A stretch of 64,000 nucleotides of DNA, from the NCBI RefSeq assembly GCF_017068455.1, contig NZ_CP070608.1, positions 3,515,488 to 3,579,487 of the forward strand, written 5' to 3'. Position numbers and translations under genes: made by a program. The DNA is from Fulvivirga lutea. GTDB taxonomy: Bacteria; Bacteroidota; Bacteroidia; Cytophagales; Cyclobacteriaceae. Position 1 is the first letter of the stretch, and the number at the start of each line of letters is the position of its first letter. Below the pieces are notes generated by a model. The model was not told the origin of the DNA. It made no database searches and saw only the letters and a program-made list of their open reading frames with translations. Of this stretch, positions 1 through 64,000 are shown in pieces.

Positions 1-1
1 A

Positions 2-535
2 GGAGCAGGTGTTGAGCATTTAGGGTTAATCCCTGACATTTTTAGAAGGCTTGGCATTCAACTCGAAATCAAAGGTGATGATATTCATGTGCCAGCCCAA
101 GAGCGTTACGAAATAGATACTTTTATAGACGGTTCCATTTTAACCATTGCAGATGCTCCGTGGCCCGGCTTCACTCCTGACCTATTGAGTATCGTTTTGG
201 TTACAGCCATTCAGGCCAAAGGCACAGTGCTCGTGCATCAGAAAATGTTTGAAAGTCGATTGTTCTTTGTTGATAAATTGATTGACATGGGTGCGCAGAT
301 TATTCTTTGCGATCCACACAGAGCTACTGTGATTGGTATGGACAGAAAGCAACCTCTGAAAGGCATTAAAATGAGTTCACCTGATATCAGAGCCGGAGTT
401 TCACTTCTAATTGCGGCATTATCAGCTGAAGGTGAAAGCATTATTTCTAATGTAGAGCAGATTGATAGAGGGTATCAGAACATTGATGCACGATTGAAAG
501 CATTAGGTGCTCAGATCGAGCGAATTGAACAATAA
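2..535 (+). CDS. murA: UDP-N-acetylglucosamine 1-carboxyvinyltransferase, C-terminal part (5' end outside window)
   Basis: The reading frame is open from base 2 and gives about 177 residues ending at TAA 533-535, which is less than half of a usual MurA (about 420-435 residues). MurA moves enolpyruvate from PEP to UDP-GlcNAc, the first committed step of peptidoglycan synthesis in the cytoplasm. Seen directly: the PWPGFTPD stretch, the conserved [13 protein letters not shown] helix and the [17 protein letters not shown] tail, all in the order expected for the second EPSP-synthase-like domain. The catalytic Cys loop would lie upstream of the window. Only the truncation by the window edge is unusual; the family assignment is secure. 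Confidence 0.93.
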
Positions 536-592
536 GATTTTAAGTGTGTTCATTGGTTGGAAAATTATGAATCAACCATTATCTTGAACACT

Positions 593-1411
593 ATGGAAAT
601 ATTTGATAAAGGAACTGACTACATGTCACAATATGCAATAGAATATGGCGTCCCTTTACTGAAGGCCATCGCCATTCTGGTTATAGGTATTTGGATTATA
701 AAAGCCATTCGAAGAGGAGTAAGAAACAGTCTCTCGAAGAGTAATGTCGATGAATCGCTTCGTCCATTTTTAATTAGCTTACTCTATAATTCATTACTAA
801 TACTGCTTATTCTCACTGCATTAAGCACATTAGGAGTACAGATGACTTCATTTGTAGCAATTATTGGTGCGGCAGGTTTAGCAATAGGACTTTCCCTTCA
901 GGGTACATTACAAAATTTTGCAGGAGGAGTTATTTTATTAACACTTAGACCTTTTAAAGTAGGTGATTATATAGACGGTGCAGGGTATTCGGGAACTGTA
1001 CAATCAATACAAATTTTTCAGACATTGTTACTAACGCCAGATAACAAAAAAATAGTAATACCTAATGGTAAGTTAAGTAATGATGGAATTGTGAACTACA
1101 GTGCTGAAGATAAAAGAAGGGTGGACATGGTATTTGGTATTGGATATGGTGACGATATTAAAAAAGCCAAAGATATTTTAGTGAGGCTTTGCCAGGAAGA
1201 TGAAAGGGTTCTTGAGGAACCAGCATTCAGAGTGGATGTTAGCAGTCTGGGCGATAGTTCAGTGAATTTCAACGTTCGCCCTTGGGTTCAAACTTCTGAT
1301 TACTGGAACGTTTTTTGGGATTTCCAGGAGAAAGTGAAATTGACTTTCGATAAAGAAGGAATCAGCATTCCATTCCCTCAGAGAGATGTTCATATCTATA
1401 ATGAGAAATAA
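593..1411 (+). CDS. Small-conductance mechanosensitive channel, MscS family
   Basis: This 272-residue inner-membrane protein is close to the size of E. coli MscS (286). It has hydrophobic helices near residues 12-35 and 60-90 and then the glycine/alanine-rich pore helix GAAGLAIGLSLQGTLQNFAG, the hallmark of MscS TM3. A soluble beta domain (LRPFKVGDYI, PNGKLSNDGIVNYS) and C-terminal alpha-beta domain follow. Family knowledge: it opens under membrane tension to release solutes during osmotic downshock. The frame is also open to a TTG at 557, but the ATG at 593 leaves a normal N-terminus, so I prefer it. A strong terminator follows at once, so it probably forms its own unit or ends the murA unit. 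Confidence 0.9.
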   Translation: MEIFDKGTDYMSQYAIEYGVPLLKAIAILVIGIWIIKAIRRGVRNSLSKSNVDESLRPFLISLLYNSLLILLILTALSTLGVQMTSFVAIIGAAGLAIGLSLQGTLQNFAGGVILLTLRPFKVGDYIDGAGYSGTVQSIQIFQTLLLTPDNKKIVIPNGKLSNDGIVNYSAEDKRRVDMVFGIGYGDDIKKAKDILVRLCQEDERVLEEPAFRVDVSSLGDSSVNFNVRPWVQTSDYWNVFWDFQEKVKLTFDKEGISIPFPQRDVHIYNEK

Positions 1412-1432
1412 ATTTTAATAAATATTTAACTA

Positions 1433-1468
1433 AAGCCGTTCCAATTAAGATTTGGAACGGCTTTTTTA
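1433..1468 (+). terminator. Rho-independent terminator after mscS-like gene
   Basis: A perfect 12-bp stem (1433-1444 with 1452-1463, core GCCGTTCC/GGAACGGC) around a 7-base loop runs into six consecutive T bases (1462-1467). The A-rich left foot makes it partly bidirectional, but the next gene is also on the plus strand. Confidence 0.9.
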
Positions 1469-1491
1469 TTTCCGAATGATTAAATTAAAGC

Positions 1492-3741
1492 ATGAAAAGT
1501 AAACTTCTCCTCCCAGGGGTATCGTTTGTATTCCTGATTATCATATGCGTTGTTTCATTTAATCAAATCACCCCACCCGAGCCGGCCTTGCCCGGTTATA
1601 CTCCGGATAGTTACTCAGCCTATCGTGCTATTGAGCATTTAAAAATTGTCGCTAAAGAACCGCACGGCACAGGTACACCAGCACACAAACGAGTAAGGAA
1701 TTACATTTATGATCAGTGTAAAAAGCTTGGTGCCAAAATAAAAGTTCTTACCAACACAGGCATACAGTATCGAGGTGGTACCAATGTTACAGCAGGTACA
1801 GCCTATAATATTTTAGCAAAGCTAGAAGGCACTGATAACAGCAAAGCCGTTTTAGTGATGGGTCATTACGATTCACAGCCGAATACTCCCGGAGCTGGTG
1901 ACGATGGCTCTTCCATTGCCTCTATGTTGGAAGTAATGGAATTATTGGCAAAACAAGGCCCACTAAAGAATGACATCTACTTTTTAATGACTGATCAGGA
2001 AGAAGTGGGTCTACTTGGTGCAGAGGCTTTTGTCAATTCCTATCCGGAACTTGATGAGATTGGTATGCTTCTCAACTTCGATGCTCGGGGAAATACAGGC
2101 GTGAATTTTACGTTCGAAACAACTTCTCAGAATGGCTGGATTATGCGTGAGTTTTCAAAGGCTGTAGATCAACCATTGGCCAATGCATTGGCTTATGAAA
2201 TTTATAAACTCATGCCTAATGGAAGCGATTTTACTGAGTTTAAAGACACCCACATCAGCGGCCTTAATTCTGCATTTATTGAAGGGCATGCTTATTACCA
2301 CAGTCCGGAAGATACGTGGCGAAACATGAACCTGGGCACACTGCAACATCAGGGTGATTTAATGTGGGAAATGGTGAACCACTTCGGAACTATTGATCTA
2401 AATGAAACCAAAGCAGAAGATGCCATCTTTTTCTCAATCCTGAATCAGGTAGTTATTTATCCGGCCAGCTTAGATTGGCCTTTAATCGTTCTTTCGATAG
2501 TATTGCTTGGCTTTACTATCTATTTTCTCAGAAGTAAGCAATCGGTAAACATGCCGGCTGTTTTTAAAGGTGCTGGGCTGTACTTAGCGCTCCTGATTAT
2601 CAGCTTTTCTTTGGTATGGATTATCAACTCAATTATACTTTCGTTAAATCCACATTTTAGCAGCTTTTATGGTAATGATTTCTATAATTCGGGTTATTAC
2701 ATCTGGTGTTTTATTGGTGCCTGTACCGTTGTTCTTGGCGTCATTCTTAAGTATTTAGTGAAGTCATCTTCAGGATACAACTTCTTACTGGGATCGTTAA
2801 TAATACAAGCCATTTTGATTCTAGTGCTTAAAATTTACGTACCCACAGGCGCTTTCATACTTTATGTTCCGATGATCATTAATTTAGTACTAATGATAAT
2901 AGCATCGATAAAACAGCCTATAGAAAACTCGATTGCTCCTTTTTTAATAATAGTAATACCGGTGCTATTGTGGCTTCCATTTATATACTTCCTGTTCGTA
3001 GTATTCAGTTTTAGTCTGCCTTATGCATCAGCCATTTTTGTACTGCTTCTTCTGCCCTACTTAGCGCCACTTATGCAGTATTGGAATAATATAAACAATC
3101 ATATAGTATACGGTTTGGGTGCTTTAATGATTGCTTATGGACTTTTGGCCGGACAACTAACGGCTTCACCTTCTGATGACTACCCTCAGCAGACCACCTT
3201 AGCGTATGGTTTAAATTTGGATACAAATGAAGCTATTTGGTTTTCAAGACAGAAGCTTAAAGATGAATTCATTTCAAACTATATTAAATCAGATGAGCAA
3301 GGGCACATTGAAGAAATTTATTCCAACTCCTCAGCCTGGTACTGGAAGGACGAAGCACCTGTCGTGAATATCATGGCTGGTCGTTTTGCCATTGTTAGCG
3401 ATACAATAGTGAATGATATGCGAGAGCTAACGCTTAAAATTATGCCCGGACATGAAGTTACTTATTTTAACATATCGTTACCTGAAGATGCCTATTTCAC
3501 TCAGATAAATGAAAGAGAATTAGAAGGCGAAATGGCTGGAACATTACAATACTATGGCGCCCCATCAAGTGGGTGTATATTAAAGATAAAAGCTAAGCCA
3601 GGAACAATGACAATACCACTGGTCGAATCTAAAATGTCTATTGCAAACGCCTTGCTAACCACACCTTTGCCTGAAGATTTTATTTGGGCACCTGGGTATA
3701 TGAGTAATAATATGTTCATTAAAAGAACGATCGACTTATGA
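1492..3741 (+). CDS. M28-family zinc aminopeptidase with C-terminal membrane domain
   Basis: 749 residues. An N-terminal membrane anchor (about residues 5-23) is followed by a periplasmic M28 peptidase domain with the co-catalytic zinc set visible: His125 in MGHYDS, Asp137/138 in GAGDDGSS, Glu170-Glu171 in TDQEEVG, Asp197 in NFDARG and His270 in YYHSPEDT. After about residue 320 come some eight to nine hydrophobic segments and a soluble tail, the layout of the long membrane M28 enzymes related to Fxna/ERMP1. It probably trims peptides at the outer face of the inner membrane; substrate unknown. Its stop overlaps the next start as ATGA, so the DUF1697 gene is translationally coupled to it. Confidence 0.88.
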   Translation: MKSKLLLPGVSFVFLIIICVVSFNQITPPEPALPGYTPDSYSAYRAIEHLKIVAKEPHGTGTPAHKRVRNYIYDQCKKLGAKIKVLTNTGIQYRGGTNVTAGTAYNILAKLEGTDNSKAVLVMGHYDSQPNTPGAGDDGSSIASMLEVMELLAKQGPLKNDIYFLMTDQEEVGLLGAEAFVNSYPELDEIGMLLNFDARGNTGVNFTFETTSQNGWIMREFSKAVDQPLANALAYEIYKLMPNGSDFTEFKDTHISGLNSAFIEGHAYYHSPEDTWRNMNLGTLQHQGDLMWEMVNHFGTIDLNETKAEDAIFFSILNQVVIYPASLDWPLIVLSIVLLGFTIYFLRSKQSVNMPAVFKGAGLYLALLIISFSLVWIINSIILSLNPHFSSFYGNDFYNSGYYIWCFIGACTVVLGVILKYLVKSSSGYNFLLGSLIIQAILILVLKIYVPTGAFILYVPMIINLVLMIIASIKQPIENSIAPFLIIVIPVLLWLPFIYFLFVVFSFSLPYASAIFVLLLLPYLAPLMQYWNNINNHIVYGLGALMIAYGLLAGQLTASPSDDYPQQTTLAYGLNLDTNEAIWFSRQKLKDEFISNYIKSDEQGHIEEIYSNSSAWYWKDEAPVVNIMAGRFAIVSDTIVNDMRELTLKIMPGHEVTYFNISLPEDAYFTQINERELEGEMAGTLQYYGAPSSGCILKIKAKPGTMTIPLVESKMSIANALLTTPLPEDFIWAPGYMSNNMFIKRTIDL

Positions 3742-4265
3742 AGCACGTTTGTTTGCTTAGAGGGGTAAATGTGAGTGGCTCGAATAAAATTAAAATGGCT
3801 GAACTAAGAGAAGCCCTGGAATCAGAAGTAGATTTAAACAACATTCAAACCTATATTCAAAGTGGCAATATTATTTTGGACAGTGAATTGAATAAAAATG
3901 AAGTAAGTATAAAAGTGCATCAATGTATTAAGAAGTCATTTGGATTTGATATGCCAGTTTTAACACTCTCTCAAGACGAATTAAAAGCTATAAAGTCAGC
4001 CAACCCTTATTCGGATTCAGATATTAAGAAGCAGTATTTTGTCTTTTTGTTTTCTATACCCGAAGAGGAACAGATTAAAAAAATGAATGCACTTTCATAT
4101 CCCAATGAGGAATTTACAATCACTGATTCTGTGGTCTACTATCATCCAAAAGAAGGTTATGGCAAAGCCAAATTAAGTAATAATGCCTTTGAAAATAAGT
4201 TGAAAGTTAGGGCAACGGCCAGAAATTTAAATACGTTGGAAACATTGATTAAACTCGCTCAATAA
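3738..4265 (+). CDS. DUF1697 family protein
   Basis: 175 residues, with the typical DUF1697 opening MKHVCLLRGVNVSGSNKIKM and the YIQSGNIIL strand. No catalytic motif is recognised; the fold is small, cytoplasmic and ferredoxin-like in known members, and the function is unknown. The ATG overlaps the TGA of the M28 peptidase gene by four bases and the DinB-like gene starts 2 bases after its stop, so it sits inside a tight run from 1492 to 7045. The co-localisation with a peptidase gene is not known to be functional. Confidence 0.8.
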   Translation: MKHVCLLRGVNVSGSNKIKMAELREALESEVDLNNIQTYIQSGNIILDSELNKNEVSIKVHQCIKKSFGFDMPVLTLSQDELKAIKSANPYSDSDIKKQYFVFLFSIPEEEQIKKMNALSYPNEEFTITDSVVYYHPKEGYGKAKLSNNAFENKLKVRATARNLNTLETLIKLAQ

Positions 4266-4267
4266 CT

Positions 4268-4804
4268 ATGGATTTAGAAAAACTTCGTTACCCAATAGGT
4301 AAGTTAAGCTATGCCGGCTCACCAACTATCGATCAAAGAAATGGATGGATTCAAGACATTGCTGAGTTTCCTGATCAATTACGGGCTGCTGTGAAAGACT
4401 TAACCCAAGAGCAATTACAATGGCACTATCGACCGGAAGGTTGGACAATAAGACAAGTGGTACATCATTGTGCCGATAGTCATCTCAATGCACAATTACG
4501 CTTTAAGTTAGCTCTTACTGAAGGATTGCCTACAATCAAACCTTATAAGGAAGCTTTATGGGCTCAGTTGCCTGATATTGAGGAAGACATCAACGTATCC
4601 TTAGATTTACTGACGGCCTTGCACAAGAAATGGGTGTATTTGTTAGAACGCTTATCAGAAGAAGATTTTAGTAGACAGTATATTCATCCTGAACATAATA
4701 AAACATTCGATCTGAACTTTACAGTGGCCATGTATTCATGGCATTGCAGACACCATTATGCGCATGTATTGCAAGCCATAGAACATAAAGGTGAGTTCGC
4801 TTGA
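4268..4804 (+). CDS. YfiT/DinB-type metal-dependent hydrolase or thiol transferase
   Basis: 178 residues opening with LRYPIGKL, the signature start of the YfiT branch of the DinB four-helix superfamily. Candidate metal ligands are the His pair in VVHHCADSH (about residues 66-71) and the two C-terminal histidines in WHCRHHYAH (about 158-165). Some relatives are bacillithiol S-transferases and others are uncharacterised hydrolases, so the substrate cannot be given. The length matches the family (about 170-180). Its stop TGA overlaps the TTG start of the downstream kinase, which indicates translational coupling. Confidence 0.8.
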   Translation: MDLEKLRYPIGKLSYAGSPTIDQRNGWIQDIAEFPDQLRAAVKDLTQEQLQWHYRPEGWTIRQVVHHCADSHLNAQLRFKLALTEGLPTIKPYKEALWAQLPDIEEDINVSLDLLTALHKKWVYLLERLSEEDFSRQYIHPEHNKTFDLNFTVAMYSWHCRHHYAHVLQAIEHKGEFA

Positions 4805-6363
4805 AACCCATCAACAGAATAGCAATAATCCTATTCGTCATCTTTTTGATGCCGGCATTATTTTTTAGTGCTTATGAAATTGCGTCACTCAACCAGGACG
4901 AAGAAGAAATCAACAAAATTTACGAGCAACAATTAGAGGCTTTCCTCTTTTCTGCCAACCAGTACGCTGATGACATTTTAAATACCTGGATAGCTAAACT
5001 TGAAGTTGGAATGCAACTTACCGAAGTTGACACCTCCTCTAAAGAGGTGAAAAAACTGATGGATCTAAACCCTTCTATTAATTCGCTCATTACTTATTAC
5101 ATTGATGATGAAGCGGCTACCATTATTCCTAGGGATACTTCGGTTGTTCAGTACATGAGTGAGATCAATAAATTATTAATTGAGAATAAAGACATTGGCA
5201 AAAGGCTCATAAAATATAGTAAGAGTGGCTTCCAGAAAATTGAACCTATCAGTTTTAATATAAATAAAGAATTAATTGTTTTTCTATTTCATCCGGGCAC
5301 TAATACAGATGATGGATTAATCTATGGAATAGTTATTGACCCGGTTCTTTTCATTGAAGACGTGCTGGGCCCAAGATTACAATATATTGCCAAAAACCGA
5401 TTTGCACTACAGGCAACTAAGGTGAATGAACCCTACCCTATTTATTCAACATTCGATTCCACTAATGTAGAGTCTATCAAACCTGTATTAAGCAAAGACT
5501 TATGGTTGTTGCCGGATTATAAACTGGGTATTTCTACGCGTGGTGGCTCTATTCAGTCAATTATTAAAGAAAGAACCTACACAAATTTAGTTTTGATTCT
5601 CGCCTTGGATGCGATCCTTATCTTAGGTGTTGTGCTCGTTTTCAGGAATGTGAGAAAAGAGGTGAAACTAGCACAAAACAAATCAGAATTTATCTCCAAC
5701 GTATCGCATGAAATACGTACTCCTCTGGCGCTCATAAGCATGTTCGCAGAAACACTAGAACTTGGCAGGGTGCCTACTGAGGAAAAGAAAAAGGAATATT
5801 ATTCCATCATCAATAAAGAAACCCAGCGACTCACAGGCATTGTAAATAAAATATTGAGCTTCAGCCAAATGGATGCGGGCAAGAAACGATTATCATTTGA
5901 ATCTGTGAATTTAAAGCAAGTAGTAGAAAATGTGCTCGCCACGTATGAATATCATTTAGAAAAAGAGCAGTTTATAATTCAAACAGAGCTAGCAGAGGCA
6001 AATATAAATGGAGATAAAGATGCACTTACCGAACTCCTTATCAACCTTATTGACAACGCCATCAAGTACTCTGATAAGTCTAAACGTATTGAAATCAACT
6101 TGCTCAAAAAGGAGGGCAAAGCAATGCTAGCCGTTAAAGATTACGGTGTAGGTATTTCAAAAACCGATCAGAAGTATATTTTCGATAAGTTTTTCAGGGT
6201 GTCTACGGGTGACTTAGCTAAAAAACAAGGCACTGGCTTAGGGTTAGCCCTGGTAAAACAAATTGTTGATGCTCATAATGCTTCTATAGAATTAAAAAGT
6301 GATCTTGGAAAAGGCTCTACTTTTATCGTATCTTTTCCTTTAGAAAAAGTAAACAATGGCTAG
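4801..6363 (+). CDS. Sensor histidine kinase, HisKA/HATPase_c
   Basis: 520 residues. The start is TTG at 4801, overlapping the previous stop; the N-terminus MKPINRIAIILFVIFLMPALFF is a good first membrane helix. A periplasmic sensor of about 220 residues follows, then a second helix (about 257-281), the HisKA box with phospho-accepting His303 in SHEIRTP, and the ATPase N box NLIDNAIKYS, G1 box KDYGVGISK and G2 box GTGLGLALVK. It autophosphorylates and passes the phosphate to the OmpR-type regulator whose ATG lies inside its last codons. The periplasmic domain matches nothing I recognise, so the signal is unknown. Confidence 0.92.
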   Translation: MKPINRIAIILFVIFLMPALFFSAYEIASLNQDEEEINKIYEQQLEAFLFSANQYADDILNTWIAKLEVGMQLTEVDTSSKEVKKLMDLNPSINSLITYYIDDEAATIIPRDTSVVQYMSEINKLLIENKDIGKRLIKYSKSGFQKIEPISFNINKELIVFLFHPGTNTDDGLIYGIVIDPVLFIEDVLGPRLQYIAKNRFALQATKVNEPYPIYSTFDSTNVESIKPVLSKDLWLLPDYKLGISTRGGSIQSIIKERTYTNLVLILALDAILILGVVLVFRNVRKEVKLAQNKSEFISNVSHEIRTPLALISMFAETLELGRVPTEEKKKEYYSIINKETQRLTGIVNKILSFSQMDAGKKRLSFESVNLKQVVENVLATYEYHLEKEQFIIQTELAEANINGDKDALTELLINLIDNAIKYSDKSKRIEINLLKKEGKAMLAVKDYGVGISKTDQKYIFDKFFRVSTGDLAKKQGTGLGLALVKQIVDAHNASIELKSDLGKGSTFIVSFPLEKVNNG

Positions 6364-7045
6364 AATACTAATTGTTGAAGACGAACCCGCCATGCAAATA
6401 GGATTGAAGGATAACCTTGAATTTGATGGTTATTCAGTAGAGGTTGCCAGCGATGGGCAAACCGGGCTCGATAAAATTCTAACTAACGAATATGATTTAG
6501 TAGTCTTAGATGTCATGCTCCCGAGTCTTTCAGGTTTTGATGTTTGTAAGCAGGCAAGAAAGGAAGGAAATGATACACCCATTATTTTACTAACCGCGAG
6601 AGGCGAAGAAATTGATAAAGTATTAGGACTTGAGTTAGGCGCGGACGATTACATGACCAAGCCTTTTAGCGTAAGGGAACTGCTGGCACGAATCAAAGCC
6701 AATTTAAGACGCTCATCAAAATCTCAGTCTAGTAATTCAGATACCATCAAAATTGGCAATTTGCAGATTCAGTTTGATGCTTACAAAGCATATACCCAAT
6801 CTAATGAAGAAGTAAAGCTCTCGCACAAAGAGTTTGAAATACTTAAATACCTCCACGAAAATAAGGGCAAAGTGGTTTCGCGGTACGATTTACTGGAAAA
6901 CATTTGGGGCTATGAAGATGATCAGCCAACCACACGCACAGTGGATAATTTCATTGCCCGGTTACGCCATAAAGTAGAGGTCGATCATAATTCCCCCGAA
7001 GTGATCCTCACCGTACACGGATCAGGCTATAAAATGATCGTTTGA
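6356..7045 (+). CDS. OmpR/PhoB-family response regulator
   Basis: 229 residues. The receiver domain has the acidic pair EDE near residues 8-10, phospho-accepting Asp52 in LVVLDVMLP, and Lys in the MTKPFS loop near residue 101. A C-terminal winged helix (about 130-229, ending with the TVDNFIARLRHKVE recognition helix and GSGYKM wing) binds DNA. It overlaps the kinase gene by eight bases, a standard kinase-regulator arrangement. The run of overlaps from 1492 implies one transcript for peptidase, DUF1697, DinB-like, kinase and regulator. It abuts the minus-strand gene at 7046 with no spacer. Confidence 0.94.
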   Translation: MARILIVEDEPAMQIGLKDNLEFDGYSVEVASDGQTGLDKILTNEYDLVVLDVMLPSLSGFDVCKQARKEGNDTPIILLTARGEEIDKVLGLELGADDYMTKPFSVRELLARIKANLRRSSKSQSSNSDTIKIGNLQIQFDAYKAYTQSNEEVKLSHKEFEILKYLHENKGKVVSRYDLLENIWGYEDDQPTTRTVDNFIARLRHKVEVDHNSPEVILTVHGSGYKMIV

Positions 7046-7585
7046 TTATTTCATTCTATAGGCCTTCATTTTCATCATGGTTTTCATGCTGCCATCTTCC
7101 TGTTTAAAATCCCATTTCCAATCGAATGAGTTTTCTTTTATGTTATAGAAGAGGATTTCCCACTTGCCAGACCCATCATGTAAAACCATATCACCACTTT
7201 CATTCTTATACGATTCCCAGGTGGCTGCAATGGAAGTTGACTGATTTTCAATCCATGCGCATTCCCACTTTTCTGTTTTGGTATTATAGATTCTAATATT
7301 GGTTCCTAAATAATTTTTACCAGTTTTTTCATTTGGGTTGTACCAAAAATCTTGAATGGCTGCACCGCCCAAGATATATCTGAAATCCCACATGGCTGAA
7401 TCTTTAACCCAAACATCTTTTTGAAGGTTTTCCATTTTACAATCCCATACACCTACCAACCTGCCATATTGATCAATGGCTTCAGGTAGATTTTTAACAT
7501 CATCTTGGCTGTAAAATGGCTGTGCAACTAATTGACTGCAAGTAATAAATATTAGCCCAACAATTAGAAAATTAAATTTTTTCAT
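7046..7585 (-). CDS. Secreted protein of unknown function (DUF1579-like)
   Basis: 179 residues. A signal peptide (MKKFNFLIVGLIFITCSQLVAQ, cut near AQ-PF) is followed by a small beta-rich domain with Trp/Tyr-rich strands (VGVWDCKMENLQ, YLGTNIRIYN, WECAWIENQ, SGKWEILFYNIKENSFDWKWDF). The strand pattern resembles DUF1579/lipocalin-like proteins, but I do not see a diagnostic motif. Its TAA is at 7046-7048 immediately after the regulator stop, so the two genes are tail to tail with no room for a terminator. Function unknown. Confidence 0.7.
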   Translation of the reverse strand: MKKFNFLIVGLIFITCSQLVAQPFYSQDDVKNLPEAIDQYGRLVGVWDCKMENLQKDVWVKDSAMWDFRYILGGAAIQDFWYNPNEKTGKNYLGTNIRIYNTKTEKWECAWIENQSTSIAATWESYKNESGDMVLHDGSGKWEILFYNIKENSFDWKWDFKQEDGSMKTMMKMKAYRMK

Positions 7586-7798
7586 TTTGATCAGTTTTAG
7601 AACTAATCTATGGCTGTTTGGCTTTATAGTCGGTTAATCCTATAATTTTTGACTGATCTGCTGCGCTAAACCGCCCATTTTACATCTTATTTCCAACTTG
7701 TTACATTTTGTTACATTCTCTTACCAAGCTGTGACATCTGGCATGGCCCACATTGCGTCTTTTGTAGTGTAATCATCAATAACAAAACAACAACGACT

Positions 7799-8230
7799 AT
7801 GAAAACTCAATTTGCAACCATCGCCCTGGCCATAATCTCTAGTGTAAGTGTAATGGCTCAATCTAGCACAACTGCAAAAGCTCGCATACTTCCTCACAAT
7901 GAAGAAGGCTTTGTAAGACTGTTGATCACCGATCATAACAATGAACCGGTAGTAGTGAAATTCAAAAGTGGAAATACACTCATCTCCAAAAACAAGATAA
8001 ATACCTCCAACAAAGACAATGGCTTTATCAAGTTATATGATATTAGAAATTTAAGAAACGGAGATTACACCCTTGAGATTGAGAACAATGGCACTGTAAT
8101 AACTTATAATTTTACAACAGACGGTAACTTGCCTGTTTGGACCCAATATTGGAACGATCAACTCAATAACAACACCCGATTAGCTAAAAATGACAGCGCG
8201 GATTCGTCCAAGCTAGTAGCAGAGAACTAA
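7799..8230 (+). CDS. Small secreted beta-sandwich-like protein, unknown function
   Basis: 143 residues. A signal peptide (MKTQFATIALAIISSVSVMAQ) precedes an Ig-like stretch with alternating strands (GFVRLLITDHNNEPVVVKF, GNTLISKNKI, GDYTLEIENNGTVITYNF). It resembles the small periplasmic beta-sandwich proteins of the DUF3244 type, without a clear signature. No lipobox and no gliding-type C-terminal sorting domain are visible. The upstream 213-base gap to the divergent gene at 7585 must hold its promoter, but no convincing -33/-7 pair was found. Confidence 0.65.
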   Translation: MKTQFATIALAIISSVSVMAQSSTTAKARILPHNEEGFVRLLITDHNNEPVVVKFKSGNTLISKNKINTSNKDNGFIKLYDIRNLRNGDYTLEIENNGTVITYNFTTDGNLPVWTQYWNDQLNNNTRLAKNDSADSSKLVAEN

Positions 8231-8262
8231 CAATATTGTTAATTTGGAAGAAATTATAACCA

Positions 8263-9234
8263 TTGAAGAAGCTAGCGCCAATTTTCATAAGCTGTTTGGT
8301 TATGCTGCCGCAACTATCCAATGGCCAGTTGATAGATCTCAACGGTCGTTGGAAGTTTGCGTTAGGCGACCAAGGCAACTGGAGTTCCAAAGATTTTGAC
8401 GACTCCGGATGGGAATCTATTCGCGTACCTTCACCCTGGGAAAATCAGGGTTTCCATGGTTATGATGGCTTTGCATGGTATCGGATAAAATTCGATGGAT
8501 CCAGTTTACCTAAAGGCGTAAACCTTTTCCTCAATATGGGATATGTTGATGATGCCGATGAAGTATATCTTAACGGTCAGCTCATTGGTTTTTCCGGCTC
8601 TATGCCGCCCAACTATCAAAGCGCGTATAATACGGAAAGAAAGTACATTATCCCTCAAAACCTGATAAATTATACAGGAGAGAATACGATAGCTGTTCGT
8701 GTTTTCGATGCCACATTAGGCGGTGGTATCATGGATGGAAAAATTGGCATCTACCGGGTTTCTGCTGGTTCACCAATTCTGTTAGACTTGCGGGGCATAT
8801 GGGACTTTAGCATTAGCGAAAGCGGGGCAAAACCAGCAGATAATGCACATTGGGATAAAATAAATGTACCCAGCTTCTGGGAAAAAGAAGGCTTTAGAAG
8901 ATACGATGGATATGCCTGGTATCGTAAGTATTTTGACTTTACACCAGACTTGGAAAACGAGCAGCTTTTACTCATTCTCGGCAAGATCGATGATTTTGAT
9001 GAAGTATATGTCAATGGAAAACTTGTCGGCAGAACCAGAGATAATCGTCATTTCCCACACAGTAAATCATACAGCGAATATCGTATTTACTATCTTCCAT
9101 CCACTATTTTGAATAAAAATGAACCCAATCTAATTGAAGTACAGGTAGAGGACATCGGACTCGATGGTGGCATTTATGAAGGACCTATCGGCATCACCAC
9201 AAAAGACAGGCTTTATCGACTCATTAATAAATAG
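8263..9234 (+). CDS. Secreted protein with two tandem GH2-type sugar-binding (jelly-roll) domains
   Basis: 323 residues from a TTG start at 8263, the only start that keeps the signal peptide MKKLAPIFISCLVMLPQLSNG. The mature part is two copies of the N-terminal beta-galactosidase sugar-binding fold: copy 1 about residues 23-167, copy 2 about 173-317. Each has an L-DL-G-W opening, an FAWYR or YAWYR motif, a D-DEVY-NG loop and an I-V-D-GG-I-GPIGI-like end. No TIM barrel or other catalytic domain follows, so it is probably a periplasmic carbohydrate-binding protein rather than an enzyme. The internal repeats are clearly a gene-internal duplication. Confidence 0.82.
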   Translation: MKKLAPIFISCLVMLPQLSNGQLIDLNGRWKFALGDQGNWSSKDFDDSGWESIRVPSPWENQGFHGYDGFAWYRIKFDGSSLPKGVNLFLNMGYVDDADEVYLNGQLIGFSGSMPPNYQSAYNTERKYIIPQNLINYTGENTIAVRVFDATLGGGIMDGKIGIYRVSAGSPILLDLRGIWDFSISESGAKPADNAHWDKINVPSFWEKEGFRRYDGYAWYRKYFDFTPDLENEQLLLILGKIDDFDEVYVNGKLVGRTRDNRHFPHSKSYSEYRIYYLPSTILNKNEPNLIEVQVEDIGLDGGIYEGPIGITTKDRLYRLINK

Positions 9235-9252
9235 TATTGCTACTTTTAATCA

Positions 9253-10095
9253 ATGAGTACCATTGAGCATTTAACTATTACCACCCCCGACCAAGAAGAA
9301 CTGGCCGCCAGATATTATTCTGGTTCAGAAAATAAACTAATCATCATTGCTCCGGCTGTGGGAATACCACAAGGTTACTACAAGCACATTGCTCATTATT
9401 TTTCCAACTTGGGTTATCAACTACTTACTTTCGATTACCGTGGCATTGGAGATTCAAGAAATATAAAGAACCCTGAAAGTTGCTCTCTTTATAATTGGGG
9501 AGATTTGGATTTAAACACTGTGATTGAATTTGTCAGAAATAACTATAGCAGTAATATCTACCTTATTGGACACAGTATTGCTGGGCAAGTATTTCCAATA
9601 GCTAAAAATAATACACATGTAAAACGAGCTTATTTCGCTGCCTCACAAAATTTATCCTATAGCAACTGGGAGGGATATCACAAATATTTAGTGAGTATAT
9701 TTTGGCACATCATTATCCCCTTTTTCACAAAAATTAATGGCCCATTGCCGGGCTTCGCATACGGTGGCAACAAATCTTTACCAAAAAATGTAGCCAAAGA
9801 TTGGCGGCTTTGGGGAATAACGCCTGATGGGGCTATTGGTGCAATTCCAGATGGTAAAGAGCGCTATGCCCAAATCACCACGCCAACAAAATTTGCGGCC
9901 ATGACTGATGATCATCTCTTTGCGCCACCAAAAGCCGTAGAAACACTATTTCATTCTTATGGCTCCGCAGAAAAAGAATATCTGCTACTCAACCCAAAAG
10001 AATATAACATGAAAGAGATTGGACACTTTAACTTTTTTAAGAAGGATAAAAGCGCTCTTTGGGAGGACATTCACCTTTGGTTCGAGAAAAACTAA
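9253..10095 (+). CDS. Alpha/beta hydrolase (serine aminopeptidase S33-like)
   Basis: 280 residues, no signal peptide, so cytoplasmic. The visible triad is Ser in the nucleophile elbow GHSIAG (about residue 107), Asp in MTDDHLFAP, and His in GHFNFF near residue 256. The oxyanion side shows IIAPAVGIPQGYY, and FDYRGIGDS is the usual strand after it. It resembles COG4757-type predicted hydrolases; the substrate is unknown. It starts 18 bases after the sugar-binding protein gene and is probably co-transcribed with it. Confidence 0.82.
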   Translation: MSTIEHLTITTPDQEELAARYYSGSENKLIIIAPAVGIPQGYYKHIAHYFSNLGYQLLTFDYRGIGDSRNIKNPESCSLYNWGDLDLNTVIEFVRNNYSSNIYLIGHSIAGQVFPIAKNNTHVKRAYFAASQNLSYSNWEGYHKYLVSIFWHIIIPFFTKINGPLPGFAYGGNKSLPKNVAKDWRLWGITPDGAIGAIPDGKERYAQITTPTKFAAMTDDHLFAPPKAVETLFHSYGSAEKEYLLLNPKEYNMKEIGHFNFFKKDKSALWEDIHLWFEKN

Positions 10096-10201
10096 CTGCC
10101 AAAAAATGCATCTGTTTTGCCGTTTGTAAAATAGATTCCACACTATTTTCTATTACATTTTTCAAGTAGTATCTTCAATGCCTGTTTAAACATCGAAAAA
10201 T

Positions 10202-13200
10202 ATGATCAGAAAGAATATCAGTTATTTACTAATTACAGCATTGCTGTTAACCACATTAGTAAGCTTTTCACAACGAAAGAGAAATTCCAATACCAGTAGC
10301 ACATCAGCTTCAGCATTGGTAGATTCTGTTTTCTCGGGAATTAAACTAAGAAATATCGGACCTGCACTCATGTCAGGCAGAATTGCTGATGTAGCAATTC
10401 ATCCGGAAAACGAAAGTGTTTGGTACGTGGCGGTAGGCTCCGGTGGTGTTTGGAAAACTGAAAATGCCGGAACCACATGGACACCCATTTTTGATGATCA
10501 ATCATCTTATTCTATTGGCTGTGTAACCATTGATCCTAATAATCCACATACCATTTGGGTTGGAACAGGAGAAAATGTTGGCGGTCGTCATGTCGGGTTT
10601 GGCGATGGTGTATATCGCAGTGATGATGGTGGTGAAAACTGGTCAAACATGGGACTAAAGGCTTCTGAGCATATTTCTAAGATTATTGTTCACCCATCTA
10701 ACTCCAACATTGTATGGGTGGCTGCTCAAGGCCCGCTATGGAAAAGCGGAGGCGAGAGAGGTCTTTACAAAACAACAGATGGTGGCAAAACCTGGAAGAA
10801 AACATTAGGTGACAACGAATGGACTGGTGTAACTGATATTTTGATTGACCCGCGCAACCCGGATGTATTGTATGCAGCTACATGGGATAGACATAGAACA
10901 GTTGCAGCATACATGGGTGGAGGCCCGGGCTCAGGCATTCACAAAAGTACAGATGGTGGAGAAACATGGATAGAATTGACTGATGGATTACCTACTTCAA
11001 ACATGGGTAAAATAGGTTTGGCCATATCACCACAGCAGCCAGATATCGTTTATGCTGCTATAGAATTAGACAGAAGAACAGGAGGCGTTTACAGATCTTC
11101 AGACAAAGGAATGACCTGGGAGAAGCGATCAGATGCTGTTTCAGGCGCTACCGGACCGCATTATTATCAGGAACTGTATGCCTCACCACACGAGTTTGAA
11201 AAGTTGTATTTAGTGGATGTTAGGTTACAGGTTTCGGAAGATGGTGGAAAGAATTTTCACTTAATCAACTATGAACACAAGCACAGCGATAATCACGCGA
11301 TAGCTTTTAAGAAGAGTGACCCTAACTATATATTGGTAGGTACAGATGGTGGTATCTATGAATCATTTGATAACACCAAAAATTGGAGGTTTATAAAGAA
11401 CCTTCCTGTTACTCAGTTTTATAAAGTAGCTGTTGACGACAGCGAGCCATTCTATAATATTTATGGAGGGACACAAGATAATAGCACCCAAGGCGGGCCT
11501 TCAAGAACGGATAATGTACAAGGTATACAAAATGGTGATTGGAAAATTGTTTTGGATTGGGATGGCCATCAACCGGCTACAGAGCCAGGGAACCCTAACA
11601 TCATGTATGGCGAACGTCAGGAAGGAAATATATCTCGTATTGATTTAAAAACTGGTGAAGTAATTGATATCCAACCTCAACCAGATAAAGATGAACCACA
11701 CGAACGTTTCAATTGGGATGCACCGATTCTCGTGAGCCCGCATTCACCTTCAACTATCTACTTTGCATCTTACAGAGTTTGGAAATCTGAAAACAGGGGT
11801 GATAAATGGACCGCCATTTCAGGTGATCTCACTAAAAACCAAAATAGAATCGAATTGCCTATCATGGGCAGAAAGCAAAGCTGGGATAATGCATGGGATT
11901 TCCTTGCAATGTCAAATTACAACACGATTACTTCATTAGCTGAATCGCCTAAGAAAGCTGGTGTAATCTATGCCGGAACAGATGATGGCCTAATTCAAGT
12001 AACGGAAAATGGTGGCGAAAGCTGGCGCAAAATTGAAGTGGCTAACCTACCAGGTGTTCCTTCAACGGCTTTTGTAAATGACATTAAAGCCGACTTGTTT
12101 GATGAGAATACTGTGTACGTAGCACTCGATAACCACAAGTATGGAGATTTCAAACCTTACCTGCTAAAAAGTACTGACAAAGGAAGAACCTGGTCATCCA
12201 TAACTGGCAATTTACCTTCCAAAACATTGGTTTGGAGAATGGTTCAAGACCATGTGAATCCACAGTTGCTATTTGCAGGGACAGAGTATGGTATCTATTT
12301 CACCATTAATGGTGGAAAGAACTGGGTAAAAGTAGCAGGCGCACCAACCATTTCATTTAGAGACCTTGCTATTCAACGCAGAGAAAATGATTTAATTGGA
12401 GCTTCTTTTGGAAGAGGCTTCTTTGTATTAGACGATTATTCTGTGTTGCGCGATGTAACTGAGGCTAAATTACAGCAAGAGGCTGCGTTATACTCAACAA
12501 GAAAGGCCTGGTGGTATATTCCCAGATCAGACATCAGCTTTGATGAGCCCAAAGGCTCTTTAGGAGCAGCACATTATGTAGCTCCAAACCCGGAATTTGG
12601 TGCAGTATTTACTTACTACTTAAAAGAAGAACTAAAATCTAAAAAAGATGCAAGGCAGGAAAGTGAAAAGCAAGCAGAGAAAACTAAGAGCAACATCAGT
12701 TTCCCAGGATATGAAAATGTGCTTGCCGAAGAAAATCAGCTGGAGCCTCAAATTTGGTTAACTGTTGAAGATAGTAGTGGCAAAGTAATCCGAAGAATAA
12801 AAGGTAATACAACCTCAGGTTTTCACAGAATTGCCTGGGATTTAAGACACCCACTACCTGAGGCCATCGCATTAGGGCAAGATCCATCTGAAGATGAGCC
12901 TGCCGGAATGCTTGCAGCTCCCGGAAAGTACAAAGTTTCGCTTTCAAAAGTGGTAGATGGAAAAACAACACAACTGGCAGAGCCTATTGAGTTTGATGTA
13001 GTTCCATTGAGAGAAGGTACATTAAAAGGTGCCAGCCCTGAAGTGGTTGCCGACTTTATGCGCAACTATGAAACAGCTTATGGTAGAAAAACTGCAGTAG
13101 ACATTCGTTTGGAAAATCTGACTTCCAGAAGCAATGCAGTGGCAAAATCCATTGCAAACTCTAATACCAAACCTGGTGTGTTGGATACACGATATAACAC

Positions 13201-13489
13201 AATAAGGTCCAAAATACAATCTTTAGAAACTCAGGTGAATGGTAACAAAGCTAAATTGCAGATTGGTGAAAAAACGAAACCCAATTTGGGTGAGCGCATC
13301 TTTGCACTTTATCGTGGCTTGAGTAATTCGACTTATGGGCCTACAGAAACTCACAAAAAAACGATGTCCATTATCACAGAAGAACTCGATTCTGTTGAAG
13401 GTAATTTGAAATCGTTAGAAGCTGAGTTAAGCGCACTTGTAAAAGATCTTCAAAAGGCTGGTGCCCCTTGGGTAGAAGGTATGGATTAG
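10202..13489 (+). CDS. Large secreted sortilin/BNR-type beta-propeller protein
   Basis: 1095 residues. A signal peptide (about residues 1-23) precedes a propeller region with about ten Asp-box-like motifs, for example SDDGGENW, TTDGGKTW, STDGGETW, SSDKGMTW, TENGGESW, STDKGRTW and INGGKNW. This fits the VPS10/sortilin or BNR glycosyl-hydrolase-like fold of about 650-700 residues. The C-terminal third has a FlgD-like strand (GFHRIAWDLRHPLPE) and a charged helical end. Such proteins are common in Bacteroidota and usually annotated as glycosyl hydrolase, but no catalytic residues can be claimed. It is monocistronic by spacing. The long open minus-strand frames inside it are codon-bias shadows. 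Confidence 0.85.
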   Translation: MIRKNISYLLITALLLTTLVSFSQRKRNSNTSSTSASALVDSVFSGIKLRNIGPALMSGRIADVAIHPENESVWYVAVGSGGVWKTENAGTTWTPIFDDQSSYSIGCVTIDPNNPHTIWVGTGENVGGRHVGFGDGVYRSDDGGENWSNMGLKASEHISKIIVHPSNSNIVWVAAQGPLWKSGGERGLYKTTDGGKTWKKTLGDNEWTGVTDILIDPRNPDVLYAATWDRHRTVAAYMGGGPGSGIHKSTDGGETWIELTDGLPTSNMGKIGLAISPQQPDIVYAAIELDRRTGGVYRSSDKGMTWEKRSDAVSGATGPHYYQELYASPHEFEKLYLVDVRLQVSEDGGKNFHLINYEHKHSDNHAIAFKKSDPNYILVGTDGGIYESFDNTKNWRFIKNLPVTQFYKVAVDDSEPFYNIYGGTQDNSTQGGPSRTDNVQGIQNGDWKIVLDWDGHQPATEPGNPNIMYGERQEGNISRIDLKTGEVIDIQPQPDKDEPHERFNWDAPILVSPHSPSTIYFASYRVWKSENRGDKWTAISGDLTKNQNRIELPIMGRKQSWDNAWDFLAMSNYNTITSLAESPKKAGVIYAGTDDGLIQVTENGGESWRKIEVANLPGVPSTAFVNDIKADLFDENTVYVALDNHKYGDFKPYLLKSTDKGRTWSSITGNLPSKTLVWRMVQDHVNPQLLFAGTEYGIYFTINGGKNWVKVAGAPTISFRDLAIQRRENDLIGASFGRGFFVLDDYSVLRDVTEAKLQQEAALYSTRKAWWYIPRSDISFDEPKGSLGAAHYVAPNPEFGAVFTYYLKEELKSKKDARQESEKQAEKTKSNISFPGYENVLAEENQLEPQIWLTVEDSSGKVIRRIKGNTTSGFHRIAWDLRHPLPEAIALGQDPSEDEPAGMLAAPGKYKVSLSKVVDGKTTQLAEPIEFDVVPLREGTLKGASPEVVADFMRNYETAYGRKTAVDIRLENLTSRSNAVAKSIANSNTKPGVLDTRYNTIRSKIQSLETQVNGNKAKLQIGEKTKPNLGERIFALYRGLSNSTYGPTETHKKTMSIITEELDSVEGNLKSLEAELSALVKDLQKAGAPWVEGMD

Positions 13490-13535
13490 TAATGGTATAA
13501 TTGAGAATGTCTCAAAAAGGATGCGTAATAATAAA

Positions 13536-13619
13536 GTCATTCTGACGAAGGAAGAATCTCACTAAGATGTTAATTACAAACTTTCAACTTAGTCAGATCC
13601 CTCGTTTCCTCGGGATGAC
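13536..13619. repeat. Palindromic intergenic repeat (GTCATTCTGACGAAG type)
   Basis: The 84-bp unit begins GTCATTCTGACGAAGGAAGA and ends CTCGTTTCCTCGGGATGAC; the outer 20-30 bases are imperfect inverted copies and would fold into a long hairpin (also CTTAG/CTAAG inside). A related unit lies at 21370-21463. It belongs to the REP-like repeats common between Bacteroidota genes, and here fills the gap between the propeller gene and msrB. Confidence 0.7.
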
Positions 13620-13684
13620 TACCATTTTAAGATATTCTTTCATTATGTTTAGCGCGAGAGATTGAAATTAAAGTTGTAGAAATT

Positions 13685-14125
13685 ATGAATTGGGATGATG
13701 TAATGAAATATGCTCAAAAGGGCACTCCGGCACCGGATAGAAGAGTAGAAAAAACAGAGCAGGAATGGAAAGATCAGCTAACCCCGGAGCAGTACCGAAT
13801 TACCCGCTTAAAAGGAACGGAAAGGGCATTTACGGGCGAGTTATGCAATGTGTATGACGAAGGTAAATATGAATGTATTTGCTGTGGAGAACCGTTATTC
13901 GATTCCAGCATTAAGTTCGAAAGTTCCTCGGGCTGGCCTAGTTTTACCGACCCGATTAAAGAAAATGCTATCAAATATGAATTGGATAGGTCTTTTGGAA
14001 TGACTCGCGTGGAAGTGATGTGCAATGTATGCGATGGACATCTTGGCCACGTATTCCCTGACGGACCGAAACCCTCAGGTTTGCGCTACTGCATCAATTC
14101 TGAGTCAATTAAGTTGACTAAATAG
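13685..14125 (+). CDS. msrB: Peptide-methionine (R)-S-oxide reductase
   Basis: 146 residues, the normal MsrB size. The zinc site is two CxxC pairs (CICC near residue 59 and CNVC near 118). The substrate and active-site motifs [16 protein letters not shown] and RYCINS are intact, with the catalytic Cys in RYCINS. It reduces the R epimer of methionine sulfoxide in proteins using thioredoxin. No signal peptide, so cytoplasmic. The gene stands alone between a repeat-filled gap and two lipoprotein genes. Confidence 0.95.
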
Positions 14126-14198
14126 GTCTGCAGTGTTTTTAGCATGGTAATTGTTAATTCCATTACAATTGATTTAAATTCGAATAAATAAGAAGACA

Positions 14199-14657
14199 AT
14201 GGCCAGATTTAACTACTTACTTGTTTTAATAACGATTTCAGCTTTCTCAATTTCATGTGATGTTGATAATGAACCTATTCCGGATAATGTGATTGAAAGC
14301 CCTACTGGCCTCAATATAGATCTGGAATGGAGCACTGGAGGTTCGGCAGTTCAGTCTACGGCTGATGTAGATTTAGATTTATTCATGTATAGTGGACCGG
14401 ATGATGTTGCTTTTTCAGAAACCACTGATTTTGAACGAGTGAGGCTTGAGAACTTCTTCCGCAATGGAACCTATATCGTTAGAATCACATATTTTGATGG
14501 TATTTCTGATGTGAATTGGACTTTATATGTAGGCAGCCCAGACTCTGATAAGGATATTATTCTTAAAGATTTCTTCAGCAGAAATGATGTTGGCATACAA
14601 GTGGATTATATTGAGATTGTTAAAAATGGCACTACTTATACGATAAACTTATTGTAA
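14199..14657 (+). CDS. Lipoprotein of unknown function
   Basis: 152 residues. The signal peptide ends in the lipobox FSISC (Cys20) followed by acidic residues, so it should be a lipid-anchored cell-envelope protein. The body (DLEWSTGGS, DVDLDLFMYSG, YIVRITYFDGISDVNWTLYVGSP) looks like a small Asp-rich beta-sandwich, possibly calcium-binding, but no family is recognised. The next lipoprotein gene follows after 36 bases and may be co-transcribed. Confidence 0.65.
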   Translation: MARFNYLLVLITISAFSISCDVDNEPIPDNVIESPTGLNIDLEWSTGGSAVQSTADVDLDLFMYSGPDDVAFSETTDFERVRLENFFRNGTYIVRITYFDGISDVNWTLYVGSPDSDKDIILKDFFSRNDVGIQVDYIEIVKNGTTYTINLL

Positions 14658-14693
14658 TTGGCACCTTTGCGGCCAGTTATAAATTAATCCATA

Positions 14694-15488
14694 ATGAAAT
14701 TTCATTTTGCCTTACTCTTCTACTTCTCTCTTTTTTTATTCTCTTGTGATGATGAGAATGAAACTGCAAATAGTGAACCTGTAACATCAATACCTAAGAT
14801 TGAGTTTAGAGAAATAAGGTTTGTAGAAACCCCTGTCGATATGTCGGACTCACTTATCGTACGTATCAAGTTCAGTGATTTAGAAATGAATGTTGGTTTA
14901 GACGATATTGAATATATATATCCGTATAATCAGAAACACTACTTTAGCAATAAAACTGGACAGTATTTTGATTTTGAAAATGAAAGTCTTGATGATTTGC
15001 TTACAATAAAAAATATTGAAGAGATTGATACGCTCCCACCATTCGATCCTGACTTTAACACTTGCTTTTGGGATTTAAGCCCTGAAATATTTTTATCAGA
15101 TGGTTTTCAGTTGAATGATACAGTGTATTATCAATTTAACAAGTACCATAATAATATTTTTGTTGATTATTGGTATAAAAATAATAGTGGAGAATATGAG
15201 TTTTTCGATTGGAGAGAAGCTTTTGAATGTGGACATAATTTTGACGGCCGTATTCCCAATTTAACTTCATTTAATCAAAAAGAACGATTCCCGATACAAA
15301 TCGATAATTTTTCATTTAAAATAGTCATTACATCAAGATCATCTGGTTTTATTGAATATGGAATGACTTCTTTCGGATTTAAACCATTATTTGGAGGCAA
15401 AGATTTGAAATTAAGAATATCAATTGCAGATAGAGATTTGAATGTTAGCAATGTAGTAGAAACTGATATTATTCAAATTCCGTTATGA
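14694..15488 (+). CDS. Lipoprotein of unknown function
   Basis: 264 residues with a lipobox at FLFSC (Cys18) followed by DDENE, a typical Bacteroidota surface-lipoprotein start. The rest is a Phe/Asp-rich beta protein without recognised motifs (SLIVRIKFSDLEMNVGLDDI and a C-terminal LKLRISIADRDLNVSN strand pair that echoes Ig-like folds). It ends five bases before the CDF transporter start, so the two may share a transcript although their roles seem unrelated. Visibly A+T-rich. Confidence 0.65.
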   Translation: MKFHFALLFYFSLFLFSCDDENETANSEPVTSIPKIEFREIRFVETPVDMSDSLIVRIKFSDLEMNVGLDDIEYIYPYNQKHYFSNKTGQYFDFENESLDDLLTIKNIEEIDTLPPFDPDFNTCFWDLSPEIFLSDGFQLNDTVYYQFNKYHNNIFVDYWYKNNSGEYEFFDWREAFECGHNFDGRIPNLTSFNQKERFPIQIDNFSFKIVITSRSSGFIEYGMTSFGFKPLFGGKDLKLRISIADRDLNVSNVVETDIIQIPL

Positions 15489-15493
15489 GTTAG

Positions 15494-16369
15494 ATGAGCC
15501 ATCACCACCATCACCATAGCGGTAATATAAAATTTGCTTTTTTTCTCAACCTGGGGTTCACCATTATTGAAATTGTTGGTGGTATCTTCACTAATAGTAT
15601 GGCCATTTTAGCTGATGCCTTACACGATTTTGGTGATAGTGTTTCATTGGGTACGGCATGGTATTTCGATAATCTTTCTCATAAAAAACGTGATAAAAGC
15701 TATACCTACGGCTATAAACGTTTCTCACTCATTGGAGCAATTGTAAATGCTTTAATACTCCTCACAGGAAGTGTTTTTATAATTTCTGAAACTGTGCCTC
15801 GCCTATTCAATCCGCAAACTCCTGATACTGAAGGGATGATATGGCTTGCTATTTTAGGTGTTATCGTAAATGGACTAGCAGTTTTTAGATTAAAAAAAGG
15901 CCATACCATGAATGAAAAAGTGGTTTACCTTCACCTACTCGAAGATGTATTGGGTTGGATAGCCGTCTTAATAGGAGCTATTATCATGCATTTCTATGAG
16001 TTGCCCATTATTGATCCTTTACTGTCGATAGGAATTTCACTCTTCATATTGTTTAATGTTTTCAAGAGCCTGAAATCTGTATTTGGTATTCTCATGCAAG
16101 GTGTACCACAAGACACGAATACCAAAGAAATCAAAAAATACATCTTATCACTAGAAGGTGTTTTGGAAGTACATGACCTGCACATTTGGAGCATGGATGG
16201 AGATTACAATGTGCTCACTGCTCATGTTGTAATGGAGGGAAAACCTTCCATGGACGACCTCTCTCCTATTAAAAAAGAAATTCATGATAATCTACATAAA
16301 TTTAATATTAACCATGCTACGTTAGAATTTGAAATGGAAGATGAAGAGTGCGTACTCGTGGATTGTTAA
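15494..16369 (+). CDS. Cation diffusion facilitator (zinc/cobalt/cadmium efflux)
   Basis: 291 residues, with six membrane helices starting at NIKFAFFLNLGFTIIEIVGG. The two metal-site motifs are LHDFGDS in helix 2 (HxxxD) and HLLEDVLGW in helix 5 (HxxxD), the zinc-type CDF pattern. A cytoplasmic C-terminal domain (about 205-291) carries LEVHDLHIWSMDG. Family role: proton-coupled export of Zn2+ and similar ions. The N-terminus is MSHHHHHHSG, a natural run of six histidines probably acting as a cytoplasmic metal sensor or loader. Confidence 0.92.
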   Translation: MSHHHHHHSGNIKFAFFLNLGFTIIEIVGGIFTNSMAILADALHDFGDSVSLGTAWYFDNLSHKKRDKSYTYGYKRFSLIGAIVNALILLTGSVFIISETVPRLFNPQTPDTEGMIWLAILGVIVNGLAVFRLKKGHTMNEKVVYLHLLEDVLGWIAVLIGAIIMHFYELPIIDPLLSIGISLFILFNVFKSLKSVFGILMQGVPQDTNTKEIKKYILSLEGVLEVHDLHIWSMDGDYNVLTAHVVMEGKPSMDDLSPIKKEIHDNLHKFNINHATLEFEMEDEECVLVDC

Positions 16370-16409
16370 TGAACATATCTCTAATCATAAGTTTTGCGTA
16401 TATTTAATC

Positions 16410-16631
16410 ATGGATTATCGAAAATTTTTGGAAATCAGGGCTGATAAGCGATTTGGAAAACCATGTATTAAGGGTACCCGAATTTCAGTTTACGATGTAT
16501 TAAACTGGTTGTCTAATGGTATGACCCGTGATGATATAAAATCTGATTTTGAGGAACTAACCGATGAAATGATCGATGCTTGTCTGGCCTACGCAGCGGA
16601 TAAAGAACGAAGGTTGATTACTTTCTCGTGA
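16410..16631 (+). CDS. DUF433 antitoxin-like protein
   Basis: 73 residues from the ATG at 16410 (MDYRKFLEIR); the open frame extends upstream into the CDF gene but has no homology there. DUF433 features are visible: KRFGKPCIKGTRISVYDVLNWL and the C-terminal DEMIDACLAYAADKE helix. These proteins have a VapB-like role, with a HTH-like fold that probably binds its own promoter. The downstream toxin starts at GTG 16628 overlapping its TGA, a classical coupled toxin-antitoxin layout. Confidence 0.85.
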   Translation: MDYRKFLEIRADKRFGKPCIKGTRISVYDVLNWLSNGMTRDDIKSDFEELTDEMIDACLAYAADKERRLITFS

Positions 16632-16969
16632 ACCTTTTATTCGATCAAAACATATCACCTAGAATATTAAAAATTCTACCTCCACAATTTTCAAATTGCG
16701 AACAAGTACGGTTTGTTGGACTTGAAAACTCGTCCGATATTGAAGTTTTCCAATTTGCCAAGAAAAATAACTACGCTGTCGTTACCTTTGATTCTGACTT
16801 TGTAGATCTTAATGCTATGTACGGAACACCTCCTAAAATTGTATATCTTAATACTGGCAACCTCACTACCAAAAATATTTCTGAGCTTCTTCTGAACAAT
16901 ATCATGAGAATTAATCAGTATCTCAGCTCTGATTCAGACGATATTCTCGAACTGATAAAGGCTCATTAA
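16628..16969 (+). CDS. DUF5615 PIN-like toxin
   Basis: 113 residues from a GTG start that overlaps the antitoxin stop (GTGA). The PIN-like acidic residues are visible: Asp6 in LLFDQNIS, the central DIEVFQFAKKNNYAVVTFDSDF with Asp54/Asp56-type residues, and a C-terminal helix. Family knowledge: DUF5615 proteins are predicted VapC-like ribonucleases paired with DUF433. Whether this pair is active is unknown; both frames are intact. Confidence 0.85.
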   Translation: MNLLFDQNISPRILKILPPQFSNCEQVRFVGLENSSDIEVFQFAKKNNYAVVTFDSDFVDLNAMYGTPPKIVYLNTGNLTTKNISELLLNNIMRINQYLSSDSDDILELIKAH

Positions 16970-17013
16970 ATTCTCTGTTGAATAACCGCGAATTTAGAAT
17001 TTATACGCTAATC

Positions 17014-17031
17014 AATGACTTCAAAGTCATT
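17014..17031. promoter_or_regulatory. 18-bp hairpin/palindrome upstream of pirin gene
   Basis: The perfect inverted arms AATGACTT and AAGTCATT are separated only by CA. It lies 82 bases before the pirin start and 45 bases after the toxin stop, and could be a terminator for the toxin-antitoxin unit (four T bases follow the stem) or an operator; the sequence alone does not decide. Confidence 0.4.
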
Positions 17032-17112
17032 TTGGCTAAGCATGCGCATTCAACCTTTGCTTCTTCACCATTCAAAGTTTAACTTCATCCATGTTAAACC
17101 CAACCGAATTTT

Positions 17113-17994
17113 ATGTCAAACACTGATTTAATTATTGAAGAACGCAGCCGAGATATAGGCGATTTTATGGTTGGCCGATTGATACCATTTCGTAAAAAGC
17201 GCATGGTAGGGCCTTTTATTTTTATCGACCATATGGGGCCTGCTGTGTTAGGTAATGGTAAATATATGGATGTGGATCAGCATCCTCACATTGGGCTTTC
17301 TACACTTACATATATGCTCGAGGGTGAAATTCAGCATCAGGATAGTATAGGAAGCGATCAACTCATTAGGCCTGGTTCAGTAAATTGGATGACGGCCGGC
17401 AGAGGCGTAACCCATACAGAACGGACTCCAATACAAAACAGGACACCGGATTTAAGAACAGTACACGGCTATCAGATTTGGGTGGCACTGCCAAAAGAGC
17501 TGGAAGAAATGGATCCTCAGTTTCACCACTTCGATGCAAAAGACTTACCTTATTGGAACGACAAAGGAGCAGATTTTAAACTAGTTGCCGGCAAGGGATA
17601 TGGCAAAGAGTCTCCTGTACCTGTACACTCCGATTTGTTCATGGTAGAAGTAATTTGCAAGGAAGATTATGACCTTGACATCAGTGGCCAACTGGAAGGT
17701 GAAATAGGCATATGCATTGTGGAAGGTAGCATTCAAGCCTGCGATAACCACGTGGAAGCCGGTAATATGTTAATTTCTAAAATTGACAATCAGTGCGCTG
17801 TAAAAATGAAAGCAGGCACTCATTTGTTGTTATTTGGTGGCCAACCCTTTGAAGAAGAACGGTTTATCTATTGGAATTTTGTCTCATCCTCCAAAGAGCG
17901 ATTAGAAAAAGCTAAGCAACAATGGCGTGAGAAGAAATTCCCAAAAGTACCTAACGATAATACGTACGTTCCACTACCGGGAGAATCTGTTTAA
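17113..17994 (+). CDS. Pirin family protein
   Basis: 293 residues, two cupin domains. The N-terminal cupin carries the metal ligands seen as QHPHIGLSTLTY (two His), the Glu/His of GEIQHQDS and VTHTERTP. These match the iron-binding site of pirins such as YhhW, some of which have quercetin 2,3-dioxygenase activity. Cytoplasmic. The flavoprotein gene follows 11 bases after its stop, so the two are probably one operon, possibly linked to redox or flavonoid detoxification (inference). Confidence 0.9.
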   Translation: MSNTDLIIEERSRDIGDFMVGRLIPFRKKRMVGPFIFIDHMGPAVLGNGKYMDVDQHPHIGLSTLTYMLEGEIQHQDSIGSDQLIRPGSVNWMTAGRGVTHTERTPIQNRTPDLRTVHGYQIWVALPKELEEMDPQFHHFDAKDLPYWNDKGADFKLVAGKGYGKESPVPVHSDLFMVEVICKEDYDLDISGQLEGEIGICIVEGSIQACDNHVEAGNMLISKIDNQCAVKMKAGTHLLLFGGQPFEEERFIYWNFVSSSKERLEKAKQQWREKKFPKVPNDNTYVPLPGESV

Positions 17995-18005
17995 ACAAGA
18001 AAGTT

Positions 18006-18551
18006 ATGGGCAAGAAATTCAACGAACTAACTAGTGAGCATAAGAAATTCATAGTTGAACAAAAGATGTTTTTTGTCGGTACTGCCGCAGAAAGTGGACG
18101 AGTGAATATATCACCTAAAGGCGTGGATAGTTTTCGAGTTATTGATTCCAATAAAGTTGTGTGGCTGAACCTCACTGGCAGCGGTAATGAAACTGCAGCG
18201 CACCTTTCTCTAAATAATCGGATGACTATCATGTTCTGTGCTTTTGAAGGCAAACCACTCATTCTTCGACTTTACGGACAGGCCAAAATATATCATCCAA
18301 GAGATAAAGAATTTGAAGAATATATTTCCTTGTTCGATGAAACACCGGGATCGAGGCAAATCATAGTTATGGATGTTGATTTAGTTCAGAATTCCTGCGG
18401 TTTTGGAGTACCTATTATGGAATTCAAAGAAGATCGATCGCTTATTACTGACTGGGTGATAAAAAGAGGAAAGGACGGCCTAACAGAATATTGGAAAGAA
18501 AAGAATCAGACCAGCATAGATGGTTTTGAGACGCATATCTTAAATAATTAA
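18006..18551 (+). CDS. Pyridoxamine 5'-phosphate oxidase-like flavoprotein
   Basis: 181 residues with the split-barrel PNPOx-like fold: KFIVEQKMFFVGTAAESGRVNISPKGVDSF at the N-terminus is the FMN-binding start common to this family, and a C-terminal RSLITDWVIKRGKDGLTEYW segment follows. Relatives bind FMN or F420 and reduce varied substrates, so a true PdxH role is unlikely because the PdxH C-terminal substrate motif is missing. Close coupling to the pirin gene upstream. Confidence 0.85.
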   Translation: MGKKFNELTSEHKKFIVEQKMFFVGTAAESGRVNISPKGVDSFRVIDSNKVVWLNLTGSGNETAAHLSLNNRMTIMFCAFEGKPLILRLYGQAKIYHPRDKEFEEYISLFDETPGSRQIIVMDVDLVQNSCGFGVPIMEFKEDRSLITDWVIKRGKDGLTEYWKEKNQTSIDGFETHILNN

Positions 18552-18587
18552 GCGCACATCAGGTAACTTAGACCAAAACCAACTAAC

Positions 18588-19343
18588 ATGAAACTATACT
18601 TGGCACCGGTGCTTTTTAGCACTCTGTTATTTTGTTGTAAGCCTGTTTATCAGCAAAAATCAATTTCTTCGGAAGTTGTTCCACTTGCTGATAATAGTAG
18701 AACTTCTTTAGACTGGCCGGGAATCTACAGGGGAATTTTACCTTGTGCCGATTGCAGCGGTATAAAAACAGAGTTAACCATTAAAATCGATAATACTTAC
18801 ATTTTAAAAAGACAGTATCTGGGCAAAGATTCCAAAATTATTGAAGATGATGGTGCCGTTTTTTGGGATCAGACGGGTAGTAATATCACCTTAGATGTTG
18901 TTGATGATCAGTACAAAGTTGGTGAGAATGCCTTGTTTAAATTAGATAAGGAAGGCAAGCCCATTACAGGAAATTTAGCATCGGAGTATAGACTCCAAAA
19001 AGTAGATAATTCTATCACCAATAGAAACTGGGAATTAGTATCGATCGGTGGCGCTGAGATCTCTGCAGAAAAAATCCCAACAATAAAATTTGATGCTGAT
19101 GCTAATAAAGTTCAAGGTTATGGAGGCTGCAATAACTACAGTGGTAGATTTGAATTAGGTGTAAACAGAAGATTAACTATATCAGGAATTATGGCAACTA
19201 AGATGATGTGCCAGAACTCTGTTGAAAATGAGTTTTTTGCAGCACTAAATAAAACCAGCAGCTATCAACTTGAAAGCAATAAATTGATTCTAAAAAGTGG
19301 AGATACCAGTTTGATCACATTTGAGGAACACTTTTTTGAGTAG
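18588..19343 (+). CDS. NlpE-like/META-domain lipoprotein
   Basis: 251 residues. The signal peptide ends at a Cys pair (LLFCCKP, lipobox). Residues about 45-140 are an NlpE_N domain with the CxxC motif in LPCADCSGI; residues about 150-250 are a META domain with the conserved YGGCNNYSGRF and MATKMMC motifs. Family knowledge: NlpE senses envelope and copper stress, while META domains occur in heat-shock/HslJ-like lipoproteins; this two-domain fusion is common in Bacteroidota. Outer-membrane location is inferred. It ends five bases before the WYL regulator gene. Confidence 0.85.
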   Translation: MKLYLAPVLFSTLLFCCKPVYQQKSISSEVVPLADNSRTSLDWPGIYRGILPCADCSGIKTELTIKIDNTYILKRQYLGKDSKIIEDDGAVFWDQTGSNITLDVVDDQYKVGENALFKLDKEGKPITGNLASEYRLQKVDNSITNRNWELVSIGGAEISAEKIPTIKFDADANKVQGYGGCNNYSGRFELGVNRRLTISGIMATKMMCQNSVENEFFAALNKTSSYQLESNKLILKSGDTSLITFEEHFFE

Positions 19344-19348
19344 TAGCA

Positions 19349-20311
19349 ATGAACCGCATCGACCGACTTTCAGCTATTCTAATTCAGCTTCAGAGTAAGC
19401 GCGTTGTAAAGGCTGCTGAAATATCTGAAAGATTCGGAATAAGCCTGCGAACTGTTTACCGAGATATTCGTGCGCTGGAAGAAGCGGGCGTACCCATAGG
19501 CGCAGAAGCCGGTGTGGGCTATTTCATTATGGAAGGCTACAGCTTGCCTGCGGTAAAATTCAATAAAGAAGAAGCGGGTGCCATTCTCATGGCTTCTAAA
19601 TTAGCGGATAAACAAACGGACGGATCGATTAAATCCAATTTGAATAGCGCCTTGTATAAAATCAGAGCAGCACTAAAAATTGAGGAAAAAGAATATCTGG
19701 AAAGTATTGAAAACAATATCGAAGTGCTGCACTCGCCTACTCCTACAAACAATAGTAAATTTCCAGATCACTTTCTTACCGATTTACAAAATGCGCTTTC
19801 AAAGAAGCGTATTATCAATTTTGATTACTACTCCAGCTACAACGATACTTTCACCAACCGGGATGTAGAGCCACTAAGCCTATGCTATTATTCAAGACAT
19901 TGGCACTTAATAGGTTTCTGCAGATTAAGAAATGCTCTTAGAGATTTCAGATCAGATAGAATAATGAAACTTCTCATTAAGGATTCGTCCTTTGACCCTA
20001 AAAAGCATAAAGACTACAAAGGCTATGTAGAAAGTGTCATTCAAGGTGCTGCATTAACAGAGGTTGAAGTAAGCTTTGACAACCAGGCCGCCAGATATAT
20101 TTCTGAGCAACGCTACTTTATGGGCTATATAGAAAGTGAAAAACTTGAAAATAGTGAGAAGATGAAGTTTATGACTTCAGATTTAGAATCATTTGCGCGT
20201 TGGTTAATCTCATTCGGGCAGTCTGCATTTGTTCACTCACCCGAAAAGCTCAAAAATCGTGTTATTGAGCTCTTAGAAGAAGGGTTGAAAAATTATTTGA
20301 AAAAAAATTAA
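19349..20311 (+). CDS. YafY-type transcriptional regulator (HTH_11 + WYL)
   Basis: 320 residues. The N-terminal winged helix (residues 1-60, RFGISLRTVYRDIRALEEAGVP recognition region) is followed by a WYL sensor domain (about 140-215, with YYSRHWHLIGFCRLR) and a WCX C-terminal part. WYL domains bind nucleic acids or small ligands. The perfect TGACA-N6-TGTCA dyad at 20329-20344, between this gene and the next, is its probable operator, and the GyrI-like gene its probable target. It may be co-transcribed from the lipoprotein gene upstream. Confidence 0.88.
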   Translation: MNRIDRLSAILIQLQSKRVVKAAEISERFGISLRTVYRDIRALEEAGVPIGAEAGVGYFIMEGYSLPAVKFNKEEAGAILMASKLADKQTDGSIKSNLNSALYKIRAALKIEEKEYLESIENNIEVLHSPTPTNNSKFPDHFLTDLQNALSKKRIINFDYYSSYNDTFTNRDVEPLSLCYYSRHWHLIGFCRLRNALRDFRSDRIMKLLIKDSSFDPKKHKDYKGYVESVIQGAALTEVEVSFDNQAARYISEQRYFMGYIESEKLENSEKMKFMTSDLESFARWLISFGQSAFVHSPEKLKNRVIELLEEGLKNYLKKN

Positions 20312-20328
20312 TTTTTCTATTTTCCTGC

Positions 20329-20344
20329 TGACATAGGGTTGTCA
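20329..20344. promoter_or_regulatory. Probable WYL-regulator operator
   Basis: A perfect inverted repeat TGACA-TAGGGT-TGTCA lies 18 bases after the regulator stop and 46 bases before the ATG of the GyrI-like gene. The position and the AGGGTTGTCA sequence fit sites seen between YafY-type regulators and GyrI-like genes; binding is inferred. Confidence 0.5.
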
Positions 20345-20389
20345 CCCCACCCCGTTTACTTGCTTAAAATCAATTTAAAACAAGTAAAA

Positions 20390-21349
20390 ATGAAACAGTT
20401 AATCACTTTAATCTTAACACTTATGACAACACTGGCAGTAACCGCAACCGAGACAACCACTTATGAATTGGTAGTTTATCGAATTAAAGCAGAATACAAA
20501 GACTCCTACGATGAAGTACTCAATGAGGCACGGGAACATATCATGAAATTTCCAGGAATCATTGAGCATCAAACATTCAAATCTTCGGAAGACGAATTAT
20601 TATTTATGGATTTAGTAAAGTGGAATTCATTGGAAGAGGCTCGTGATGCAGCTCAAAAAGTAGAGCAAATGATGGAGCTGGCTCCATTTATGGCAGCATT
20701 CGAAGAAATCAAATTTATGGACCATTTTGAACTATTTAACTCCGAAACGATGAACAAACTAGACTTATCAAAAACTGACAAAGAGTACTATTTGGCTAAG
20801 AATGAACCACGAATAGTGAATGTTAAAAACTACAATTACCTGAATATTAGTGGCGTTTCTGCACCTGAAGATCCAATTTTTAACAGTGCGATAGAAGCCA
20901 TTTATGCTGTGGCATATGGTGTTAAGTTTTCACTGAAGGAGCAGAATAAAGATTTTGTAGTTCCTAAAATGGAAGCACAATGGTGGGTGGAAGGCACTCA
21001 GCCTTTCGAGCAAACGCCAAGAAATGAGTGGCATTGGAATATTGTGATACCTATGCCTGAATTCGTGGTAAAAGCAGATGTGGAAGAAGCTGTACAAAAT
21101 GCTATTGCAAAAAAAGGTTCAAAGCAGATTAGTGAAGTAGAATTTAAGCCATTGAATGAAGGTAAATCCATTCAAATACTTCATATAGGCAGTTATGAAG
21201 AAGAGGCCCCAACATTGGAAAAGCTTTTCACTTTTGCTGCTGAACAAGGTTTAGAAGTAAATGGCAAGCACCATGAAATTTACATTTCAGACCCGAGAAA
21301 AACCGCTCCTGAGAACTTGAAGACTATTTTGAGGTATCCGGTGAAGTAA
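20390..21349 (+). CDS. Secreted ABM-like/GyrI-like two-domain protein
   Basis: 319 residues from the ATG at 20390, chosen because it begins a clean signal peptide (MKQLITLILTLMTTLAVTA); the frame is open further upstream without a good start. Residues about 22-120 form a dimeric alpha-beta-barrel domain of the antibiotic-biosynthesis-monooxygenase/NIPSNAP kind (YELVVYRIKAEYKDSYDEV). Residues about 135-319 form a GyrI-like small-molecule-binding domain (RIVNVKNYNYLNISGVSAP, IQILHIGSYEEEAPTLEKL). GyrI-like domains are usually cytoplasmic ligand binders, so a secreted fusion is uncommon. It is the last chromosomal gene before the accessory island. Confidence 0.75.
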   Translation: MKQLITLILTLMTTLAVTATETTTYELVVYRIKAEYKDSYDEVLNEAREHIMKFPGIIEHQTFKSSEDELLFMDLVKWNSLEEARDAAQKVEQMMELAPFMAAFEEIKFMDHFELFNSETMNKLDLSKTDKEYYLAKNEPRIVNVKNYNYLNISGVSAPEDPIFNSAIEAIYAVAYGVKFSLKEQNKDFVVPKMEAQWWVEGTQPFEQTPRNEWHWNIVIPMPEFVVKADVEEAVQNAIAKKGSKQISEVEFKPLNEGKSIQILHIGSYEEEAPTLEKLFTFAAEQGLEVNGKHHEIYISDPRKTAPENLKTILRYPVK

Positions 21350-21369
21350 AATATACTATTTACCTTATC

Positions 21370-21463
21370 GTCATTTCGTAGCATAGCAGAGAAATCCCTA
21401 TCAGTAACATAGTATATAAACTTTCTGTGAGGCTAAGATTCCTCCACTTTGTTACGGAATGAC
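21370..21463. repeat. Palindromic intergenic repeat, same family as 13536-13619
   Basis: The 94-bp unit begins GTCATTTCGTAGCATAGCAG and ends CTTTGTTACGGAATGAC, with imperfect inverted ends and internal GAAATCCC/GATTCC motifs. It sits directly after the ABM/GyrI gene, at the left edge of the island. Confidence 0.7.
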
Positions 21464-21481
21464 ACCCAATTATAATTTATC

Positions 21482-21522
21482 ATTGCGGGTTTGCCTGACT
21501 TACTGCTGGCGGGACCCGCAAT
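21482..21522. repeat. GC-rich inverted repeat
   Basis: Perfect 9-bp arms ATTGCGGGT (21482-21490) and ACCCGCAAT (21514-21522) with further GCC/GGC pairing inside. Its GC content is much higher than the surroundings. There is no T-tract, so it is not a typical terminator; it looks like another short dispersed repeat. Confidence 0.55.
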
Positions 21523-21592
21523 ATAATGGATTATAAAAAAGAGATTCCGGCTCAATTCTACCCATAAGGCATAGCAAGCGAACCTCATCTCT

Positions 21593-21795
21593 CACCGCAC
21601 CTAAACAGATGATTTTTATTATTTTAACTCTTAGTAGTATTGAAAAAAACTAAAGACCAATGAGCAGAAAACCTCAAAACGTTAGGTAAAAACCCTCAAA
21701 TACATAGGGTAAAATACCTGATTCTGGTAAAACATGATACAAAGTGTCTTATATTTAGAAAATATGCTCCATGAATGGCGCAAGTACATTTGTTG
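21593..21795 (+). repeat. Island leader repeat R, copy 1
   Basis: A non-coding 203-bp sequence repeated in the same orientation at 24238-24441, differing at about 19 positions. Recognisable parts in order: CACCTAAACAG near the left end; a nested dyad in which TTAGGT and a near-match of ACCTAA enclose ACCCT and AGGGT; a short GCTCCAT/ATGGCGC hairpin; and TACATTTG (21785-21792), a perfect TAnnTTTG -7 box, followed by TTG at the point where the two copies stop matching and cargo begins. It probably carries the promoter for the cargo genes. Upstream of it there is no junction hairpin or addB fragment, so it marks the left edge of the island. Confidence 0.85.
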
Positions 21796-21853
21796 GCAGT
21801 AATTGATAGTATACATTACTTTAAGTTTTACACAAACAGATAAAAAGTATATC

Positions 21854-22678
21854 ATGTCTCATATCAATATTAAAGTTTTTTCGTCTTCTGATTTAGGCTT
21901 CTTTGTTAATTCAACAATTGTCTATGGTAAAAAAGATGCAATTCTATTTGACGCTCAATTACTACAAAGTGAAGCTCAAAAAGTAGTAGATATAATCAAG
22001 AACTTAGATAGACAATTAAAAACAATTTTTATAAGTCATGCACATGCTGATCATTATTTTGGATTAGAAACTTTTTTGAGAGCATTTCCAGATGTAAAAA
22101 TCTATGCACATTCATCTGTGGTGGCTGATGCAAGAAAAACAACTGATCATCAAATTATCGGAATGAAGCAACTATATCAAGAATTGATTCCAGATTCTAT
22201 TCCTATTCCAGAGCCATATGACGATTTGACTTTTCGTATAGAAGAAGATGACATTCAAATCATTCCTAATCTAGCAGGTGATATAGCTCCAAGCACAGCA
22301 TATTTTATTCCGTCTGTCCAAACAATGATTGCTGGAGATGTTGTATTCAACAACATTCATCCTTGGACAGTAGACACTAATAATAAAGAGCGTGAGCAAT
22401 GGATTGACTCACTTGAGAAACTAAAATCATTCAATCCTCAAGTTGTAGTTAGTGGACATAAAGACATAAATCAGCCAGACAGTCCAAGTTCATTAAACTT
22501 TATGATTAATTATCTTACGGAATTCAATCGAGCTATTAAGAGTTTTACAAACTCACACGATGTGATTAAACATATGCGACAAAAGTTCCCTGAAGCTAAA
22601 AAGACTGGTATACTTAATATAGGAGCAAAAAAGAATAAAGCTGAGAACTTTTCTTTCAAGGATTTTTTTGAAGACTAA
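21854..22678 (+). CDS. MBL-fold metallo-hydrolase (island cargo)
   Basis: 274 residues from the ATG at 21854 (MSHINIKVFSSSDLGFFVNS); an upstream TTG at 21803 is possible but extends into non-conserved sequence. The metallo-beta-lactamase signature HAHADH lies near residues 62-67, with the later ligands visible in MIAGDVVF (Asp) and VVSGHKD (His). It should bind two metal ions and hydrolyse an ester, lactone, thioester or phosphodiester; which is not clear. Cytoplasmic. It is the first gene after leader repeat R1, 60 bases from the end of the repeat. About 130 bases of non-coding DNA follow it before the junction at 22806. Confidence 0.88.
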   Translation: MSHINIKVFSSSDLGFFVNSTIVYGKKDAILFDAQLLQSEAQKVVDIIKNLDRQLKTIFISHAHADHYFGLETFLRAFPDVKIYAHSSVVADARKTTDHQIIGMKQLYQELIPDSIPIPEPYDDLTFRIEEDDIQIIPNLAGDIAPSTAYFIPSVQTMIAGDVVFNNIHPWTVDTNNKEREQWIDSLEKLKSFNPQVVVSGHKDINQPDSPSSLNFMINYLTEFNRAIKSFTNSHDVIKHMRQKFPEAKKTGILNIGAKKNKAENFSFKDFFED

Positions 22679-22805
22679 AATATCTGAAGAATTTAAGAAT
22701 GGATGTCAACTATTTTGTTCCATATTTAATTGGAGAATTCAACACCTAAAATAATCTCGGTTATTGAAATTTATCCAAAGGAGAATGATTAAATCAATAA
22801 ATCTA

Positions 22806-22833
22806 CTGCCAGCAATGGCTAAGAAAACATAGG
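22806..22833 (+). repeat. Cassette junction remnant J1
   Basis: CTGCCAGCAATGGCTAAGAA and the eight following bases resemble the left arm of junctions J2 (24103) and J3 (26797): a CA-CAA core followed by a GCTAT-like step and AAAACAT. The 12 bases 22804-22815 are an inverted copy (one mismatch) of 21790-21801 at the start of the MBL cargo. No right arm follows; the next coding frame begins at once. Confidence 0.5.
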
Positions 22834-22888
22834 AAAGACATGGCTTTCCGAAAGATTCGTTCACTTAGCAAATTTCGTTGGACTGACC

Positions 22889-23257
22889 TTGTTTCAACCA
22901 ATTTTAGCCATTCTGCTTTCAATTTTGACAGTAATTGTATGCGGACTTGTCGGACTTCCTATCAGACTAAACAACCGAATAAATACTTGGTGGAGAATTC
23001 ATTTCTACGTTCCAATTTTAATCGAATTTTTAGGGTTAGTTGCTTGTGTAATTTCTTTAATGCCAGGATTTGTAGAAGAAGTAACATATCGAATGGACGG
23101 AATGGATACGACTCAAACTGTTCCAAATCAAATCCTTTCTATTTCAGGTTGGTTTTTAATTGCTATTGGAAAATTACATGTTTATCCACCAATAATACTA
23201 GAGCAAAAGTTATTGGTATTATTAAATTCAGTAAAACAGTGTAATTTTAAGACATGA
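22889..23257 (+). CDS. Small membrane protein lacking a proper start (5'-truncated cargo gene)
   Basis: 122 residues if read from the TTG at 22889, with hydrophobic helices at FQPILAILLSILTVIVCGLVGLPI, HFYVPILIEFLGLVACVISLM and ISGWFLIAIGKLHV. The same frame is open back to 22823 and encodes a plausible N-terminus (TWLSERFVHLANFVGLTL) but contains no ATG, GTG or TTG before 22889; a TAA closes it at 22820-22822, inside junction J1. So the start codon seems to have been lost where the junction was joined. The stop TGA overlaps the ATG of the dinD-like gene (ATGA). I do not recognise a named family. Expression is doubtful. Confidence 0.55.
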   Translation: MFQPILAILLSILTVIVCGLVGLPIRLNNRINTWWRIHFYVPILIEFLGLVACVISLMPGFVEEVTYRMDGMDTTQTVPNQILSISGWFLIAIGKLHVYPPIILEQKLLVLLNSVKQCNFKT

Positions 23258-24090
23258 AATCTGACATAATAAAATCACAATAAAACAATTTTGAAGACCA
23301 TTCACAGACGACTGAAAACGGAATTGAGTTTTGGTTTGCAAGAGACATTCAGCATTTATTGGGATATTCTGAATGGCGTAATTTCCAAAAAGTAATAGTT
23401 AAAGCAAAAACTTCTTGCGAAGCCACGGACAATAATATATCAGACCATTTTGTTGACGTCAACAAAATGGTCAAACTTGGCTCAGGAAGTGAAAGAGAGA
23501 TTGAGGATATTATGTTGACAAGATACGCTTGTTATCTAATTGCTCAAAATGGGGACCCAAGAAAGGAGCCAATAGCATTTGCACAGAATTATTTTGCTGT
23601 ACAGACAAGGAAACTTGAAGTAATTGAACAAAGAATAAAAGATTGGGAAAGACTTCAAGCAAGACAAAAATTGACTTTGTCAGAAAAAGAGCTTTCAGAA
23701 TTAATTTATGAAAAAACGGGAAATGACAAAAATTTTGGACTGATAAGAAGTAAAGGCGACCAAGCTCTTTTTGGGAAATCTACTCAGCAAATGAAAAATT
23801 TACTTAGAGTACCAAAAGGCAGGGCTCTCACTGACTTCTTACCAACAATTACAATAAAAGCAAAAGACTTTGCCACAGAGATAACTGTATTTAATACAAA
23901 AGAAAAAGGCTTACGTTCTGAAAGACAAATTTCGGCTGAACACATAACCAACAACAGAGGTGTTAGAGACATTTTATTAAAAAGAGGAATTAAACCAGAA
24001 GAGCTACCCGCTGAAGAGGATATTAAAAAATTGGAAAGACGTGTAACTTCTGAACCAAAAAAAATCTTGGGAAAAATCCTGATAAATTGA
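23254..24090 (+). pseudogene. dinD: DinD-like (BRO-type) gene with early in-frame stop
   Basis: The frame starts at ATG 23254 (MKSDIIKSQ), meets TAA at 23281-23283, then continues openly to 24090. The part just after the stop (NFEDHSQTTENGIEFWFARD) already matches the DinD N-terminal pattern, followed by IQHLLGYSEWRNFQKVI, DHFVDVNKMVKLGSGSER, MLTRYACYLIAQNGDP and FAQNYFAVQTRK. Family knowledge: E. coli DinD is an SOS-induced inhibitor of RecA filament pairing, about 275 residues. Here it is either inactivated, expressed from a non-canonical start after the stop, or affected by a sequencing error. The first usable alternative start is TTG 23359, which would lose about 25 conserved residues. 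Cargo of the first unit. Confidence 0.7.
23443..23472. repeat. Perfect 30-bp palindrome inside the dinD-like frame
   Basis: Each 15-base half is an exact reverse complement of the other (left half GACCATTTTGTTGAC, centre GACGTC). It lies over the codons for DHFVDVNKMV. It can form a cruciform or RNA hairpin or bind a symmetric protein. Confidence 0.85.
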
Positions 24091-24102
24091 AATAAAAAAC
24101 GA

Positions 24103-24158
24103 CACCACAACAATCGCTATAAAAACATGCCCTTCGGGACGCGTTTCATATCGGGAAC
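24103..24158 (+). repeat. Cassette junction hairpin J2 (attC-like)
   Basis: It begins CACCACAACAATCGCTAT, 12 bases after the dinD-like stop, and folds into an imperfect hairpin: 24114-24132 pairs with 24136-24155 around the loop TTC (CG-TAT-AAAC-CCC against GGG-GTTT-ATA-CG, with bulges). It ends GGGAAC, and the very next bases are the addB tail fragment. J3 has the same order of parts, ends GAGAACC, and runs into intact addB. The 56-bp size and bulged palindrome recall integron attC sites, but the attC core consensus is not matched. Confidence 0.6.
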
Positions 24159-24233
24159 GTCACCCCCTCCCACAAATCCCAACATAAGGACAGTACTCAC
24201 AAACCTTCTTATCTTCTACCTGATCCAAGGGTA
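24158..24233 (-). pseudogene. Duplicated 3' tail of the AddB-like gene
   Basis: 76 bp identical to 26924-26999 except at four positions. Read on the minus strand it encodes the last 22-24 residues of the AddB-like protein in frame, including CEYCPYVGICGRG and the TGA; two residue changes are seen (Phe to Leu, Glu to Lys). Nothing of the gene beyond this remains, and leader repeat R2 starts four bases later. The four differences mean it is either an old copy or came from a related strain. Confidence 0.85.
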
Positions 24234-24237
24234 TCCC

Positions 24238-24441
24238 CACCCCACCTAAACAGGTGATTTTTATTATTTTAACTCTTAGTAGCATTGAAAAAAAAGTAAA
24301 GACCACTGAGCAGAAAAGCCCAAAACGTTAGGTAAAAACCCTCAAATGCATAGGGTAAAACACCTAATTCTGGTAAAACATGCTACAAAGTGTCTTATAT
24401 TTAGAAAATAGGCGCCAAGAATAGTGCATATACATTTGTTG
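24238..24441 (+). repeat. Island leader repeat R, copy 2
   Basis: 204 bp, about nine in ten positions equal to copy 1 (21593-21795). It begins CACCCCACCTAAACAGGTG, where CACCT-AAAC-AGGTG is a perfect small palindrome that copy 1 has lost. Here the nested dyad is exact (TTAGGT...ACCCT...AGGGT...ACCTAA, 24337-24376 region). It ends with the -7-like box TACATTTG (24431-24438) and TTG, 40 bases before the PHP/ATPase start. Non-coding in all frames. Confidence 0.85.
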
Positions 24442-24480
24442 TTCTTAAGCTTAAAAACAACCGAAACAGAAAGACATTGA

Positions 24481-26499
24481 ATGAAAAAAATAGACCTTCA
24501 TACACATACTATTTCGACAATTAGCGACTATCCTTTTGACTTTGACCTTTCAAAAGTCAAAGAGTATGTTGACAAGTTGAAAATTGATGCTCTAGCTATC
24601 ACGAATCACAATGTTTTTGACTTAGCGCAATATTTACATATTAAAAACAACCTGACAATTACCGTTTTCCCAGGTATTGAAGTCGACTTAGAAGGCGGTC
24701 ATCTTTTGGTAATAACTGATTCAGACGAATTTGAAATCTCAAACTTTGACGAAAAATGCAAGCAAGTTACTGCTTTAATTAAAACAAATACTGACACACT
24801 TACAATTGCACAATTCAAAAGCATTTTTACCGAGCTTCACAAATACATTCTTATTCCGCATTACGACAAAAGTCCAGAAATAAAGAAAGCAACAATAGCG
24901 GATTTGCAACCTCATATTACATCAGGCGAAGTAGCTAGTATCCCAAAATTCAAAAGAATGATGAAAGAACAGAACGGGCTTACGCCCGTCCTGTTTAGTG
25001 ATATGCGTTTTAGTAGTAGCTTAGTTGACTTTCCGACAAGGCACACATTTGTTGATCTTAAAGAAATTTCCATAGCAGGAATTAAATCGTGTTTTGCAGA
25101 CAAAACAAAAATCTCACTAACAAAAGAAAGTGGTAACAATTTTTTTCAAGCCACCGATGATGGTTTAGAGTTATCAACTGGTTTAAATATTATTTTGGGT
25201 GGTCGTTCTTCTGGTAAAACGGTTACTCTTGATAAAATAGCTGCATCATCGGGAAGTGCTAAATACATTAGACAATTCTCACTTCTTCAAAATGATGAAG
25301 AAACTTTTAATAGGACAAACGACACTAAACTAAGTATTGTGAATAACAATTATTTAACTGAGTTTAAATCGGTTGTTGAAGATGTTGTTCAAATTGACCT
25401 TAAACAAAACTTGCTGAGTATAGAAAGCTATTTAGAGTCACTTAAAAAATTTGCAACTGAGAGTGAGAAAAAAGACTTATACTCGAAATGCTTGTTATTT
25501 AGTGAAGAATTATTTTCATTAGAAGATTTCAAAAATCTTGATAAGCTTATTGAATCTGTAACGACACTTATTGAAAACAACGAGTATCAAGACATAATAG
25601 CCAAATACATCTCGCAAGAAAACCTGAAAGGGCTATTGAATGAGCTAATCCAAAAAGCTGTAATTTCAAAAGTTGAGAGCGAACAAAAAAAATGGTTGAA
25701 CTCAATCATTAACGATGTTCAACGTGAATTGAGAGTTAAAACCACTAGCACTTTCATTGAAAATGTTGATTTTTATAAAATCGCAACGGATGAAATGAAA
25801 GTGGCAAAATTCAATCAAGTAGTTTCTGAGCTTAAAAAACCAAGAAATATACATCGAGAAGAATTAGGTAAATTTTCAATAATTACAACCGCAAAGCCAC
25901 TTGAAAGTGCTTCAGATTTGCAAAAAATTGGTCGAGACAAAAAAATATATAGCACAGCACTTAGTAAGTATAATGAGCCATATTCCTATATTCAAAAACT
26001 AAGAGAGACAGGTGTTGAAGATGCAAATCTCTACAAGTTCTTCGTAAAAATTGAATCCGTTACTTTAAATAAGGACGGATTTAAAGTGTCAGGTGGTGAG
26101 CGTTCTGAATTTAACTTAATCCACGAAATAAAGGACGCTACCAAATATGATATTCTGCTAATTGATGAGCCTGAATCTTCTTTTGACAATTTATTTCTAA
26201 GAAAAGAAATAAATTGTCTAATTAAGGATATGGCACAACTAATGCCAGTTGTAGTAGTTACACACAATAGCACTGTTGGGGCATCAATAAAACCAAATTT
26301 TGTTGCAATCACTCATAAAAACCTTGAAGACGGAGAATTTGTCTATCGCATATTTACAGGTTATCCATCGGATAAAGAATTGACTTGTACTGACGGAACA
26401 AAAATTAAAAATTATGAAGCAATTCTTAACTGTTTAGAAGCTGGTGAAGATGCTTACACTGAACGTAAAACTCAAACTTATGAAATACTTAAAGATTGA
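24481..26499 (+). CDS. PHP-phosphoesterase/ABC-type ATPase fusion (TrlF-like), candidate defence protein
   Basis: 672 residues. The N-terminal PHP domain (about 1-200) has metal-binding motifs DLHTHT (His7, His9), TNHN (His43), the Glu/His of PGIEVDLEGGH (His74), IPHY (His127) and FSDMR (Asp174). An SMC/ABC-type ATPase follows: Walker A GGRSSGKT at about 240-247, a long coiled helical middle, signature VSGGERSEF near 536, and Walker B ILLIDEPESSFDN near 560. PHP plus ATPase proteins of the TrlF kind are found in accessory islands and are suspected nucleases or nucleotide phosphoesterases controlled by ATP and nucleic acid. It is shorter than many TrlF proteins. The start follows leader R2; the small partner gene overlaps its end. 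Confidence 0.85.
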   Translation: MKKIDLHTHTISTISDYPFDFDLSKVKEYVDKLKIDALAITNHNVFDLAQYLHIKNNLTITVFPGIEVDLEGGHLLVITDSDEFEISNFDEKCKQVTALIKTNTDTLTIAQFKSIFTELHKYILIPHYDKSPEIKKATIADLQPHITSGEVASIPKFKRMMKEQNGLTPVLFSDMRFSSSLVDFPTRHTFVDLKEISIAGIKSCFADKTKISLTKESGNNFFQATDDGLELSTGLNIILGGRSSGKTVTLDKIAASSGSAKYIRQFSLLQNDEETFNRTNDTKLSIVNNNYLTEFKSVVEDVVQIDLKQNLLSIESYLESLKKFATESEKKDLYSKCLLFSEELFSLEDFKNLDKLIESVTTLIENNEYQDIIAKYISQENLKGLLNELIQKAVISKVESEQKKWLNSIINDVQRELRVKTTSTFIENVDFYKIATDEMKVAKFNQVVSELKKPRNIHREELGKFSIITTAKPLESASDLQKIGRDKKIYSTALSKYNEPYSYIQKLRETGVEDANLYKFFVKIESVTLNKDGFKVSGGERSEFNLIHEIKDATKYDILLIDEPESSFDNLFLRKEINCLIKDMAQLMPVVVVTHNSTVGASIKPNFVAITHKNLEDGEFVYRIFTGYPSDKELTCTDGTKIKNYEAILNCLEAGEDAYTERKTQTYEILKD

Positions 26500-26779
26500 A
26501 AATAATAAGGGTTTATATCGACTTGACACAACACAAGATATTTGGACAGACCTTGACCAAATCAACAAAGAACATTTATTGGATTTGCTGAAATTTGCAT
26601 CAACAGGTGAATTTGAAATGGACGAGTATAAAGATCAACTACTTCAAAATCCTGCGCATAATATCATTTACAAAAACATTTATGGCAAGTTCAATGACTT
26701 TTTAAAAAACAAGACAAGGTTTCAGGATAGTGCTGAGTCAACTTATAAACAAGCGATTGAAAAGTACCAATTACAATGA
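26480..26779 (+). CDS. Small partner protein of the PHP/ATPase, unknown family
   Basis: 99 residues from the ATG at 26480 (MKYLKIENNKGLYRLD), overlapping the upstream gene by 20 bases; the frame extends to an ATG at 26444, but the internal start gives the more natural N-terminus. The protein is charged, mostly helical (QINKEHLLDLLKFASTGEFEMDEYKDQLL, KAIEKYQLQ-like end) and has no signal or membrane segment. No family recognised. The overlap indicates co-expression, and it may regulate or complete the ATPase complex (inference). Confidence 0.75.
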   Translation: MKYLKIENNKGLYRLDTTQDIWTDLDQINKEHLLDLLKFASTGEFEMDEYKDQLLQNPAHNIIYKNIYGKFNDFLKNKTRFQDSAESTYKQAIEKYQLQ

Positions 26780-26796
26780 CAGACAAGAAAGCCGAA

Positions 26797-26923
26797 CACA
26801 CAACATCACCTATGCGAAAGCAGGGGTTTCTTGCTTCGTAGGACAAGGAAGTGGTAAATTTAAAGATCAGTTCTTCGTAGTAAGTTGAGTGGTAAAAATT
26901 CTAGCCTGCGTATAGCTGAGAAC
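26797..26923 (+). repeat. Cassette junction J3 (attC-like nested inverted repeat)
   Basis: It begins CACACAACATCACCTATGCG, 17 bases after the partner gene, and ends TGCGTATAGCTGAGAACC just before the addB tail. The outer arms TCACCTATGCG (26806-26816) and its inverted near-copy (26907-26919) match at 9 of 11 positions. An inner pair CGAAAGCA/TGCTTCG adds a second stem. Length 127 bp. Parts occur in the same order as J2. Confidence 0.6.
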
Positions 26924-26925
26924 CG

Positions 26926-29808
26926 TCACCCCCTCCCACAAATCCCAACATACGGACAGTACTCACAAACTTTCTCATCTTCTACCTGATCAAAGGGTAC
27001 TTCGGTACTGTAGATTTCTGTAAGGGTTTCTAACAAAAAATCTTCATACTCCTGCGCTAATGGACGGAAGTCGCTCAAGGGAACGCCTTGTTTGCGTGGT
27101 TCACGCTGGTTTACGCGCCAGTCAAAGTCTTTATTAAACAGGTCTTTGCTATTGAAGATGCCCGGCTCTATCACATGCTCATTACCAAATTTCTTCCAAT
27201 ACAGATAGCTGTAATAGAATACCTGCAGAGCGGTCTTATTCTTTAAAATCTTATCTCGGTTTTTCAGGTCGTCAATGGAAACATATTCCTTTTCATCCTT
27301 ACCCGTTTTATAATCAATCACACGCACCTTGCCATCCTTAAGGTCAATACGGTCAATAATTCCTTTAATACGCACATCTACCAATTGCTCACCACAGATT
27401 ACTGGCAGCTCCAAATAGTAGCCCTCCTCTGTACTGGCTTCTAATCCAAGAATTTTAAAAGGTGCGTATTGTTTATCATGCTTCAATATCTGATACGCAA
27501 ACTTCTTCAATATCTCCTCAGCAATCAGCGTACGGCCTTCCAGTTTAAATTCCTCTTTTTCTTTTACATGATAGTGTTTTTTAAATGCCTGCTTCAAGGC
27601 TCCTTCTACCCCACCTTCTAAAGCGAGAAAATCCGTTTCCTGAACCACATCTCTCTTTTCTCTTTTCTTAAAATCCTTGTACAGGATTTCCATCGTATTA
27701 TGGAGGATATTACCAAAAATGGCGGCATCCATTTCTTCCTGTACCTCATCAGCTTCATACAGCTTGGCTACATACTTAAAGTAAAATTTAAGTCGGCAAG
27801 TGAGGTAGGCAATCAAAGCAGAAGGTGTAATCCTCGGTGGCTTCTCTTCTTTGTTGAGTGAAGTAAACCGCTCCATTCGCTTCAGCACCTCCGGTGTTTT
27901 GTGAATGGTAATGTCCTGCAGAGTCTGCGTTTTAACAGGATTGGATAATAGCTTGCGCTCAATAGTGTGATTAGATTCTACTTCCAACTGTCGTACAAAA
28001 CGACTGATCTCACCATTGATATTAAACTCAGAAACAGTGTTGTAATAGAAATGCACCTCATTCACGCGTTGTAGTAATCTGTAAAACAGATAGGCATACA
28101 TGGCGTCATTATTCTCAAACACTGGAAGATCAAAAGCTTTACGAATATTGTAAGGCACAAATGAACCTCGTCTTGGCTGAGCAGGCCAGCTGCCTTCGTT
28201 CATATTCAACACATACACTCGCTCAAAATCGAGGTTACGTGTCTCCAATATTCCCATCACCTGTAATCCATCTAATGGCTCACCAGTAAATGGTACTTTA
28301 AAACTTCTGGCTAGTCGCTTGAAAAGTGCTGTAAAGAATTCATAATTCAAAGTTTCTGCTTTATCACCAATCATGCGCTCAAGCTGCTGCATTTGCTCAT
28401 AAAACCTACTCACAAACTCTACTTCCAGCTCTCGATCCTTCTCCTGCCAGGAGTCATACAATCCTTTTAAAATCGTAATGAGGTATTCCAGTGGGTTATC
28501 AGCTTTTTGAAATATTTGCTGTAGCAGTGGATCTTGAAAATCAAAATTCTCCGCTGGTAGCATGATTCTATTCTTGCCTTTGATTTCTCCGAGTAGCTCT
28601 AATGCCTTTTCTTCCTCCAGAGAGTGGAGCAATGGGTGCAACAACAGCTCCTGCACAGGTCTGTGATAGAAGCTCACTCCTTTGATTTGACTTTCCTTTC
28701 TTAGTCGCTGCAAGTCCAGCGCACTTTCCAACAAACTATAAACGGAAGTATCCTTCAGAGGATAGCCCATCGTAATGTTTACTTTTTCAATCTCATCTGG
28801 GATGCTGTGCAGTACCGGAAACATCATATGTTCCTGCGGCAGCACCACCACCGTTTTACTGGGATCAAAATCTGGTTCCTTAGCTATTCTTGCCAGCTCC
28901 TCACCCAATGCCTTGGCTTGTCCTACTTCTAGTGACACGCCTGTGGCTGTCATCTGCTTTTCTGAAGCAATCAACTCAGGCGCTTCTTTTGGGAAGGATC
29001 TGCCCAGCAAGGTGTCCTTTGCATAGGCTCTTAAAAACGTGCCTGCCTCCTGCTGTGGTGAACTGAAATAATAGGCATCAACATCCCAGACAATTTCGGC
29101 ATTACACTCTCGAACGAAATATTTGAAAATAACTTCTTCCGTTTTTGTCAGAGCGTTGAAACCTGCAAAGTAGACCTTATAATTTGTTTTGATTTTTTCC
29201 TCCTCGAGTCTTTCAGCAATATCCCGATAGATCATCCCGCCAAAGCCTCTACCCTGTTGTCTGAGTCTTTGCTTAAAGCCTTCGTACAATGGCAATAGTA
29301 TTCTCCACGTTTCAAGAAAGAGCTTTTGTGTTTGTGTGGTATCAGGCAAAAAGCTACTCCAGAACGATTGGATAATGGCTTTATCCTCTTCATCTAAAAA
29401 GTAAAAAGCTTCATCGAGCTCTTTTTGTGTTTTAATGCCTGTAAAGAGATGTTTTGTATCCACCATGTACTGGTCGATCTCCTCAAAATCACGAAGGATC
29501 ATTTCACCCCAGAAGAAAAACCGATCGAAAGTCTCATTCTTATTCTGAACCTCTTTATACACCTCATAAAGCTCAAATATCGCTTCCAGAGTTTCGATCT
29601 TTTCAAGATCGCTGTATTGCATTAGGTAGTCTTCCAGACTAAATACTTCAGGCATAAATACCGGCTGATCGATGAGTTTCGCTAGCTCCTTACGAAAGAA
29701 TAACCCGGCCCTGCGGTTCGGAAAAATGACAATGACATCTTCCAAAGCCTCATTTTCAGCTTTCACCTTTTCAGCAATCTCCGCTATGAATGTCTTGTGT
29801 TTTGTCAA
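26926..29808 (-). CDS. AddB-like PD-(D/E)XK nuclease of the double-strand-break end-processing complex
   Basis: 960 residues. The N-terminal inactivated-helicase part (EDVIVIFPNRRAGLFFRKEL) and middle (LQVMGILETRNLDFERVYVLNMNEG) are typical of AddB. The C-terminal PD-(D/E)XK nuclease shows VIDYKTG near residues 828-834 and the Fe-S cysteines: one in YLTCRLKFYF near 671 and Cys948, Cys951 and Cys957 at the very end. Together with the AddA-like helicase transcribed just before it, it should resect DNA ends for RecA loading. Its last 76 bp are also present as a fragment at 24158-24233, and its stop codon is where the island begins. No insertion damages the gene itself. Confidence 0.88.
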   Translation of the reverse strand: MTKHKTFIAEIAEKVKAENEALEDVIVIFPNRRAGLFFRKELAKLIDQPVFMPEVFSLEDYLMQYSDLEKIETLEAIFELYEVYKEVQNKNETFDRFFFWGEMILRDFEEIDQYMVDTKHLFTGIKTQKELDEAFYFLDEEDKAIIQSFWSSFLPDTTQTQKLFLETWRILLPLYEGFKQRLRQQGRGFGGMIYRDIAERLEEEKIKTNYKVYFAGFNALTKTEEVIFKYFVRECNAEIVWDVDAYYFSSPQQEAGTFLRAYAKDTLLGRSFPKEAPELIASEKQMTATGVSLEVGQAKALGEELARIAKEPDFDPSKTVVVLPQEHMMFPVLHSIPDEIEKVNITMGYPLKDTSVYSLLESALDLQRLRKESQIKGVSFYHRPVQELLLHPLLHSLEEEKALELLGEIKGKNRIMLPAENFDFQDPLLQQIFQKADNPLEYLITILKGLYDSWQEKDRELEVEFVSRFYEQMQQLERMIGDKAETLNYEFFTALFKRLARSFKVPFTGEPLDGLQVMGILETRNLDFERVYVLNMNEGSWPAQPRRGSFVPYNIRKAFDLPVFENNDAMYAYLFYRLLQRVNEVHFYYNTVSEFNINGEISRFVRQLEVESNHTIERKLLSNPVKTQTLQDITIHKTPEVLKRMERFTSLNKEEKPPRITPSALIAYLTCRLKFYFKYVAKLYEADEVQEEMDAAIFGNILHNTMEILYKDFKKREKRDVVQETDFLALEGGVEGALKQAFKKHYHVKEKEEFKLEGRTLIAEEILKKFAYQILKHDKQYAPFKILGLEASTEEGYYLELPVICGEQLVDVRIKGIIDRIDLKDGKVRVIDYKTGKDEKEYVSIDDLKNRDKILKNKTALQVFYYSYLYWKKFGNEHVIEPGIFNSKDLFNKDFDWRVNQREPRKQGVPLSDFRPLAQEYEDFLLETLTEIYSTEVPFDQVEDEKVCEYCPYVGICGRG

Positions 29809-29895
29809 GGTTTTCTGGTTTCTGGTTGTTAGTTATTGGTTAATGGTTGTTGATTGTTGGTTACTTGTTAATTGCTAATTGTTAATTGTTTATTG
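29809..29895. repeat. AAC/TTG-rich low-complexity spacer
   Basis: The 87 bases between the AddA-like stop and the AddB-like start consist of degenerate CAATTAACAA- and CCAACAATC-type steps on the minus strand. No exact repeat unit and no hairpin. Such spacers are common between Bacteroidota operon genes and probably arise by slippage. Confidence 0.6.
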
Positions 29896-32800
29896 TCAAC
29901 TACCATCCTCCACATTTATAATATGCTGATCTTCCAGGTACAGCAACATACCTCTTACCGGTAATGCCACCATCTGCCCGATGATCCACATATATTCTTT
30001 CATTTGTGATTTATCTTTATCTCTTGGTGTTCCTGTTTTATAATCAATCAGCACTACCTCCTTCTCATTAGTATTCATTCGATCGATGCGTCTTTGCTCT
30101 CCATTGGGAAGTAGCACAGGGACTTCGGTTTTTACTTGCCAGCTTTCGCTGAAATAGTCTGATAGTGTTTGAACTGTCTTTGCTAAATCGGCTGCGTGAT
30201 CATTATTCTCAAACTTTTTGAGATCATTTTCATAATGAATCTGACTTAGCATATCGTGCATTTTGATGCCAAAAGCTTTGGCATCATCAAACTGATCCTC
30301 TTTTTGAGCAGCTGCGTCACGCATCTGCAAATGCACTTTACTACGCCAGTTGTGTGAGGTATAATCATTCAGCTGAACCTCAGCGTTGGTTATTTCCTTT
30401 TTGATAGGAGCAGGAAGTTTACCAAGGGTATAGGTATTATTTTCTTCATTCCACCCTGATTCCGATTTAATTAATTTCAGCATCAGGTCATTGATCTTGT
30501 TAAGCGCGTCCTTTGTGGGTAATGGACTTGCCATATAGAGCGCAACCTCCGGACGAGTCATCGCTACATAGAGGATGTTCAAGTTATCTAACAGATTTTT
30601 CAGCTTTTCTCTATGGTAATCATTAGCCCAATAGGTCTTTTCTAAGGCCGAAGTATACTTCAAAGGAACCATCGGCATTTGATTGAAAGGAGCCTTATCT
30701 ACCGACTCGCACCAAAGTATATTATCGATACTATAATTCTGAACATCAAGCGACCAATTCAAAAATGGAATGATTACCACGGGAAATTCCAGTCCTTTCG
30801 ATTTATGAATGGTTAGAATTTTAGCAGCATTGTTATCATCAGAAATAATGATTGAGCGTGTTTTTCGAATATCCTCCCACCATACTAAAAACGAGGCAAT
30901 ATCACCACGTTCATTTTTGCTGTACTCCAATACGGCATCCTGAAATCCTTGTAGGTAGGTATACTCCTCCTTGATCTTCGACAAGCTGAAGATTCTGCAA
31001 AGTTCTTCTACCAATTCATATAGTGGCAGTGATTTAAGCTGATGCCTGTTCTTGACAAACTCATCAGGCACATTTTTATCCCAGTTTGCAAGCTGCAAAT
31101 AAAGCTCGCTTTCATTCTCATGATTACCCACCACATATTTCTGGTAGGTACTGTACCAGTGCGCTAATTCAATGGCATTCTTTTCATCATGCAGCCATTT
31201 GATCACTGAAATAATAAATTGCACCACGTGACTTGCAGTAAGAAACAATGCCTCTTTACTCACCACATCGTATTTCAGATGGGGCTTGGCTAATTCGGAA
31301 TTACTGCGTTCTATAAAAGCCCTGGCAACATCCTTTCCTTCTCTGGAAGTTCGGGTAAGGATGGCAATATCTCTCAATGCATAGCCCGCTTGCTGAAGTT
31401 GCTCTACTTTTGAAATGGTATATTCAATGGCCAAGTCTCTGTACTTCTCCTCAGTATCCTTTTCTAATTCCAAAAAGCTCAATTCCACCAGACCATGATC
31501 TTTTGGCTTATGAGCAGGAAGTTTTTGGAACGATTCATTGAAACTGGACAACACTTCATTCATAAGCTGATCAATCTCCTGAGATGCATTCGTGATATAA
31601 TTCTTTTGCATCAATGGCTTTAGTCGCTCGAATATGTCGTTATTGAAATCAATGATATTTGCTGAGCTACGCCAGTTGGTATCCAGGTTCTGCTCATTGG
31701 TCATCACCTCACCAATGTCATACTTCACCTGATGTTGTAATAGCTTCCAATCACCACCACGAAAACGGTAGATTGATTGCTTGGCATCACCCACCACCAT
31801 GCAGAACTGTCCCTGATCGGTAGCGTTCTTTACCAATGGTTTGAAGTTATTCCACTGATACGAAGAAGTATCTTGAAATTCATCAATCAAATAGTGATCG
31901 AATCGAGAGCCCACCTTTTCATAGATGAAAGGAGTATCACTATCAGAGATGATTTTATTGAGAAAATCGGGCAAATCTGAAATGAGCATAACTTCATTCT
32001 CATCCCTATAAATCTGCAAGTAGCGATTGATATAACTTAAAATCCCGAAAGTGTAGAAGTATCTTTTAACTTCAATAGCAGATTGATATTCGATGAAGTT
32101 GGTGTCGAAATAATCAATAATTTCATTATGAAGTGGCATGAGCTGATTCTCAACCATAGGTAGTAAAGACTGATCATCAGCTTTCCCAACCCATTGGCTA
32201 ATATCATCAATTGCTTTTCTATTGGTAGCTGTTATACCATAATCTTGACCCTGAACTTTTAAGAAAAGTTTGGCAACACTTTTACTTCTACCTTTGAAAC
32301 TTTCTGGGGTCAGGCCGTTTTCCTCAATAATATTTAAAGCCCGTTTTCCAATATCAGCAAGTTCTTTCTCAAAGTTTAACTGTACATGGTCCAACTGCTT
32401 CTTAATCTCACTCAACTGTTCGGGTGAATTTGCGGCTTCATTTATCTTTTCTGAGAACCCTTTAAAGTCATCCTTTAAAACTTCTTTAGCCAGTTTGCTT
32501 ATATCTTTTCGGAAATCCCAGCTTGTACCCTCTTCCACTTTCTCTTCGGCAAATTGTGTAAGCCAGCTTTTAATTTCTTTATGTTCTTCATCACCAATTT
32601 CAGATAACATTCGGTCAATTACCTCCTGCATCACTTTATCAGTATCCAGATCAATTGTAAACGTACCTTGCAGACCCATTTCTCTGGCGAATGACCTAAT
32701 CACTTGATGAAAGAAACTATCAATGGTAACTACCGAAAAACGACTGTAGTTGTGTAGAATTTCTGAAAGCACATCAGCGGCTCTTTGTTTTAGGATAGTC

Positions 32801-33045
32801 TCATCAATCCCTAGTTCACCTGAAAGTTCTTTGGCTAGTGTTGGCTCCTTCCCTTCTTTTAGCAACGTTAAGAATTTGATGATGCGCTGCTTCATCTCTT
32901 CGGTAGCCTTATTCGTGAAGGTAACTCCCAATATTCTTCGAAACCTATTCTTACCGACAAGTGCCAGCTTTAAATAAGACTTAGCAAGTGTATAGGTTTT
33001 ACCAGAACCGGCCGAAGAGCGATAAATAAGGAAAGGTTGCTGCAT
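29896..33045 (-). CDS. AddA-like UvrD/Rep-family helicase-nuclease
   Basis: 1049 residues from the ATG at 33045; a TTG at 33054 is in frame but sits inside the -7 box TAGATTTG, so the ATG is preferred. The superfamily 1 motifs are visible: Walker A SSAGSGKTYTL (about residues 10-20), motif Ia VTFTNKATEEM, motif II LIDEFQDT, motif III VVGDAKQSIYRFRG, motif IV NWRSS, motif V LTIHKSKGLEFPVV and motif VI YVAMTRP. A C-terminal RecB-like nuclease has VVLIDYKTGTP near 1008. Acts with the AddB-like protein in recombinational repair and degradation of foreign linear DNA. It is first in its two-gene unit. Confidence 0.92.
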   Translation of the reverse strand: MQQPFLIYRSSAGSGKTYTLAKSYLKLALVGKNRFRRILGVTFTNKATEEMKQRIIKFLTLLKEGKEPTLAKELSGELGIDETILKQRAADVLSEILHNYSRFSVVTIDSFFHQVIRSFAREMGLQGTFTIDLDTDKVMQEVIDRMLSEIGDEEHKEIKSWLTQFAEEKVEEGTSWDFRKDISKLAKEVLKDDFKGFSEKINEAANSPEQLSEIKKQLDHVQLNFEKELADIGKRALNIIEENGLTPESFKGRSKSVAKLFLKVQGQDYGITATNRKAIDDISQWVGKADDQSLLPMVENQLMPLHNEIIDYFDTNFIEYQSAIEVKRYFYTFGILSYINRYLQIYRDENEVMLISDLPDFLNKIISDSDTPFIYEKVGSRFDHYLIDEFQDTSSYQWNNFKPLVKNATDQGQFCMVVGDAKQSIYRFRGGDWKLLQHQVKYDIGEVMTNEQNLDTNWRSSANIIDFNNDIFERLKPLMQKNYITNASQEIDQLMNEVLSSFNESFQKLPAHKPKDHGLVELSFLELEKDTEEKYRDLAIEYTISKVEQLQQAGYALRDIAILTRTSREGKDVARAFIERSNSELAKPHLKYDVVSKEALFLTASHVVQFIISVIKWLHDEKNAIELAHWYSTYQKYVVGNHENESELYLQLANWDKNVPDEFVKNRHQLKSLPLYELVEELCRIFSLSKIKEEYTYLQGFQDAVLEYSKNERGDIASFLVWWEDIRKTRSIIISDDNNAAKILTIHKSKGLEFPVVIIPFLNWSLDVQNYSIDNILWCESVDKAPFNQMPMVPLKYTSALEKTYWANDYHREKLKNLLDNLNILYVAMTRPEVALYMASPLPTKDALNKINDLMLKLIKSESGWNEENNTYTLGKLPAPIKKEITNAEVQLNDYTSHNWRSKVHLQMRDAAAQKEDQFDDAKAFGIKMHDMLSQIHYENDLKKFENNDHAADLAKTVQTLSDYFSESWQVKTEVPVLLPNGEQRRIDRMNTNEKEVVLIDYKTGTPRDKDKSQMKEYMWIIGQMVALPVRGMLLYLEDQHIINVEDGS

Positions 33046-33051
33046 ACATTT

Positions 33052-33059
33052 CAAATCTA
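33052..33059 (-). promoter_or_regulatory. -7 box TAGATTTG for the AddA-like gene
   Basis: The exact Bacteroidota -7 consensus TAnnTTTG on the minus strand ends six bases before the ATG at 33045, which would put transcription start at or next to the start codon. No TTG is present at the usual 19-21 base spacing upstream (nearest is 25), so the call is tentative. Confidence 0.4.
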
Positions 33060-33141
33060 CCTAAAGCCAGCCGAGCATGGAATGCAATTGCTATAAATTT
33101 CTTCACCCAGTTTGGTGGGGTTACTATTCATTTAAAATGGG

Positions 33142-33149
33142 TATATTTG
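33142..33149 (+). promoter_or_regulatory. -7 box TATATTTG for the lipoprotein gene at 33176
   Basis: An exact TAnnTTTG lies 26 bases before the ATG. A TTTG at 33111-33114 is 27 bases upstream, longer than the usual spacing, so only the -7 element is convincing. Confidence 0.38.
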
Positions 33150-33175
33150 AATAGTATTCAATTAAATCTAGAAAA

Positions 33176-33703
33176 ATGAAATTTAAATTATTATTTATTC
33201 TATTAGCAGTATTCGCAATGTCTTGTAGCGAAGATGATGTGAAAGAGGCTCTTGACCAAAATGAAACAATCACTGTTGATGAGTCTATTTTGGTAGATCT
33301 TGATGAAAATAGTCCCACTGAATTCAGTGCTGTAAGAGACTTTGATGCATCATTAGCAGGATTTACTCTTAAAGATGTGACCATTCAAAGTTTCATATTT
33401 GAAATCACTAGTTATACTGGCGATGCAGCAGTTGGTGATATTACAATAGAGAATGCTTCATTAACATTTGTAGGTACGAACCCTGAAGTAAGTGTTAATA
33501 TAAGTTCATTTAACGTTGCTGATGCATTTGCCCAGCCTCAAGAATTAAAAGATGCACTCGATGCAACTGCAATTTCTGCGATAAAGGCTAAAATTTTAGC
33601 GGATGAAGAAATAACTATTGATATGTCAGCCAGTGTTGACAAAGTACCTGCCAATTTTGAAGTGACTTTGACTTTTGTACTGAATGTGACTGCAGGTATT
33701 TAA
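33176..33703 (+). CDS. Lipoprotein of unknown function
   Basis: 175 residues with lipobox AMSC (Cys17) followed by SEDD, so lipid-anchored in the envelope. The rest is Asp/Ser/Ala-rich with predicted beta strands (FTLKDVTIQSFIFEITSY, VGDITIENASLTFVG, VPANFEVTLTFVLNV) and no recognised domain. It lies divergently from the AddA-like gene, with a shared 130-base promoter region, and ends at a strong bidirectional terminator. Confidence 0.7.
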   Translation: MKFKLLFILLAVFAMSCSEDDVKEALDQNETITVDESILVDLDENSPTEFSAVRDFDASLAGFTLKDVTIQSFIFEITSYTGDAAVGDITIENASLTFVGTNPEVSVNISSFNVADAFAQPQELKDALDATAISAIKAKILADEEITIDMSASVDKVPANFEVTLTFVLNVTAGI

Positions 33704-33730
33704 GAAATTGTAAATATTTATATTTAACTG

Positions 33731-33757
33731 AAAAAGCCCCTAGAAGGGGCTTTTTTT
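33731..33757. terminator. Bidirectional Rho-independent terminator
   Basis: The stem AAAAAGCCCCT/AGGGGCTTTTT around an AGA loop is flanked by A- and T-tracts, so it works for the plus-strand lipoprotein gene and for the convergent alcohol dehydrogenase, whose stop lies in the T-tract. Confidence 0.9.
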
Positions 33758-34805
33758 ATTCCTTCAACGATTTCATGTCTATCACAAATCGGTACTTCAC
33801 ATCCGCTTTCATTACTCGCTCATAAGCCTCATTGATATCTTGCATATTGATCATTTCAATATCACAAACGATATTATGCTCACCGCAGAAGTCTAACATT
33901 TCTTGGGTTTCCTTAATACCACCAATCAAAGAGCCGGCAATATTTCTACGTTTTAGAATCACTAATCCGCCATGCATCGGTTCTAATGGCTCTATAGCCC
34001 CAACCATGCACATAGTAGCATCGCGCTTTAACAACCCTACATAAGGATTTAGATCATGTTTAACAGGAATAGTATTCAAAAGAAAATCAAATGAGTTTGC
34101 GTGTTTTTTCATCTCATCTGAATTTTTAGAAATTAACACATCATGTGCACCTAGCTCTTTAGCCGTTTCTCTTTTTGATTCAGAGGAAGTAATCATTACT
34201 ACACGAGCTCCTAACGCATTGGCAAACTTCACTCCCATATGGCCTAAACCGCCAAGACCTATAACGCCTACTTTATCTCCTTTTTTTACATTCCAATGCC
34301 TCAATGGCGACCAAGTGGTAATTCCTGCACATAATAACGGTGCCGCTGCCTTGGGATCTATATTCTCAGGTACTTTCAATACAAAGTCCTTGTCAACAAC
34401 AATTGTCTCAGAGTAACCTCCAAATGTATGACCTCCAAGATGCTTATCCGCCCCATTGTAGGTAGGTACCATACCATTTTCACAGTATTGTTCTAAATCT
34501 TCCTGACAAGAAGCACATGTGCGACAACTATCAACCAAACAACCAACTCCTACTAAATCACCTACTTTGTAGTTACTTACCTTATTACCAACTTCGGTAA
34601 CTCTACCAATAATTTCATGCCCGGGAACAGAAGGGTATTTTGTTCCGCCCCAATCGTTATGCACTGTATGTATATCGCTATGGCACACACCACAGTATAA
34701 TATGTCGATTTTTACATCATTGGGTTGAACATCTCTTCGATCTATAGAAAGTTGTGCAAGGTCTGATTCACTGCTTGCGGCACCAAATGCTTTTACTGAA
34801 CTCAT
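33756..34805 (-). CDS. Zinc-dependent alcohol dehydrogenase, YahK/cinnamyl-alcohol type
   Basis: 349 residues of the medium-chain dehydrogenase superfamily. The catalytic zinc ligands lie in CGVCHSDIH and VPGHEIIG, and the structural zinc uses the Cys cluster VDSCRTCASCQEDLEQYC. The NAD(P) Rossmann motif is GLGGLGHMG. It resembles NADPH-dependent aldehyde reductases such as YahK. The cytoplasmic substrate is probably an aldehyde, but this is not read from the sequence. Divergent from the MaoC gene across 123 bases containing two palindromes. Confidence 0.9.
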   Translation of the reverse strand: MSSVKAFGAASSESDLAQLSIDRRDVQPNDVKIDILYCGVCHSDIHTVHNDWGGTKYPSVPGHEIIGRVTEVGNKVSNYKVGDLVGVGCLVDSCRTCASCQEDLEQYCENGMVPTYNGADKHLGGHTFGGYSETIVVDKDFVLKVPENIDPKAAAPLLCAGITTWSPLRHWNVKKGDKVGVIGLGGLGHMGVKFANALGARVVMITSSESKRETAKELGAHDVLISKNSDEMKKHANSFDFLLNTIPVKHDLNPYVGLLKRDATMCMVGAIEPLEPMHGGLVILKRRNIAGSLIGGIKETQEMLDFCGEHNIVCDIEMINMQDINEAYERVMKADVKYRFVIDMKSLKE

Positions 34806-34878
34806 AATTAGTTTTTATAATTTAGGTTGAATAATTTACTTGTAAGGGTAATCCTTTTAGAAAGGAATTGTTTAGAAA

Positions 34879-34900
34879 AACTTGTAACAAGTTGATCAAC
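34879..34900. promoter_or_regulatory. Overlapping palindromes between divergent adh and maoC genes
   Basis: AACTTGT-A-ACAAGTT (34879-34893) is a perfect dyad, and GTTGATCAAC (34891-34900) is a second, overlapping one. They lie 29-50 bases before the MaoC start and 74-95 bases from the ADH start. They could be an operator for a dimeric regulator, but no regulator gene is adjacent. Confidence 0.4.
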
Positions 34901-34928
34901 ACATTAGTTTCACAAGAAAAACGAGTCG

Positions 34929-35384
34929 ATGATCATTATCAATAACCACAAAGAATTTGAACAGTGGGTTGGAAAAGAAATGGGCGTTTCCAATTACATT
35001 AAAATTACTCAAGAGCAAATAAATAAATTTGCTGATGCTACATTAGACCATCAATGGATACATACAGACCCTGAAAGAGCCAAGCAAAGTCAATTTGGTA
35101 GCACCATAGCACATGGGTATCTTACGCTCTCAGTTACGCCACATTTATGGGAGCAGATTGCGGACATTAGAAATACCAAAATGATGATTAATTACGGTAT
35201 TGAGAAAATGAAATTTAATCAGGCGGTAAAAGTGGATAGTGAAGTAAGGCTAAAAGCACAGCTAGCCTCACTAATTGACTTAAGAGGAATTACCAAGGCT
35301 CAGTTAGATATAACCTTAGAGATAAAAGATAATCCTAAAAATGCTTTTACTGCATCCCTTATTTTCCTTTATCATTTCAAATAG
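34929..35384 (+). CDS. MaoC-family (R)-hydratase-like protein
   Basis: 151 residues, single hot-dog domain. The hydratase active-site segment is Asp40-His-Gln-Trp-Ile-His45 followed by TDPERAKQS and FGSTIAHGYLTLS, the MaoC signature. Such enzymes hydrate trans-2-enoyl-CoA or related thioesters. The gene is followed by the GSCFA gene after three bases, so they share a transcript. The substrate is unknown. Confidence 0.88.
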   Translation: MIIINNHKEFEQWVGKEMGVSNYIKITQEQINKFADATLDHQWIHTDPERAKQSQFGSTIAHGYLTLSVTPHLWEQIADIRNTKMMINYGIEKMKFNQAVKVDSEVRLKAQLASLIDLRGITKAQLDITLEIKDNPKNAFTASLIFLYHFK

Positions 35385-35387
35385 ACG

Positions 35388-36368
35388 GTGTTCCGAACTG
35401 AGCTAAATATTACTCCTTCAAAGGATAAGATAACTTTATCTACTCCTATCCTAACGATTGGGTCATGTTTTTCAGATAACATAGGTGAAAAGCTTGAAGA
35501 AAATAAATTTCAAGTACTTAGTAATCCATTTGGAACGGTCTATAATCCGATTAGTATTTTCAAACTACTAAATACAGCCGTCAGTCAGAATTTACCTGAG
35601 GCTGATTCATATTTAACTAATGATGGTTTACATGCTAATTATGATTTCCATTCTTCTTTCTCATCCTTACATCAGGGAGATTTAGAGGAAAGTATAGAGG
35701 AAAGTATTTCCAAAACCCACCAATTTTTAAAATCTGCAAAGGTTATCATTATTACATTCGGGACGGCTTTTGTTTACAGAAGAATAGATAATAATACGAT
35801 AGTTGCTAACTGTCATAAAGTACCTGCGAAAGAGTTTAATAAAGAGCTGCTTTCGCATGAAGCAATCTGTAATCAATTCAAAGTGACTTATATGCAATTA
35901 AAAGCCTTTAATCCTGATTTAAGATTTATGCTTACTGTTTCCCCTGTGAGGCATATTAAAGATACATTAGAGCTTAACAGCGTAAGCAAATCAGCTTTAA
36001 GGACGGCATGTCATTCATTACAAGAAGAGTATGATGATATTACTTACTTTCCTTCTTACGAGATACAATTAGATGATCTTCGTGATTACCGATTTTATAA
36101 ATCCGATATGCTACACCCAACGGAGGAAGCCACTGATTATATCTGGAATAAATTTGCTGAGTGCAACTTCGACAAAAACACCATAGAATTTATTAACGAA
36201 TGGGCGAAAATAAAACGAGCCATTGACCACAAGCCCTTTAATCCTAACTCCGATAAGCATCAGAAATTCTTAAAAAACACCCTCCAAAAGATTAAAGGTT
36301 TACCATCCGAGGTTGACTTCTCAAGCGAAGTAGACTTATTGGAGACTCAAATTCTAAATTCAGATTGA
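35388..36368 (+). CDS. GSCFA-domain protein
   Basis: 326 residues from a GTG start three bases after the MaoC stop. The defining motif is visible as LTIGSCFSDNIGEKL with NPFGTVYNP just after. A C-terminal MLHPTEEATDYIWNKF block contains the DxxH-type residues of SGNH hydrolases. Family knowledge: GSCFA proteins are uncharacterised SGNH/GDSL-like esterases frequent in Bacteroidota. Its 3' end overlaps the convergent TetR gene by 22 bases. Confidence 0.88.
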   Translation: MFRTELNITPSKDKITLSTPILTIGSCFSDNIGEKLEENKFQVLSNPFGTVYNPISIFKLLNTAVSQNLPEADSYLTNDGLHANYDFHSSFSSLHQGDLEESIEESISKTHQFLKSAKVIIITFGTAFVYRRIDNNTIVANCHKVPAKEFNKELLSHEAICNQFKVTYMQLKAFNPDLRFMLTVSPVRHIKDTLELNSVSKSALRTACHSLQEEYDDITYFPSYEIQLDDLRDYRFYKSDMLHPTEEATDYIWNKFAECNFDKNTIEFINEWAKIKRAIDHKPFNPNSDKHQKFLKNTLQKIKGLPSEVDFSSEVDLLETQILNSD

Positions 36369-36970
36369 ATTAGCAATTTAATGTAGTTTTTGTAATGCTT
36401 TAATTGATCCGCAATTAACTCATTATCTTCCAGTGCCCTGGAAACAACAAAGGCTCCCTCAAAAATCACATTAAAATTATCAGCCAGTGATTTAATATCC
36501 ACTGTTGGTTTGGCTTCCAAAGTTTTATGCACATCATTTAATAACATTTCAAGTGTTTCGCGCCATTCAAGAATGATATCTTTAATGACTTTTTTAGCTT
36601 CTTCATCAAACTGATTTGGCTCATACGTATAGGATATGTAAAGACATCCGGGATAAGGCTCTTCTAATCCGGACATCATATCAATAAACAACTGAATAAA
36701 GGCCAGCAACCTCTCCTTTGGGTTATTAATATATGGTTTTGAATGCTCCAGTGCAGCAGCTTTGTTTTCTCTATCCTCCCTCGCAAAATCTTCTATGAGT
36801 GCCTGAGCTAATACATTCTTATTTTTAAAGTGATAAAAAAAGGCTCCTTTTGTAATACCCGTCTTTTCTAAAATTTGATCAATACTTGTTCCCGAAAAAC
36901 CGTTTTGAAGTACCAGTGCACGGCTTTCGGCTAAAATTTTCTCCCTTGTTGGTGTTCCATCTTTTGGCAT
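36347..36970 (-). CDS. TetR/AcrR-family repressor of the sterol desaturase gene
   Basis: 207 residues. The N-terminal helix-turn-helix (TREKILAESRALVLQNGFSGTS, IDQILEKTGITKGAFFYHFKNK) is standard TetR, with a C-terminal ligand domain of the AcrR/YcdC-like kind (WRETLEML, FEGAFVVSRALEDNELI). It is divergent from the desaturase gene, and the inverted repeats at 36986-37049 between them are its likely operators, which would also make it autoregulated. The ligand is unknown, probably a lipid or hydrophobic compound (inference from the target). Confidence 0.93.
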   Translation of the reverse strand: MPKDGTPTREKILAESRALVLQNGFSGTSIDQILEKTGITKGAFFYHFKNKNVLAQALIEDFAREDRENKAAALEHSKPYINNPKERLLAFIQLFIDMMSGLEEPYPGCLYISYTYEPNQFDEEAKKVIKDIILEWRETLEMLLNDVHKTLEAKPTVDIKSLADNFNVIFEGAFVVSRALEDNELIADQLKHYKNYIKLLIQSEFRI

Positions 36971-36985
36971 ACACTAATATAAAAA

Positions 36986-37049
36986 TTTAAACAGACTAGT
37001 TGGTACAATAAAGAATAATTTTATATTTGTACCAACTAGTCTGTTTAAA
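36986..37049. promoter_or_regulatory. Paired 23-bp inverted operator of the TetR regulator
   Basis: 36986-37008 and 37027-37049 are exact reverse complements (23 of 23 bases), separated by 18 bases. Each arm contains CAGACTAGTTGGT with the ACTAGT palindrome core, typical of a TetR-family half-operator pair. The arms cover the -33 and -7 boxes of the desaturase promoter and lie 16 bases upstream of the repressor start, so one protein could block both directions. Confidence 0.85.
37000..37029 (+). promoter_or_regulatory. Promoter of the sterol desaturase gene
   Basis: TTG at 37000-37002, a 19-base spacer and TATATTTG at 37022-37029 form a complete Bacteroidota -33/-7 promoter, the best in the window. 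The ATG is 36 bases after the -7 box. The -33 box lies in the left operator arm and the -7 box overlaps the right arm. Confidence 0.8.
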
Positions 37050-37065
37050 ATAAAATAACAACATT

Positions 37066-37851
37066 ATGAATGAAATTATCTCACAACTACCATCTCCAAT
37101 AGAGGTACTCATGGACCCTGTATCTTTTATTGTCTATTTAATTTTAGGTGCACTTTTTATATGGGAAACGCTTCTACCAGCGAGGGAATTACCAAGCATT
37201 AAGTATTGGAAAATACGAGGCCTCACCTTCTTTCTTGTTTACATCTTATTTACAACATACGTTCCAATTCTTTGGGATGGATATTTAGCATCTTACCAGC
37301 TTTTTAATTTAAGTCATTGGAGTGTTGGGAGCCAAGTGATATCTGGAATTATACTATTTGAATTAATTCAATACGGCTGGCATTTATCGATGCATAAATC
37401 AAACTTTCTATTCAGAGTTTCGCATCAGTTGCATCACAGTGCCGAACGCCTTGACGTACCAAGTGCATTCATGTTTAGCTTCAATGATATGATTGGCCTT
37501 TCATTAGTAAGTTCACTAAGTTTTACATTGTTGATGGGCTTATCGCCACAAGCTATCACTATTATTTTACTCAGCATAACTTTTATGGGCGTATTTCAAC
37601 ACGCAAATATTAATACGCCCCAATGGCTGGGTTATATTATACAAAGGCCTGAAAGCCATTCCTTACATCATGCTAAAGGAATACACGGATATAATTATAC
37701 TGATTTACCAATCATTGACATGATTTTTGGAACCTTTAAAAATCCTAAATCATTTTGTGCTGAGTCTGGTTATTATCTTGGTGCTTCAAACAAAGTTATT
37801 GATATGCTTAAGTTTAAAGATATTACTAATGCGCATACCAGTAATAATTAG
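37066..37851 (+). CDS. Sterol desaturase/fatty-acid hydroxylase superfamily membrane protein
   Basis: 261 residues with four or five hydrophobic helices. The three histidine clusters that bind the di-iron centre are present: HLSMH (His106, His110), HQLHH (His120-His124), and a late HSLHH-A-GIHGYNYTD (about 203-217). The membrane-bound di-iron oxygenase acts on a lipid; known relatives hydroxylate or desaturate sterols, fatty acids or carotenoids, and the substrate cannot be chosen from sequence. Expression is evidently controlled by the divergent TetR repressor. Confidence 0.9.
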   Translation: MNEIISQLPSPIEVLMDPVSFIVYLILGALFIWETLLPARELPSIKYWKIRGLTFFLVYILFTTYVPILWDGYLASYQLFNLSHWSVGSQVISGIILFELIQYGWHLSMHKSNFLFRVSHQLHHSAERLDVPSAFMFSFNDMIGLSLVSSLSFTLLMGLSPQAITIILLSITFMGVFQHANINTPQWLGYIIQRPESHSLHHAKGIHGYNYTDLPIIDMIFGTFKNPKSFCAESGYYLGASNKVIDMLKFKDITNAHTSNN

Positions 37852-37918
37852 ATAACAGATCAACCATATTTCAATCACCTGATGCTTACCATTTAAATCT
37901 GGAAAATTGATCAATACA

Positions 37919-37962
37919 AAAGTGAAATAGAATAATTCCCAAAGATTATTTTATTTCACTTT
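37919..37962. terminator. AT-rich long hairpin after the desaturase gene
   Basis: An 18-bp stem (37919-37936 with 37945-37962, one G-T pair, no mismatch) around the loop TCCCAAAG. It lies between the desaturase stop and the DUF255 gene. There is no run of T after it, but a stem of this length probably terminates or protects the upstream mRNA. Confidence 0.55.
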
Positions 37963-37999
37963 AACCTTCTATCTAATAGATACTTCCTAGTTTTACTTG

Positions 38000-40099
38000 A
38001 TGATCAAAAAACTCATCATTCTTGTTACCTTATCACAGTTTTTTGGTTGTAAACAAGAACAAGAGCCCTCTATGAGTAAAAATTCCAAAGCCAATCACCT
38101 TATAAATTCATCCAGTCCTTATTTATTGCAGCACGCCTATAATCCTGTGGAATGGTATCCGTGGGGAGAAGAAGCATTAAAAAAAGCGAAGGCAGAAGAT
38201 AAACCAATTTTAGTAAGTATTGGTTATTCATCATGCCATTGGTGCCATGTGATGGAAAGAGAGTCGTTTGAAAATGATTCTATTGCCGCCCTTATGAATA
38301 AGCACTTTATTAACATTAAAGTAGATAGAGAAGAGCGGCCGGATGTAGATCAAATTTATATGGATGCCGTGCAGGCGATGGGACAAAACGGTGGTTGGCC
38401 CTTGAATGTTTTTCTCACACCCGATCAAAAACCATTTTATGGGGGCACCTATTTTCCACCCCAAGGTTGGGCACAACTTTTACAAAATGTGGCACAAGCA
38501 TTCGCAACCAAAAGAAAGGAAATAGATGCTTCCGCAGACCAACTAACTGATGCACTCTCTACCAGTGAATTGATAAAATACAACCTTACCTCCAATGAAA
38601 ATGGTTTCTCCAAAGAACAGGTAGACAGTCTCTATCAAAAATTATTAAAACGGTTTGACAAAAAGAGAGGGGGGTTCGATCGTGCACCAAAATTTCCAAT
38701 GCCCGGGAATTGGCAGTTATTACTAGAGTATTATCATTACACCAATGATAAGGCAGCACTCGATCAATTAATTCTCACATTGGATGAAATAGCCAAAGGT
38801 GGTATTTATGACCAAGCGAGTGGTGGTTTTGCACGATACTCAGTAGATGCCGACTGGCTGGTGCCACACTTTGAAAAAATGCTTTACGATAATGGCCAGT
38901 TGCTTAGCCTTTATTCTAATGCCTATAAACTCACAAAAAAACCTTTGTATAAAAAAGTGGTTGAACAAACGGTAGAATGGCTGCAGCGTGAAATGGCGGA
39001 AGGCAATGGAGGTTTCTATTCTGCGCTTGATGCTGACAGTGAAGGTGTAGAAGGTAAGTTTTATGTCTGGACTAAGGCTGAGTTTGATGATGTGGTAGGA
39101 AAAAATTCAGGATTGCTTTCGAAGTATTACAATGTAACAGATACAGGCAATTGGGAGCATGGAAACAACATTCTGCATATGACTGCCAGTGACGAACAGT
39201 TCGCTCAGAAAGAAGGCGTTACTATCGAAGCGTTAAATCAAATTGTAAATGAAGGTAATGAGCTATTATTAGCAGCAAGAAGCAAAAGAGTACGACCTGG
39301 TTTGGATGATAAGGTATTATCGGGCTGGAACGGAATGTCGATTAAAGGTCTATGTGACGCCTATGACGCTTTTGGTGATGACACATTTTTGGAATTGGCC
39401 GTTAGTAATGGACAATTCATTAAAAATTCTATGATAGAAGATGGCAAACTGTTTCGATCATTCAAAAATGATAAGGCCAGCATTGACGGGTACTTGGAAG
39501 ACTATGCCTTTGTGATTGATGCATTTGTAGCGTTATATCAATCAACTTTTGATGAAGTATGGATTCAAGAAGCTAAAATACTCATGGAATATATAAATAC
39601 TAATTTTTATGATTCAGATGAAAACTTCTACCATTTTACGGATAACCAATCCGAAAAATTAATTGCCAGAAAGAAGGAAGTTTTTGATAATGTAATACCT
39701 TCTTCAAACTCTCAAATGGCCAGAAACCTTTATGTGTTGGGAATCATCTTGGACAACGATACTTACAAATCAAGAGCCCATTCCATGGCATCTGCAGTAG
39801 CAAAATTATGCGTAGAAGAGCCTGCATATACTTACAATTGGTGTTCGTTAAATTCTATGTTTGCCTACCAAACCGCTGAAATTGTAATTGTCGGTAATGA
39901 AGCAGAAAAGTTTAGAGAAGATATTGCGAGTCGATACTTACCCAACAAAGTATTATTGGGAAGCAAACAGGAGAGTGAGCTCCCTTTACTAAAAGGTAAG
40001 AGCCTGAAAAATGGACAAACCACTATCTTCGTTTGTTATAATAAGACTTGTAAATTGCCAGTTACGGATGTTGAATCAGCTTTAAAACAATTGAAGTAA
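38000..40099 (+). CDS. DUF255/YyaL-type thioredoxin-domain lipoprotein
   Basis: 699 residues from the ATG at 38000; a TTG precedes it directly. The N-terminus ends in a lipobox FFGC (about Cys15), which is unusual because many YyaL relatives are cytoplasmic. Residues about 30-190 carry the thioredoxin-like DUF255 domain with [14 protein letters not shown] (a CxxC redox pair) and [13 protein letters not shown]. The rest is an alpha/alpha-barrel like N-acylglucosamine 2-epimerases ([37 protein letters not shown]). Function is unproven; related to human SPATA20. Confidence 0.9.
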
Positions 40100-40102
40100 G
40101 CA

Positions 40103-42616
40103 TTGAGCCAATTAGAATTAAATAACCCTTCTGAGACAGGCCGGGAAACATACTTTGTAGATGTAATTCTGCCAGTACCTATTCCCAAAATGTTTACTTA
40201 TAGAAGTCCGGCCGATTTTAATGATTACCTACAGGTTGGTTGTAGAGTGATTGTGCAGTTTGGCTCCAGAAAAATAATGACAGGTATTATTGGCGCCATT
40301 CACACCACGCCACCCCAAAAATATGAGGCGAAATCATTATTAGATATTCTGGATCAGGAGCCCATTATTCACCCTCCGCAAATAAAATTATTTCAATGGA
40401 TTGCTGATTACTACATGTGCACCTTGGGAGAGGTGATGAATGTGGCAATTCCCTCAGGTTTAAAACTTAGTAGTGAATCCAGAGTTCAGCTCTACCCTGA
40501 TTTTGATCTTTATGATTCTGATTTCGATTTCTCTGATAATGAACTATTGCTCATAGAAATCCTGGAGAAAAATGAATCATTGACTTATAGTGAAATTGGT
40601 AAGGCACTTCAAATCAAAAACAGTTTTTCAATTATCAAATCTTTGGTTCAAAAAGACGCGGTGATTATTTATGAAGAAATAAAAGAGAAGTACAAGCCCA
40701 AGAAGCAAAGAAGAATTCGATTAAAGTCAGAATATGAGGATAAAAAGGTATTGGAAAGTCTTTTTAAACAACTTGAGTCTCAACCGAAACAGGAAGAATT
40801 ACTGCTGGCCTATTTGCAGCACATGCCCATTTATAAACAGCCAGAATTGAATAGTAAAGGCATTGAAAAAAGTTTGCTTCAAACAGCAGAATTATCCGCT
40901 TCATCACTCAAAACGTTGATAAGAAATAATATTCTCGAAGAATTTGAAATAACCATTTCCAGATTTGAAGATGATAATTCCCCATTAACCGAAATAAAGT
41001 TAACTGAGAACCAGCAGCATGCTAAAAATGAAATTCTTGACAGTTTTAAAACTAAGGACACTGCGTTACTACATGGTATAACAGGTAGTGGTAAAACAGA
41101 GATTTACATCAGCCTGATTAAAGATGCGTTGGAGTCAGAATCGCAAGTACTGTACTTATTGCCTGAAATTGCTCTCACCACCCAAATCGTTATCCGACTA
41201 AAGAAGGTTTTTGGCAATAAAGTGGGTATTTATCATTCGAAATTCTCTGATAATGAGCGCGTTGAAGTTTGGAATGGTGTTTTATCAGGGCGATATCAAT
41301 TAGTGCTTGGTGTTCGATCCTCTATCTTTTTACCATTCGATAATTTAGGGATGATTATCGTGGATGAAGAACATGAATCATCTTACAAGCAATACGACCC
41401 TGCACCACGGTACAATGCACGAGATGTGGCACTTTTTATGGCCAAGCAGCATCATGCCAAGGTTCTGTTAGGGTCAGCTACACCATCATTAGAATCTTAC
41501 TTTCAGGCTAAAGAAAAAAAATATGGACTAATAGAGCTCAACCGAAGATATGGCGAAGCTCAGCTTCCATCTTTTGAAATAGCCGATATGCTGCGTGAAG
41601 GAAAAAAGAAAACCTTAAAAGGCGAATTCTCTTCCTTATTGATAAATCATTTAAATGAAATTTTAGAAAAGAAGGAGCAGGCTATCATATTCCAAAATCG
41701 TAGGGGTTATTCACCATACATAAGTTGTGAGCAATGTGCTAACATTCCAAAATGCACGAATTGCGCAGTGAGCCTTACCTATCACCAATATAAAAAGCAG
41801 CTGATTTGCCATTATTGTGGCTATCACGAACCGATGCCGAATGAGTGTGAAGCTTGCGGATCAAAATCGTTAAAAACCATAGGCGTAGGCACAGAAAAAT
41901 TGGAAGAAGATCTGGAACTACTTATTCCTGAAGCTAAAATTCAGCGGATGGATTTAGATACTACCCGAAACAAAAACAGTTACGAACGTATTATCACAGA
42001 TTTTGAAAATCAGGAAATTGACATTCTGGTAGGCACTCAAATGGTGACCAAAGGCCTGGATTTTGATCATGTGAGTTTAGTGGGTGTTTTTGATATTGAT
42101 AGAATGCTCCACTTTCCTGACTTCAGAGCGTACGAAAGAACATTTCAATTAACAACACAAGTAAGCGGCAGAGCAGGCAGAAGAGAAAAAAAAGGTAAAG
42201 TAGTTATACAAGCCAGAAATGTTGAGTTACCTATTTTAAAAGACATCATCAGCAACAACTATTTAAAATTCTATGATGAAGAGATTCGAGAAAGGGAAAT
42301 GCACCGATACCCTCCATTTACGAGACTAATAGGTATTAGAATTAAAAATAAAGACAAAAATCTATCGCACAGGGCCGCTAACAGACTTAGTAACTTGCTA
42401 AAGGAACAGCTTGGAAGCCAAAGGGTGCTTGGCCCACAAGAGCCGGTGATTAATAAAATAAGAAATGAATATTTGGTAGAACTGCTTATAAAGCTTGAAA
42501 GAGGCAGCATTGACCTTAATAAAGTAAAACAAATCATCCAGAACTGTTCAAATGAAATACTTAACGAAAAAGATCTGAAATCATCTAAAATAGTTTTTGA
42601 CGTTGATCCGTATTAG
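40103..42616 (+). CDS. priA: Primosomal protein N' (PriA replication-restart helicase)
   Basis: 837 residues from a TTG four codons downstream of the DUF255 stop region; no ATG occurs before the conserved N-terminal 3'BD (VDVILPVPIPKMFTYRSP), so TTG must be used. Helicase motifs: Walker A GITGSGKTEIY near 325-335, DEEHESSYKQYDPAPRYNARD, GSATPSLES and QMVTKGLDFDHV. The zinc-binding insert has eight Cys (CEQC, CTNC, CHYC, CEAC, about 543-595). It reloads the replisome at stalled forks. The size is normal for Bacteroidota. Confidence 0.95.
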   Translation: MSQLELNNPSETGRETYFVDVILPVPIPKMFTYRSPADFNDYLQVGCRVIVQFGSRKIMTGIIGAIHTTPPQKYEAKSLLDILDQEPIIHPPQIKLFQWIADYYMCTLGEVMNVAIPSGLKLSSESRVQLYPDFDLYDSDFDFSDNELLLIEILEKNESLTYSEIGKALQIKNSFSIIKSLVQKDAVIIYEEIKEKYKPKKQRRIRLKSEYEDKKVLESLFKQLESQPKQEELLLAYLQHMPIYKQPELNSKGIEKSLLQTAELSASSLKTLIRNNILEEFEITISRFEDDNSPLTEIKLTENQQHAKNEILDSFKTKDTALLHGITGSGKTEIYISLIKDALESESQVLYLLPEIALTTQIVIRLKKVFGNKVGIYHSKFSDNERVEVWNGVLSGRYQLVLGVRSSIFLPFDNLGMIIVDEEHESSYKQYDPAPRYNARDVALFMAKQHHAKVLLGSATPSLESYFQAKEKKYGLIELNRRYGEAQLPSFEIADMLREGKKKTLKGEFSSLLINHLNEILEKKEQAIIFQNRRGYSPYISCEQCANIPKCTNCAVSLTYHQYKKQLICHYCGYHEPMPNECEACGSKSLKTIGVGTEKLEEDLELLIPEAKIQRMDLDTTRNKNSYERIITDFENQEIDILVGTQMVTKGLDFDHVSLVGVFDIDRMLHFPDFRAYERTFQLTTQVSGRAGRREKKGKVVIQARNVELPILKDIISNNYLKFYDEEIREREMHRYPPFTRLIGIRIKNKDKNLSHRAANRLSNLLKEQLGSQRVLGPQEPVINKIRNEYLVELLIKLERGSIDLNKVKQIIQNCSNEILNEKDLKSSKIVFDVDPY

Positions 42617-42637
42617 TTTAAAAATTCAAAGTCTAAA

Positions 42638-42663
42638 GTTCAAAGTCAATACAAACTTTGAAC
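42638..42663. repeat. Small inverted repeat after priA
   Basis: GTTCAAAGT (42638-42646) and ACTTTGAAC (42655-42663) form a 9-bp perfect stem with an 8-base loop, inside a low-complexity tract of AAAGTTCAAAGT- and ACATAGAAC-like words at about 42625-42680. It may end priA transcription or be slippage DNA. Confidence 0.5.
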
Positions 42664-42694
42664 ATAGAACATAGAACTTTAAGTATTGAACAAC

Positions 42695-42702
42695 TACCTT
42701 TG
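42695..42702 (+). promoter_or_regulatory. -7 box TACCTTTG of the lipoprotein gene at 42709
   Basis: An exact TAnnTTTG ends six bases before the ATG. The following GCGCCCG is a context often seen at Bacteroidota starts. No TTG at -33 was found. It supports the ATG at 42709 and a very short or absent leader. Confidence 0.45.
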
Positions 42703-42708
42703 CGCCCG

Positions 42709-43341
42709 ATGAAATGGCTATGCCACATATTACTACTTGCTACCATGGGGTTTTTGGCTTTTGTAAGCTGCTCCGAAGAAGAAATACAGGCAGAAGGTAT
42801 TGAGCCTTTTGTGACTGTGAAGTTTATTAATCAGGATAGCGTTAAAGAATTAGACACAGCTATTGCCCAAATAAATGCAGATATCAAGGTCATCGATGAT
42901 AGAATTGCAGAAATAGATGCTGCCGAAAACAGGTCTGAATTGCGCGATGAAAAGGATTCATTAAATGATGTGAAATCAAGCTTAAACAAACAAAAAACAA
43001 GACTATCATCAATTCGAAGTAGGATAAACTCGGGAAAAATAATTCTATCCTCATTATCTGGTACTGGGGGAATTGATCAAATACTTTCCGCAGATAGCGC
43101 CACTCAACATCAATTTCCAATTAATTCCAACTCCACGAGTGTACGTTTTTTTACGGTTATCAACGGAAGGCTTGACACCCTAGATTTCACTTATAATCTA
43201 AGTAACGAGTTCATAGAAAATCAATTGAGAGCAATCGCCAGCAATTTAGAAGTGAATTATTTCACATTCGATTCTGTAAAACTGGTATGCGGAGATAGTA
43301 CATGTATAAGCAATGAAGCAGAACTTACAGCATACTTTTAA
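42709..43341 (+). CDS. Coiled-coil lipoprotein (DUF6452-like)
   Basis: 210 residues from the ATG at 42709 (MKWLCHILLLATMGFLAFVSC); the signal ends in lipobox FVSC followed by SEEE. A charged coiled-coil of about 70 residues (DTAIAQINADIKVIDDRIAE, DEKDSLNDVKSSLNKQKTRL) precedes a beta-rich C-terminal part with a Cys pair (LVCGDSTCISN). Its location before an outer-membrane barrel gene, with a 29-base overlap, matches the DUF6452-DUF6048 pair common in Bacteroidota, though DUF6452 proteins often lack this coiled insert. Function unknown. Confidence 0.65.
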   Translation: MKWLCHILLLATMGFLAFVSCSEEEIQAEGIEPFVTVKFINQDSVKELDTAIAQINADIKVIDDRIAEIDAAENRSELRDEKDSLNDVKSSLNKQKTRLSSIRSRINSGKIILSSLSGTGGIDQILSADSATQHQFPINSNSTSVRFFTVINGRLDTLDFTYNLSNEFIENQLRAIASNLEVNYFTFDSVKLVCGDSTCISNEAELTAYF

Positions 43342-44143
43342 TCTGGCATTACTGCTGTTAGCGCTGCCTCTAGCTAGTTACAGTCAGGATAGCTTGCGTT
43401 TAGCAAAGCCAGATAGCATTAGAACAGTTAGAGTATTACAAGCCACTGATAGTGCCCAACTCCAAAACAAAAGCACCACTGACACTGCTAAAGTTGAATT
43501 AACTAAGGCTGCAGAACAGGAGCAGGCGAATAAAAGCAAGGCCAAGAAAGAAAAGCTTCCTAAAAGCGACACTGCCAGAATAAAAATTACGAGTGGGCCT
43601 CAGATATATATTGATTATGGAAAGCTTTTAACATTACCTTCAGAATTTGAGCAAAAATTTGAAATTGGGTTAGCATATCAGTTTAAAAATAGGTTTCAAC
43701 CTAATTTTCATTTTGGTATTGCAACAATACAACCAGATGCTGCCATTGAAAATGGCGAATATACCTCCGAAGGAAGTTATTGGCGGGCGGGTGTCAACTA
43801 TCTCGTTCCGCTTGATCAGATTAATAGATTATTTATTGGGGTACGGTATGCACAATCTGAATTCAACGATTCTGGAAGCTATGAGATTACCAGCGAATTA
43901 TGGCCTACGTTTACCGAAAGTTTTGAACGTGATGGTTTTGCTGCCGATTGGTTTGAACTTGTGCTAGGCTCAGAAAAAATGTTTAAGAATGGCCATCTGT
44001 TATTAGGTGGTGAAGCTGGTGTTCGCTTTATCAACGAGAAAGATGAAGCAGAGTTTATTGACATCTACACTATTCCGGGTTATGGACTAACCTCCAATCA
44101 AAGCAGCCCATTTATAAATTTGTATGTCAAATATCAGTTTTAA
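43313..44143 (+). CDS. Outer-membrane beta-barrel protein (DUF6048-like)
   Basis: 276 residues. A signal peptide (MKQNLQHTFNLALLLLALPLASYSQ) precedes a linker rich in Asp, Thr and Lys, and then barrel strands typical of small Bacteroidota outer-membrane proteins (IYIDYGKLLTL, FEIGLAYQFKNRFQPNFHFGIA, FIGVRYAQSEF, WFELVLGSEKMF, PFINLYVKYQF with the terminal Phe). The start lies 29 bases inside the preceding lipoprotein gene, so they are coupled and probably interact. It meets the minus-strand surE gene tail to tail with a 4-base overlap. Confidence 0.7.
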   Translation: MKQNLQHTFNLALLLLALPLASYSQDSLRLAKPDSIRTVRVLQATDSAQLQNKSTTDTAKVELTKAAEQEQANKSKAKKEKLPKSDTARIKITSGPQIYIDYGKLLTLPSEFEQKFEIGLAYQFKNRFQPNFHFGIATIQPDAAIENGEYTSEGSYWRAGVNYLVPLDQINRLFIGVRYAQSEFNDSGSYEITSELWPTFTESFERDGFAADWFELVLGSEKMFKNGHLLLGGEAGVRFINEKDEAEFIDIYTIPGYGLTSNQSSPFINLYVKYQF

Positions 44144-44916
44144 CTGATATCGTCCCAATCTTCATTCAAATGTAAAATCGCATGATGGGCTGTCATATCA
44201 TATTGGCATGGCACTACTGAAACATAGTTGTTAGCAATGGCCCATTCGTCATTATCCTCACCTTTGTCGTGATTTACAAAGTTACCGGCCATCCAGAAAT
44301 ATCTGCGACCATTGGGATCGTGCCTTTGATCAAAATCCTCTTGCCACGTAGCATTTGCCTGTCTGCAAATCTTAATTCCTCTAATAGATTCGTTCCTCTT
44401 GGGAGGAAAGTTCACATTTAATGCTACACCTTTCGTAAGGCCTTTATCTAACACATTTTTTGCAATGCGTTTTACATATTCACTTACGTGAGATAAATCC
44501 GCATCTGAGGAGTAATCGCATAAAGAAAAGCCTATGGCAGGCAAGCCTTCCAACGAAGCTTCAATAGCAGCCGACATGGTTCCACTATACAACACACTGA
44601 TTGAGGTATTACTTCCATGATTAATACCGCTTACTACTAAATCAGGTTTTCTGTCTTTTAATACAAAATGCTTGGCAATTTTAACGCAATCGGCAGGGGT
44701 TCCGCTGCATTCATAGGCCTTCACATCGCCAAACAAATCATTAGGTTCCAATCTCAAAGTATTACCTATAGTTATAGCATGCCCCATGCCGCTTTGAGGG
44801 CCATCTGGAGCGACTACTACTACCTCCCCCAGTTCTTTCATCACATTAACTAGTAATCTAATTCCCCTTGAGGTTATTCCATCATCATTGGAAACAAGTA
44901 TCAGTGGTTTTGCCAT
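44140..44916 (-). CDS. surE: 5'/3'-nucleotidase SurE
   Basis: 258 residues. The SurE metal site SNDDGI is at residues 9-14 with the later SGINHGSN motif near 96, and GTPADCVK and YSGTMSAAIE are the usual family blocks. It removes phosphate from nucleoside 5'- and 3'-monophosphates, with possible exopolyphosphatase activity, in the cytoplasm and is linked to stationary-phase survival. The start overlaps the stop of the preceding secreted-protein gene by a single base, so it ends a three-gene unit: ribBA, unknown gene, surE. Confidence 0.95.
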   Translation of the reverse strand: MAKPLILVSNDDGITSRGIRLLVNVMKELGEVVVVAPDGPQSGMGHAITIGNTLRLEPNDLFGDVKAYECSGTPADCVKIAKHFVLKDRKPDLVVSGINHGSNTSISVLYSGTMSAAIEASLEGLPAIGFSLCDYSSDADLSHVSEYVKRIAKNVLDKGLTKGVALNVNFPPKRNESIRGIKICRQANATWQEDFDQRHDPNGRRYFWMAGNFVNHDKGEDNDEWAIANNYVSVVPCQYDMTAHHAILHLNEDWDDIS

Positions 44917-45551
44917 TATTTATTGGATGCGTTTTTTTCTTCGAATAACGAGTTATAGTACAACACTACTTTTAATAAATCTCCCCTCCTATCCGTTCTT
45001 ATTCTTTTCTGCTTTATAAATTTTTTAATCTGTTGTTCTCTATTTTTAAATATCCATTCCAGATCTCGTTTGGAGCCTCCAAACCTCTTAATCCCATCTT
45101 TGGCATCGAGAAAATAATATGTGTACACCAACTCAAGCCTACTATATGTACCAGCAATGGCATAAGGATTATTCACTACTTTATATTCAACTCTTTCCCT
45201 ACTTAACAAGCTCATGGGTCGGCCTTCATGAATTACCTCAAATAGAATAGGAGCTTCATAATCGTTATTTAAAGCGTACGGCAGGGCATAAAACTCACGA
45301 TACCTACTAACGGTTTTATCAAAAATCTCGAAATACAACAGTTTGCGGCCTGTCAGCGCCAAGGCAGTTCTCATGCCATCAGCAATATATTCTACAATAT
45401 CCGTTTCCTGAGAATACCTGATCTGGCCTCTTAACGTATCGCCTTCTATCGAAACTATTTTACCATCATGCCATACCTGCGATGGAAACTCCTGGCCAAC
45501 AGACACAAGAGTTGAGATAAAAAAGCAGAAGACCAATACGTTCTTTAACAC
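44916..45551 (-). CDS. Secreted protein of unknown function
   Basis: 211 residues, signal peptide about 1-19 (MLKNVLVFCFFISTLVSVGQ). The body reads as beta strands in which DGKIVSIEGDTLRGQIRYSQETDIVEYI is a motif of a Bacteroidota envelope protein family, followed by a basic helical C-terminus (KNREQQIKKFIKQKRIRTDRR). Placed between ribBA and surE, sharing one base with each, so co-transcribed, although its role is not linked to riboflavin by any motif. Confidence 0.65.
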   Translation of the reverse strand: MLKNVLVFCFFISTLVSVGQEFPSQVWHDGKIVSIEGDTLRGQIRYSQETDIVEYIADGMRTALALTGRKLLYFEIFDKTVSRYREFYALPYALNNDYEAPILFEVIHEGRPMSLLSRERVEYKVVNNPYAIAGTYSRLELVYTYYFLDAKDGIKRFGGSKRDLEWIFKNREQQIKKFIKQKRIRTDRRGDLLKVVLYYNSLFEEKNASNK

Positions 45552-46768
45552 TATTTTTTAAGGATTTGGTGACCCATTTTATCTCGCTTTGTTTCGAGAT
45601 ATTTATGGTTATGCTGATTAGGAGCAATCTCTATGCCGATGTTCTCCACAATTTCTAACCCATAACCAATTAAACCTACTCGCTTTTTAGGATTGTTAGA
45701 AATCAATTTAATCTTTCTCACTCCAATATCTCTAAGAATCTGTGCTCCCACACCATAATCACGTTGATCCATCTCAAAACCAAGTTTAAGATTCGCTTCT
45801 ACAGTATCAAGCCCTTCTTCCTGGAGTTTATATGCCTTCAGTTTATTTACCAAGCCAATGCCTCTTCCTTCCTGATTCATGTAAATGATTACACCTTTCC
45901 CCTCTTTTTCTACCATTTCCATGGCACCGTGTAGCTGGCCTCCACAATCACATCGGCAAGAGCCAAAAATATCACCAGTAACACACGATGAGTGTACTCG
46001 CACCATGACCGTTTCGTTTTCATCCCACTCCCCTTTTACCAAAGCAATATGATTTTCTCCTGTATTTTTTTGCTGATATACATGCAATTGAAAATCACCA
46101 TGCTCGGTAGGCATGTGCACATCAGAAACCTCTTTTGTGATGAGGCTTTCTTTTTCTACTCTGTACTTAATCAGGTCCTGAATACTTACCAGCTTCAAGT
46201 TGAATTTCTCAGCTACATGTACTAAGTCAGGCAACCTTGCCATGGAACCATCTTCATTCATAATCTCCACCAATACACCAGCCGGTCTAAATCCTGCAAG
46301 CCTGGCAAAATCGATAGCGGCCTCCGTGTGGCCTGCCCTTCTAAGAACTCCACCAGACTTCGCTCTAAGCGGAAATATATGACCAGGCTTACCTAATTCT
46401 TTGGGGTCAGTTTCAGGGTCTACAAGAGCCTTAATGGTCTTAAATCTGTCATGCGCAGAAATACCTGTGGTGCAGCCGTGTCCAATTAAATCAACCGATA
46501 CAGTAAAAGGAGTTTCGAAGGCCGCTGTATTTTTCCCTACCATTAATTCCAGGTCTAACTCCTCACACCTGCTTTCAATTAAGGGTACACAAATTAGGCC
46601 TCTACCATGCGTAGCCATAAAGTTTACTATCTCAGGCGTAATACATTCCGCAGCACAAATAAAATCACCTTCATTCTCGCGGTCTTCATCGTCTACTACA
46701 ATGATTACTTTTCCATTTTTAATGTCTTCTAACGCTTCCTCTATCGTATTCAGTTGTATGTCTTGCAT
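45551..46768 (-). CDS. ribBA: Bifunctional 3,4-dihydroxy-2-butanone-4-phosphate synthase/GTP cyclohydrolase II
   Basis: 405 residues: the RibB domain (1-205, motifs [31 protein letters not shown]) is fused to a RibA domain (206-405). The zinc Cys set is in [17 protein letters not shown] and the arginine motif in [13 protein letters not shown]. It makes two precursors of riboflavin, from ribulose-5-phosphate and from GTP. The TACTTTTG promoter lies just upstream. I looked for an FMN riboswitch in the 148-base leader region and did not see one. Confidence 0.96.
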
Positions 46769-46787
46769 GTTCTTTTTAAATATGCCG

Positions 46788-46795
46788 CAAAAGTA
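46788..46795 (-). promoter_or_regulatory. -7 box TACTTTTG of ribBA
   Basis: An exact TAnnTTTG on the minus strand followed by GCGGCA, 19 bases before the ribBA ATG. A TTTC stands where the -33 TTTG would be. The leader is too short for a riboswitch. Confidence 0.45.
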
Positions 46796-46916
46796 GCGGT
46801 TTTGATTGGTATTAGAAACTTACTTACTCAACACAATTGTGAGAGCAGATGTTCTTAATACCCCAAGTATTTGAACGTTATGTCAGCTAAGCTATATTTT
46901 TATAAATTTAGAGATC

Positions 46917-47495
46917 ATGAATGTTGACGAATACCTAAAAGTAAATAGGGCGCACCAACAGGAACTCACGTTATTGAGGGGAATTTTACTTTCCTGTGGC
47001 CTGAAAGAAACAATAAAGTGGGGCATGCCTGTTTACACAATTGGCGGTAAAAATATTGTAGGTATGAGCTCCTTTAAATCTTATTTTGGCTTATGGTTCT
47101 TTCAGGGCGCACTATTAAAAGATTCTCATAATGTTCTGGTAAATGCACAGGATGGTAAAACAAAAGCCATGAGGCAATGGCGCTTTACCAATAGCACGGA
47201 AGTTGATGAGGAACTGGTAAAGAGCTATGTAATGGAGGCAATAAAAAATCAAAAAGCCGGCAAAGAAATAAAACCGGAAAGAAAGCCGTTGATTATTCCT
47301 GACTTATTAGTTGAAGCATTAAATGACGATCAGAGTTTAAAGAAAGCTTTTGAAAAGTTTACACTCTCTAAACAACGTGAATTTGCTGATTACATTAAAG
47401 ATGCTAAACAGGAGCAAACCAAATTAGCTAGATTAAAGAAAATTAAACCTTACATACTTTCTGGAACAGGATTAAATGACAAATACAAAAAGTAA
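46917..47495 (+). CDS. DUF1801/YdeI-type protein (OmdA family)
   Basis: 192 residues. The N-terminal DUF1801 part has LRGILLSCGLKETIKWGMPVYTI and WFFQGALLKD; the C-terminal Lys/Arg-rich helix block PDLLVEALNDDQSLKKAFEKFTLSKQRE FADYI-type region is the YdeI/OmdA domain. Cytoplasmic, iron-chaperone-like fold, role unknown. The start is divergent from ribBA. The GNAT gene begins inside its last seven codons, suggesting coupling. Confidence 0.82.
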   Translation: MNVDEYLKVNRAHQQELTLLRGILLSCGLKETIKWGMPVYTIGGKNIVGMSSFKSYFGLWFFQGALLKDSHNVLVNAQDGKTKAMRQWRFTNSTEVDEELVKSYVMEAIKNQKAGKEIKPERKPLIIPDLLVEALNDDQSLKKAFEKFTLSKQREFADYIKDAKQEQTKLARLKKIKPYILSGTGLNDKYKK

Positions 47496-47931
47496 TATCA
47501 GGCCTTATAAAAGCGAGGATTTCGATCAACTCATTTCAATTTTCAAATTAAATACACCCACTTATTTTGATCCTAAAGAAGTGGTAGATTTTGAAAACTA
47601 TTTAATACAAGAGCCTGACAATCATTACGTTATTGAAAGTGATGGTGAAGTTAAAGGCTGCTGTGGCTATAAAATTGACGATAGAAATTCAGGCCACATT
47701 ACATGGATATTTTTTCATCCGGATACTCAGGGAAAAGGTATGGGACAAAAAATTGTCAATTTTTGCCTCGATAAAATTGCCGAACAAGCCAATGTTCACA
47801 GTGTGGTTGTAAGAACTTCTCAGCTTGCTCATAAATTCTTTGAAAAGTTCGATTTCAAACTTGAGTATATTAAAAACGATTTTTGGGGCAAAGGCCTTGA
47901 CCTTTACTATATGACTAAAGAAACTTCTTAA
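47476..47931 (+). CDS. GNAT-family N-acetyltransferase
   Basis: 151 residues. The acetyl-CoA binding strand-loop is visible as HITWIFFHPDTQGKGMGQKIVNFCLDKI (the Q/RxxGxG/A motif is QGKGMG), with the ending FFEKFDFKLEYIKNDFWGKGLDLYYM typical of the family. Substrate unknown. It overlaps the DUF1801 gene by 20 bases and the convergent glutamate-synthase-like gene by four. Confidence 0.85.
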   Translation: MTNTKSNIRPYKSEDFDQLISIFKLNTPTYFDPKEVVDFENYLIQEPDNHYVIESDGEVKGCCGYKIDDRNSGHITWIFFHPDTQGKGMGQKIVNFCLDKIAEQANVHSVVVRTSQLAHKFFEKFDFKLEYIKNDFWGKGLDLYYMTKETS

Positions 47932-49658
47932 TTAGTCAGCTCTTCTTCCTGCATTTTCATTTCACCTACTGTCATTCCCTTATCGCGTGCTTTCTTACGT
48001 TCGAGACTTGCTTCATAGGCCGATATACCATGTAATTCAGATAAGTAATCTAAATGACCCGGTGAGGTTACCACCATGATATCATCAGGCGTGATATCGC
48101 TAGGTGTTTCATAACCGCATGATTCTGCCAGCATTTGGGTTTCTTTATATAGTGAATCGGCATATTTAGCCACACGCTTAGCAGCTGCTTCAATATCTAA
48201 AGCCTTTTCTAAACGTCTATTTTGTGTGGCAATGCCTGTCGGACAATGATTTGTATGGCACTCCAATGCCTGGATGCAACCTAATGCCAACATAAAACCT
48301 CGAGCCATATAAACTGCATCCGCTCCCAAAGCCATAGCTACAGCAATCTCAATTGGTGTAGCAATTTTACCACTCGCAAAAATCACAACCTTATCACGAA
48401 CACCATGACGTTTAAATGCCCAATCGGCCACAGCCAAGGCTTGTTTCATTGGTAAACCAGAATAACTACTGAGCACATATGGCGCAGCTCCCGTACCACC
48501 ATCACCACCATCAATCACAATGTAGTCAGGTCCCCTACCCGGCTCCTTTTTTATCTTTTCAGCCACTGCCTCAATCTCAGAGGTGTGTCCAATTACCATT
48601 TTAATACCAGTAGGTTTCTTAGTTATATTTCTTACCCGATCAATAAAATCAAATAATCCATCTACATCGGTAAACTCTTTATGCCTGGCGGGAGCATACG
48701 CATCTTTACCCATTGGTATTTTCCTGATTTTAGAAATTTCTTCTGTTATTTTTTCTTTTAAAAGCATACCTCCTTTACCCGGCTTGGCACCTTGAGCAAG
48801 TTTTATTTCAAACATTTTCACTTGTGGATGCTGCGCCATCTCCCTTAGAAGATTATCATCCATATTTCCTTCATCATCTCTAATGCCGTATTTGGCTGTT
48901 CCAATTTGAAAGATCAAATCTCCACCACCATATTCATGACATGGGGCTAAAGAGCCTTCTCCAGTATTATGAAAAATGCCAGCCATTTGCGCTCCCTTGT
49001 TTAAGGCGGCATGTGCTCGATATGATAGCGCTCCGTACGACATAGCGCTGATATGCACAAAGTGCTTTAATTCCACTGGTTCAACTCCAGTATGCTTTCC
49101 GATAATCTTCGAATACGTTTTACCTGTTTCTTCACCCGTTTTAATAGTTGTGTTGGTAAAAGTGGCTGGCATAATTAAGGTGGTTCCTACCTTATCCATA
49201 TCTATCTGGCTACCGAATCCAATGGTATTTCTTACACCGTTGGCAGTTTCGTATACCCAATTTCGTGTAATTCTATTGTATGGTGTTTCCTCCTGATCGT
49301 TTAAAAACAGGTACTGGCGCAACAATGGGCCCATTTTTACCAGCATCTTTCTTCCCCAGATCACAACAGGAAACATTCGTTGAATCGGGTTTTCCGTTTG
49401 GCGTTTATCATGAATGAATAATATAATCACCCCGATACCTAAGCCAAACAGCACAAACTCACCGGTGAGTGTAGCTGCCCATGTAAAAATACCTACACTT
49501 TCTAATGTAGCACTCTGCAAATAATACCCATAAGCTGCCGTTGCTGCGGTAGTTAATAAAAACCAAGTAATGGTATATGCATTGAATCCTTTCAAAAAAG
49601 AATTAAATGAGGGTGTGCCAGAGATGCTCTGCTGATGGAATTTTCTTTCTGAAGCCAT
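47928..49658 (-). CDS. FMN-binding glutamate synthase-like protein with membrane anchor
   Basis: 576 residues. Two hydrophobic helices near the N-terminus (about 27-48 and 58-80) precede a GltB-type central/FMN domain: YGALSYRAHAALNKGA, GEGSLAPCHEYGGGDLIFQ, LAQGAKPGKGG, VIDGGDGGTGAAPYVL and the [3Fe-4S] motif CIQALECHTNHCPTG. Family knowledge: these archaeal/bacterial GltB-like proteins lack the amidotransferase domain, so a true glutamate synthase role needs a partner; none is adjacent. The membrane helices suggest an electron-transfer link. Function not certain. Confidence 0.85.
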   Translation of the reverse strand: MASERKFHQQSISGTPSFNSFLKGFNAYTITWFLLTTAATAAYGYYLQSATLESVGIFTWAATLTGEFVLFGLGIGVIILFIHDKRQTENPIQRMFPVVIWGRKMLVKMGPLLRQYLFLNDQEETPYNRITRNWVYETANGVRNTIGFGSQIDMDKVGTTLIMPATFTNTTIKTGEETGKTYSKIIGKHTGVEPVELKHFVHISAMSYGALSYRAHAALNKGAQMAGIFHNTGEGSLAPCHEYGGGDLIFQIGTAKYGIRDDEGNMDDNLLREMAQHPQVKMFEIKLAQGAKPGKGGMLLKEKITEEISKIRKIPMGKDAYAPARHKEFTDVDGLFDFIDRVRNITKKPTGIKMVIGHTSEIEAVAEKIKKEPGRGPDYIVIDGGDGGTGAAPYVLSSYSGLPMKQALAVADWAFKRHGVRDKVVIFASGKIATPIEIAVAMALGADAVYMARGFMLALGCIQALECHTNHCPTGIATQNRRLEKALDIEAAAKRVAKYADSLYKETQMLAESCGYETPSDITPDDIMVVTSPGHLDYLSELHGISAYEASLERKKARDKGMTVGEMKMQEEELTN

Positions 49659-49775
49659 AATATTGAGTGATTTAAACTTATAAGCTAGTAGGATATTATG
49701 AGATAATCAAGCTTAATTAGTATTAAACATGACTGTTGGGCCTTGAATCTTATAGACTATGTGCAACTTGTAGAG

Positions 49776-49783
49776 TAGATTTG
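49776..49783 (+). promoter_or_regulatory. -7 box TAGATTTG for the small membrane gene
   Basis: An exact TAnnTTTG lies 25 bases before a GTG and 40 bases before the ATG of the small gene that follows. No matching -33 element was found. Confidence 0.33.
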
Positions 49784-49823
49784 AGAATAATCAATAAAAC
49801 AAACGAGAGTGAAAGATCAAGAA

Positions 49824-50060
49824 ATGGCTAATATGCCAACGGAGGACATAAAACAGAAAATATCGATTAATACCGGCATCAGTATAGGCTTTATAGTATT
49901 ATTTGTATTTATACTTCTTTCATCAGGCTATTTGGTATTCATTAAAGGGAATATGGCATTTGTTGGTTTAATGGTAATTCCTGCATGCATGGCTCCAATT
50001 TTAATTTCAATTGGAAAAAACAATAGCAAGCTAAAAGAAGAGTTAGCCAAAAGATCTTAA
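49824..50060 (+). CDS. Small two-helix membrane protein, unknown function
   Basis: 78 residues from the ATG at 49824 (MANMPTEDIKQK); a GTG at 49809 would add five residues. Two membrane helices are clear (about 18-39 GISIGFIVLFVFILLSSGYL and 47-65 MAFVGLMVIPACMAPILI) with a short Lys/Asn-rich C-terminus. No family recognised. It meets the helicase gene tail to tail, four bases apart. Confidence 0.65.
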   Translation: MANMPTEDIKQKISINTGISIGFIVLFVFILLSSGYLVFIKGNMAFVGLMVIPACMAPILISIGKNNSKLKEELAKRS

Positions 50061-50063
50061 CAC

Positions 50064-52481
50064 TTAAAACTGCAACTGCATTTTCTTAACTCTATCTTCT
50101 AACTTTTCTGAGGTCACTTTTTCTCTCAATCGATCTACCATAATGGGAAACGCAAATGGCGTTGGTTTTTGTGGTTCAGTAATCACTATTTTTTGATTGT
50201 TGATTCTTTCCAATGCCTGTCTGATTCGAGCTTCTTCCAATTGAAAATCCATTACTTCCTCATAGGCCTGAAGCAACAATAAGTTATCTGATTCATAATC
50301 GTTGAACACATCAAAAAATAACTGTGAAGATGACTGTATGTGTCGGTCTTTAATTTGATTTCCTGGATAACCCTTAAAAACCAATCCTGATATGGAAGCA
50401 ATATCTCTGAATCGCCTTCTTCCCATCTCCACAGAATTAATACCGGCCTGAATATCTTTCCATAAATCATCAGTGGTTAAAACATCCGTTTCAATAGCTT
50501 CATAAATTGGTATTTCTTGGTCCGAGAGCAATTCAAAGCCGTAATCATTCATGGCAATGCTTAGTGATATCGGAGTAATTCGTGACAATCGCAAAGCAAT
50601 GAGAGCAGCCATTCCCTCATGAACAAAACGACCTTCGAAGGGATACATGAGCACATGGTAGCCCTCATCACTCTTAAAATATTCAATTAGAAATTCTTTT
50701 TTAGTAGGTAAGTGAGAGCGCTCTTTTTGCAAATCCATTAGTGGTTTAATAAACTGTAATTCGGGGTCCTCCACCGTTGGCTTTGTTAACTCATGAAGTT
50801 TCTTTCTGAGCATAACAGAAAGTTGCGATGATAAAGGCATTCTGCCTCCTTGCCACGATGGGACAGCTTTCGCCTTCTTTTTGGTATTTCTCACCTGAAC
50901 ATCCATTCCCTTAATTCTTACCAATTCTAAATTTCGGCCTGCAAACCAAAATACATCTCCGGGGTTGAGCCGCGAAATAAAGTATTCCTCCACGGTGCCT
51001 ATGTATTTACCGGAAGTATACTTCACCTTTAAAGAAGCATCGCTTACAATGGTACCTATAGACATCCGATGCCGCATGGCAATCCTTCGATCTGATACTT
51101 TGTATATACCATCTTCTAATTCAACTTTTCGGTATTCATCATAGGCAGATAAAGAGGCTCCACCAGTGGTTATGAAATTTAGTAACCAGTGCCATTCTTC
51201 TTCAGAAATACTATTGTATGAAAACGTTGATTTAACTTCCTTGTAAATATCTTTTGACCGAAACCCCTCAGAAACGGCCAAAGTAATAAGGTATTGAATG
51301 AGTACATCGAATGATCTCAGATATGGGATTCTATCTTCTACCAAACCCTCTCCAATGGCATTTCTAAGCGCAGCTGCCTCAATTAATTCAAGCGAATGTG
51401 TAGGTACAAAATATATTTTACTAAGTGCACCCGGAGCATGGCCGCTCCTTCCTGCCCTTTGCATGAACCTTGCCACACCTTTAGGACTACCCACCTGAAT
51501 AATAGTTTCCACAGGGCGAAAATCCACACCTAAATCCAAACTAGAAGTACATACCACGGCCTTCAATTGCCCATGATACAACTGATCCTCCACCCAATCT
51601 CTTAGCTCCCTGCTAATAGAGCCATGATGCATGGCCATGATACCCGCCAACTGTGGCGCCCTCTCCAACAGTTTTTGATACCATATTTCAGCGAATGAGC
51701 GGGTATTGGTAAAAATCAGAGTACTATTACTGTTTTCGATAATCGGTATCACCTTATCGATAAGGTTTACACCCAAATGGCCTGCCCAGGGTAATTCATC
51801 CACAGATTCAGGAAAAACACTTTCTACTTCAATAGCCTTTTCTATATCCGCGCGTATCAGCTTAAACGATTTTTCATCGCCCAACAATGCTTCAATGGCC
51901 TGTTCCATATTACCGATGGTAGCAGAGATTCCCCATATACGTAAATTATCGCTCACCGATTTTAGCCTGGAAAGTGCCAGCTCCATTTGAACTCCCCTTT
52001 TTGAACCAATAAGTTCATGCCACTCATCGCAAACTATTGCCCTTAGGTTTTTAAACAAGTTGGGGTAGCCCTTTTGTGCCAGCATAAGATGAAGGCTTTC
52101 AGGGGTTGTGATCAAAAACTCAGGAGGATTCTTTTTCATCGCATTCCTCTCCTTTGTGGAGGTATCACCGGTACGAACCCCCACTTTCCACTGCATTCCC
52201 AAACCATCAATGGCTCGCTCGGTAGCATTAGCTATTTCCTTGGCCAGTGCCCTGATGGGAGTAATCCAAATTACTTGCAGGCCATTGTTTGTATCATGTA
52301 AACCATCCAACAAAGCAGGTACTACCAATGAATAAGTTTTTCCGCTGCCTGTAGGTGCATTCACCAAACCATGATTTCCTTCCAAATAAGATTCCCATGC
52401 TTCTCGCTGGAAATCAAAGACATTCCAATCTTTGGATTCGAACCACTTCGCTCCTATAGCTATTAACTCACCATTGGTCAT
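50064..52481 (-). CDS. Ligase-associated DNA damage response DEXH-box helicase (Lhr-like)
   Basis: 805 residues. Superfamily 2 motifs: Walker A NAPTGSGKTYSL, motif Ia TPIRALAKEIA, TTPESL, DEWH in VCDEWHELIG, SATIGN, and motif VI FMQRAGRSGHAPG. A winged-helix and Lhr-core C-terminal domain follow. Family knowledge: this Lhr branch is usually encoded next to an ATP-dependent DNA ligase, a metallophosphoesterase (PdeM) and an exonuclease in a DNA-damage operon; here none of these is in the neighbourhood, so the gene is orphaned. The cytoplasmic translocase acts on 3' overhang DNA in relatives. Confidence 0.9.
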   Translation of the reverse strand: MTNGELIAIGAKWFESKDWNVFDFQREAWESYLEGNHGLVNAPTGSGKTYSLVVPALLDGLHDTNNGLQVIWITPIRALAKEIANATERAIDGLGMQWKVGVRTGDTSTKERNAMKKNPPEFLITTPESLHLMLAQKGYPNLFKNLRAIVCDEWHELIGSKRGVQMELALSRLKSVSDNLRIWGISATIGNMEQAIEALLGDEKSFKLIRADIEKAIEVESVFPESVDELPWAGHLGVNLIDKVIPIIENSNSTLIFTNTRSFAEIWYQKLLERAPQLAGIMAMHHGSISRELRDWVEDQLYHGQLKAVVCTSSLDLGVDFRPVETIIQVGSPKGVARFMQRAGRSGHAPGALSKIYFVPTHSLELIEAAALRNAIGEGLVEDRIPYLRSFDVLIQYLITLAVSEGFRSKDIYKEVKSTFSYNSISEEEWHWLLNFITTGGASLSAYDEYRKVELEDGIYKVSDRRIAMRHRMSIGTIVSDASLKVKYTSGKYIGTVEEYFISRLNPGDVFWFAGRNLELVRIKGMDVQVRNTKKKAKAVPSWQGGRMPLSSQLSVMLRKKLHELTKPTVEDPELQFIKPLMDLQKERSHLPTKKEFLIEYFKSDEGYHVLMYPFEGRFVHEGMAALIALRLSRITPISLSIAMNDYGFELLSDQEIPIYEAIETDVLTTDDLWKDIQAGINSVEMGRRRFRDIASISGLVFKGYPGNQIKDRHIQSSSQLFFDVFNDYESDNLLLLQAYEEVMDFQLEEARIRQALERINNQKIVITEPQKPTPFAFPIMVDRLREKVTSEKLEDRVKKMQLQF

Positions 52482-52563
52482 TTGCTAAAGATAGGTATTA
52501 TGCCTTTTTGATTGTCGAGTTCCAACCAATTTAGCTGTGCATGTGTCATCTTATTGAAAACAT

Positions 52564-52571
52564 TAAATTTG
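52564..52571 (+). promoter_or_regulatory. -7 box TAAATTTG of the lipoprotein gene at 52577
   Basis: An exact TAnnTTTG ends five bases before the ATG, giving a leaderless or almost leaderless transcript. No -33 TTG at normal spacing. It supports the ATG at 52577 over the upstream ATG at 52541. Confidence 0.45.
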
Positions 52572-52576
52572 TAGAC

Positions 52577-53071
52577 ATGGTTAGATTCACTTTTCTATTA
52601 CTCTTAAGTGTAACTCTTTTCAGTTGCAATAAAGATGAAGAGCCTTTATTAAGTGGCGAGAAGACACTCCAAAGCGCTGATTATTTAATTTTTGGTAGAT
52701 ATGCAGGATTTTGTGTCGGTGAGGAATGCGTAGAGATTTTTAAGCTGGAAGATAACGTGCTTAGCGAAGACATCAACGATAATTACCCTGATTATAAAAT
52801 GCCATATAATGGGAATTTTCAACCATTGACCTCTTTAAAGATGCTTGATACAGAAAACATACTAACCCAAACTCCCGCATCAATATTTGCAATTCAGGAT
52901 ACCATTCTAGGTTGCCCTGATTGTGCCGATGGTGGTGGCGTTTATTTTGAATACAAACAAGGTGATGTACGCAGATATTGGCTAATTGATCAAATTAAAT
53001 CGAACATACCCGAGCAGATTCATCCATTAGTAGATGAAATTAACGCTATTGTAGACACTATCAATGAATAG
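52577..53071 (+). CDS. Lipoprotein of unknown function
   Basis: 164 residues; lipobox FSC (about Cys17) in MVRFTFLLLLSVTLFSC. The body has two conserved-looking Cys pairs (FCVGEECVE and LGCPDCADGGGVYFEYK), suggesting disulfides or a metal site. No family recognised. The start is set by the -7 box immediately upstream. Confidence 0.68.
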   Translation: MVRFTFLLLLSVTLFSCNKDEEPLLSGEKTLQSADYLIFGRYAGFCVGEECVEIFKLEDNVLSEDINDNYPDYKMPYNGNFQPLTSLKMLDTENILTQTPASIFAIQDTILGCPDCADGGGVYFEYKQGDVRRYWLIDQIKSNIPEQIHPLVDEINAIVDTINE

Positions 53072-53115
53072 CATTAATTCGTAAATTAGTAGAGTCATCA
53101 AACTCACTAGTTATT

Positions 53116-53505
53116 ATGGAATTAGAATCAAACGTAGTCGGCTGGTTTGAGGTGCCAGTAAACGATATGCCTAGAGCCATTAAATTTTACGAAAAGGTAT
53201 TTGACTTTAAAATTGAACGGCATGAAATGGGTGAACTGGATATGGGTTGGTTTCCATCCAATCATAAAGCCGGTGGTGCTATGGGCTCCTTAGTAAAACA
53301 TCCTGACTTTTATACACCTAGCCACGAAGGTCCACTAGTATACTTTACAGCTCATTCCGGTGATTTGAATAATGAACTCAAACGAATTGAACCTGCTGGC
53401 GGAAAAGTATTAATGCCCAAAAAGCTAATTACTGAGGATATTGGCTATATGGCCATTTTCGAAGATACTGAAGGCAATAGAGTGGCTCTGCATAGCAGAG
53501 CCTAA
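53116..53505 (+). CDS. VOC-family (glyoxalase-like) protein
   Basis: 129 residues, one vicinal-oxygen-chelate module: VVGWFEVPVNDMPRAIKFYEKVFDF at the start, GPLVYFTAHSGDL in the middle, and FEDTEGNRVALHS at the end, where Glu and His positions could bind metal. Substrate unknown; relatives include glyoxalase I and ring-cleaving dioxygenases. It ends three bases before the stop of the convergent aldo/keto reductase gene. Confidence 0.85.
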   Translation: MELESNVVGWFEVPVNDMPRAIKFYEKVFDFKIERHEMGELDMGWFPSNHKAGGAMGSLVKHPDFYTPSHEGPLVYFTAHSGDLNNELKRIEPAGGKVLMPKKLITEDIGYMAIFEDTEGNRVALHSRA

Positions 53506-53507
53506 AA

Positions 53508-54503
53508 TTAAAATGGTGGATGAACCGGGGCATTATCTAACATTGCCTCGATTTTTTCCATCACTTCGTCCGTTAGTAAAGGAACCACTTCAAATGCCTT
53601 TAAGTTTTCTGAGAGCTGCTCATTTTTTGATGCGCCTAGTATAACAGTACTTACATCTTCGTTTTTCAGACACCAGGCTAATGCCAATAAAGGCATGGTA
53701 GTACCCAACTCTTTGGCAAACTCTGTTAACTTCTTCACTTTCTTTAGATTTTCCTCGGCTAGTAATCGGTCTTTTAACCACTCTAAGCCTTCAATTCCCA
53801 ATCGGGTGTCTTTCGGAAATCCGTCATTGTATTTACCTGTTAGTATGCCCGAAGCCAATGGCGACCAGGTAGTGGTACCTAACCCCACCGTTTTATAAAT
53901 TTGCTTGAATTCCACCTCTACTTTATCTCTCACCAACATGTTATACTGAGGCTGTTCCATGGTTGGACCTATCAAATTATACTGTTTGGCCACCATATGA
54001 GCCTCCATAATTTCCTGAGCGCTCCACTCAGATGTGCCCCAATACAGCACCTTCCCTTGTTGTATCAGATTATGCATACTCCAAACGGTTTCCTCAATTG
54101 GCGTTTCTTTATCGGGTCTGTGACAAAAATATAAATCGAGATAATCTACCTGCAACCTTTGCAAAGCCTGATCACACGCCTCGACAACATGTTTTCTGTT
54201 CAGTCCTTTTTGTGTTGGTTTTAAATCTCCTTTACCTCCATCTGCACCAAAAAATACTTTACTGGAAACTATATAGCTATCTCTTCTCCAGCCCATTTTT
54301 TTTAGGACCTCGCCCATCACTTCTTCAGACTTACCACCAGCATAGGCTTCGGCATTATCAAAAAAATTTATCCCATTTTCATAGGCTATCTTCATTAGAC
54401 TTTCTGCGGTTGTATCGCCCACTTGTTTGCCAAATGTCAGCCATGAGCCGAATGATAACCTACTTACTTGTAATCCTGATTTACCTAATCTTTTATATTC
54501 CAT
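53508..54503 (-). CDS. Aldo/keto reductase, potassium-channel beta-subunit type
   Basis: 331 residues, TIM-barrel AKR. The catalytic tetrad is visible: Asp in FFDNAEAYAGGKSEE, Tyr of AEAY, Lys in VSSKVFFG near 81 and His in LYFCHRPD near 120. NADPH loops include WGTSEWSAQ and ASKNEQL. It is close to YghZ and Kv-beta proteins. The ATG abuts the stop of the DUF2256 gene, so both are on one transcript. Confidence 0.92.
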   Translation of the reverse strand: MEYKRLGKSGLQVSRLSFGSWLTFGKQVGDTTAESLMKIAYENGINFFDNAEAYAGGKSEEVMGEVLKKMGWRRDSYIVSSKVFFGADGGKGDLKPTQKGLNRKHVVEACDQALQRLQVDYLDLYFCHRPDKETPIEETVWSMHNLIQQGKVLYWGTSEWSAQEIMEAHMVAKQYNLIGPTMEQPQYNMLVRDKVEVEFKQIYKTVGLGTTTWSPLASGILTGKYNDGFPKDTRLGIEGLEWLKDRLLAEENLKKVKKLTEFAKELGTTMPLLALAWCLKNEDVSTVILGASKNEQLSENLKAFEVVPLLTDEVMEKIEAMLDNAPVHPPF

Positions 54504-54656
54504 TTATAAAGATGTTTTTAATTTGATTTTGTTTCTTCTGCACCTCTCACTGCAATAAATAACTTCAGACCATACTTTTGCCCACTTTTTTCGCCATGAG
54601 AATGGTTTTTGGCAAACAGGACATAATTTGGTTGGAAGATTTGGCTTACGATGCAC
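54504..54656 (-). CDS. DUF2256 family micro-protein
   Basis: 50 residues from GTG (54654-54656): the frame begins [20 protein letters not shown] and has four Cys in two CxxC-like pairs (CPVC near residue 12 and CSERC near 35) with a WRKKWAKVW linker, the DUF2256 pattern of a small zinc ribbon. A TAA directly upstream of the GTG fixes the start. The stop is exactly adjacent to the aldo/keto reductase ATG. Family knowledge: uncharacterised, often found beside DNA photolyase-related genes; here it is with an oxidoreductase. Too short for standard ORF calling. Confidence 0.85.
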
Positions 54657-54691
54657 TTATAGATTTAACACATCTGACTAATGTTAGTTCA

Positions 54692-55204
54692 TCACTTTTT
54701 AGATGATTCTCCATATTTCAAATGAAGTACTTTTCCATCACCTACAGTCATTAACGAAATAATAAAAAGGTTATCATATTCATCTTCGTCAATCATTTTA
54801 AACTTTTCTTCACCAATGAGTTTATTTACCATAATAGGTACAGTATTCGAATGGCCAGAGAATACTATCGTCCTTCCGTACATTCCCGAAATAAGCTCAA
54901 GAATTTCATCTACAGCAAAAGGGTTATATTCTTGTATTTCTATTCGTTTAGCTTCAGCTAAAGGAGCCACCGTTTCTCGGGTTCGCTTAAATGGCGTAGT
55001 AAAAATACCATCTACAGACTGTGACTCAAGTAAGTTGCACAATGCCTTGGCTCGTTCAACACCTTCTTCAGTTAAAGAAGGATCACCATCTTCACTAAAA
55101 CCCTTTTCTGCATGTCTAACAAGAATTACTGTAGTAAGTGAGTCCTGAGCCATACCATTAATAGCTAAGGCCAACGCAATGAAAATGAATACTATTTTTT
55201 TCAT
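54692..55204 (-). CDS. Secreted histidine phosphatase (SixA/phosphoglycerate mutase-like)
   Basis: 170 residues. A signal peptide (MKKIVFIFIALALAINGMAQ) precedes a histidine phosphatase domain with the nucleophile motif LVRHAEKGF (His about 32), a second Arg near FTTPFKRTRET, and His in FSGHSNTVP. The length and the RHAEK start suit the short SixA-like group. In the periplasm it is likely to act on a small phosphate ester; substrate unknown. Monocistronic by spacing. Confidence 0.85.
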   Translation of the reverse strand: MKKIVFIFIALALAINGMAQDSLTTVILVRHAEKGFSEDGDPSLTEEGVERAKALCNLLESQSVDGIFTTPFKRTRETVAPLAEAKRIEIQEYNPFAVDEILELISGMYGRTIVFSGHSNTVPIMVNKLIGEEKFKMIDEDEYDNLFIISLMTVGDGKVLHLKYGESSKK

Positions 55205-55298
55205 ATGATTTTTTCTTTAAACTAATTACAAACATGAACGAATACAATTTTTATTTGATTTCATGTTGTTTCGCATTATATGCTTAATTTGGCATTCT

Positions 55299-56447
55299 AT
55301 GAAAAGAGTATTCCTTATAGTTGTTTTAATAGTAGCGGCTTTCAACTGTCAGGCTTTCCAAAATTTAGATAGCTTGGAAAATGTACTTCAAACAGCTGTG
55401 GGCAAAGAACGCGTTGATGTACTAAATAAACTATATGCGATTTACAATCGTCTGAACCCTACAAAAGCGTTGGAGCAATCTATCCTAGCTTTGGAATTGG
55501 CCAATGAAATTAGCTACCCTAATGGAAGAGCAGCGGCACTCAATAATATCGGTGTGATTTATAAAAATCAGGGGGTATATGAAGAGGCGCTTGAATATTA
55601 TATTGAGTCGTTACGAATTAGCACTGAGATTAATGATAAAGAAGCACAAGCCTCTACACTTAATAATATAGGTACTGTTTATTCTCTAAAGCGAGTATAT
55701 GATAAAGCGCTAATCTATTTTATTGAGTCTTACGAGATATTTAAATCTATTGATGCCACCGGTAAGCTGGTAGATGCCATCAACAACATTGGGAATGCTT
55801 ATATGGAAATGGGGCGCGAGGATTTGGCATTAGACTATTATTCAGAGGCTATGTCTTTATCTGAACTTGGTTCGCATTCGATGGAAGCTTCCAACCCTTT
55901 GAACAATGTGGGAAATGTTTATTTCTACAGAGGTGATTACTCCAATGCTTTAATTTATTATGAGCGGGCGTTAAACCTCGAAAAGCAAAGCGGTGATAAG
56001 TTAGGGCAGGCCTATGCAATGTCTAACTTAGGGTCTACCTACCTTGAGATAAAGCAATTCAATCGTTCTGAAGAATATTTGAATAACGCTTTAACCATTG
56101 CTAAAGAAGCTGGGGCTTATCCTCTATTAAGAGAAATTTACAAAACACTTTCAGCGCTATATTTTAAGAAGCGCGACTTTGAATCTGCCTATGAAGCCCG
56201 CATAAAATATGATGAGGCCAAGGATTTTGTGTTTAATGAAGAAAGCAGCCGCATGATGGCCCAGATGGAAGTGGCGGTAGAACTTCAGGAAAAGGAGAAA
56301 GAACTACAAAAACTTAAAAAAGATCAGCAAATACAAAGCTTACAGCTTGAAAATAGCAGAATAATTGTATTGCTTGCCGTAATGGGCAGCATTATTCTTT
56401 TAGCTGCAGGCATTATTATTTTCCGCTTGAAAAAACAAAATGAATAA
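55299..56447 (+). CDS. TPR protein with C-terminal coiled coil and membrane helix (no output domain)
   Basis: 382 residues from the ATG at 55299; an earlier ATG at 55263 would lengthen the signal. The signal peptide MKRVFLIVVLIVAAFNCQA is followed by about seven tetratricopeptide repeats (e.g. AAALNNIGVIYKNQGVYEEAL, EALEYYIESLRIS, AYAMSNLGSTYLEIKQFNRSE), then a coiled coil (QEKEKELQKLKKDQQIQSLQ) and one membrane helix (VLLAVMGSIILLAAGIIIFR), ending 8 residues later. This is the sensory half of a TPR-type histidine kinase or adenylate cyclase with no output domain. Confidence 0.8.
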   Translation: MKRVFLIVVLIVAAFNCQAFQNLDSLENVLQTAVGKERVDVLNKLYAIYNRLNPTKALEQSILALELANEISYPNGRAAALNNIGVIYKNQGVYEEALEYYIESLRISTEINDKEAQASTLNNIGTVYSLKRVYDKALIYFIESYEIFKSIDATGKLVDAINNIGNAYMEMGREDLALDYYSEAMSLSELGSHSMEASNPLNNVGNVYFYRGDYSNALIYYERALNLEKQSGDKLGQAYAMSNLGSTYLEIKQFNRSEEYLNNALTIAKEAGAYPLLREIYKTLSALYFKKRDFESAYEARIKYDEAKDFVFNEESSRMMAQMEVAVELQEKEKELQKLKKDQQIQSLQLENSRIIVLLAVMGSIILLAAGIIIFRLKKQNE

Positions 56448-56518
56448 ATTAGATAGGATTTAACTTCTATTTAGAATTGAATCTTATAAATTTGAATTAA
56501 TATTTAAAACACGCAATC

Positions 56519-56650
56519 ATGGAACAATATATAGGTGACGGAGCTAGTTTATTTATTACCATAGTGGCTTGTATTATCGGGTTTCTTGCCGCAGTTGGTA
56601 AACTAGATCAAATGAAAACAGAAAAAGAAAACCCAAAAGATGACGAATAA
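56519..56650 (+). CDS. Small single-helix membrane protein
   Basis: 43 residues (MEQYIGDGASLF start) with one membrane helix (about 10-28, LFITIVACIIGFLAAVG) and a charged C-terminus KTEKENPKDDE. Not among long frames because of its size, but it has an ATG 70 bases after the TPR gene and a strong terminator 20 bases after its stop. No family recognised. Confidence 0.6.
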   Translation: MEQYIGDGASLFITIVACIIGFLAAVGKLDQMKTEKENPKDDE

Positions 56651-56670
56651 TCGCATCTGTTAAAGACATT

Positions 56671-56706
56671 AAAAAAAGGGATCTGCCAATGGCAAATCCC
56701 TTTTTT
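56671..56706. terminator. Bidirectional terminator
   Basis: AAAAAGGGAT-c-TGCC paired with GGCA-a-ATCCCTTTTT around an AAT loop, with A-tract and T-tract on the two sides. It lies between the small membrane gene and the convergent M49-like gene. Confidence 0.88.
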
Positions 56707-56725
56707 ATTGTTGTTCCAAACTAAT

Positions 56726-58369
56726 TTATAGACCAAGTACTTCTACTCCCTGCTCAAATACCACATCCACTGGTATTCCCGCAGTTGACAGCCTGTCTAA
56801 ATCGCCTTGAAGTTCTGCTCCAATATTCGCTTTTTCATCTACCAGTTTTCCAACACCTTCATAATCTCCATTACCTTGAAGCATAAGAATTTTCTCTGAT
56901 AGCGCATTCATAGCATCTGTCATCTTATCATAATTGATCGTATAGTAACCATCTTCGCCCCTTTGGAATGCGCCCATTTCTTTAAAGAAATTGAATCTGA
57001 TCATGTTTGCTTTACCATGCGCACTAGAAGCACCAAACCTTACAGAACGGAAAATACTAGCCATAAACGTAGTATAGTAGTCATTTAAATCGCCATCCAC
57101 TTCACCTTGCTCATGTAATTTAGTAATCATATACAAGCCGAGAATATCAGCTTTACCTTCTTCTAGTGCAGATGCATTTTCTTTTAATGCTTCTCTTACT
57201 GTACCCTTACCATTAATTGTGTTTTTGATACCTAGCCCGTGCGCTACTTCATGAAACATTGTATTCGCAAAAAACGCATCAAATGTAATATGCTTTCTCT
57301 GCTCTTCAGCAATAAGCAAATCCGCTATGGGGACTAAGATTTTATCAAACTTAGCTTTCATCGCATTTTTCAATTGTGATCTTCTTGTTCCTTTCTTTAA
57401 CTGCACTTCTTCATCATTAGGCAAATTCACTGCAATAGTCTTACTTCCGGCATTACAATCACCAGCATAATAAATCACATCAAATGCTGCTAGCTGAGAG
57501 TCTGTTCCCGGTGTTTCTGCTTTATATTCTGCGGCTACTGGTAAGCCCTTCTGAAGTTCAGGAAGTAGTTCAGCGTATTTAGAAAGCTTTTTACTCCAGT
57601 CCATATCTTTTACCAAAATGTACGCCTCATGTGCTGCTTTGTATCCAAAAAGCTGATCTTCATAGGTTTCAATAGGCCCAACAATCATATCCAACTGATT
57701 GGTTTTCATGTCCATCCAGGCGATATCAGAATTGTAATAGTCATCGGTAAGCAATGCCTCTGCACGTAATGCTAAATATTTCTTCAATTCAGGATTTTCT
57801 GCTAATTCAGAACATTCAGTTAACAATTGAGCAGCTCTGGTAATGTCTTCTTTAAACATCTTATTGTAAGGGATAGACTCTAAATTACCCTCATCATTTC
57901 TTCTGATAAAAGTATAAAGTGAAGCTTTATCTTCTAATTCAGCTGCTTCAAACTCTTCTTTAGTCATATCCTGTGGGTAAAAATTCGCGCCTTCAGGCTT
58001 TTCACCTACTCCATCAATAAATGCCTGGTTTCCATTTAATCTATCCCATGGGCCGTAATTGATTTCAGCGAATCTTTTTGCTCCAGAGTCAGAAATAGTA
58101 TCTAATAAGGATTCTTTTTCTCCGAAAGCTTCATACCAGAAAAGTTTATCCATAATTTGAGCAACTTCTACCAGTTTTGGTATCATTTGCTTGTGGCTTT
58201 CCGACAGCTTAGAAATATCGGTTGTTAGTTTTACTGAGGTATACTTAGAGTTGAGCTCTTCGTATTTATCCATTTTTGGTTCAGCCGTAGCTTCTTCTTT
58301 TTTATCTGCAGGCTGGCACGCAGCAAATAGGAGAGCAACAAATGCACCTCTCAAAAATAATTTATACAT
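56726..58369 (-). CDS. M49-like (dipeptidyl-peptidase III type) zinc metallopeptidase, lipoprotein
   Basis: 547 residues; lipobox FAAC (about Cys18) in MYKLFLRGAFVALLFAAC. The zinc motif is HEVAHG at residues 373-378 and a second motif EEGKADILGLY follows 27 residues later, the order seen in M49 peptidases. Classical M49 has the hexapeptide HEXXGH; here the second His comes one position earlier (HEXXH), like some bacterial relatives. The flanking TMFHEVAHGLGIKNTINGKGTVREAL and helical rest support the fold. Envelope-anchored peptidase acting on short peptides (inference). Confidence 0.8.
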   Translation of the reverse strand: MYKLFLRGAFVALLFAACQPADKKEEATAEPKMDKYEELNSKYTSVKLTTDISKLSESHKQMIPKLVEVAQIMDKLFWYEAFGEKESLLDTISDSGAKRFAEINYGPWDRLNGNQAFIDGVGEKPEGANFYPQDMTKEEFEAAELEDKASLYTFIRRNDEGNLESIPYNKMFKEDITRAAQLLTECSELAENPELKKYLALRAEALLTDDYYNSDIAWMDMKTNQLDMIVGPIETYEDQLFGYKAAHEAYILVKDMDWSKKLSKYAELLPELQKGLPVAAEYKAETPGTDSQLAAFDVIYYAGDCNAGSKTIAVNLPNDEEVQLKKGTRRSQLKNAMKAKFDKILVPIADLLIAEEQRKHITFDAFFANTMFHEVAHGLGIKNTINGKGTVREALKENASALEEGKADILGLYMITKLHEQGEVDGDLNDYYTTFMASIFRSVRFGASSAHGKANMIRFNFFKEMGAFQRGEDGYYTINYDKMTDAMNALSEKILMLQGNGDYEGVGKLVDEKANIGAELQGDLDRLSTAGIPVDVVFEQGVEVLGL

Positions 58370-58415
58370 AAAAAAAGGGTTTGGTTAAAATCTGCTTGAA
58401 ATTAACCAAAACCCT
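58370..58415 (-). terminator. Terminator between the lipoprotein genes, minus strand
   Basis: On the minus strand AGGGTTTTGGTTAA (58402-58415) pairs with TTAACCAAACCCT (58376-58388), one bulge, followed by seven T bases directly in front of the M49-like ATG. It should stop transcripts from the Ig-like lipoprotein gene. Confidence 0.75.
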
Positions 58416-58458
58416 AAACATTACAGTATGCCAACGCCTATTAAAGACGCGTAAAAAA

Positions 58459-59997
58459 CTATTTTTTATTGGCTCTTATAAATCTCCAAAACTGATCTGG
58501 ATCAGCACCACTTGTAGAAACCATATCAAATTGATTTCTATCTAACGATAAGCCCGTTCCCAACGAAAGCGAACTCATTGTATAGAAATTACCATTAGCA
58601 AAGCCAGGGAAAGTAACTGGCGTAAACTTCCAAAGTTGGCCGGAAAAGAAGCCACCACCTGAAGGCAAAGTTTGCATATAGGCTGGATTTCCATCGTTAG
58701 GACTTGCAGCTTCTAAATATCGATTATTAGCACACTGATGCGTAAAGGTGAAATAACCATTATTTTGTTTCTGAATTGTCCAATATACGTTACAAAAGTT
58801 TCCTGTGGTTGCATAAAATAATTGGAAAGCGCCATCAGTTGCAGCCGCAATATCAATTCCATCTCCCAATGAAGCATTTCTAAAGCGATACCAATATAAA
58901 TCACTCAAGAAAACTGTTGTAAACTCAAATTCTATAGGGTAGTCATATTCATAAGGATTTCCATTAACATCCTTTATTGCAGCCCCATCAAACCACATAG
59001 AATAAAGCTGCTCGAACTCTTCTAAAGGTGTTGATGGAGTGAAAGTAATAGTTGGTCCTTCAACAGATATGGTACCATTTATAGCGGTGATCCTTTCTAA
59101 TAATATTTTAAAAGTGTTTGAATTAACAGTGCTAGGATCGATATCAGCTTCAAAAGTTATTGAAAATGAAATATCATCAATTTCCATATCCTCGGCCTCA
59201 TTTTCAAATGATGTACTTTGGATGGAAAAAATTACTGATTCAGTACTAAATGTATTTTCAATATTAGAAGGTAAGTTATTACCAGCTAAATCTGTTATTC
59301 CTGTTCCTACAAAAATAGAATACGTTGTAGCACCGGCAAGCGGCTCATCCAACGTATAAATGAATGAATTCCCAGAAAATGATCCTGAGCCGTCAAGGCT
59401 TCCACTTTCTCCACTTTTACGGATTTTAAATGTTTCAAAACCAATGTTCTCTACTGGTTCTGAAAACTCAACAATAATTTGAGTATTCACTGAAACATTG
59501 GAAGCCCCATTTGATGGAGTGATGCTCACCACAGTTGGAGGGGTGTTATCAGGCTCAATTTGAGTAGTAAAACGTGTGGAAAAATTAGATATCAAGCTAT
59601 TTCCTGCCAAATCTGTTAGTCCAGTGCTTAGTCTTAGTAAATATTCTTCCTCAAATTCCAAATTTTCTGTAGGATCAATCGTCATTGTGCTACCGGAAAT
59701 GGAAACATTTGCTTGCACCGAATTGGAAATGCCACCAGACAAAATAACTGATGTATTGGTAACAGACTCTATATCTATTGGTTCTGAAAATGAAATAGTG
59801 ATAAATGAGTTAACACTCACATTTGTGGCGCCATCTACCGGACTTACGCTTAACACCGATGGCTGTATCTCATCTACTGAAGTTCCGCCACCATTGTTGG
59901 TTCCTGGGTCTTCATCCTCGTCACTTGAGCAGCCAACTGTAATTAGCAAGGCCAGAAGAAAGAATGTTGACAATGAGAAAGCAAGTAATCGTTTCAT
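58459..59997 (-). CDS. Lipoprotein with SbsA/Big_5 Ig-like domains and C-terminal lectin-like domain
   Basis: 512 residues. Lipobox VGC (about Cys23) followed by an acidic, Gly-rich tether (SSDEDEDPGTNNGGG). Three Ig-like domains of the SbsA type follow at about 45-150, 155-262 and 265-370; the first two contain PSVLSVSPVDGATNVSVNS and TVVSITPSNGASNVSVN starts, with GLTDLAGN and GITDLAGN strands. Residues about 375-512 look like a beta-trefoil ricin-like domain (YWYRFRNASLGDG, WTIQKQNNGYF, DQFWRFIRANKK end). Probably a surface carbohydrate-binding protein. The C-terminal assignment is tentative. Confidence 0.78.
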   Translation of the reverse strand: MKRLLAFSLSTFFLLALLITVGCSSDEDEDPGTNNGGGTSVDEIQPSVLSVSPVDGATNVSVNSFITISFSEPIDIESVTNTSVILSGGISNSVQANVSISGSTMTIDPTENLEFEEEYLLRLSTGLTDLAGNSLISNFSTRFTTQIEPDNTPPTVVSITPSNGASNVSVNTQIIVEFSEPVENIGFETFKIRKSGESGSLDGSGSFSGNSFIYTLDEPLAGATTYSIFVGTGITDLAGNNLPSNIENTFSTESVIFSIQSTSFENEAEDMEIDDISFSITFEADIDPSTVNSNTFKILLERITAINGTISVEGPTITFTPSTPLEEFEQLYSMWFDGAAIKDVNGNPYEYDYPIEFEFTTVFLSDLYWYRFRNASLGDGIDIAAATDGAFQLFYATTGNFCNVYWTIQKQNNGYFTFTHQCANNRYLEAASPNDGNPAYMQTLPSGGGFFSGQLWKFTPVTFPGFANGNFYTMSSLSLGTGLSLDRNQFDMVSTSGADPDQFWRFIRANKK

Positions 59998-60401
59998 AAG
60001 TTTTTATTTTGGTTAATAGTAAATTTTGCTGATATAGAAAAACTCCAATTGCTTACTTGCTATCTTTTTGAATTCCTTAATTTTTAAATGAACTCTTTTG
60101 AGAGAATAGCAAATTCACTTGTATTTGCTGTTTTGATTTTCAATTCCATGGACTTCAATCTAATTCAGTAAAGAATCTCTATTTCGCATATCGAAAGTAA
60201 ATAATGTAGAATGCTAAACGATGCGTACTGTGATCAACTGTACGAAAGTGTATATGAAAGTATCTTTTCTGGAGTATAGATAATTTGAATGTATATTGTT
60301 ATTTAAATTTCTTTTTTTATTTATTAATCAATGTTTCTCGTGGAGATCACCGTTATTTAACCTAAATTCTGCATTGGCTTAATTTATAAATCAACTGATT
60401 C
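59998..60401. other. 404-bp intergenic region between divergent genes
   Basis: AT-rich, with no open frame of conserved character, no RNA gene and no strong hairpin seen. It must hold the promoters of the divergent lipoprotein and TPR-kinase genes, but no perfect TAnnTTTG box at a fitting distance was found. Confidence 0.5.
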
Positions 60402-62720
60402 ATGAAGTATCTTATCGTTGTCTTTTGTCTTTTCGTATGTTCCCTTCATTCCTACTCCCAATATTCAGCCATAGATAGCCTTGAGCAACTGGCCGCTAAA
60501 GCCAAACCTGGTTGGGATCAGATCGATTACTCGGTAGGGCTGGCCAGACTTTATATTGGCGGAGCCGGGGATTATGATAACTCCATGCGCCACATCAATA
60601 TCATCTATAAAAATGCAGAAGAGCAAAATATACCCGTTGCACGCGCTTATGCCCTGGTGATGGAAAATATTTTCGCTTATAATATTGAGAATGACAGAGA
60701 AAAATCCATTAGAACATGCGAAGAAGCCATAAGAATAGGTAAGCAATATAATTGCAATGATGTAATCGTATTTGCAGGTTATCAACTATCTGAGAGATAT
60801 AGAACAAATTTTGGAGACTTTCAAAAGTCGAGAGAAATTATAGAGGAAATTTTGACCTATATAGATGAGACGGTAGATGACAAGCACAAAGCCAATGCTA
60901 TAAAAACTTATGGTTACATACTAACCAGGATGGGTGAGCCCGATAAAGGCTTTGAGTATATGGAAAAAGCTATTTCCATATTAAAAAAGATGAAAACAGA
61001 TCCGTTTATAGACCCAAGAATAGGCAGGGTAAGTGCACAATATGGAGATATTGATAACCTCTTACAGTATGCCTACAATAATATGTCTGAATCCAAGTTG
61101 AGATTAGGTCGCACGGCCGGTTCAGAAGAGGATTTGAAAGAAGCTTTAAAACTTGCGCTAAAATCAGGCCGTCCGCGAATAATAGCCTGGCAATATGAAC
61201 GAATGGGCTGGCATTATATTTCTAGAGGATATTACGATCAAGCCTTGGATTACTTTACTAAGAACCATAAGATACTTGAAACCTTATCATTACCCCAGCA
61301 TATCGCAAATTCGAATGCCTATTTGGCTCAAGTAATGACAAAACTTGAAGATTACACCTCTGCTGATAAATACATCGATAATGCCATAAAATATTCACGA
61401 GAAAAAAGCGATTCTCTTTTTCTTCTCGAGCGTCTGATGCTCAAAGCGACAATAAATATGAGAAGGGGTTATACTGATATTGCCGAAATGCATTTTGATG
61501 AAATCAACCAAATAATCAACACTGTGAATAACCCTGAAACTTATGGGCTTTATTCTACTGTAAAAGGAGAATTTGCTCTTTATAAAGGAGACACGGACAA
61601 TGCTTTAAAGGATTTTAAGAAGGCTTACCAGGTTTACAATGATGCTACTAACGGCCAGGGCAGATTAGAATCATCTTTCTGGTTGGCTAATACTTTCCTC
61701 AAATTAAAACAGTATGATTCAGCCTCTTACTACGGACAGCTAGCCATAAAATATGGTTATGAGCAAAGTAATATCGCCTACATTGAGAAAGCCCATGCGT
61801 TATTGAGTCAAATTTATGAAGAGAATAACTTGTATAAAGAATCACTTGAAAACTTCAAACTATTTTACGCATTTCACGACAGCGTTTTCAAGGCTGATGC
61901 CCAAATAAAACTCAAAGAAGAGCAAGTGAGACGTGATGTTGTGGGCTATCAGAGCGATATTAAGCTGGCAAAGGATAATGCACTTTTACTGGAGAAGCAA
62001 AACCAGTTATATTTATGGATTGGAGTTATCCTAGTAATTATTCTCGCAGGTGCGCTCTTCTTTTATTTTAAACTAAGAAATGCTAAAATAAGCATCGAAC
62101 AAAAGAACAAAGAACGAGAGGTTCTTTTAAAAGAAATTCATCATCGCGTAAAGAATAACCTACAAATCATTTCTAGTTTACTCAATATTCAGTCAAGAAA
62201 ATTGCAAGAAGGATCGGCCAAGAAAGCTGTAGATGAGGGCAGAAGTAGAATAAAATCCATGTCTCTCATTCATGAAAAACTGTATGGAAATGATGAGCTC
62301 TCCACCATTAACATGAGAGAGTATATTGATGAGTTGAGCTCATTCTTAAAAAATACATATAAACCCAAAAGTAATATTCAATCTCACATATCAGTAAATA
62401 ATATGGCTTTGGATATAGACACCGCCATACCGCTGGGATTAATTTTAAATGAACTTATTTCTAATTCTTTTAAGTATGCATTTTCTGATAATGATGAAGG
62501 CGCTATAGATATAAGTTTAAGCCAATTAGAAGACGAGTACATTTTAAAAGTGAAAGACACTGGCCCCGGGTTTCCTGAAGATTTTGAGCGTACCAGAAGT
62601 ATGGGTATGCGATTAATTCATTCACTTTCTGAACAACTTAATGGTGTGAAGCATTTTGAAAATATTGATGGTGCATTATTTACCTTAAAATTCAAAATGC
62701 GGCCAATTACTGCCCAATAA
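60402..62720 (+). CDS. TPR-sensor histidine kinase (HisKA_2 type)
   Basis: 772 residues. Signal peptide (MKYLIVVFCLFVCSLHSYS) and about nine tetratricopeptide repeats to residue 500 (e.g. AWQYERMGWHYISRGYYDQA, ALKDFKKAYQVY), a coiled stretch, a membrane helix near 535-557 (LYLWIGVILVIILAGALFFY), and the kinase: HisKA_2 box EIHHRVKNNLQIISSLLNIQ with His580/His581, then HATPase motifs ELISNSFKYAF and KDTGPGFPED. Periplasmic TPRs sense a protein or peptide; the phosphate goes to the LytTR regulator 45 bases downstream. Confidence 0.92.
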   Translation: MKYLIVVFCLFVCSLHSYSQYSAIDSLEQLAAKAKPGWDQIDYSVGLARLYIGGAGDYDNSMRHINIIYKNAEEQNIPVARAYALVMENIFAYNIENDREKSIRTCEEAIRIGKQYNCNDVIVFAGYQLSERYRTNFGDFQKSREIIEEILTYIDETVDDKHKANAIKTYGYILTRMGEPDKGFEYMEKAISILKKMKTDPFIDPRIGRVSAQYGDIDNLLQYAYNNMSESKLRLGRTAGSEEDLKEALKLALKSGRPRIIAWQYERMGWHYISRGYYDQALDYFTKNHKILETLSLPQHIANSNAYLAQVMTKLEDYTSADKYIDNAIKYSREKSDSLFLLERLMLKATINMRRGYTDIAEMHFDEINQIINTVNNPETYGLYSTVKGEFALYKGDTDNALKDFKKAYQVYNDATNGQGRLESSFWLANTFLKLKQYDSASYYGQLAIKYGYEQSNIAYIEKAHALLSQIYEENNLYKESLENFKLFYAFHDSVFKADAQIKLKEEQVRRDVVGYQSDIKLAKDNALLLEKQNQLYLWIGVILVIILAGALFFYFKLRNAKISIEQKNKEREVLLKEIHHRVKNNLQIISSLLNIQSRKLQEGSAKKAVDEGRSRIKSMSLIHEKLYGNDELSTINMREYIDELSSFLKNTYKPKSNIQSHISVNNMALDIDTAIPLGLILNELISNSFKYAFSDNDEGAIDISLSQLEDEYILKVKDTGPGFPEDFERTRSMGMRLIHSLSEQLNGVKHFENIDGALFTLKFKMRPITAQ

Positions 62721-62765
62721 CTAAAAGGTGTAGTGCAGTAATGCAAATGCTAACAAGTAAAAAAG

Positions 62766-63479
62766 ATGAACAAAATAAGAGTTTTAATAGTTGAGGATGA
62801 ATTTATTATAGCTGAAGATCTTAGGGATATTTTAGAGGAACAAGGGCATGAAGTTGTTGGCCTAGCAGGTAATTTTAATAACGGCATTCAATTGATTGAA
62901 GCTGAACTGCCCGACATCGTTTTACTTGATATCCGTATAAAAGGTGAAAAAGACGGAATAGACTTGGCCAAAGAAATTCGTCTAAAGTATAAAGTGCCAT
63001 TTATATTTATTTCATCCTACTCAGATTCTGTGACAGTAAAAAGGGCGTCAGAAGTTAACCCTTATGGTTATTTAGTAAAACCATTTGAACCCGAAGATGT
63101 AAAAGTAGCTATTGAAATAGCCTTGAGCAATTTTGCTAATGAGGGTCCAAGAAATGAGTTTGTACTTAATGATTCTCTATTTGTGAAGTACAATAACCTT
63201 TCAGTAAAGGTGCCAATACAAGATATTTACTATGTGAAAGCTGAAGGAAATTATTCCATAATTCAACTACAAGAAAAAAATTATACCTTAAGATCTACCC
63301 TTAAAGATATTGGAGAGAAGCTTCCAGCAAAAGATTTTTTCAGATCGCATAAGTCATTTATCATTAACTTGAAAAAAGTGACTGCCATTAACTCTATTTA
63401 TGTATATCTAGATAATTGGAAGCTGCCAATTGGAAGGCAGCAACTTCAAGATTTAATGTCTAGTATCAATAAGGTTTGA
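62766..63479 (+). CDS. LytTR-family response regulator
   Basis: 237 residues. Receiver with EDEF, phospho-accepting Asp55 in LLDIRI and Lys in LVKPFEP near 105; LytTR DNA-binding domain about 140-237 (YYVKAEGNYSIIQL, FFRSHKSFIINLKKV, LPIGRQQL). It starts 45 bases after the TPR kinase and is its partner. LytTR regulators of this kind bind direct repeats upstream of targets; none was recognised in the window. Confidence 0.93.
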   Translation: MNKIRVLIVEDEFIIAEDLRDILEEQGHEVVGLAGNFNNGIQLIEAELPDIVLLDIRIKGEKDGIDLAKEIRLKYKVPFIFISSYSDSVTVKRASEVNPYGYLVKPFEPEDVKVAIEIALSNFANEGPRNEFVLNDSLFVKYNNLSVKVPIQDIYYVKAEGNYSIIQLQEKNYTLRSTLKDIGEKLPAKDFFRSHKSFIINLKKVTAINSIYVYLDNWKLPIGRQQLQDLMSSINKV

Positions 63480-63481
63480 AA

Positions 63482-64000
63482 TCATTCCACCAATTTCCTA
63501 CCTCGACCAGAAACAGCGCTGACATTGAAAAACCCAATTACTTGAACGTTAGAGGTAGTGTTTTGCTTGATGATATTTGAGGAGACATTTTCCAATGGCT
63601 CAGCAAAGATTTCATCAAAGCCTCCATCTCGCTGAGTTTGAATTTGAACCTGCTGAAGAAATGCAAAAGCCTCATGCGTAACGGAATGTATTTCTACATG
63701 CAGTGAATCACCCGGTACATAGGGAACAATTTCATCCAAGTCTTCATTTAAAGGTGTAACTGCATCCTGTATAGGTTGAATAAAAACAACACCATCTATA
63801 TTGCCACCTTCATTGAAGCCTGCATCATAGGCGATATTTAAATCAAAAGGATTATTCAATAACTCACCGTTTTTGTAAGCTTTAATCCAGTAGGTATCTC
63901 CCGAACCAACAGGATCGGTAGCTAAAAATTCACCATAATAACCTTCTGGTTGAAATTGATTTCGTTCCTCTTTGTAGGTATATTTAATGGAGTCTACAGG
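63482..64000 (-). CDS. DUF4249 family lipoprotein, C-terminal part (continues beyond window)
   Basis: The minus-strand frame is open from base 64000 to the TGA at 63482-63484 (about 172 residues). Features of DUF4249: the GEFLATDPVGSGDTYWIKAY and DSLHVEIHSVTHEAFAFLQQVQ blocks and the end VIGFFNVSAVSGRGRKLVE, close to the family C-terminus. These lipoproteins are usually encoded beside TonB-dependent receptors, which would lie to the right of the window. It converges on the LytTR gene, two bases apart. Confidence 0.85.
   Translation of the reverse strand, partial: PVDSIKYTYKEERNQFQPEGYYGEFLATDPVGSGDTYWIKAYKNGELLNNPFDLNIAYDAGFNEGGNIDGVVFIQPIQDAVTPLNEDLDEIVPYVPGDSLHVEIHSVTHEAFAFLQQVQIQTQRDGGFDEIFAEPLENVSSNIIKQNTTSNVQVIGFFNVSAVSGRGRKLVE

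Follow-up and report, generated by a model that had tools for sequence, protein, structure and literature searches.

Organization of the addB locus

Within the window analysed here, a 64,000-nucleotide stretch of the Fulvivirga lutea chromosome, two cargo-bearing units lie against the 3' end of addB in an order that can be read directly from the sequence: R1, cargo, J2, addB tail, R2, cargo, J3 and intact addB (Table 1). The leaders R1 and R2 (~200 bp each) align with 91% identity and one 1-nt indel, and both stop at one identical base, TACATTTG|, beyond which the genes differ (the vertical bar marks the crossover). Each leader ends with ACATTTG and each cargo opens with TTG, giving ACATTTG|TTGGCA in unit 1 and ACATTTG|TTGTTC in unit 2; on the far side both junctions end with G and addB restarts with TCACCCCCTCC, i.e. 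G|TCACCC in both units. The two addB tails (24158–24233 and 26924–26999) are 95% identical (72/76), and this repeat begins 2 bp before the stop codon. The cargo of unit 1 is unrelated to that of unit 2. The junction of the tandem duplication itself, GGGTA|TCCC, is not an att sequence.

Table 1. Features of the addB locus (window coordinates) and the recombinase heading the resident array (chromosomal coordinates)
Feature	Position	Strand	Remarks
R1, leader and left half of target	21593..21792	+	crossover base G (21792) in ACATTTG|TTGGCAGT
CACCTAAACAGATGATTTTT box in R1	21598..21617	+	one mismatch to motif at 1.38 Mb
TATATTTA, Bacteroidota-type -7-like element in R1	21750..21757	+	35 bp before insertion point
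Cassette 1a, MBL-fold hydrolase	21793..22877	+	start G|TTGGCAGTA; attC-like site at end
MBL-fold metallo-hydrolase gene	21854..22678	+	Vmh-like, under equivalog cut-off
attC-like site of cassette 1a	22805..22877	+	R'' ACTGCCAGC; ends G|TTGGACTG
Cassette 1b/1c	22878..24159	+	fused or partly decayed; small membrane protein ORF and dinD
Small membrane protein ORF	22889-23257	+	within cassette 1b/1c
dinD	23254-24090	+	in-frame TAA at codon 10 (23281-23283)
J2, short attC-like end	24103..24159	+	CACCACAAC ... GGGAACG|T; poor pairing
Duplicated addB 3' end (last codons and stop), right half of unit 1 target	24160..24233	-	repeat itself 24158-24233
R2, second leader and left half of target	24238..24438	+	end ACATTTG|TTGTTC
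Cassette 2, PDC-M49A and PDC-M49B	24439..26925	+	match to L071 (Chitinophagales MAG)
PDC-M49A	24481..26499	+	PHP domain and ABC-type ATPase, TrlF-like
PDC-M49B	26480..26779	+	PADLOC candidate
J3, attC-like site	26796..26925	+	R'' ACACAAC; outer arms like L071; end GAGAACCG|TCACC
Intact addB	26926..29808	-	stop TGA (TCA at 26926-26928) abuts crossover
Tyrosine recombinase, 381 aa	3752074-3753219		heads array, about 211 kb from addB locus

Joining the flanks, we infer that the empty target reads TACATTTG|TCACCCCC and that an empty R|addB site would read TACATTTGTCACC; no strain with an empty site is available. Exactly two copies of R are present in the 4.14-Mb genome, both at the addB locus, and a search of 97 other genomes found none; matches elsewhere are confined to 25 bp at the beginning of the leader. 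The nearest relative with addB, whose AddB is 79% identical, lacks R, and the 5-kb region is not seen as one conserved block in relatives. Compared with this nearest relative, the intact addB tail matches at 53/63 positions and the duplicate at 51/63, making the intact copy slightly closer. A third, decayed addB tail to the left of R1 was considered and is unsupported, with 219/500 shuffles scoring as well.

The first-pass annotation had proposed the order given above, with different genes between the same leader and the same target end, and both claims hold. It had also named two outcomes that would refute it, namely R occurring as a dispersed promoter or repeat and the 5 kb forming one conserved block in relatives, and neither is met. 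Its division into two units requires amendment, since unit 1 is itself composite. Its hairpin junctions find only partial support: J3 is attC-like in size and outer arms, J2 is not, and single-sequence folding of the junctions is not significant. As for its claim that cargo would be expressed at once from a -7 box in the leader, a -7-like element is present and cargo expression remains an inference.

Leader R as a putative promoter

R begins with CACCTAAACAGRTGATTTTT, a motif that recurs at 1.38 Mb upstream of genes beside a LuxR-type response regulator and a histidine kinase. Bacteroidota promoters have a -7 consensus, and it was on this basis that TATATTTA was called. The CACCTAAACAGGTGATTTTT motif is plausible as a response-regulator box, though unproven; a role as terminator was considered and is less likely, one copy lying between divergent genes. 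R may plausibly act as a regulated promoter for the cassettes behind it, with both promoter activity and cargo expression being inferred.

Cassette ends in the two units

Integron cassettes insert at a core of the G|TTRRRY type, and their start is complementary to their own R'' (the R'/R'' rule). Cassette 1a, whose MBL gene occurs in 1 of the 395 genomes of our phylum sample (the present genome included), follows this pattern closely: its start, GTTGGCAGT, and its R'', ACTGCCAGC, are reverse complements at 8/9 positions. After R'', the site runs GCTAAG..GGAAAG..CTTTCC..CTTAGC..G|TTGGACTG, with a stem GCTAAG/CTTAGC and an inner stem GGAAAG/CTTTCC, and the pairing of its own arms beats 93% of cross pairings. 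Unit 1 is split internally by one or more attC-like boundaries, including that at 22877/22878. The start and end boxes of cassette 1b/1c fail to match, and R'/R'' complementarity is not met there. J2 measures only 56 nt, and its two arms fit each other no better than arms drawn from different sites do. Homologues of dinD elsewhere are in no case found in cassettes and give no help in delimiting cassette 1c. The decay seen in unit 1 (the dinD stop, the short J2 and the fused cassettes) suggests that it is older than the M49 insertion.

Cassette 2 carries PDC-M49A and PDC-M49B, which we take to be candidate defence proteins of PADLOC. M49A is found in 2 of the 395 genomes, the present one included, so that it and the MBL gene are both too rare in this sample to be informative; searches for M49A returned nothing closer than distant homologues from plasmids and no homologue from viral contigs. 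The M49A protein of L071 is 97% identical, and the cassette DNA is 94% identical to L071 across 24429–26812 (2.4 kb). The homology starts at G|TTGT, runs into CGAACRCACAACAKCACCTA and stops inside an R''-type box (ACACAAC/GCACAAC), past which the resemblance between the window and L071 is limited to the outermost arm (TAGCTG..AACC). In L071, the start of the M49 cassette, GTTGTGCGT, and its end, ACGCACAAC, are exact reverse complements (9/9); the corresponding ends in the window are degraded (GTTGTTCTT versus ACACACAAC). Identity of 94% across orders suggests that the cassette was acquired recently. At about 129 nt, J3 is the sole junction of the window with the size and outer arms of attC-like sites elsewhere, and the arms of J3 and of the cassette 1a site pair slightly better than cross pairs. 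BLAST searches with J2 and J3 against the F. lutea genome and part of the L071 genome gave no match.

The attC-like site family

Across the 395 genomes, a pattern built on the R'' flank gave 17 matches, compared with 9 for the reversed control, and at least 7 of the 17 are full attC-like sites of ~120–200 nt that follow genes and end with (A)AACC|GTTNNNN. The arms co-vary across a set of 42 sites: those of a given site have a mean of -14.5 kcal/mol, cross pairs one of -6.1 kcal/mol, and 0 of 20,000 permutations equalled this. Pairing is strong at sites of this class from the array and from relatives, weak at J3 and the cassette 1a site, and at J2 no better than between arms of different sites; the attC-like sites of the window also differ from the dominant array type. 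Folding z-scores computed on single sequences are not significant for the window junctions. A family-specific scan of sampled stretches, about 30% of the F. lutea genome, yielded a single strong site, which lies at 3.763 Mb. Less specific searches were uninformative: a generic R''/L''/L'/R' scan with 7-bp arms stayed at chance level, an ORF-end complementarity scan gave about one chance match per 20–30 kb, and exact-pattern scans of viral contigs with attC fragments returned only unrelated phage genes.

A resident cassette array and its recombinase

The recombinase that heads the resident array matches the Phage_integrase profile and scores above the cut-off of the XerA-type profile NF040815 (228.9 versus 220) and below that of the integron integrase profile TIGR02249 (199.7 versus 265). 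Neither this genome nor 57 relatives nor the L071 genome encodes a canonical IntI that passes the TIGR02249 cut-off. An attI-like stretch directly follows the recombinase stop, and the first cassette begins 39 bases past that stop at G|TTACCAGC, opening with GTTACCAGC and carrying R'' GCTGGTAAC at its end. Exact 9-nt R'/R'' pairs then follow in series to about 3.783 Mb, and recombinase and array are co-directional. One attC-like site of ~240 nt is present 17 times in the array, alongside other sites, and it recurs at 1.74–1.76, 0.58–0.60 and 2.15–2.17 Mb.

The locus at 3.752 Mb meets the criterion of an attI beside a recombinase together with an attC-bounded cassette array. The criterion of an I2 domain is not met: 42 residues that IntI1 has around the I2 helix, between its KDR and LRHS motifs, are missing from the resident recombinase and from nine relatives aligned to IntI1, and the KDR–LRHS spacing is 61–66 in all 20 of the proteins examined. 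Most of the matching recombinases in relatives are followed by a GTT start, typically 35–90 bp past the stop codon. Chains of at least three contiguous cassettes beside such recombinases occur in G002, G015, G029, G068 and G078 and in nearly all shuffles are absent; at least five relatives have the same layout.

A model for the origin of the locus

An attG insertion is a cassette at G|T outside attI or attC, and the junction sequences at addB meet this definition. We consider it likely that the locus is an off-array landing site for integron-type cassettes, used twice and located beside a promoter-like leader. The anatomy, the identical insertion point, the complementary cassette ends, the sharing of M49 across orders, the resident array and the linkage of array and recombinase in relatives are shown. 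The circular intermediate, the chemistry on single-stranded attC, the identity of the enzyme, the activity of the promoter and whether duplication came before insertion are inferred.

In this model, the native target would be the junction of a promoter-bearing leader R with the addB 3' end, TACATTTG|TCACCCCC. An integron-type tyrosine recombinase would join the attC-like site of a circular cassette to the target G|T in the manner of attG or secondary sites, leaving the cassette between R and addB and oriented with the R promoter. The target of ~285 bp (R plus 74–76 bp of addB) would have been tandemly duplicated before or after insertion, probably before, with copy 1 taking the MBL cassette and then the membrane protein and dinD, and copy 2 the M49A–M49B candidate defence pair. 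The likely enzyme would be the resident IntI/Xer-like recombinase at 3.752 Mb, acting in trans. The first-pass annotation had envisaged a site that takes different cassettes by means of a recombinase supplied elsewhere, and this essentially holds, with trans action of the resident enzyme being an inference; recombination between allelic islands, which it had offered as an alternative, may have aided tandem assembly and is insufficient alone.

Some observations count against this reading. The tandem requires an extra duplication step, and the attC sites of the window are weak in a genome without a canonical IntI. These sites are also not of the dominant array type, their folding z-scores fall short of significance, an empty-site strain is lacking, and dinD homologues elsewhere lie outside cassettes.

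Alternative explanations

The most serious competitor is allelic exchange, in which strains carrying different cassettes at one R|addB site would have been joined by homologous recombination in R and the addB tail. Homologous flanks are on hand (the 200 bp of R and the addB tail), and the R copies differ by 9% and the tails by 5%, more than expected for a very recent tandem duplication. Exchange does not explain the identical G|T of unrelated cassettes, however, and at least two site-specific insertions would still be needed. Because the same G|T is used in two units with unrelated cargo, allelic exchange alone is insufficient; we regard it as rather the weaker account, while allelic recombination may have helped to assemble the tandem. 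R might instead be the degenerate attI of a lost second integron, i.e. a platform remnant. In having a promoter-like element and cassettes immediately downstream, it recalls a Pc–attI region, but the attI-like stretches of the resident family are short (tens of bp to ~90 bp) and come right after the recombinase stop, share no sequence with R, and no recombinase remnant is found at R. We consider this origin unlikely.

More doubtful still are genomic islands inserted at the addB 3' end, with the 76-bp direct repeats as attL/attR and R as an island end. The addB tail repeat does resemble that of such islands in starting 2 bp ahead of the stop codon, but the cargo edges are at G|TT and do not coincide with the end of the 76-bp repeat, the units lack an integrase and no third repeat is present to the left of R1. 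R would also lie inside the presumed island in both units despite their unrelated cargo, and the cassette ends are complementary. Least likely is a plain hotspot for accessory genes, with nonhomologous insertions, a duplication and box complementarity by chance. The space between convergent genes would tolerate insertions, and J2 is poorly structured, but the boundaries are base-precise, identical in two units and matched by a cassette boundary in another order, and the resident array has ends of the same kind.

Comparison with known systems

The resident locus resembles sedentary chromosomal integrons of the Vibrio/Xanthomonas type in its recombinase, its adjacent attI-like stretch and its long array, in which cassettes of one or two genes all point the same way, are separated by near-identical palindromic sites and have starts complementary to their own R''. 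It differs from those integrons in that its recombinase is missing the 42 residues, specific to IntI, that contain the I2 helix, that the recombinase gene reads into the array and not out of it, and that arrays lie at several places in the chromosome. The I2 helix has been described as the acquisition that allowed recombination of folded attC (PMC7790495), and complete integrons as very rare in Bacteroidetes, with only one in Bacteroidetes proper, in Salinibacter (PMC9024848). Our data leave it as an evenly balanced possibility that Bacteroidota widely carry a largely unrecognised kind of integron with an I2-less integrase, working on attC-like arrays and also placing cassettes, some of them with candidate phage-defence genes, at promoter-proximal chromosomal sites that can be reused, R|addB among them. 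Within the literature searched, I2-less integrons are undescribed. They would account for many integrase-less cassette clusters in Bacteroidota, and I2-less recombinases heading attC-like arrays, together with off-array cassettes, make the view that I2 is essential directly testable.

The addB units also resemble a CALIN, a cluster of attC sites lacking an integron-integrase (PMC9024848, PMC8618304), in being attC-bounded genes without a neighbouring intI. They differ in that they are broken by a duplicated target, their attC-like ends are degraded and a non-canonical recombinase is encoded in the same chromosome. With gene-end genomic islands of tyrosine recombinases, they share the addB 3' end as a direct repeat, but the cargo edges off the repeat ends and the lack of an integrase in the units mean that the membership test is not met.

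The closest parallel is cassette insertion at attG or secondary sites (Loot et al. 2024, cited in PMC12444791 and PMC12901181), as the addB cassettes sit at a G|T outside an integron, in a target that contains neither attI nor attC. What sets the locus apart is that one site has been reused for different cassettes, downstream of a promoter-like leader and with its target duplicated. At addB, insertion outside the array would have happened naturally more than once, at exactly the same base and next to such a leader, with candidate defence genes among the cargo.

The integron-like array and dispersed attC-like sites

In the resident chromosomal array of F. lutea, one attC-like site (a palindromic cassette end) of ~240 nt occurs 17 times. 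The same site is found beyond this main array, as further arrays or copies in three other stretches of the chromosome (L237, L222 and L242), with at least 13 copies in L237 (G000:C1:1740001-1760000). A 157-nt attC-like site, present in the resident array and in the relative G002, also occurs as a lone copy at L067:7234-7387, in another stretch of the chromosome.

Coordinates of features in the window and elsewhere in the F. lutea chromosome (G000:C1)
Feature	Location	Remarks
Chromosomal integron-like array	G000:C1:3752074-3783600 (L210, L255)	At head, IntI/Xer-like recombinase without the I2 helix segment
PDC-M23A/M23B candidate defence pair (DEAD helicase)	L210:14387-18357	Single cassette of resident array
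IS110-family transposases (three, identical)	L255:3976-5001, 11463-12488, 15942-16967	
Imperfect inverted repeats (two)	window 21350-21560	Between GyrI-like gene and leader copy R1
Palindrome CACCTRAAYAGGTGATTTTT	L067:5700-12450 (G000 1.376-1.382 Mb); window 21598, 24243	

Sequences around the leader

The leader repeat R begins with the palindrome, which in L067 lies 5′ of several genes adjoining a LuxR-type response regulator and a TPR histidine kinase. Left of R1, the first inverted repeat reads ...GTCATTTCG...CGGAATGAC... and the second GCGGGTTTG...GACCCGC. Within the first cassette unit, the dinD reading frame (window 23254-24090) is interrupted only by a TAA at codon 10.

Insertions in attC-like sites

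The three IS110-family transposases share one insertion position in attC-like sites, between CAGGGGC and GATATCCATG, and in being inserted in such sites they resemble the IS1111-attC elements.

Follow-up and report, generated by a model that had tools for sequence, protein, structure and literature searches.

Integrative elements use the 3' ends of genes as attachment sites (attB of the tRNA, guaA, rpsI and prfC type), and arrays of displaced orphan gene ends are familiar from the cdiA-CT and rhs tips. Hotspots that carry no integrase and swap their cargo by recombination at flanking core genes, with a tendency to adjoin repair genes, have also been documented (Oliveira et al. 2017, PMC5635113). 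The locus described here lies downstream of addB in Fulvivirga lutea, in a window of 64,000 nucleotides (the whole stretch of DNA that was analysed). As in the recombination-driven hotspots flanked by core genes, strain-specific cargo is found beside a core DNA-repair gene without any integrase, and the cargo differs between units that have the same flanks; unlike in those hotspots, the flank itself is tandem-duplicated here and two cargos are located on one chromosome. The locus shares with gene-end attB elements a direct repeat of a 3' end with the gene intact, variable cargo between the copies and a tandem arrangement, whereas it differs from them in the absence of a recombinase among the unit genes, in the lack of a third copy of the gene end at the far boundary and in the presence of an extra 203-bp repeat at the other edge. 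Furthermore, as in the cdiA-CT and rhs arrays, a displaced 3' fragment and the old neighbour gene lie downstream of the intact gene, although addB encodes no polymorphic toxin and the fragment, with just 71 coding bases, has no known activity.

Alignment of the minus-strand segments 24158-24233 and 26924-26999 gives identity at 72 of 76 bases, the four mismatches being located at 24187/26953, 24205/26971, 24210/26976 and 24226/26992. When the complete genome (4,137,993 bp in one contig) is searched, the 76-bp addB end is recovered at two places only, with E values of 9e-34 for itself and 2.4e-28 for the copy, which places the match far beyond chance. The addB-frame translation is PLDQVEDKKVCEYCPYVGICGRG for the copy and PFDQVEDEKVCEYCPYVGICGRG for the native end, in each case followed by the stop. 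Two of the mismatches replace a residue (F by L, E by K) and two are silent, and the copy contains both the stop codon and the C-x2-C-x5-C cysteines known from the iron-sulfur cluster at the AddB C-terminus. The preliminary description of this segment, as a duplicate of the addB end including stop codon and cysteines that differs at four positions, keeps the addB frame and changes two residues, agrees exactly with the alignment; it also placed the beginning of the match correctly at CGTCACC just outside the TGA, that is, two bases past it.

The addB-end copy is located 4 bp from a second direct repeat, A/A', and is therefore one half of a two-part tandem structure (Table 1); A/A', the other half of the pattern, had been missed in the preliminary description. 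A and A' show 19 differences over 204 alignment columns (9% divergence). The order of genes and repeats is A, cargo 1, addB-end copy, A', cargo 2, addB end, addB and addA, the copy being the right edge of unit 1 and adjoining the left edge of unit 2. Both direct repeats appear in the same order in both units, with a spacing of 2645/2646 for A/A' and of 2766 for the addB ends. The two unrelated cargos have almost identical boundaries, just after A on one side and 2 bp past the addB stop on the other, and no significant homology was detected beyond the repeat ends at the boundaries of either cargo. The stretches leading from cargo to addB end (24091-24157 and 26780-26923) have a GC content of 42%, above that of the cargo, and are faintly alike near the boundary (p 0.09). 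Full-length A occurs at these two places only in this genome and was not found in 14 congeneric genomes or in 295 family genomes; the matches in the latter, of just 20-65 bp with E values of 1e-4 to 6e-3 per genome, were taken as chance. A known RNA family at A and a tRNA as target were also considered and set aside, as Rfam gave no match at A and the window contains no tRNA.

Table 1. Features of the two-unit locus downstream of addB.
Feature	Position	Strand	Evidence
Non-coding 203-bp repeat A at the left edge of unit 1, preceding cargo 1	21593..21795	+	91% identity to A'
Cargo 1, MBL-fold metallo-hydrolase, 274 aa	21854..22678	+	PF00753 E 2.8e-17
Cargo 1, DinD-like gene, PADLOC candidate PDC-S13, Bro-N	23254..24090	+	PRK11525 E 6.4e-94; PDC-S13 E 9.5e-102
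Dead copy of addB 3' end (last 71 bp coding, TGA, 2 bp beyond)	24158..24233	-	72/76 identity
TCCC, 4 bp between addB-end copy and A', novel joint of the tandem structure	24234..24237	.	No significant homology beyond repeat ends
Non-coding repeat A' at the left edge of unit 2, preceding cargo 2	24238..24441	+	91% identity to A
Cargo 2, PDC-M49A (candidate defence), PHP/ATPase protein of 672 aa	24481..26499	+	PDC-M49A E 3e-283
Cargo 2, PDC-M49B partner, 99 aa from ATG at 26480	26480..26779	+	PDC-M49B E 1e-35 (scored on the longer frame from 26444)
Native addB 3' end, source sequence of the repeat	26924..26999	-	72/76 identity
addB, intact, 960 aa, AddB-type exonuclease subunit, PDDEXK_1	26926..29808	-	Orthologues in 15/15 genus genomes

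Both units carry imported genes that are probably anti-phage; the PDC families of PADLOC are themselves candidates, and the defence role of the cargo is putative. The GC content amounts to 31-34% in the cargo, 41.7% in addB and 37.6% in the window. In the DinD-like gene of unit 1 there is an in-frame stop at codon 10, and translation gives an open frame from 23359 without the first 35 residues; the matches of the protein to PRK11525 and PDC-S13 both enter the profile at position 36. The gene is thus truncated or decayed. Unit 1 also contains an orphan open frame of 122 aa (22889-23257), membrane-protein-like by eye and with no match in Pfam, PADLOC or NCBIfam. The M49A gene of unit 2 is rare and patchy, being present in 5 of 295 family genomes; the other four copies show 46-72% identity and lie in other surroundings, and the M49A/B pair is conserved in the other genomes bearing M49A. 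In the three of those four genomes in which the upstream DNA could be compared, no A-like sequence precedes M49A; A is therefore a property of the locus and not of the cargo, and the possibility that it travels with the PDC-M49 system was discarded. Scans with Pfam, PADLOC and NCBIfam identified no recombinase among the unit genes, the 2.7-kb unit between the addB ends included, and the cargo-end sequences are not repeated elsewhere in the genome.

A (21681-21726) and A' (24327-24372) each contain the 15-mer GTTAGGTAAAAACCC, followed by a similar second box about 22 bp on. The same 15-mer is found at C1:1958832-1958868 (L047:1501-1537), where a near-identical second copy follows after 22 bp; it precedes by about 140 bp a DUF7149/DUF7814 gene, which probably encodes a restriction-modification enzyme. 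Six occurrences of the 15-mer were counted in the 295 family genomes, three of them here and two, among the rest, within coding sequence; the box is possibly an operator common to defence genes. Elsewhere in the window, a DUF433/DUF5615 pair (16329-16969) resembles a toxin-antitoxin module.

The differences between the two addB ends bear on how old the copy is and where it came from. Whereas 40 of 41 other Bacteroidota AddB tails have Phe at one of these sites, the copy carries Leu, a replacement that fits a loss of constraint after duplication, and at the E/K site the nearest relatives carry G, like the native addB; in both cases the copy seems to hold the derived residue. One silent site (AAG) is common to the copy and the nearest relatives and differs in the native addB, the other silent site being ambiguous. 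Identity of the copy is 95% to the local addB and 81% over 63 bp to G005, the only relative with a DNA match, with one genome per species compared. By these comparisons the copy appears to be a decayed local-type addB end. Of the earlier interpretation, a true copy of the gene end that is either old or derived from a diverged allele is supported, whereas a closer relationship to the addB of another genome was not borne out among the relatives compared.

No duplicated addB end was found in 14 congeneric loci or in the loci of 41 named relatives with up to 8 kb downstream, the addB loci of these relatives being all at least 20% diverged in AddB protein. Other genes lie downstream of addB in the relatives, and the conserved left-flank pair WYL/ABM is not near addB there; consequently the ancestral empty site is not recoverable, and neither an empty site nor a single-unit allele was found in them. 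To the left of A (21350-21592) no significant match to the addB end was detected, the best alignment having p 0.16-0.21. A weak colinear similarity to the addB end at 21392-21427 (same p range) was not counted as a further relic; if genuine, it would mark a third and older scar.

We propose that the 76 bp were, rather likely, left as a scar when a variable defence slot on the downstream side of addB was doubled head-to-tail, and that the cargo between its flanks was exchanged. The ancestral slot would have consisted of A (203 bp, promoter-like), cargo and the addB end. A tandem duplication, or the single-crossover integration of a circularised conspecific slot, would then have taken place with the right-hand break 71 bp inside addB, as a result of which the left unit would keep the gene end only and the right unit the whole addB. 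Doubling of the segment from A to the break inside addB yields exactly the observed map, and a single new joint (24233/24238) would be needed. Since the cargos differ, cargo would have been exchanged before or after the doubling, presumably through homologous recombination at the two flanks, A and the addB end, and the left addB end would have lost its function and subsequently drifted. The AT-rich cargo, the patchy distribution of M49A, the interrupted DinD in the left unit and the absence of a recombinase among the unit genes favour such a doubling and exchange slot, and the MBL/DinD and PDC-M49 cargos occupy the same A/addB-end flanks without mobile-element genes. Against the doubling, the shared cargo boundaries are sharper than random recombination needs, the repeats, at 5% and 9% divergence, differ more than would be expected of a recent duplication, and the relatives compared yielded no empty site or single-unit allele. 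The coincidence of the cargo boundaries at the same bases, without homology beyond them, leaves room for a site-specific step.

An imported allele is an unlikely alternative, in which unit 1 or unit 2 would have arrived on DNA of a sister species with a diverged addB end and A, joined through one crossover located in either of these; the divergence of 5-9% would then be that of the donor and not a measure of age. The divergence of both repeats and the agreement between the copy and the nearest relatives at the silent AAG site are in its favour; however, the local addB resembles the copy far more than that of G005 does, and the F to L change is unseen in 41 other AddB tails, so that the copy seems not to be a functional donor allele. 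We consider about equally doubtful the reading of each unit as a small, non-autonomous element that has A as its left end and brings its own addB end, which rebuilds the gene on insertion and displaces the old end, the recombinase acting in trans. Such integration at the addB 3' end would account for the precise boundaries common to two unrelated cargos, for the AT-rich cargo and for the direct repeat of the gene end (72/76, with addB open over 960 aa), and tandem accretion is typical of gene-end integration sites. On the other hand, the unit genes include no recombinase, a displaced addB end is present only between the units and not left of A, and A/A' and the addB ends occur nowhere else in the genome, nor as repeats at the addB of relatives. 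Moreover, a simple duplication of a target at the gene end does not account for the A/A' repeat. Given these absences and 14 congeneric loci without a copy, there is no support for an integrase that targets the addB end. The preliminary interpretation stands as regards a real, decayed scar, and is unsupported as regards an integrating element aimed at the gene end.

It seems very improbable that the cargo is exchanged precisely between A, as a regulated promoter with paired GGTAAAAACC-type boxes forming the wall of the slot, and the addB stop, through a site-specific or templated process that would be integron-like without integron parts. The cargo ends resemble attC sites or integron cassette ends by eye, but their sequences fold no better than shuffles (z of 1.22, 0.54 and -0.63), and this identification was dropped. 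A collapsed or chimeric assembly joint is extremely unlikely, because the genome is a single contig (99.82% complete) and both repeats are diverged (5% and 9%), unlike in a chimeric joining of identical reads.

Under the doubling and exchange that we favour, the locus is a real but fairly ordinary trace of defence-gene stacking in bacteria, and by itself it leaves the general picture unchanged. The process is of a documented kind, of which the locus is a tidy tandem example. It represents a readable scar in which two putative anti-phage cargos stand in tandem beside a repair gene, without recognisable mobile-element machinery, and it provides testable breakpoints for the stacking of defence genes by recombination in a lineage of Bacteroidota.
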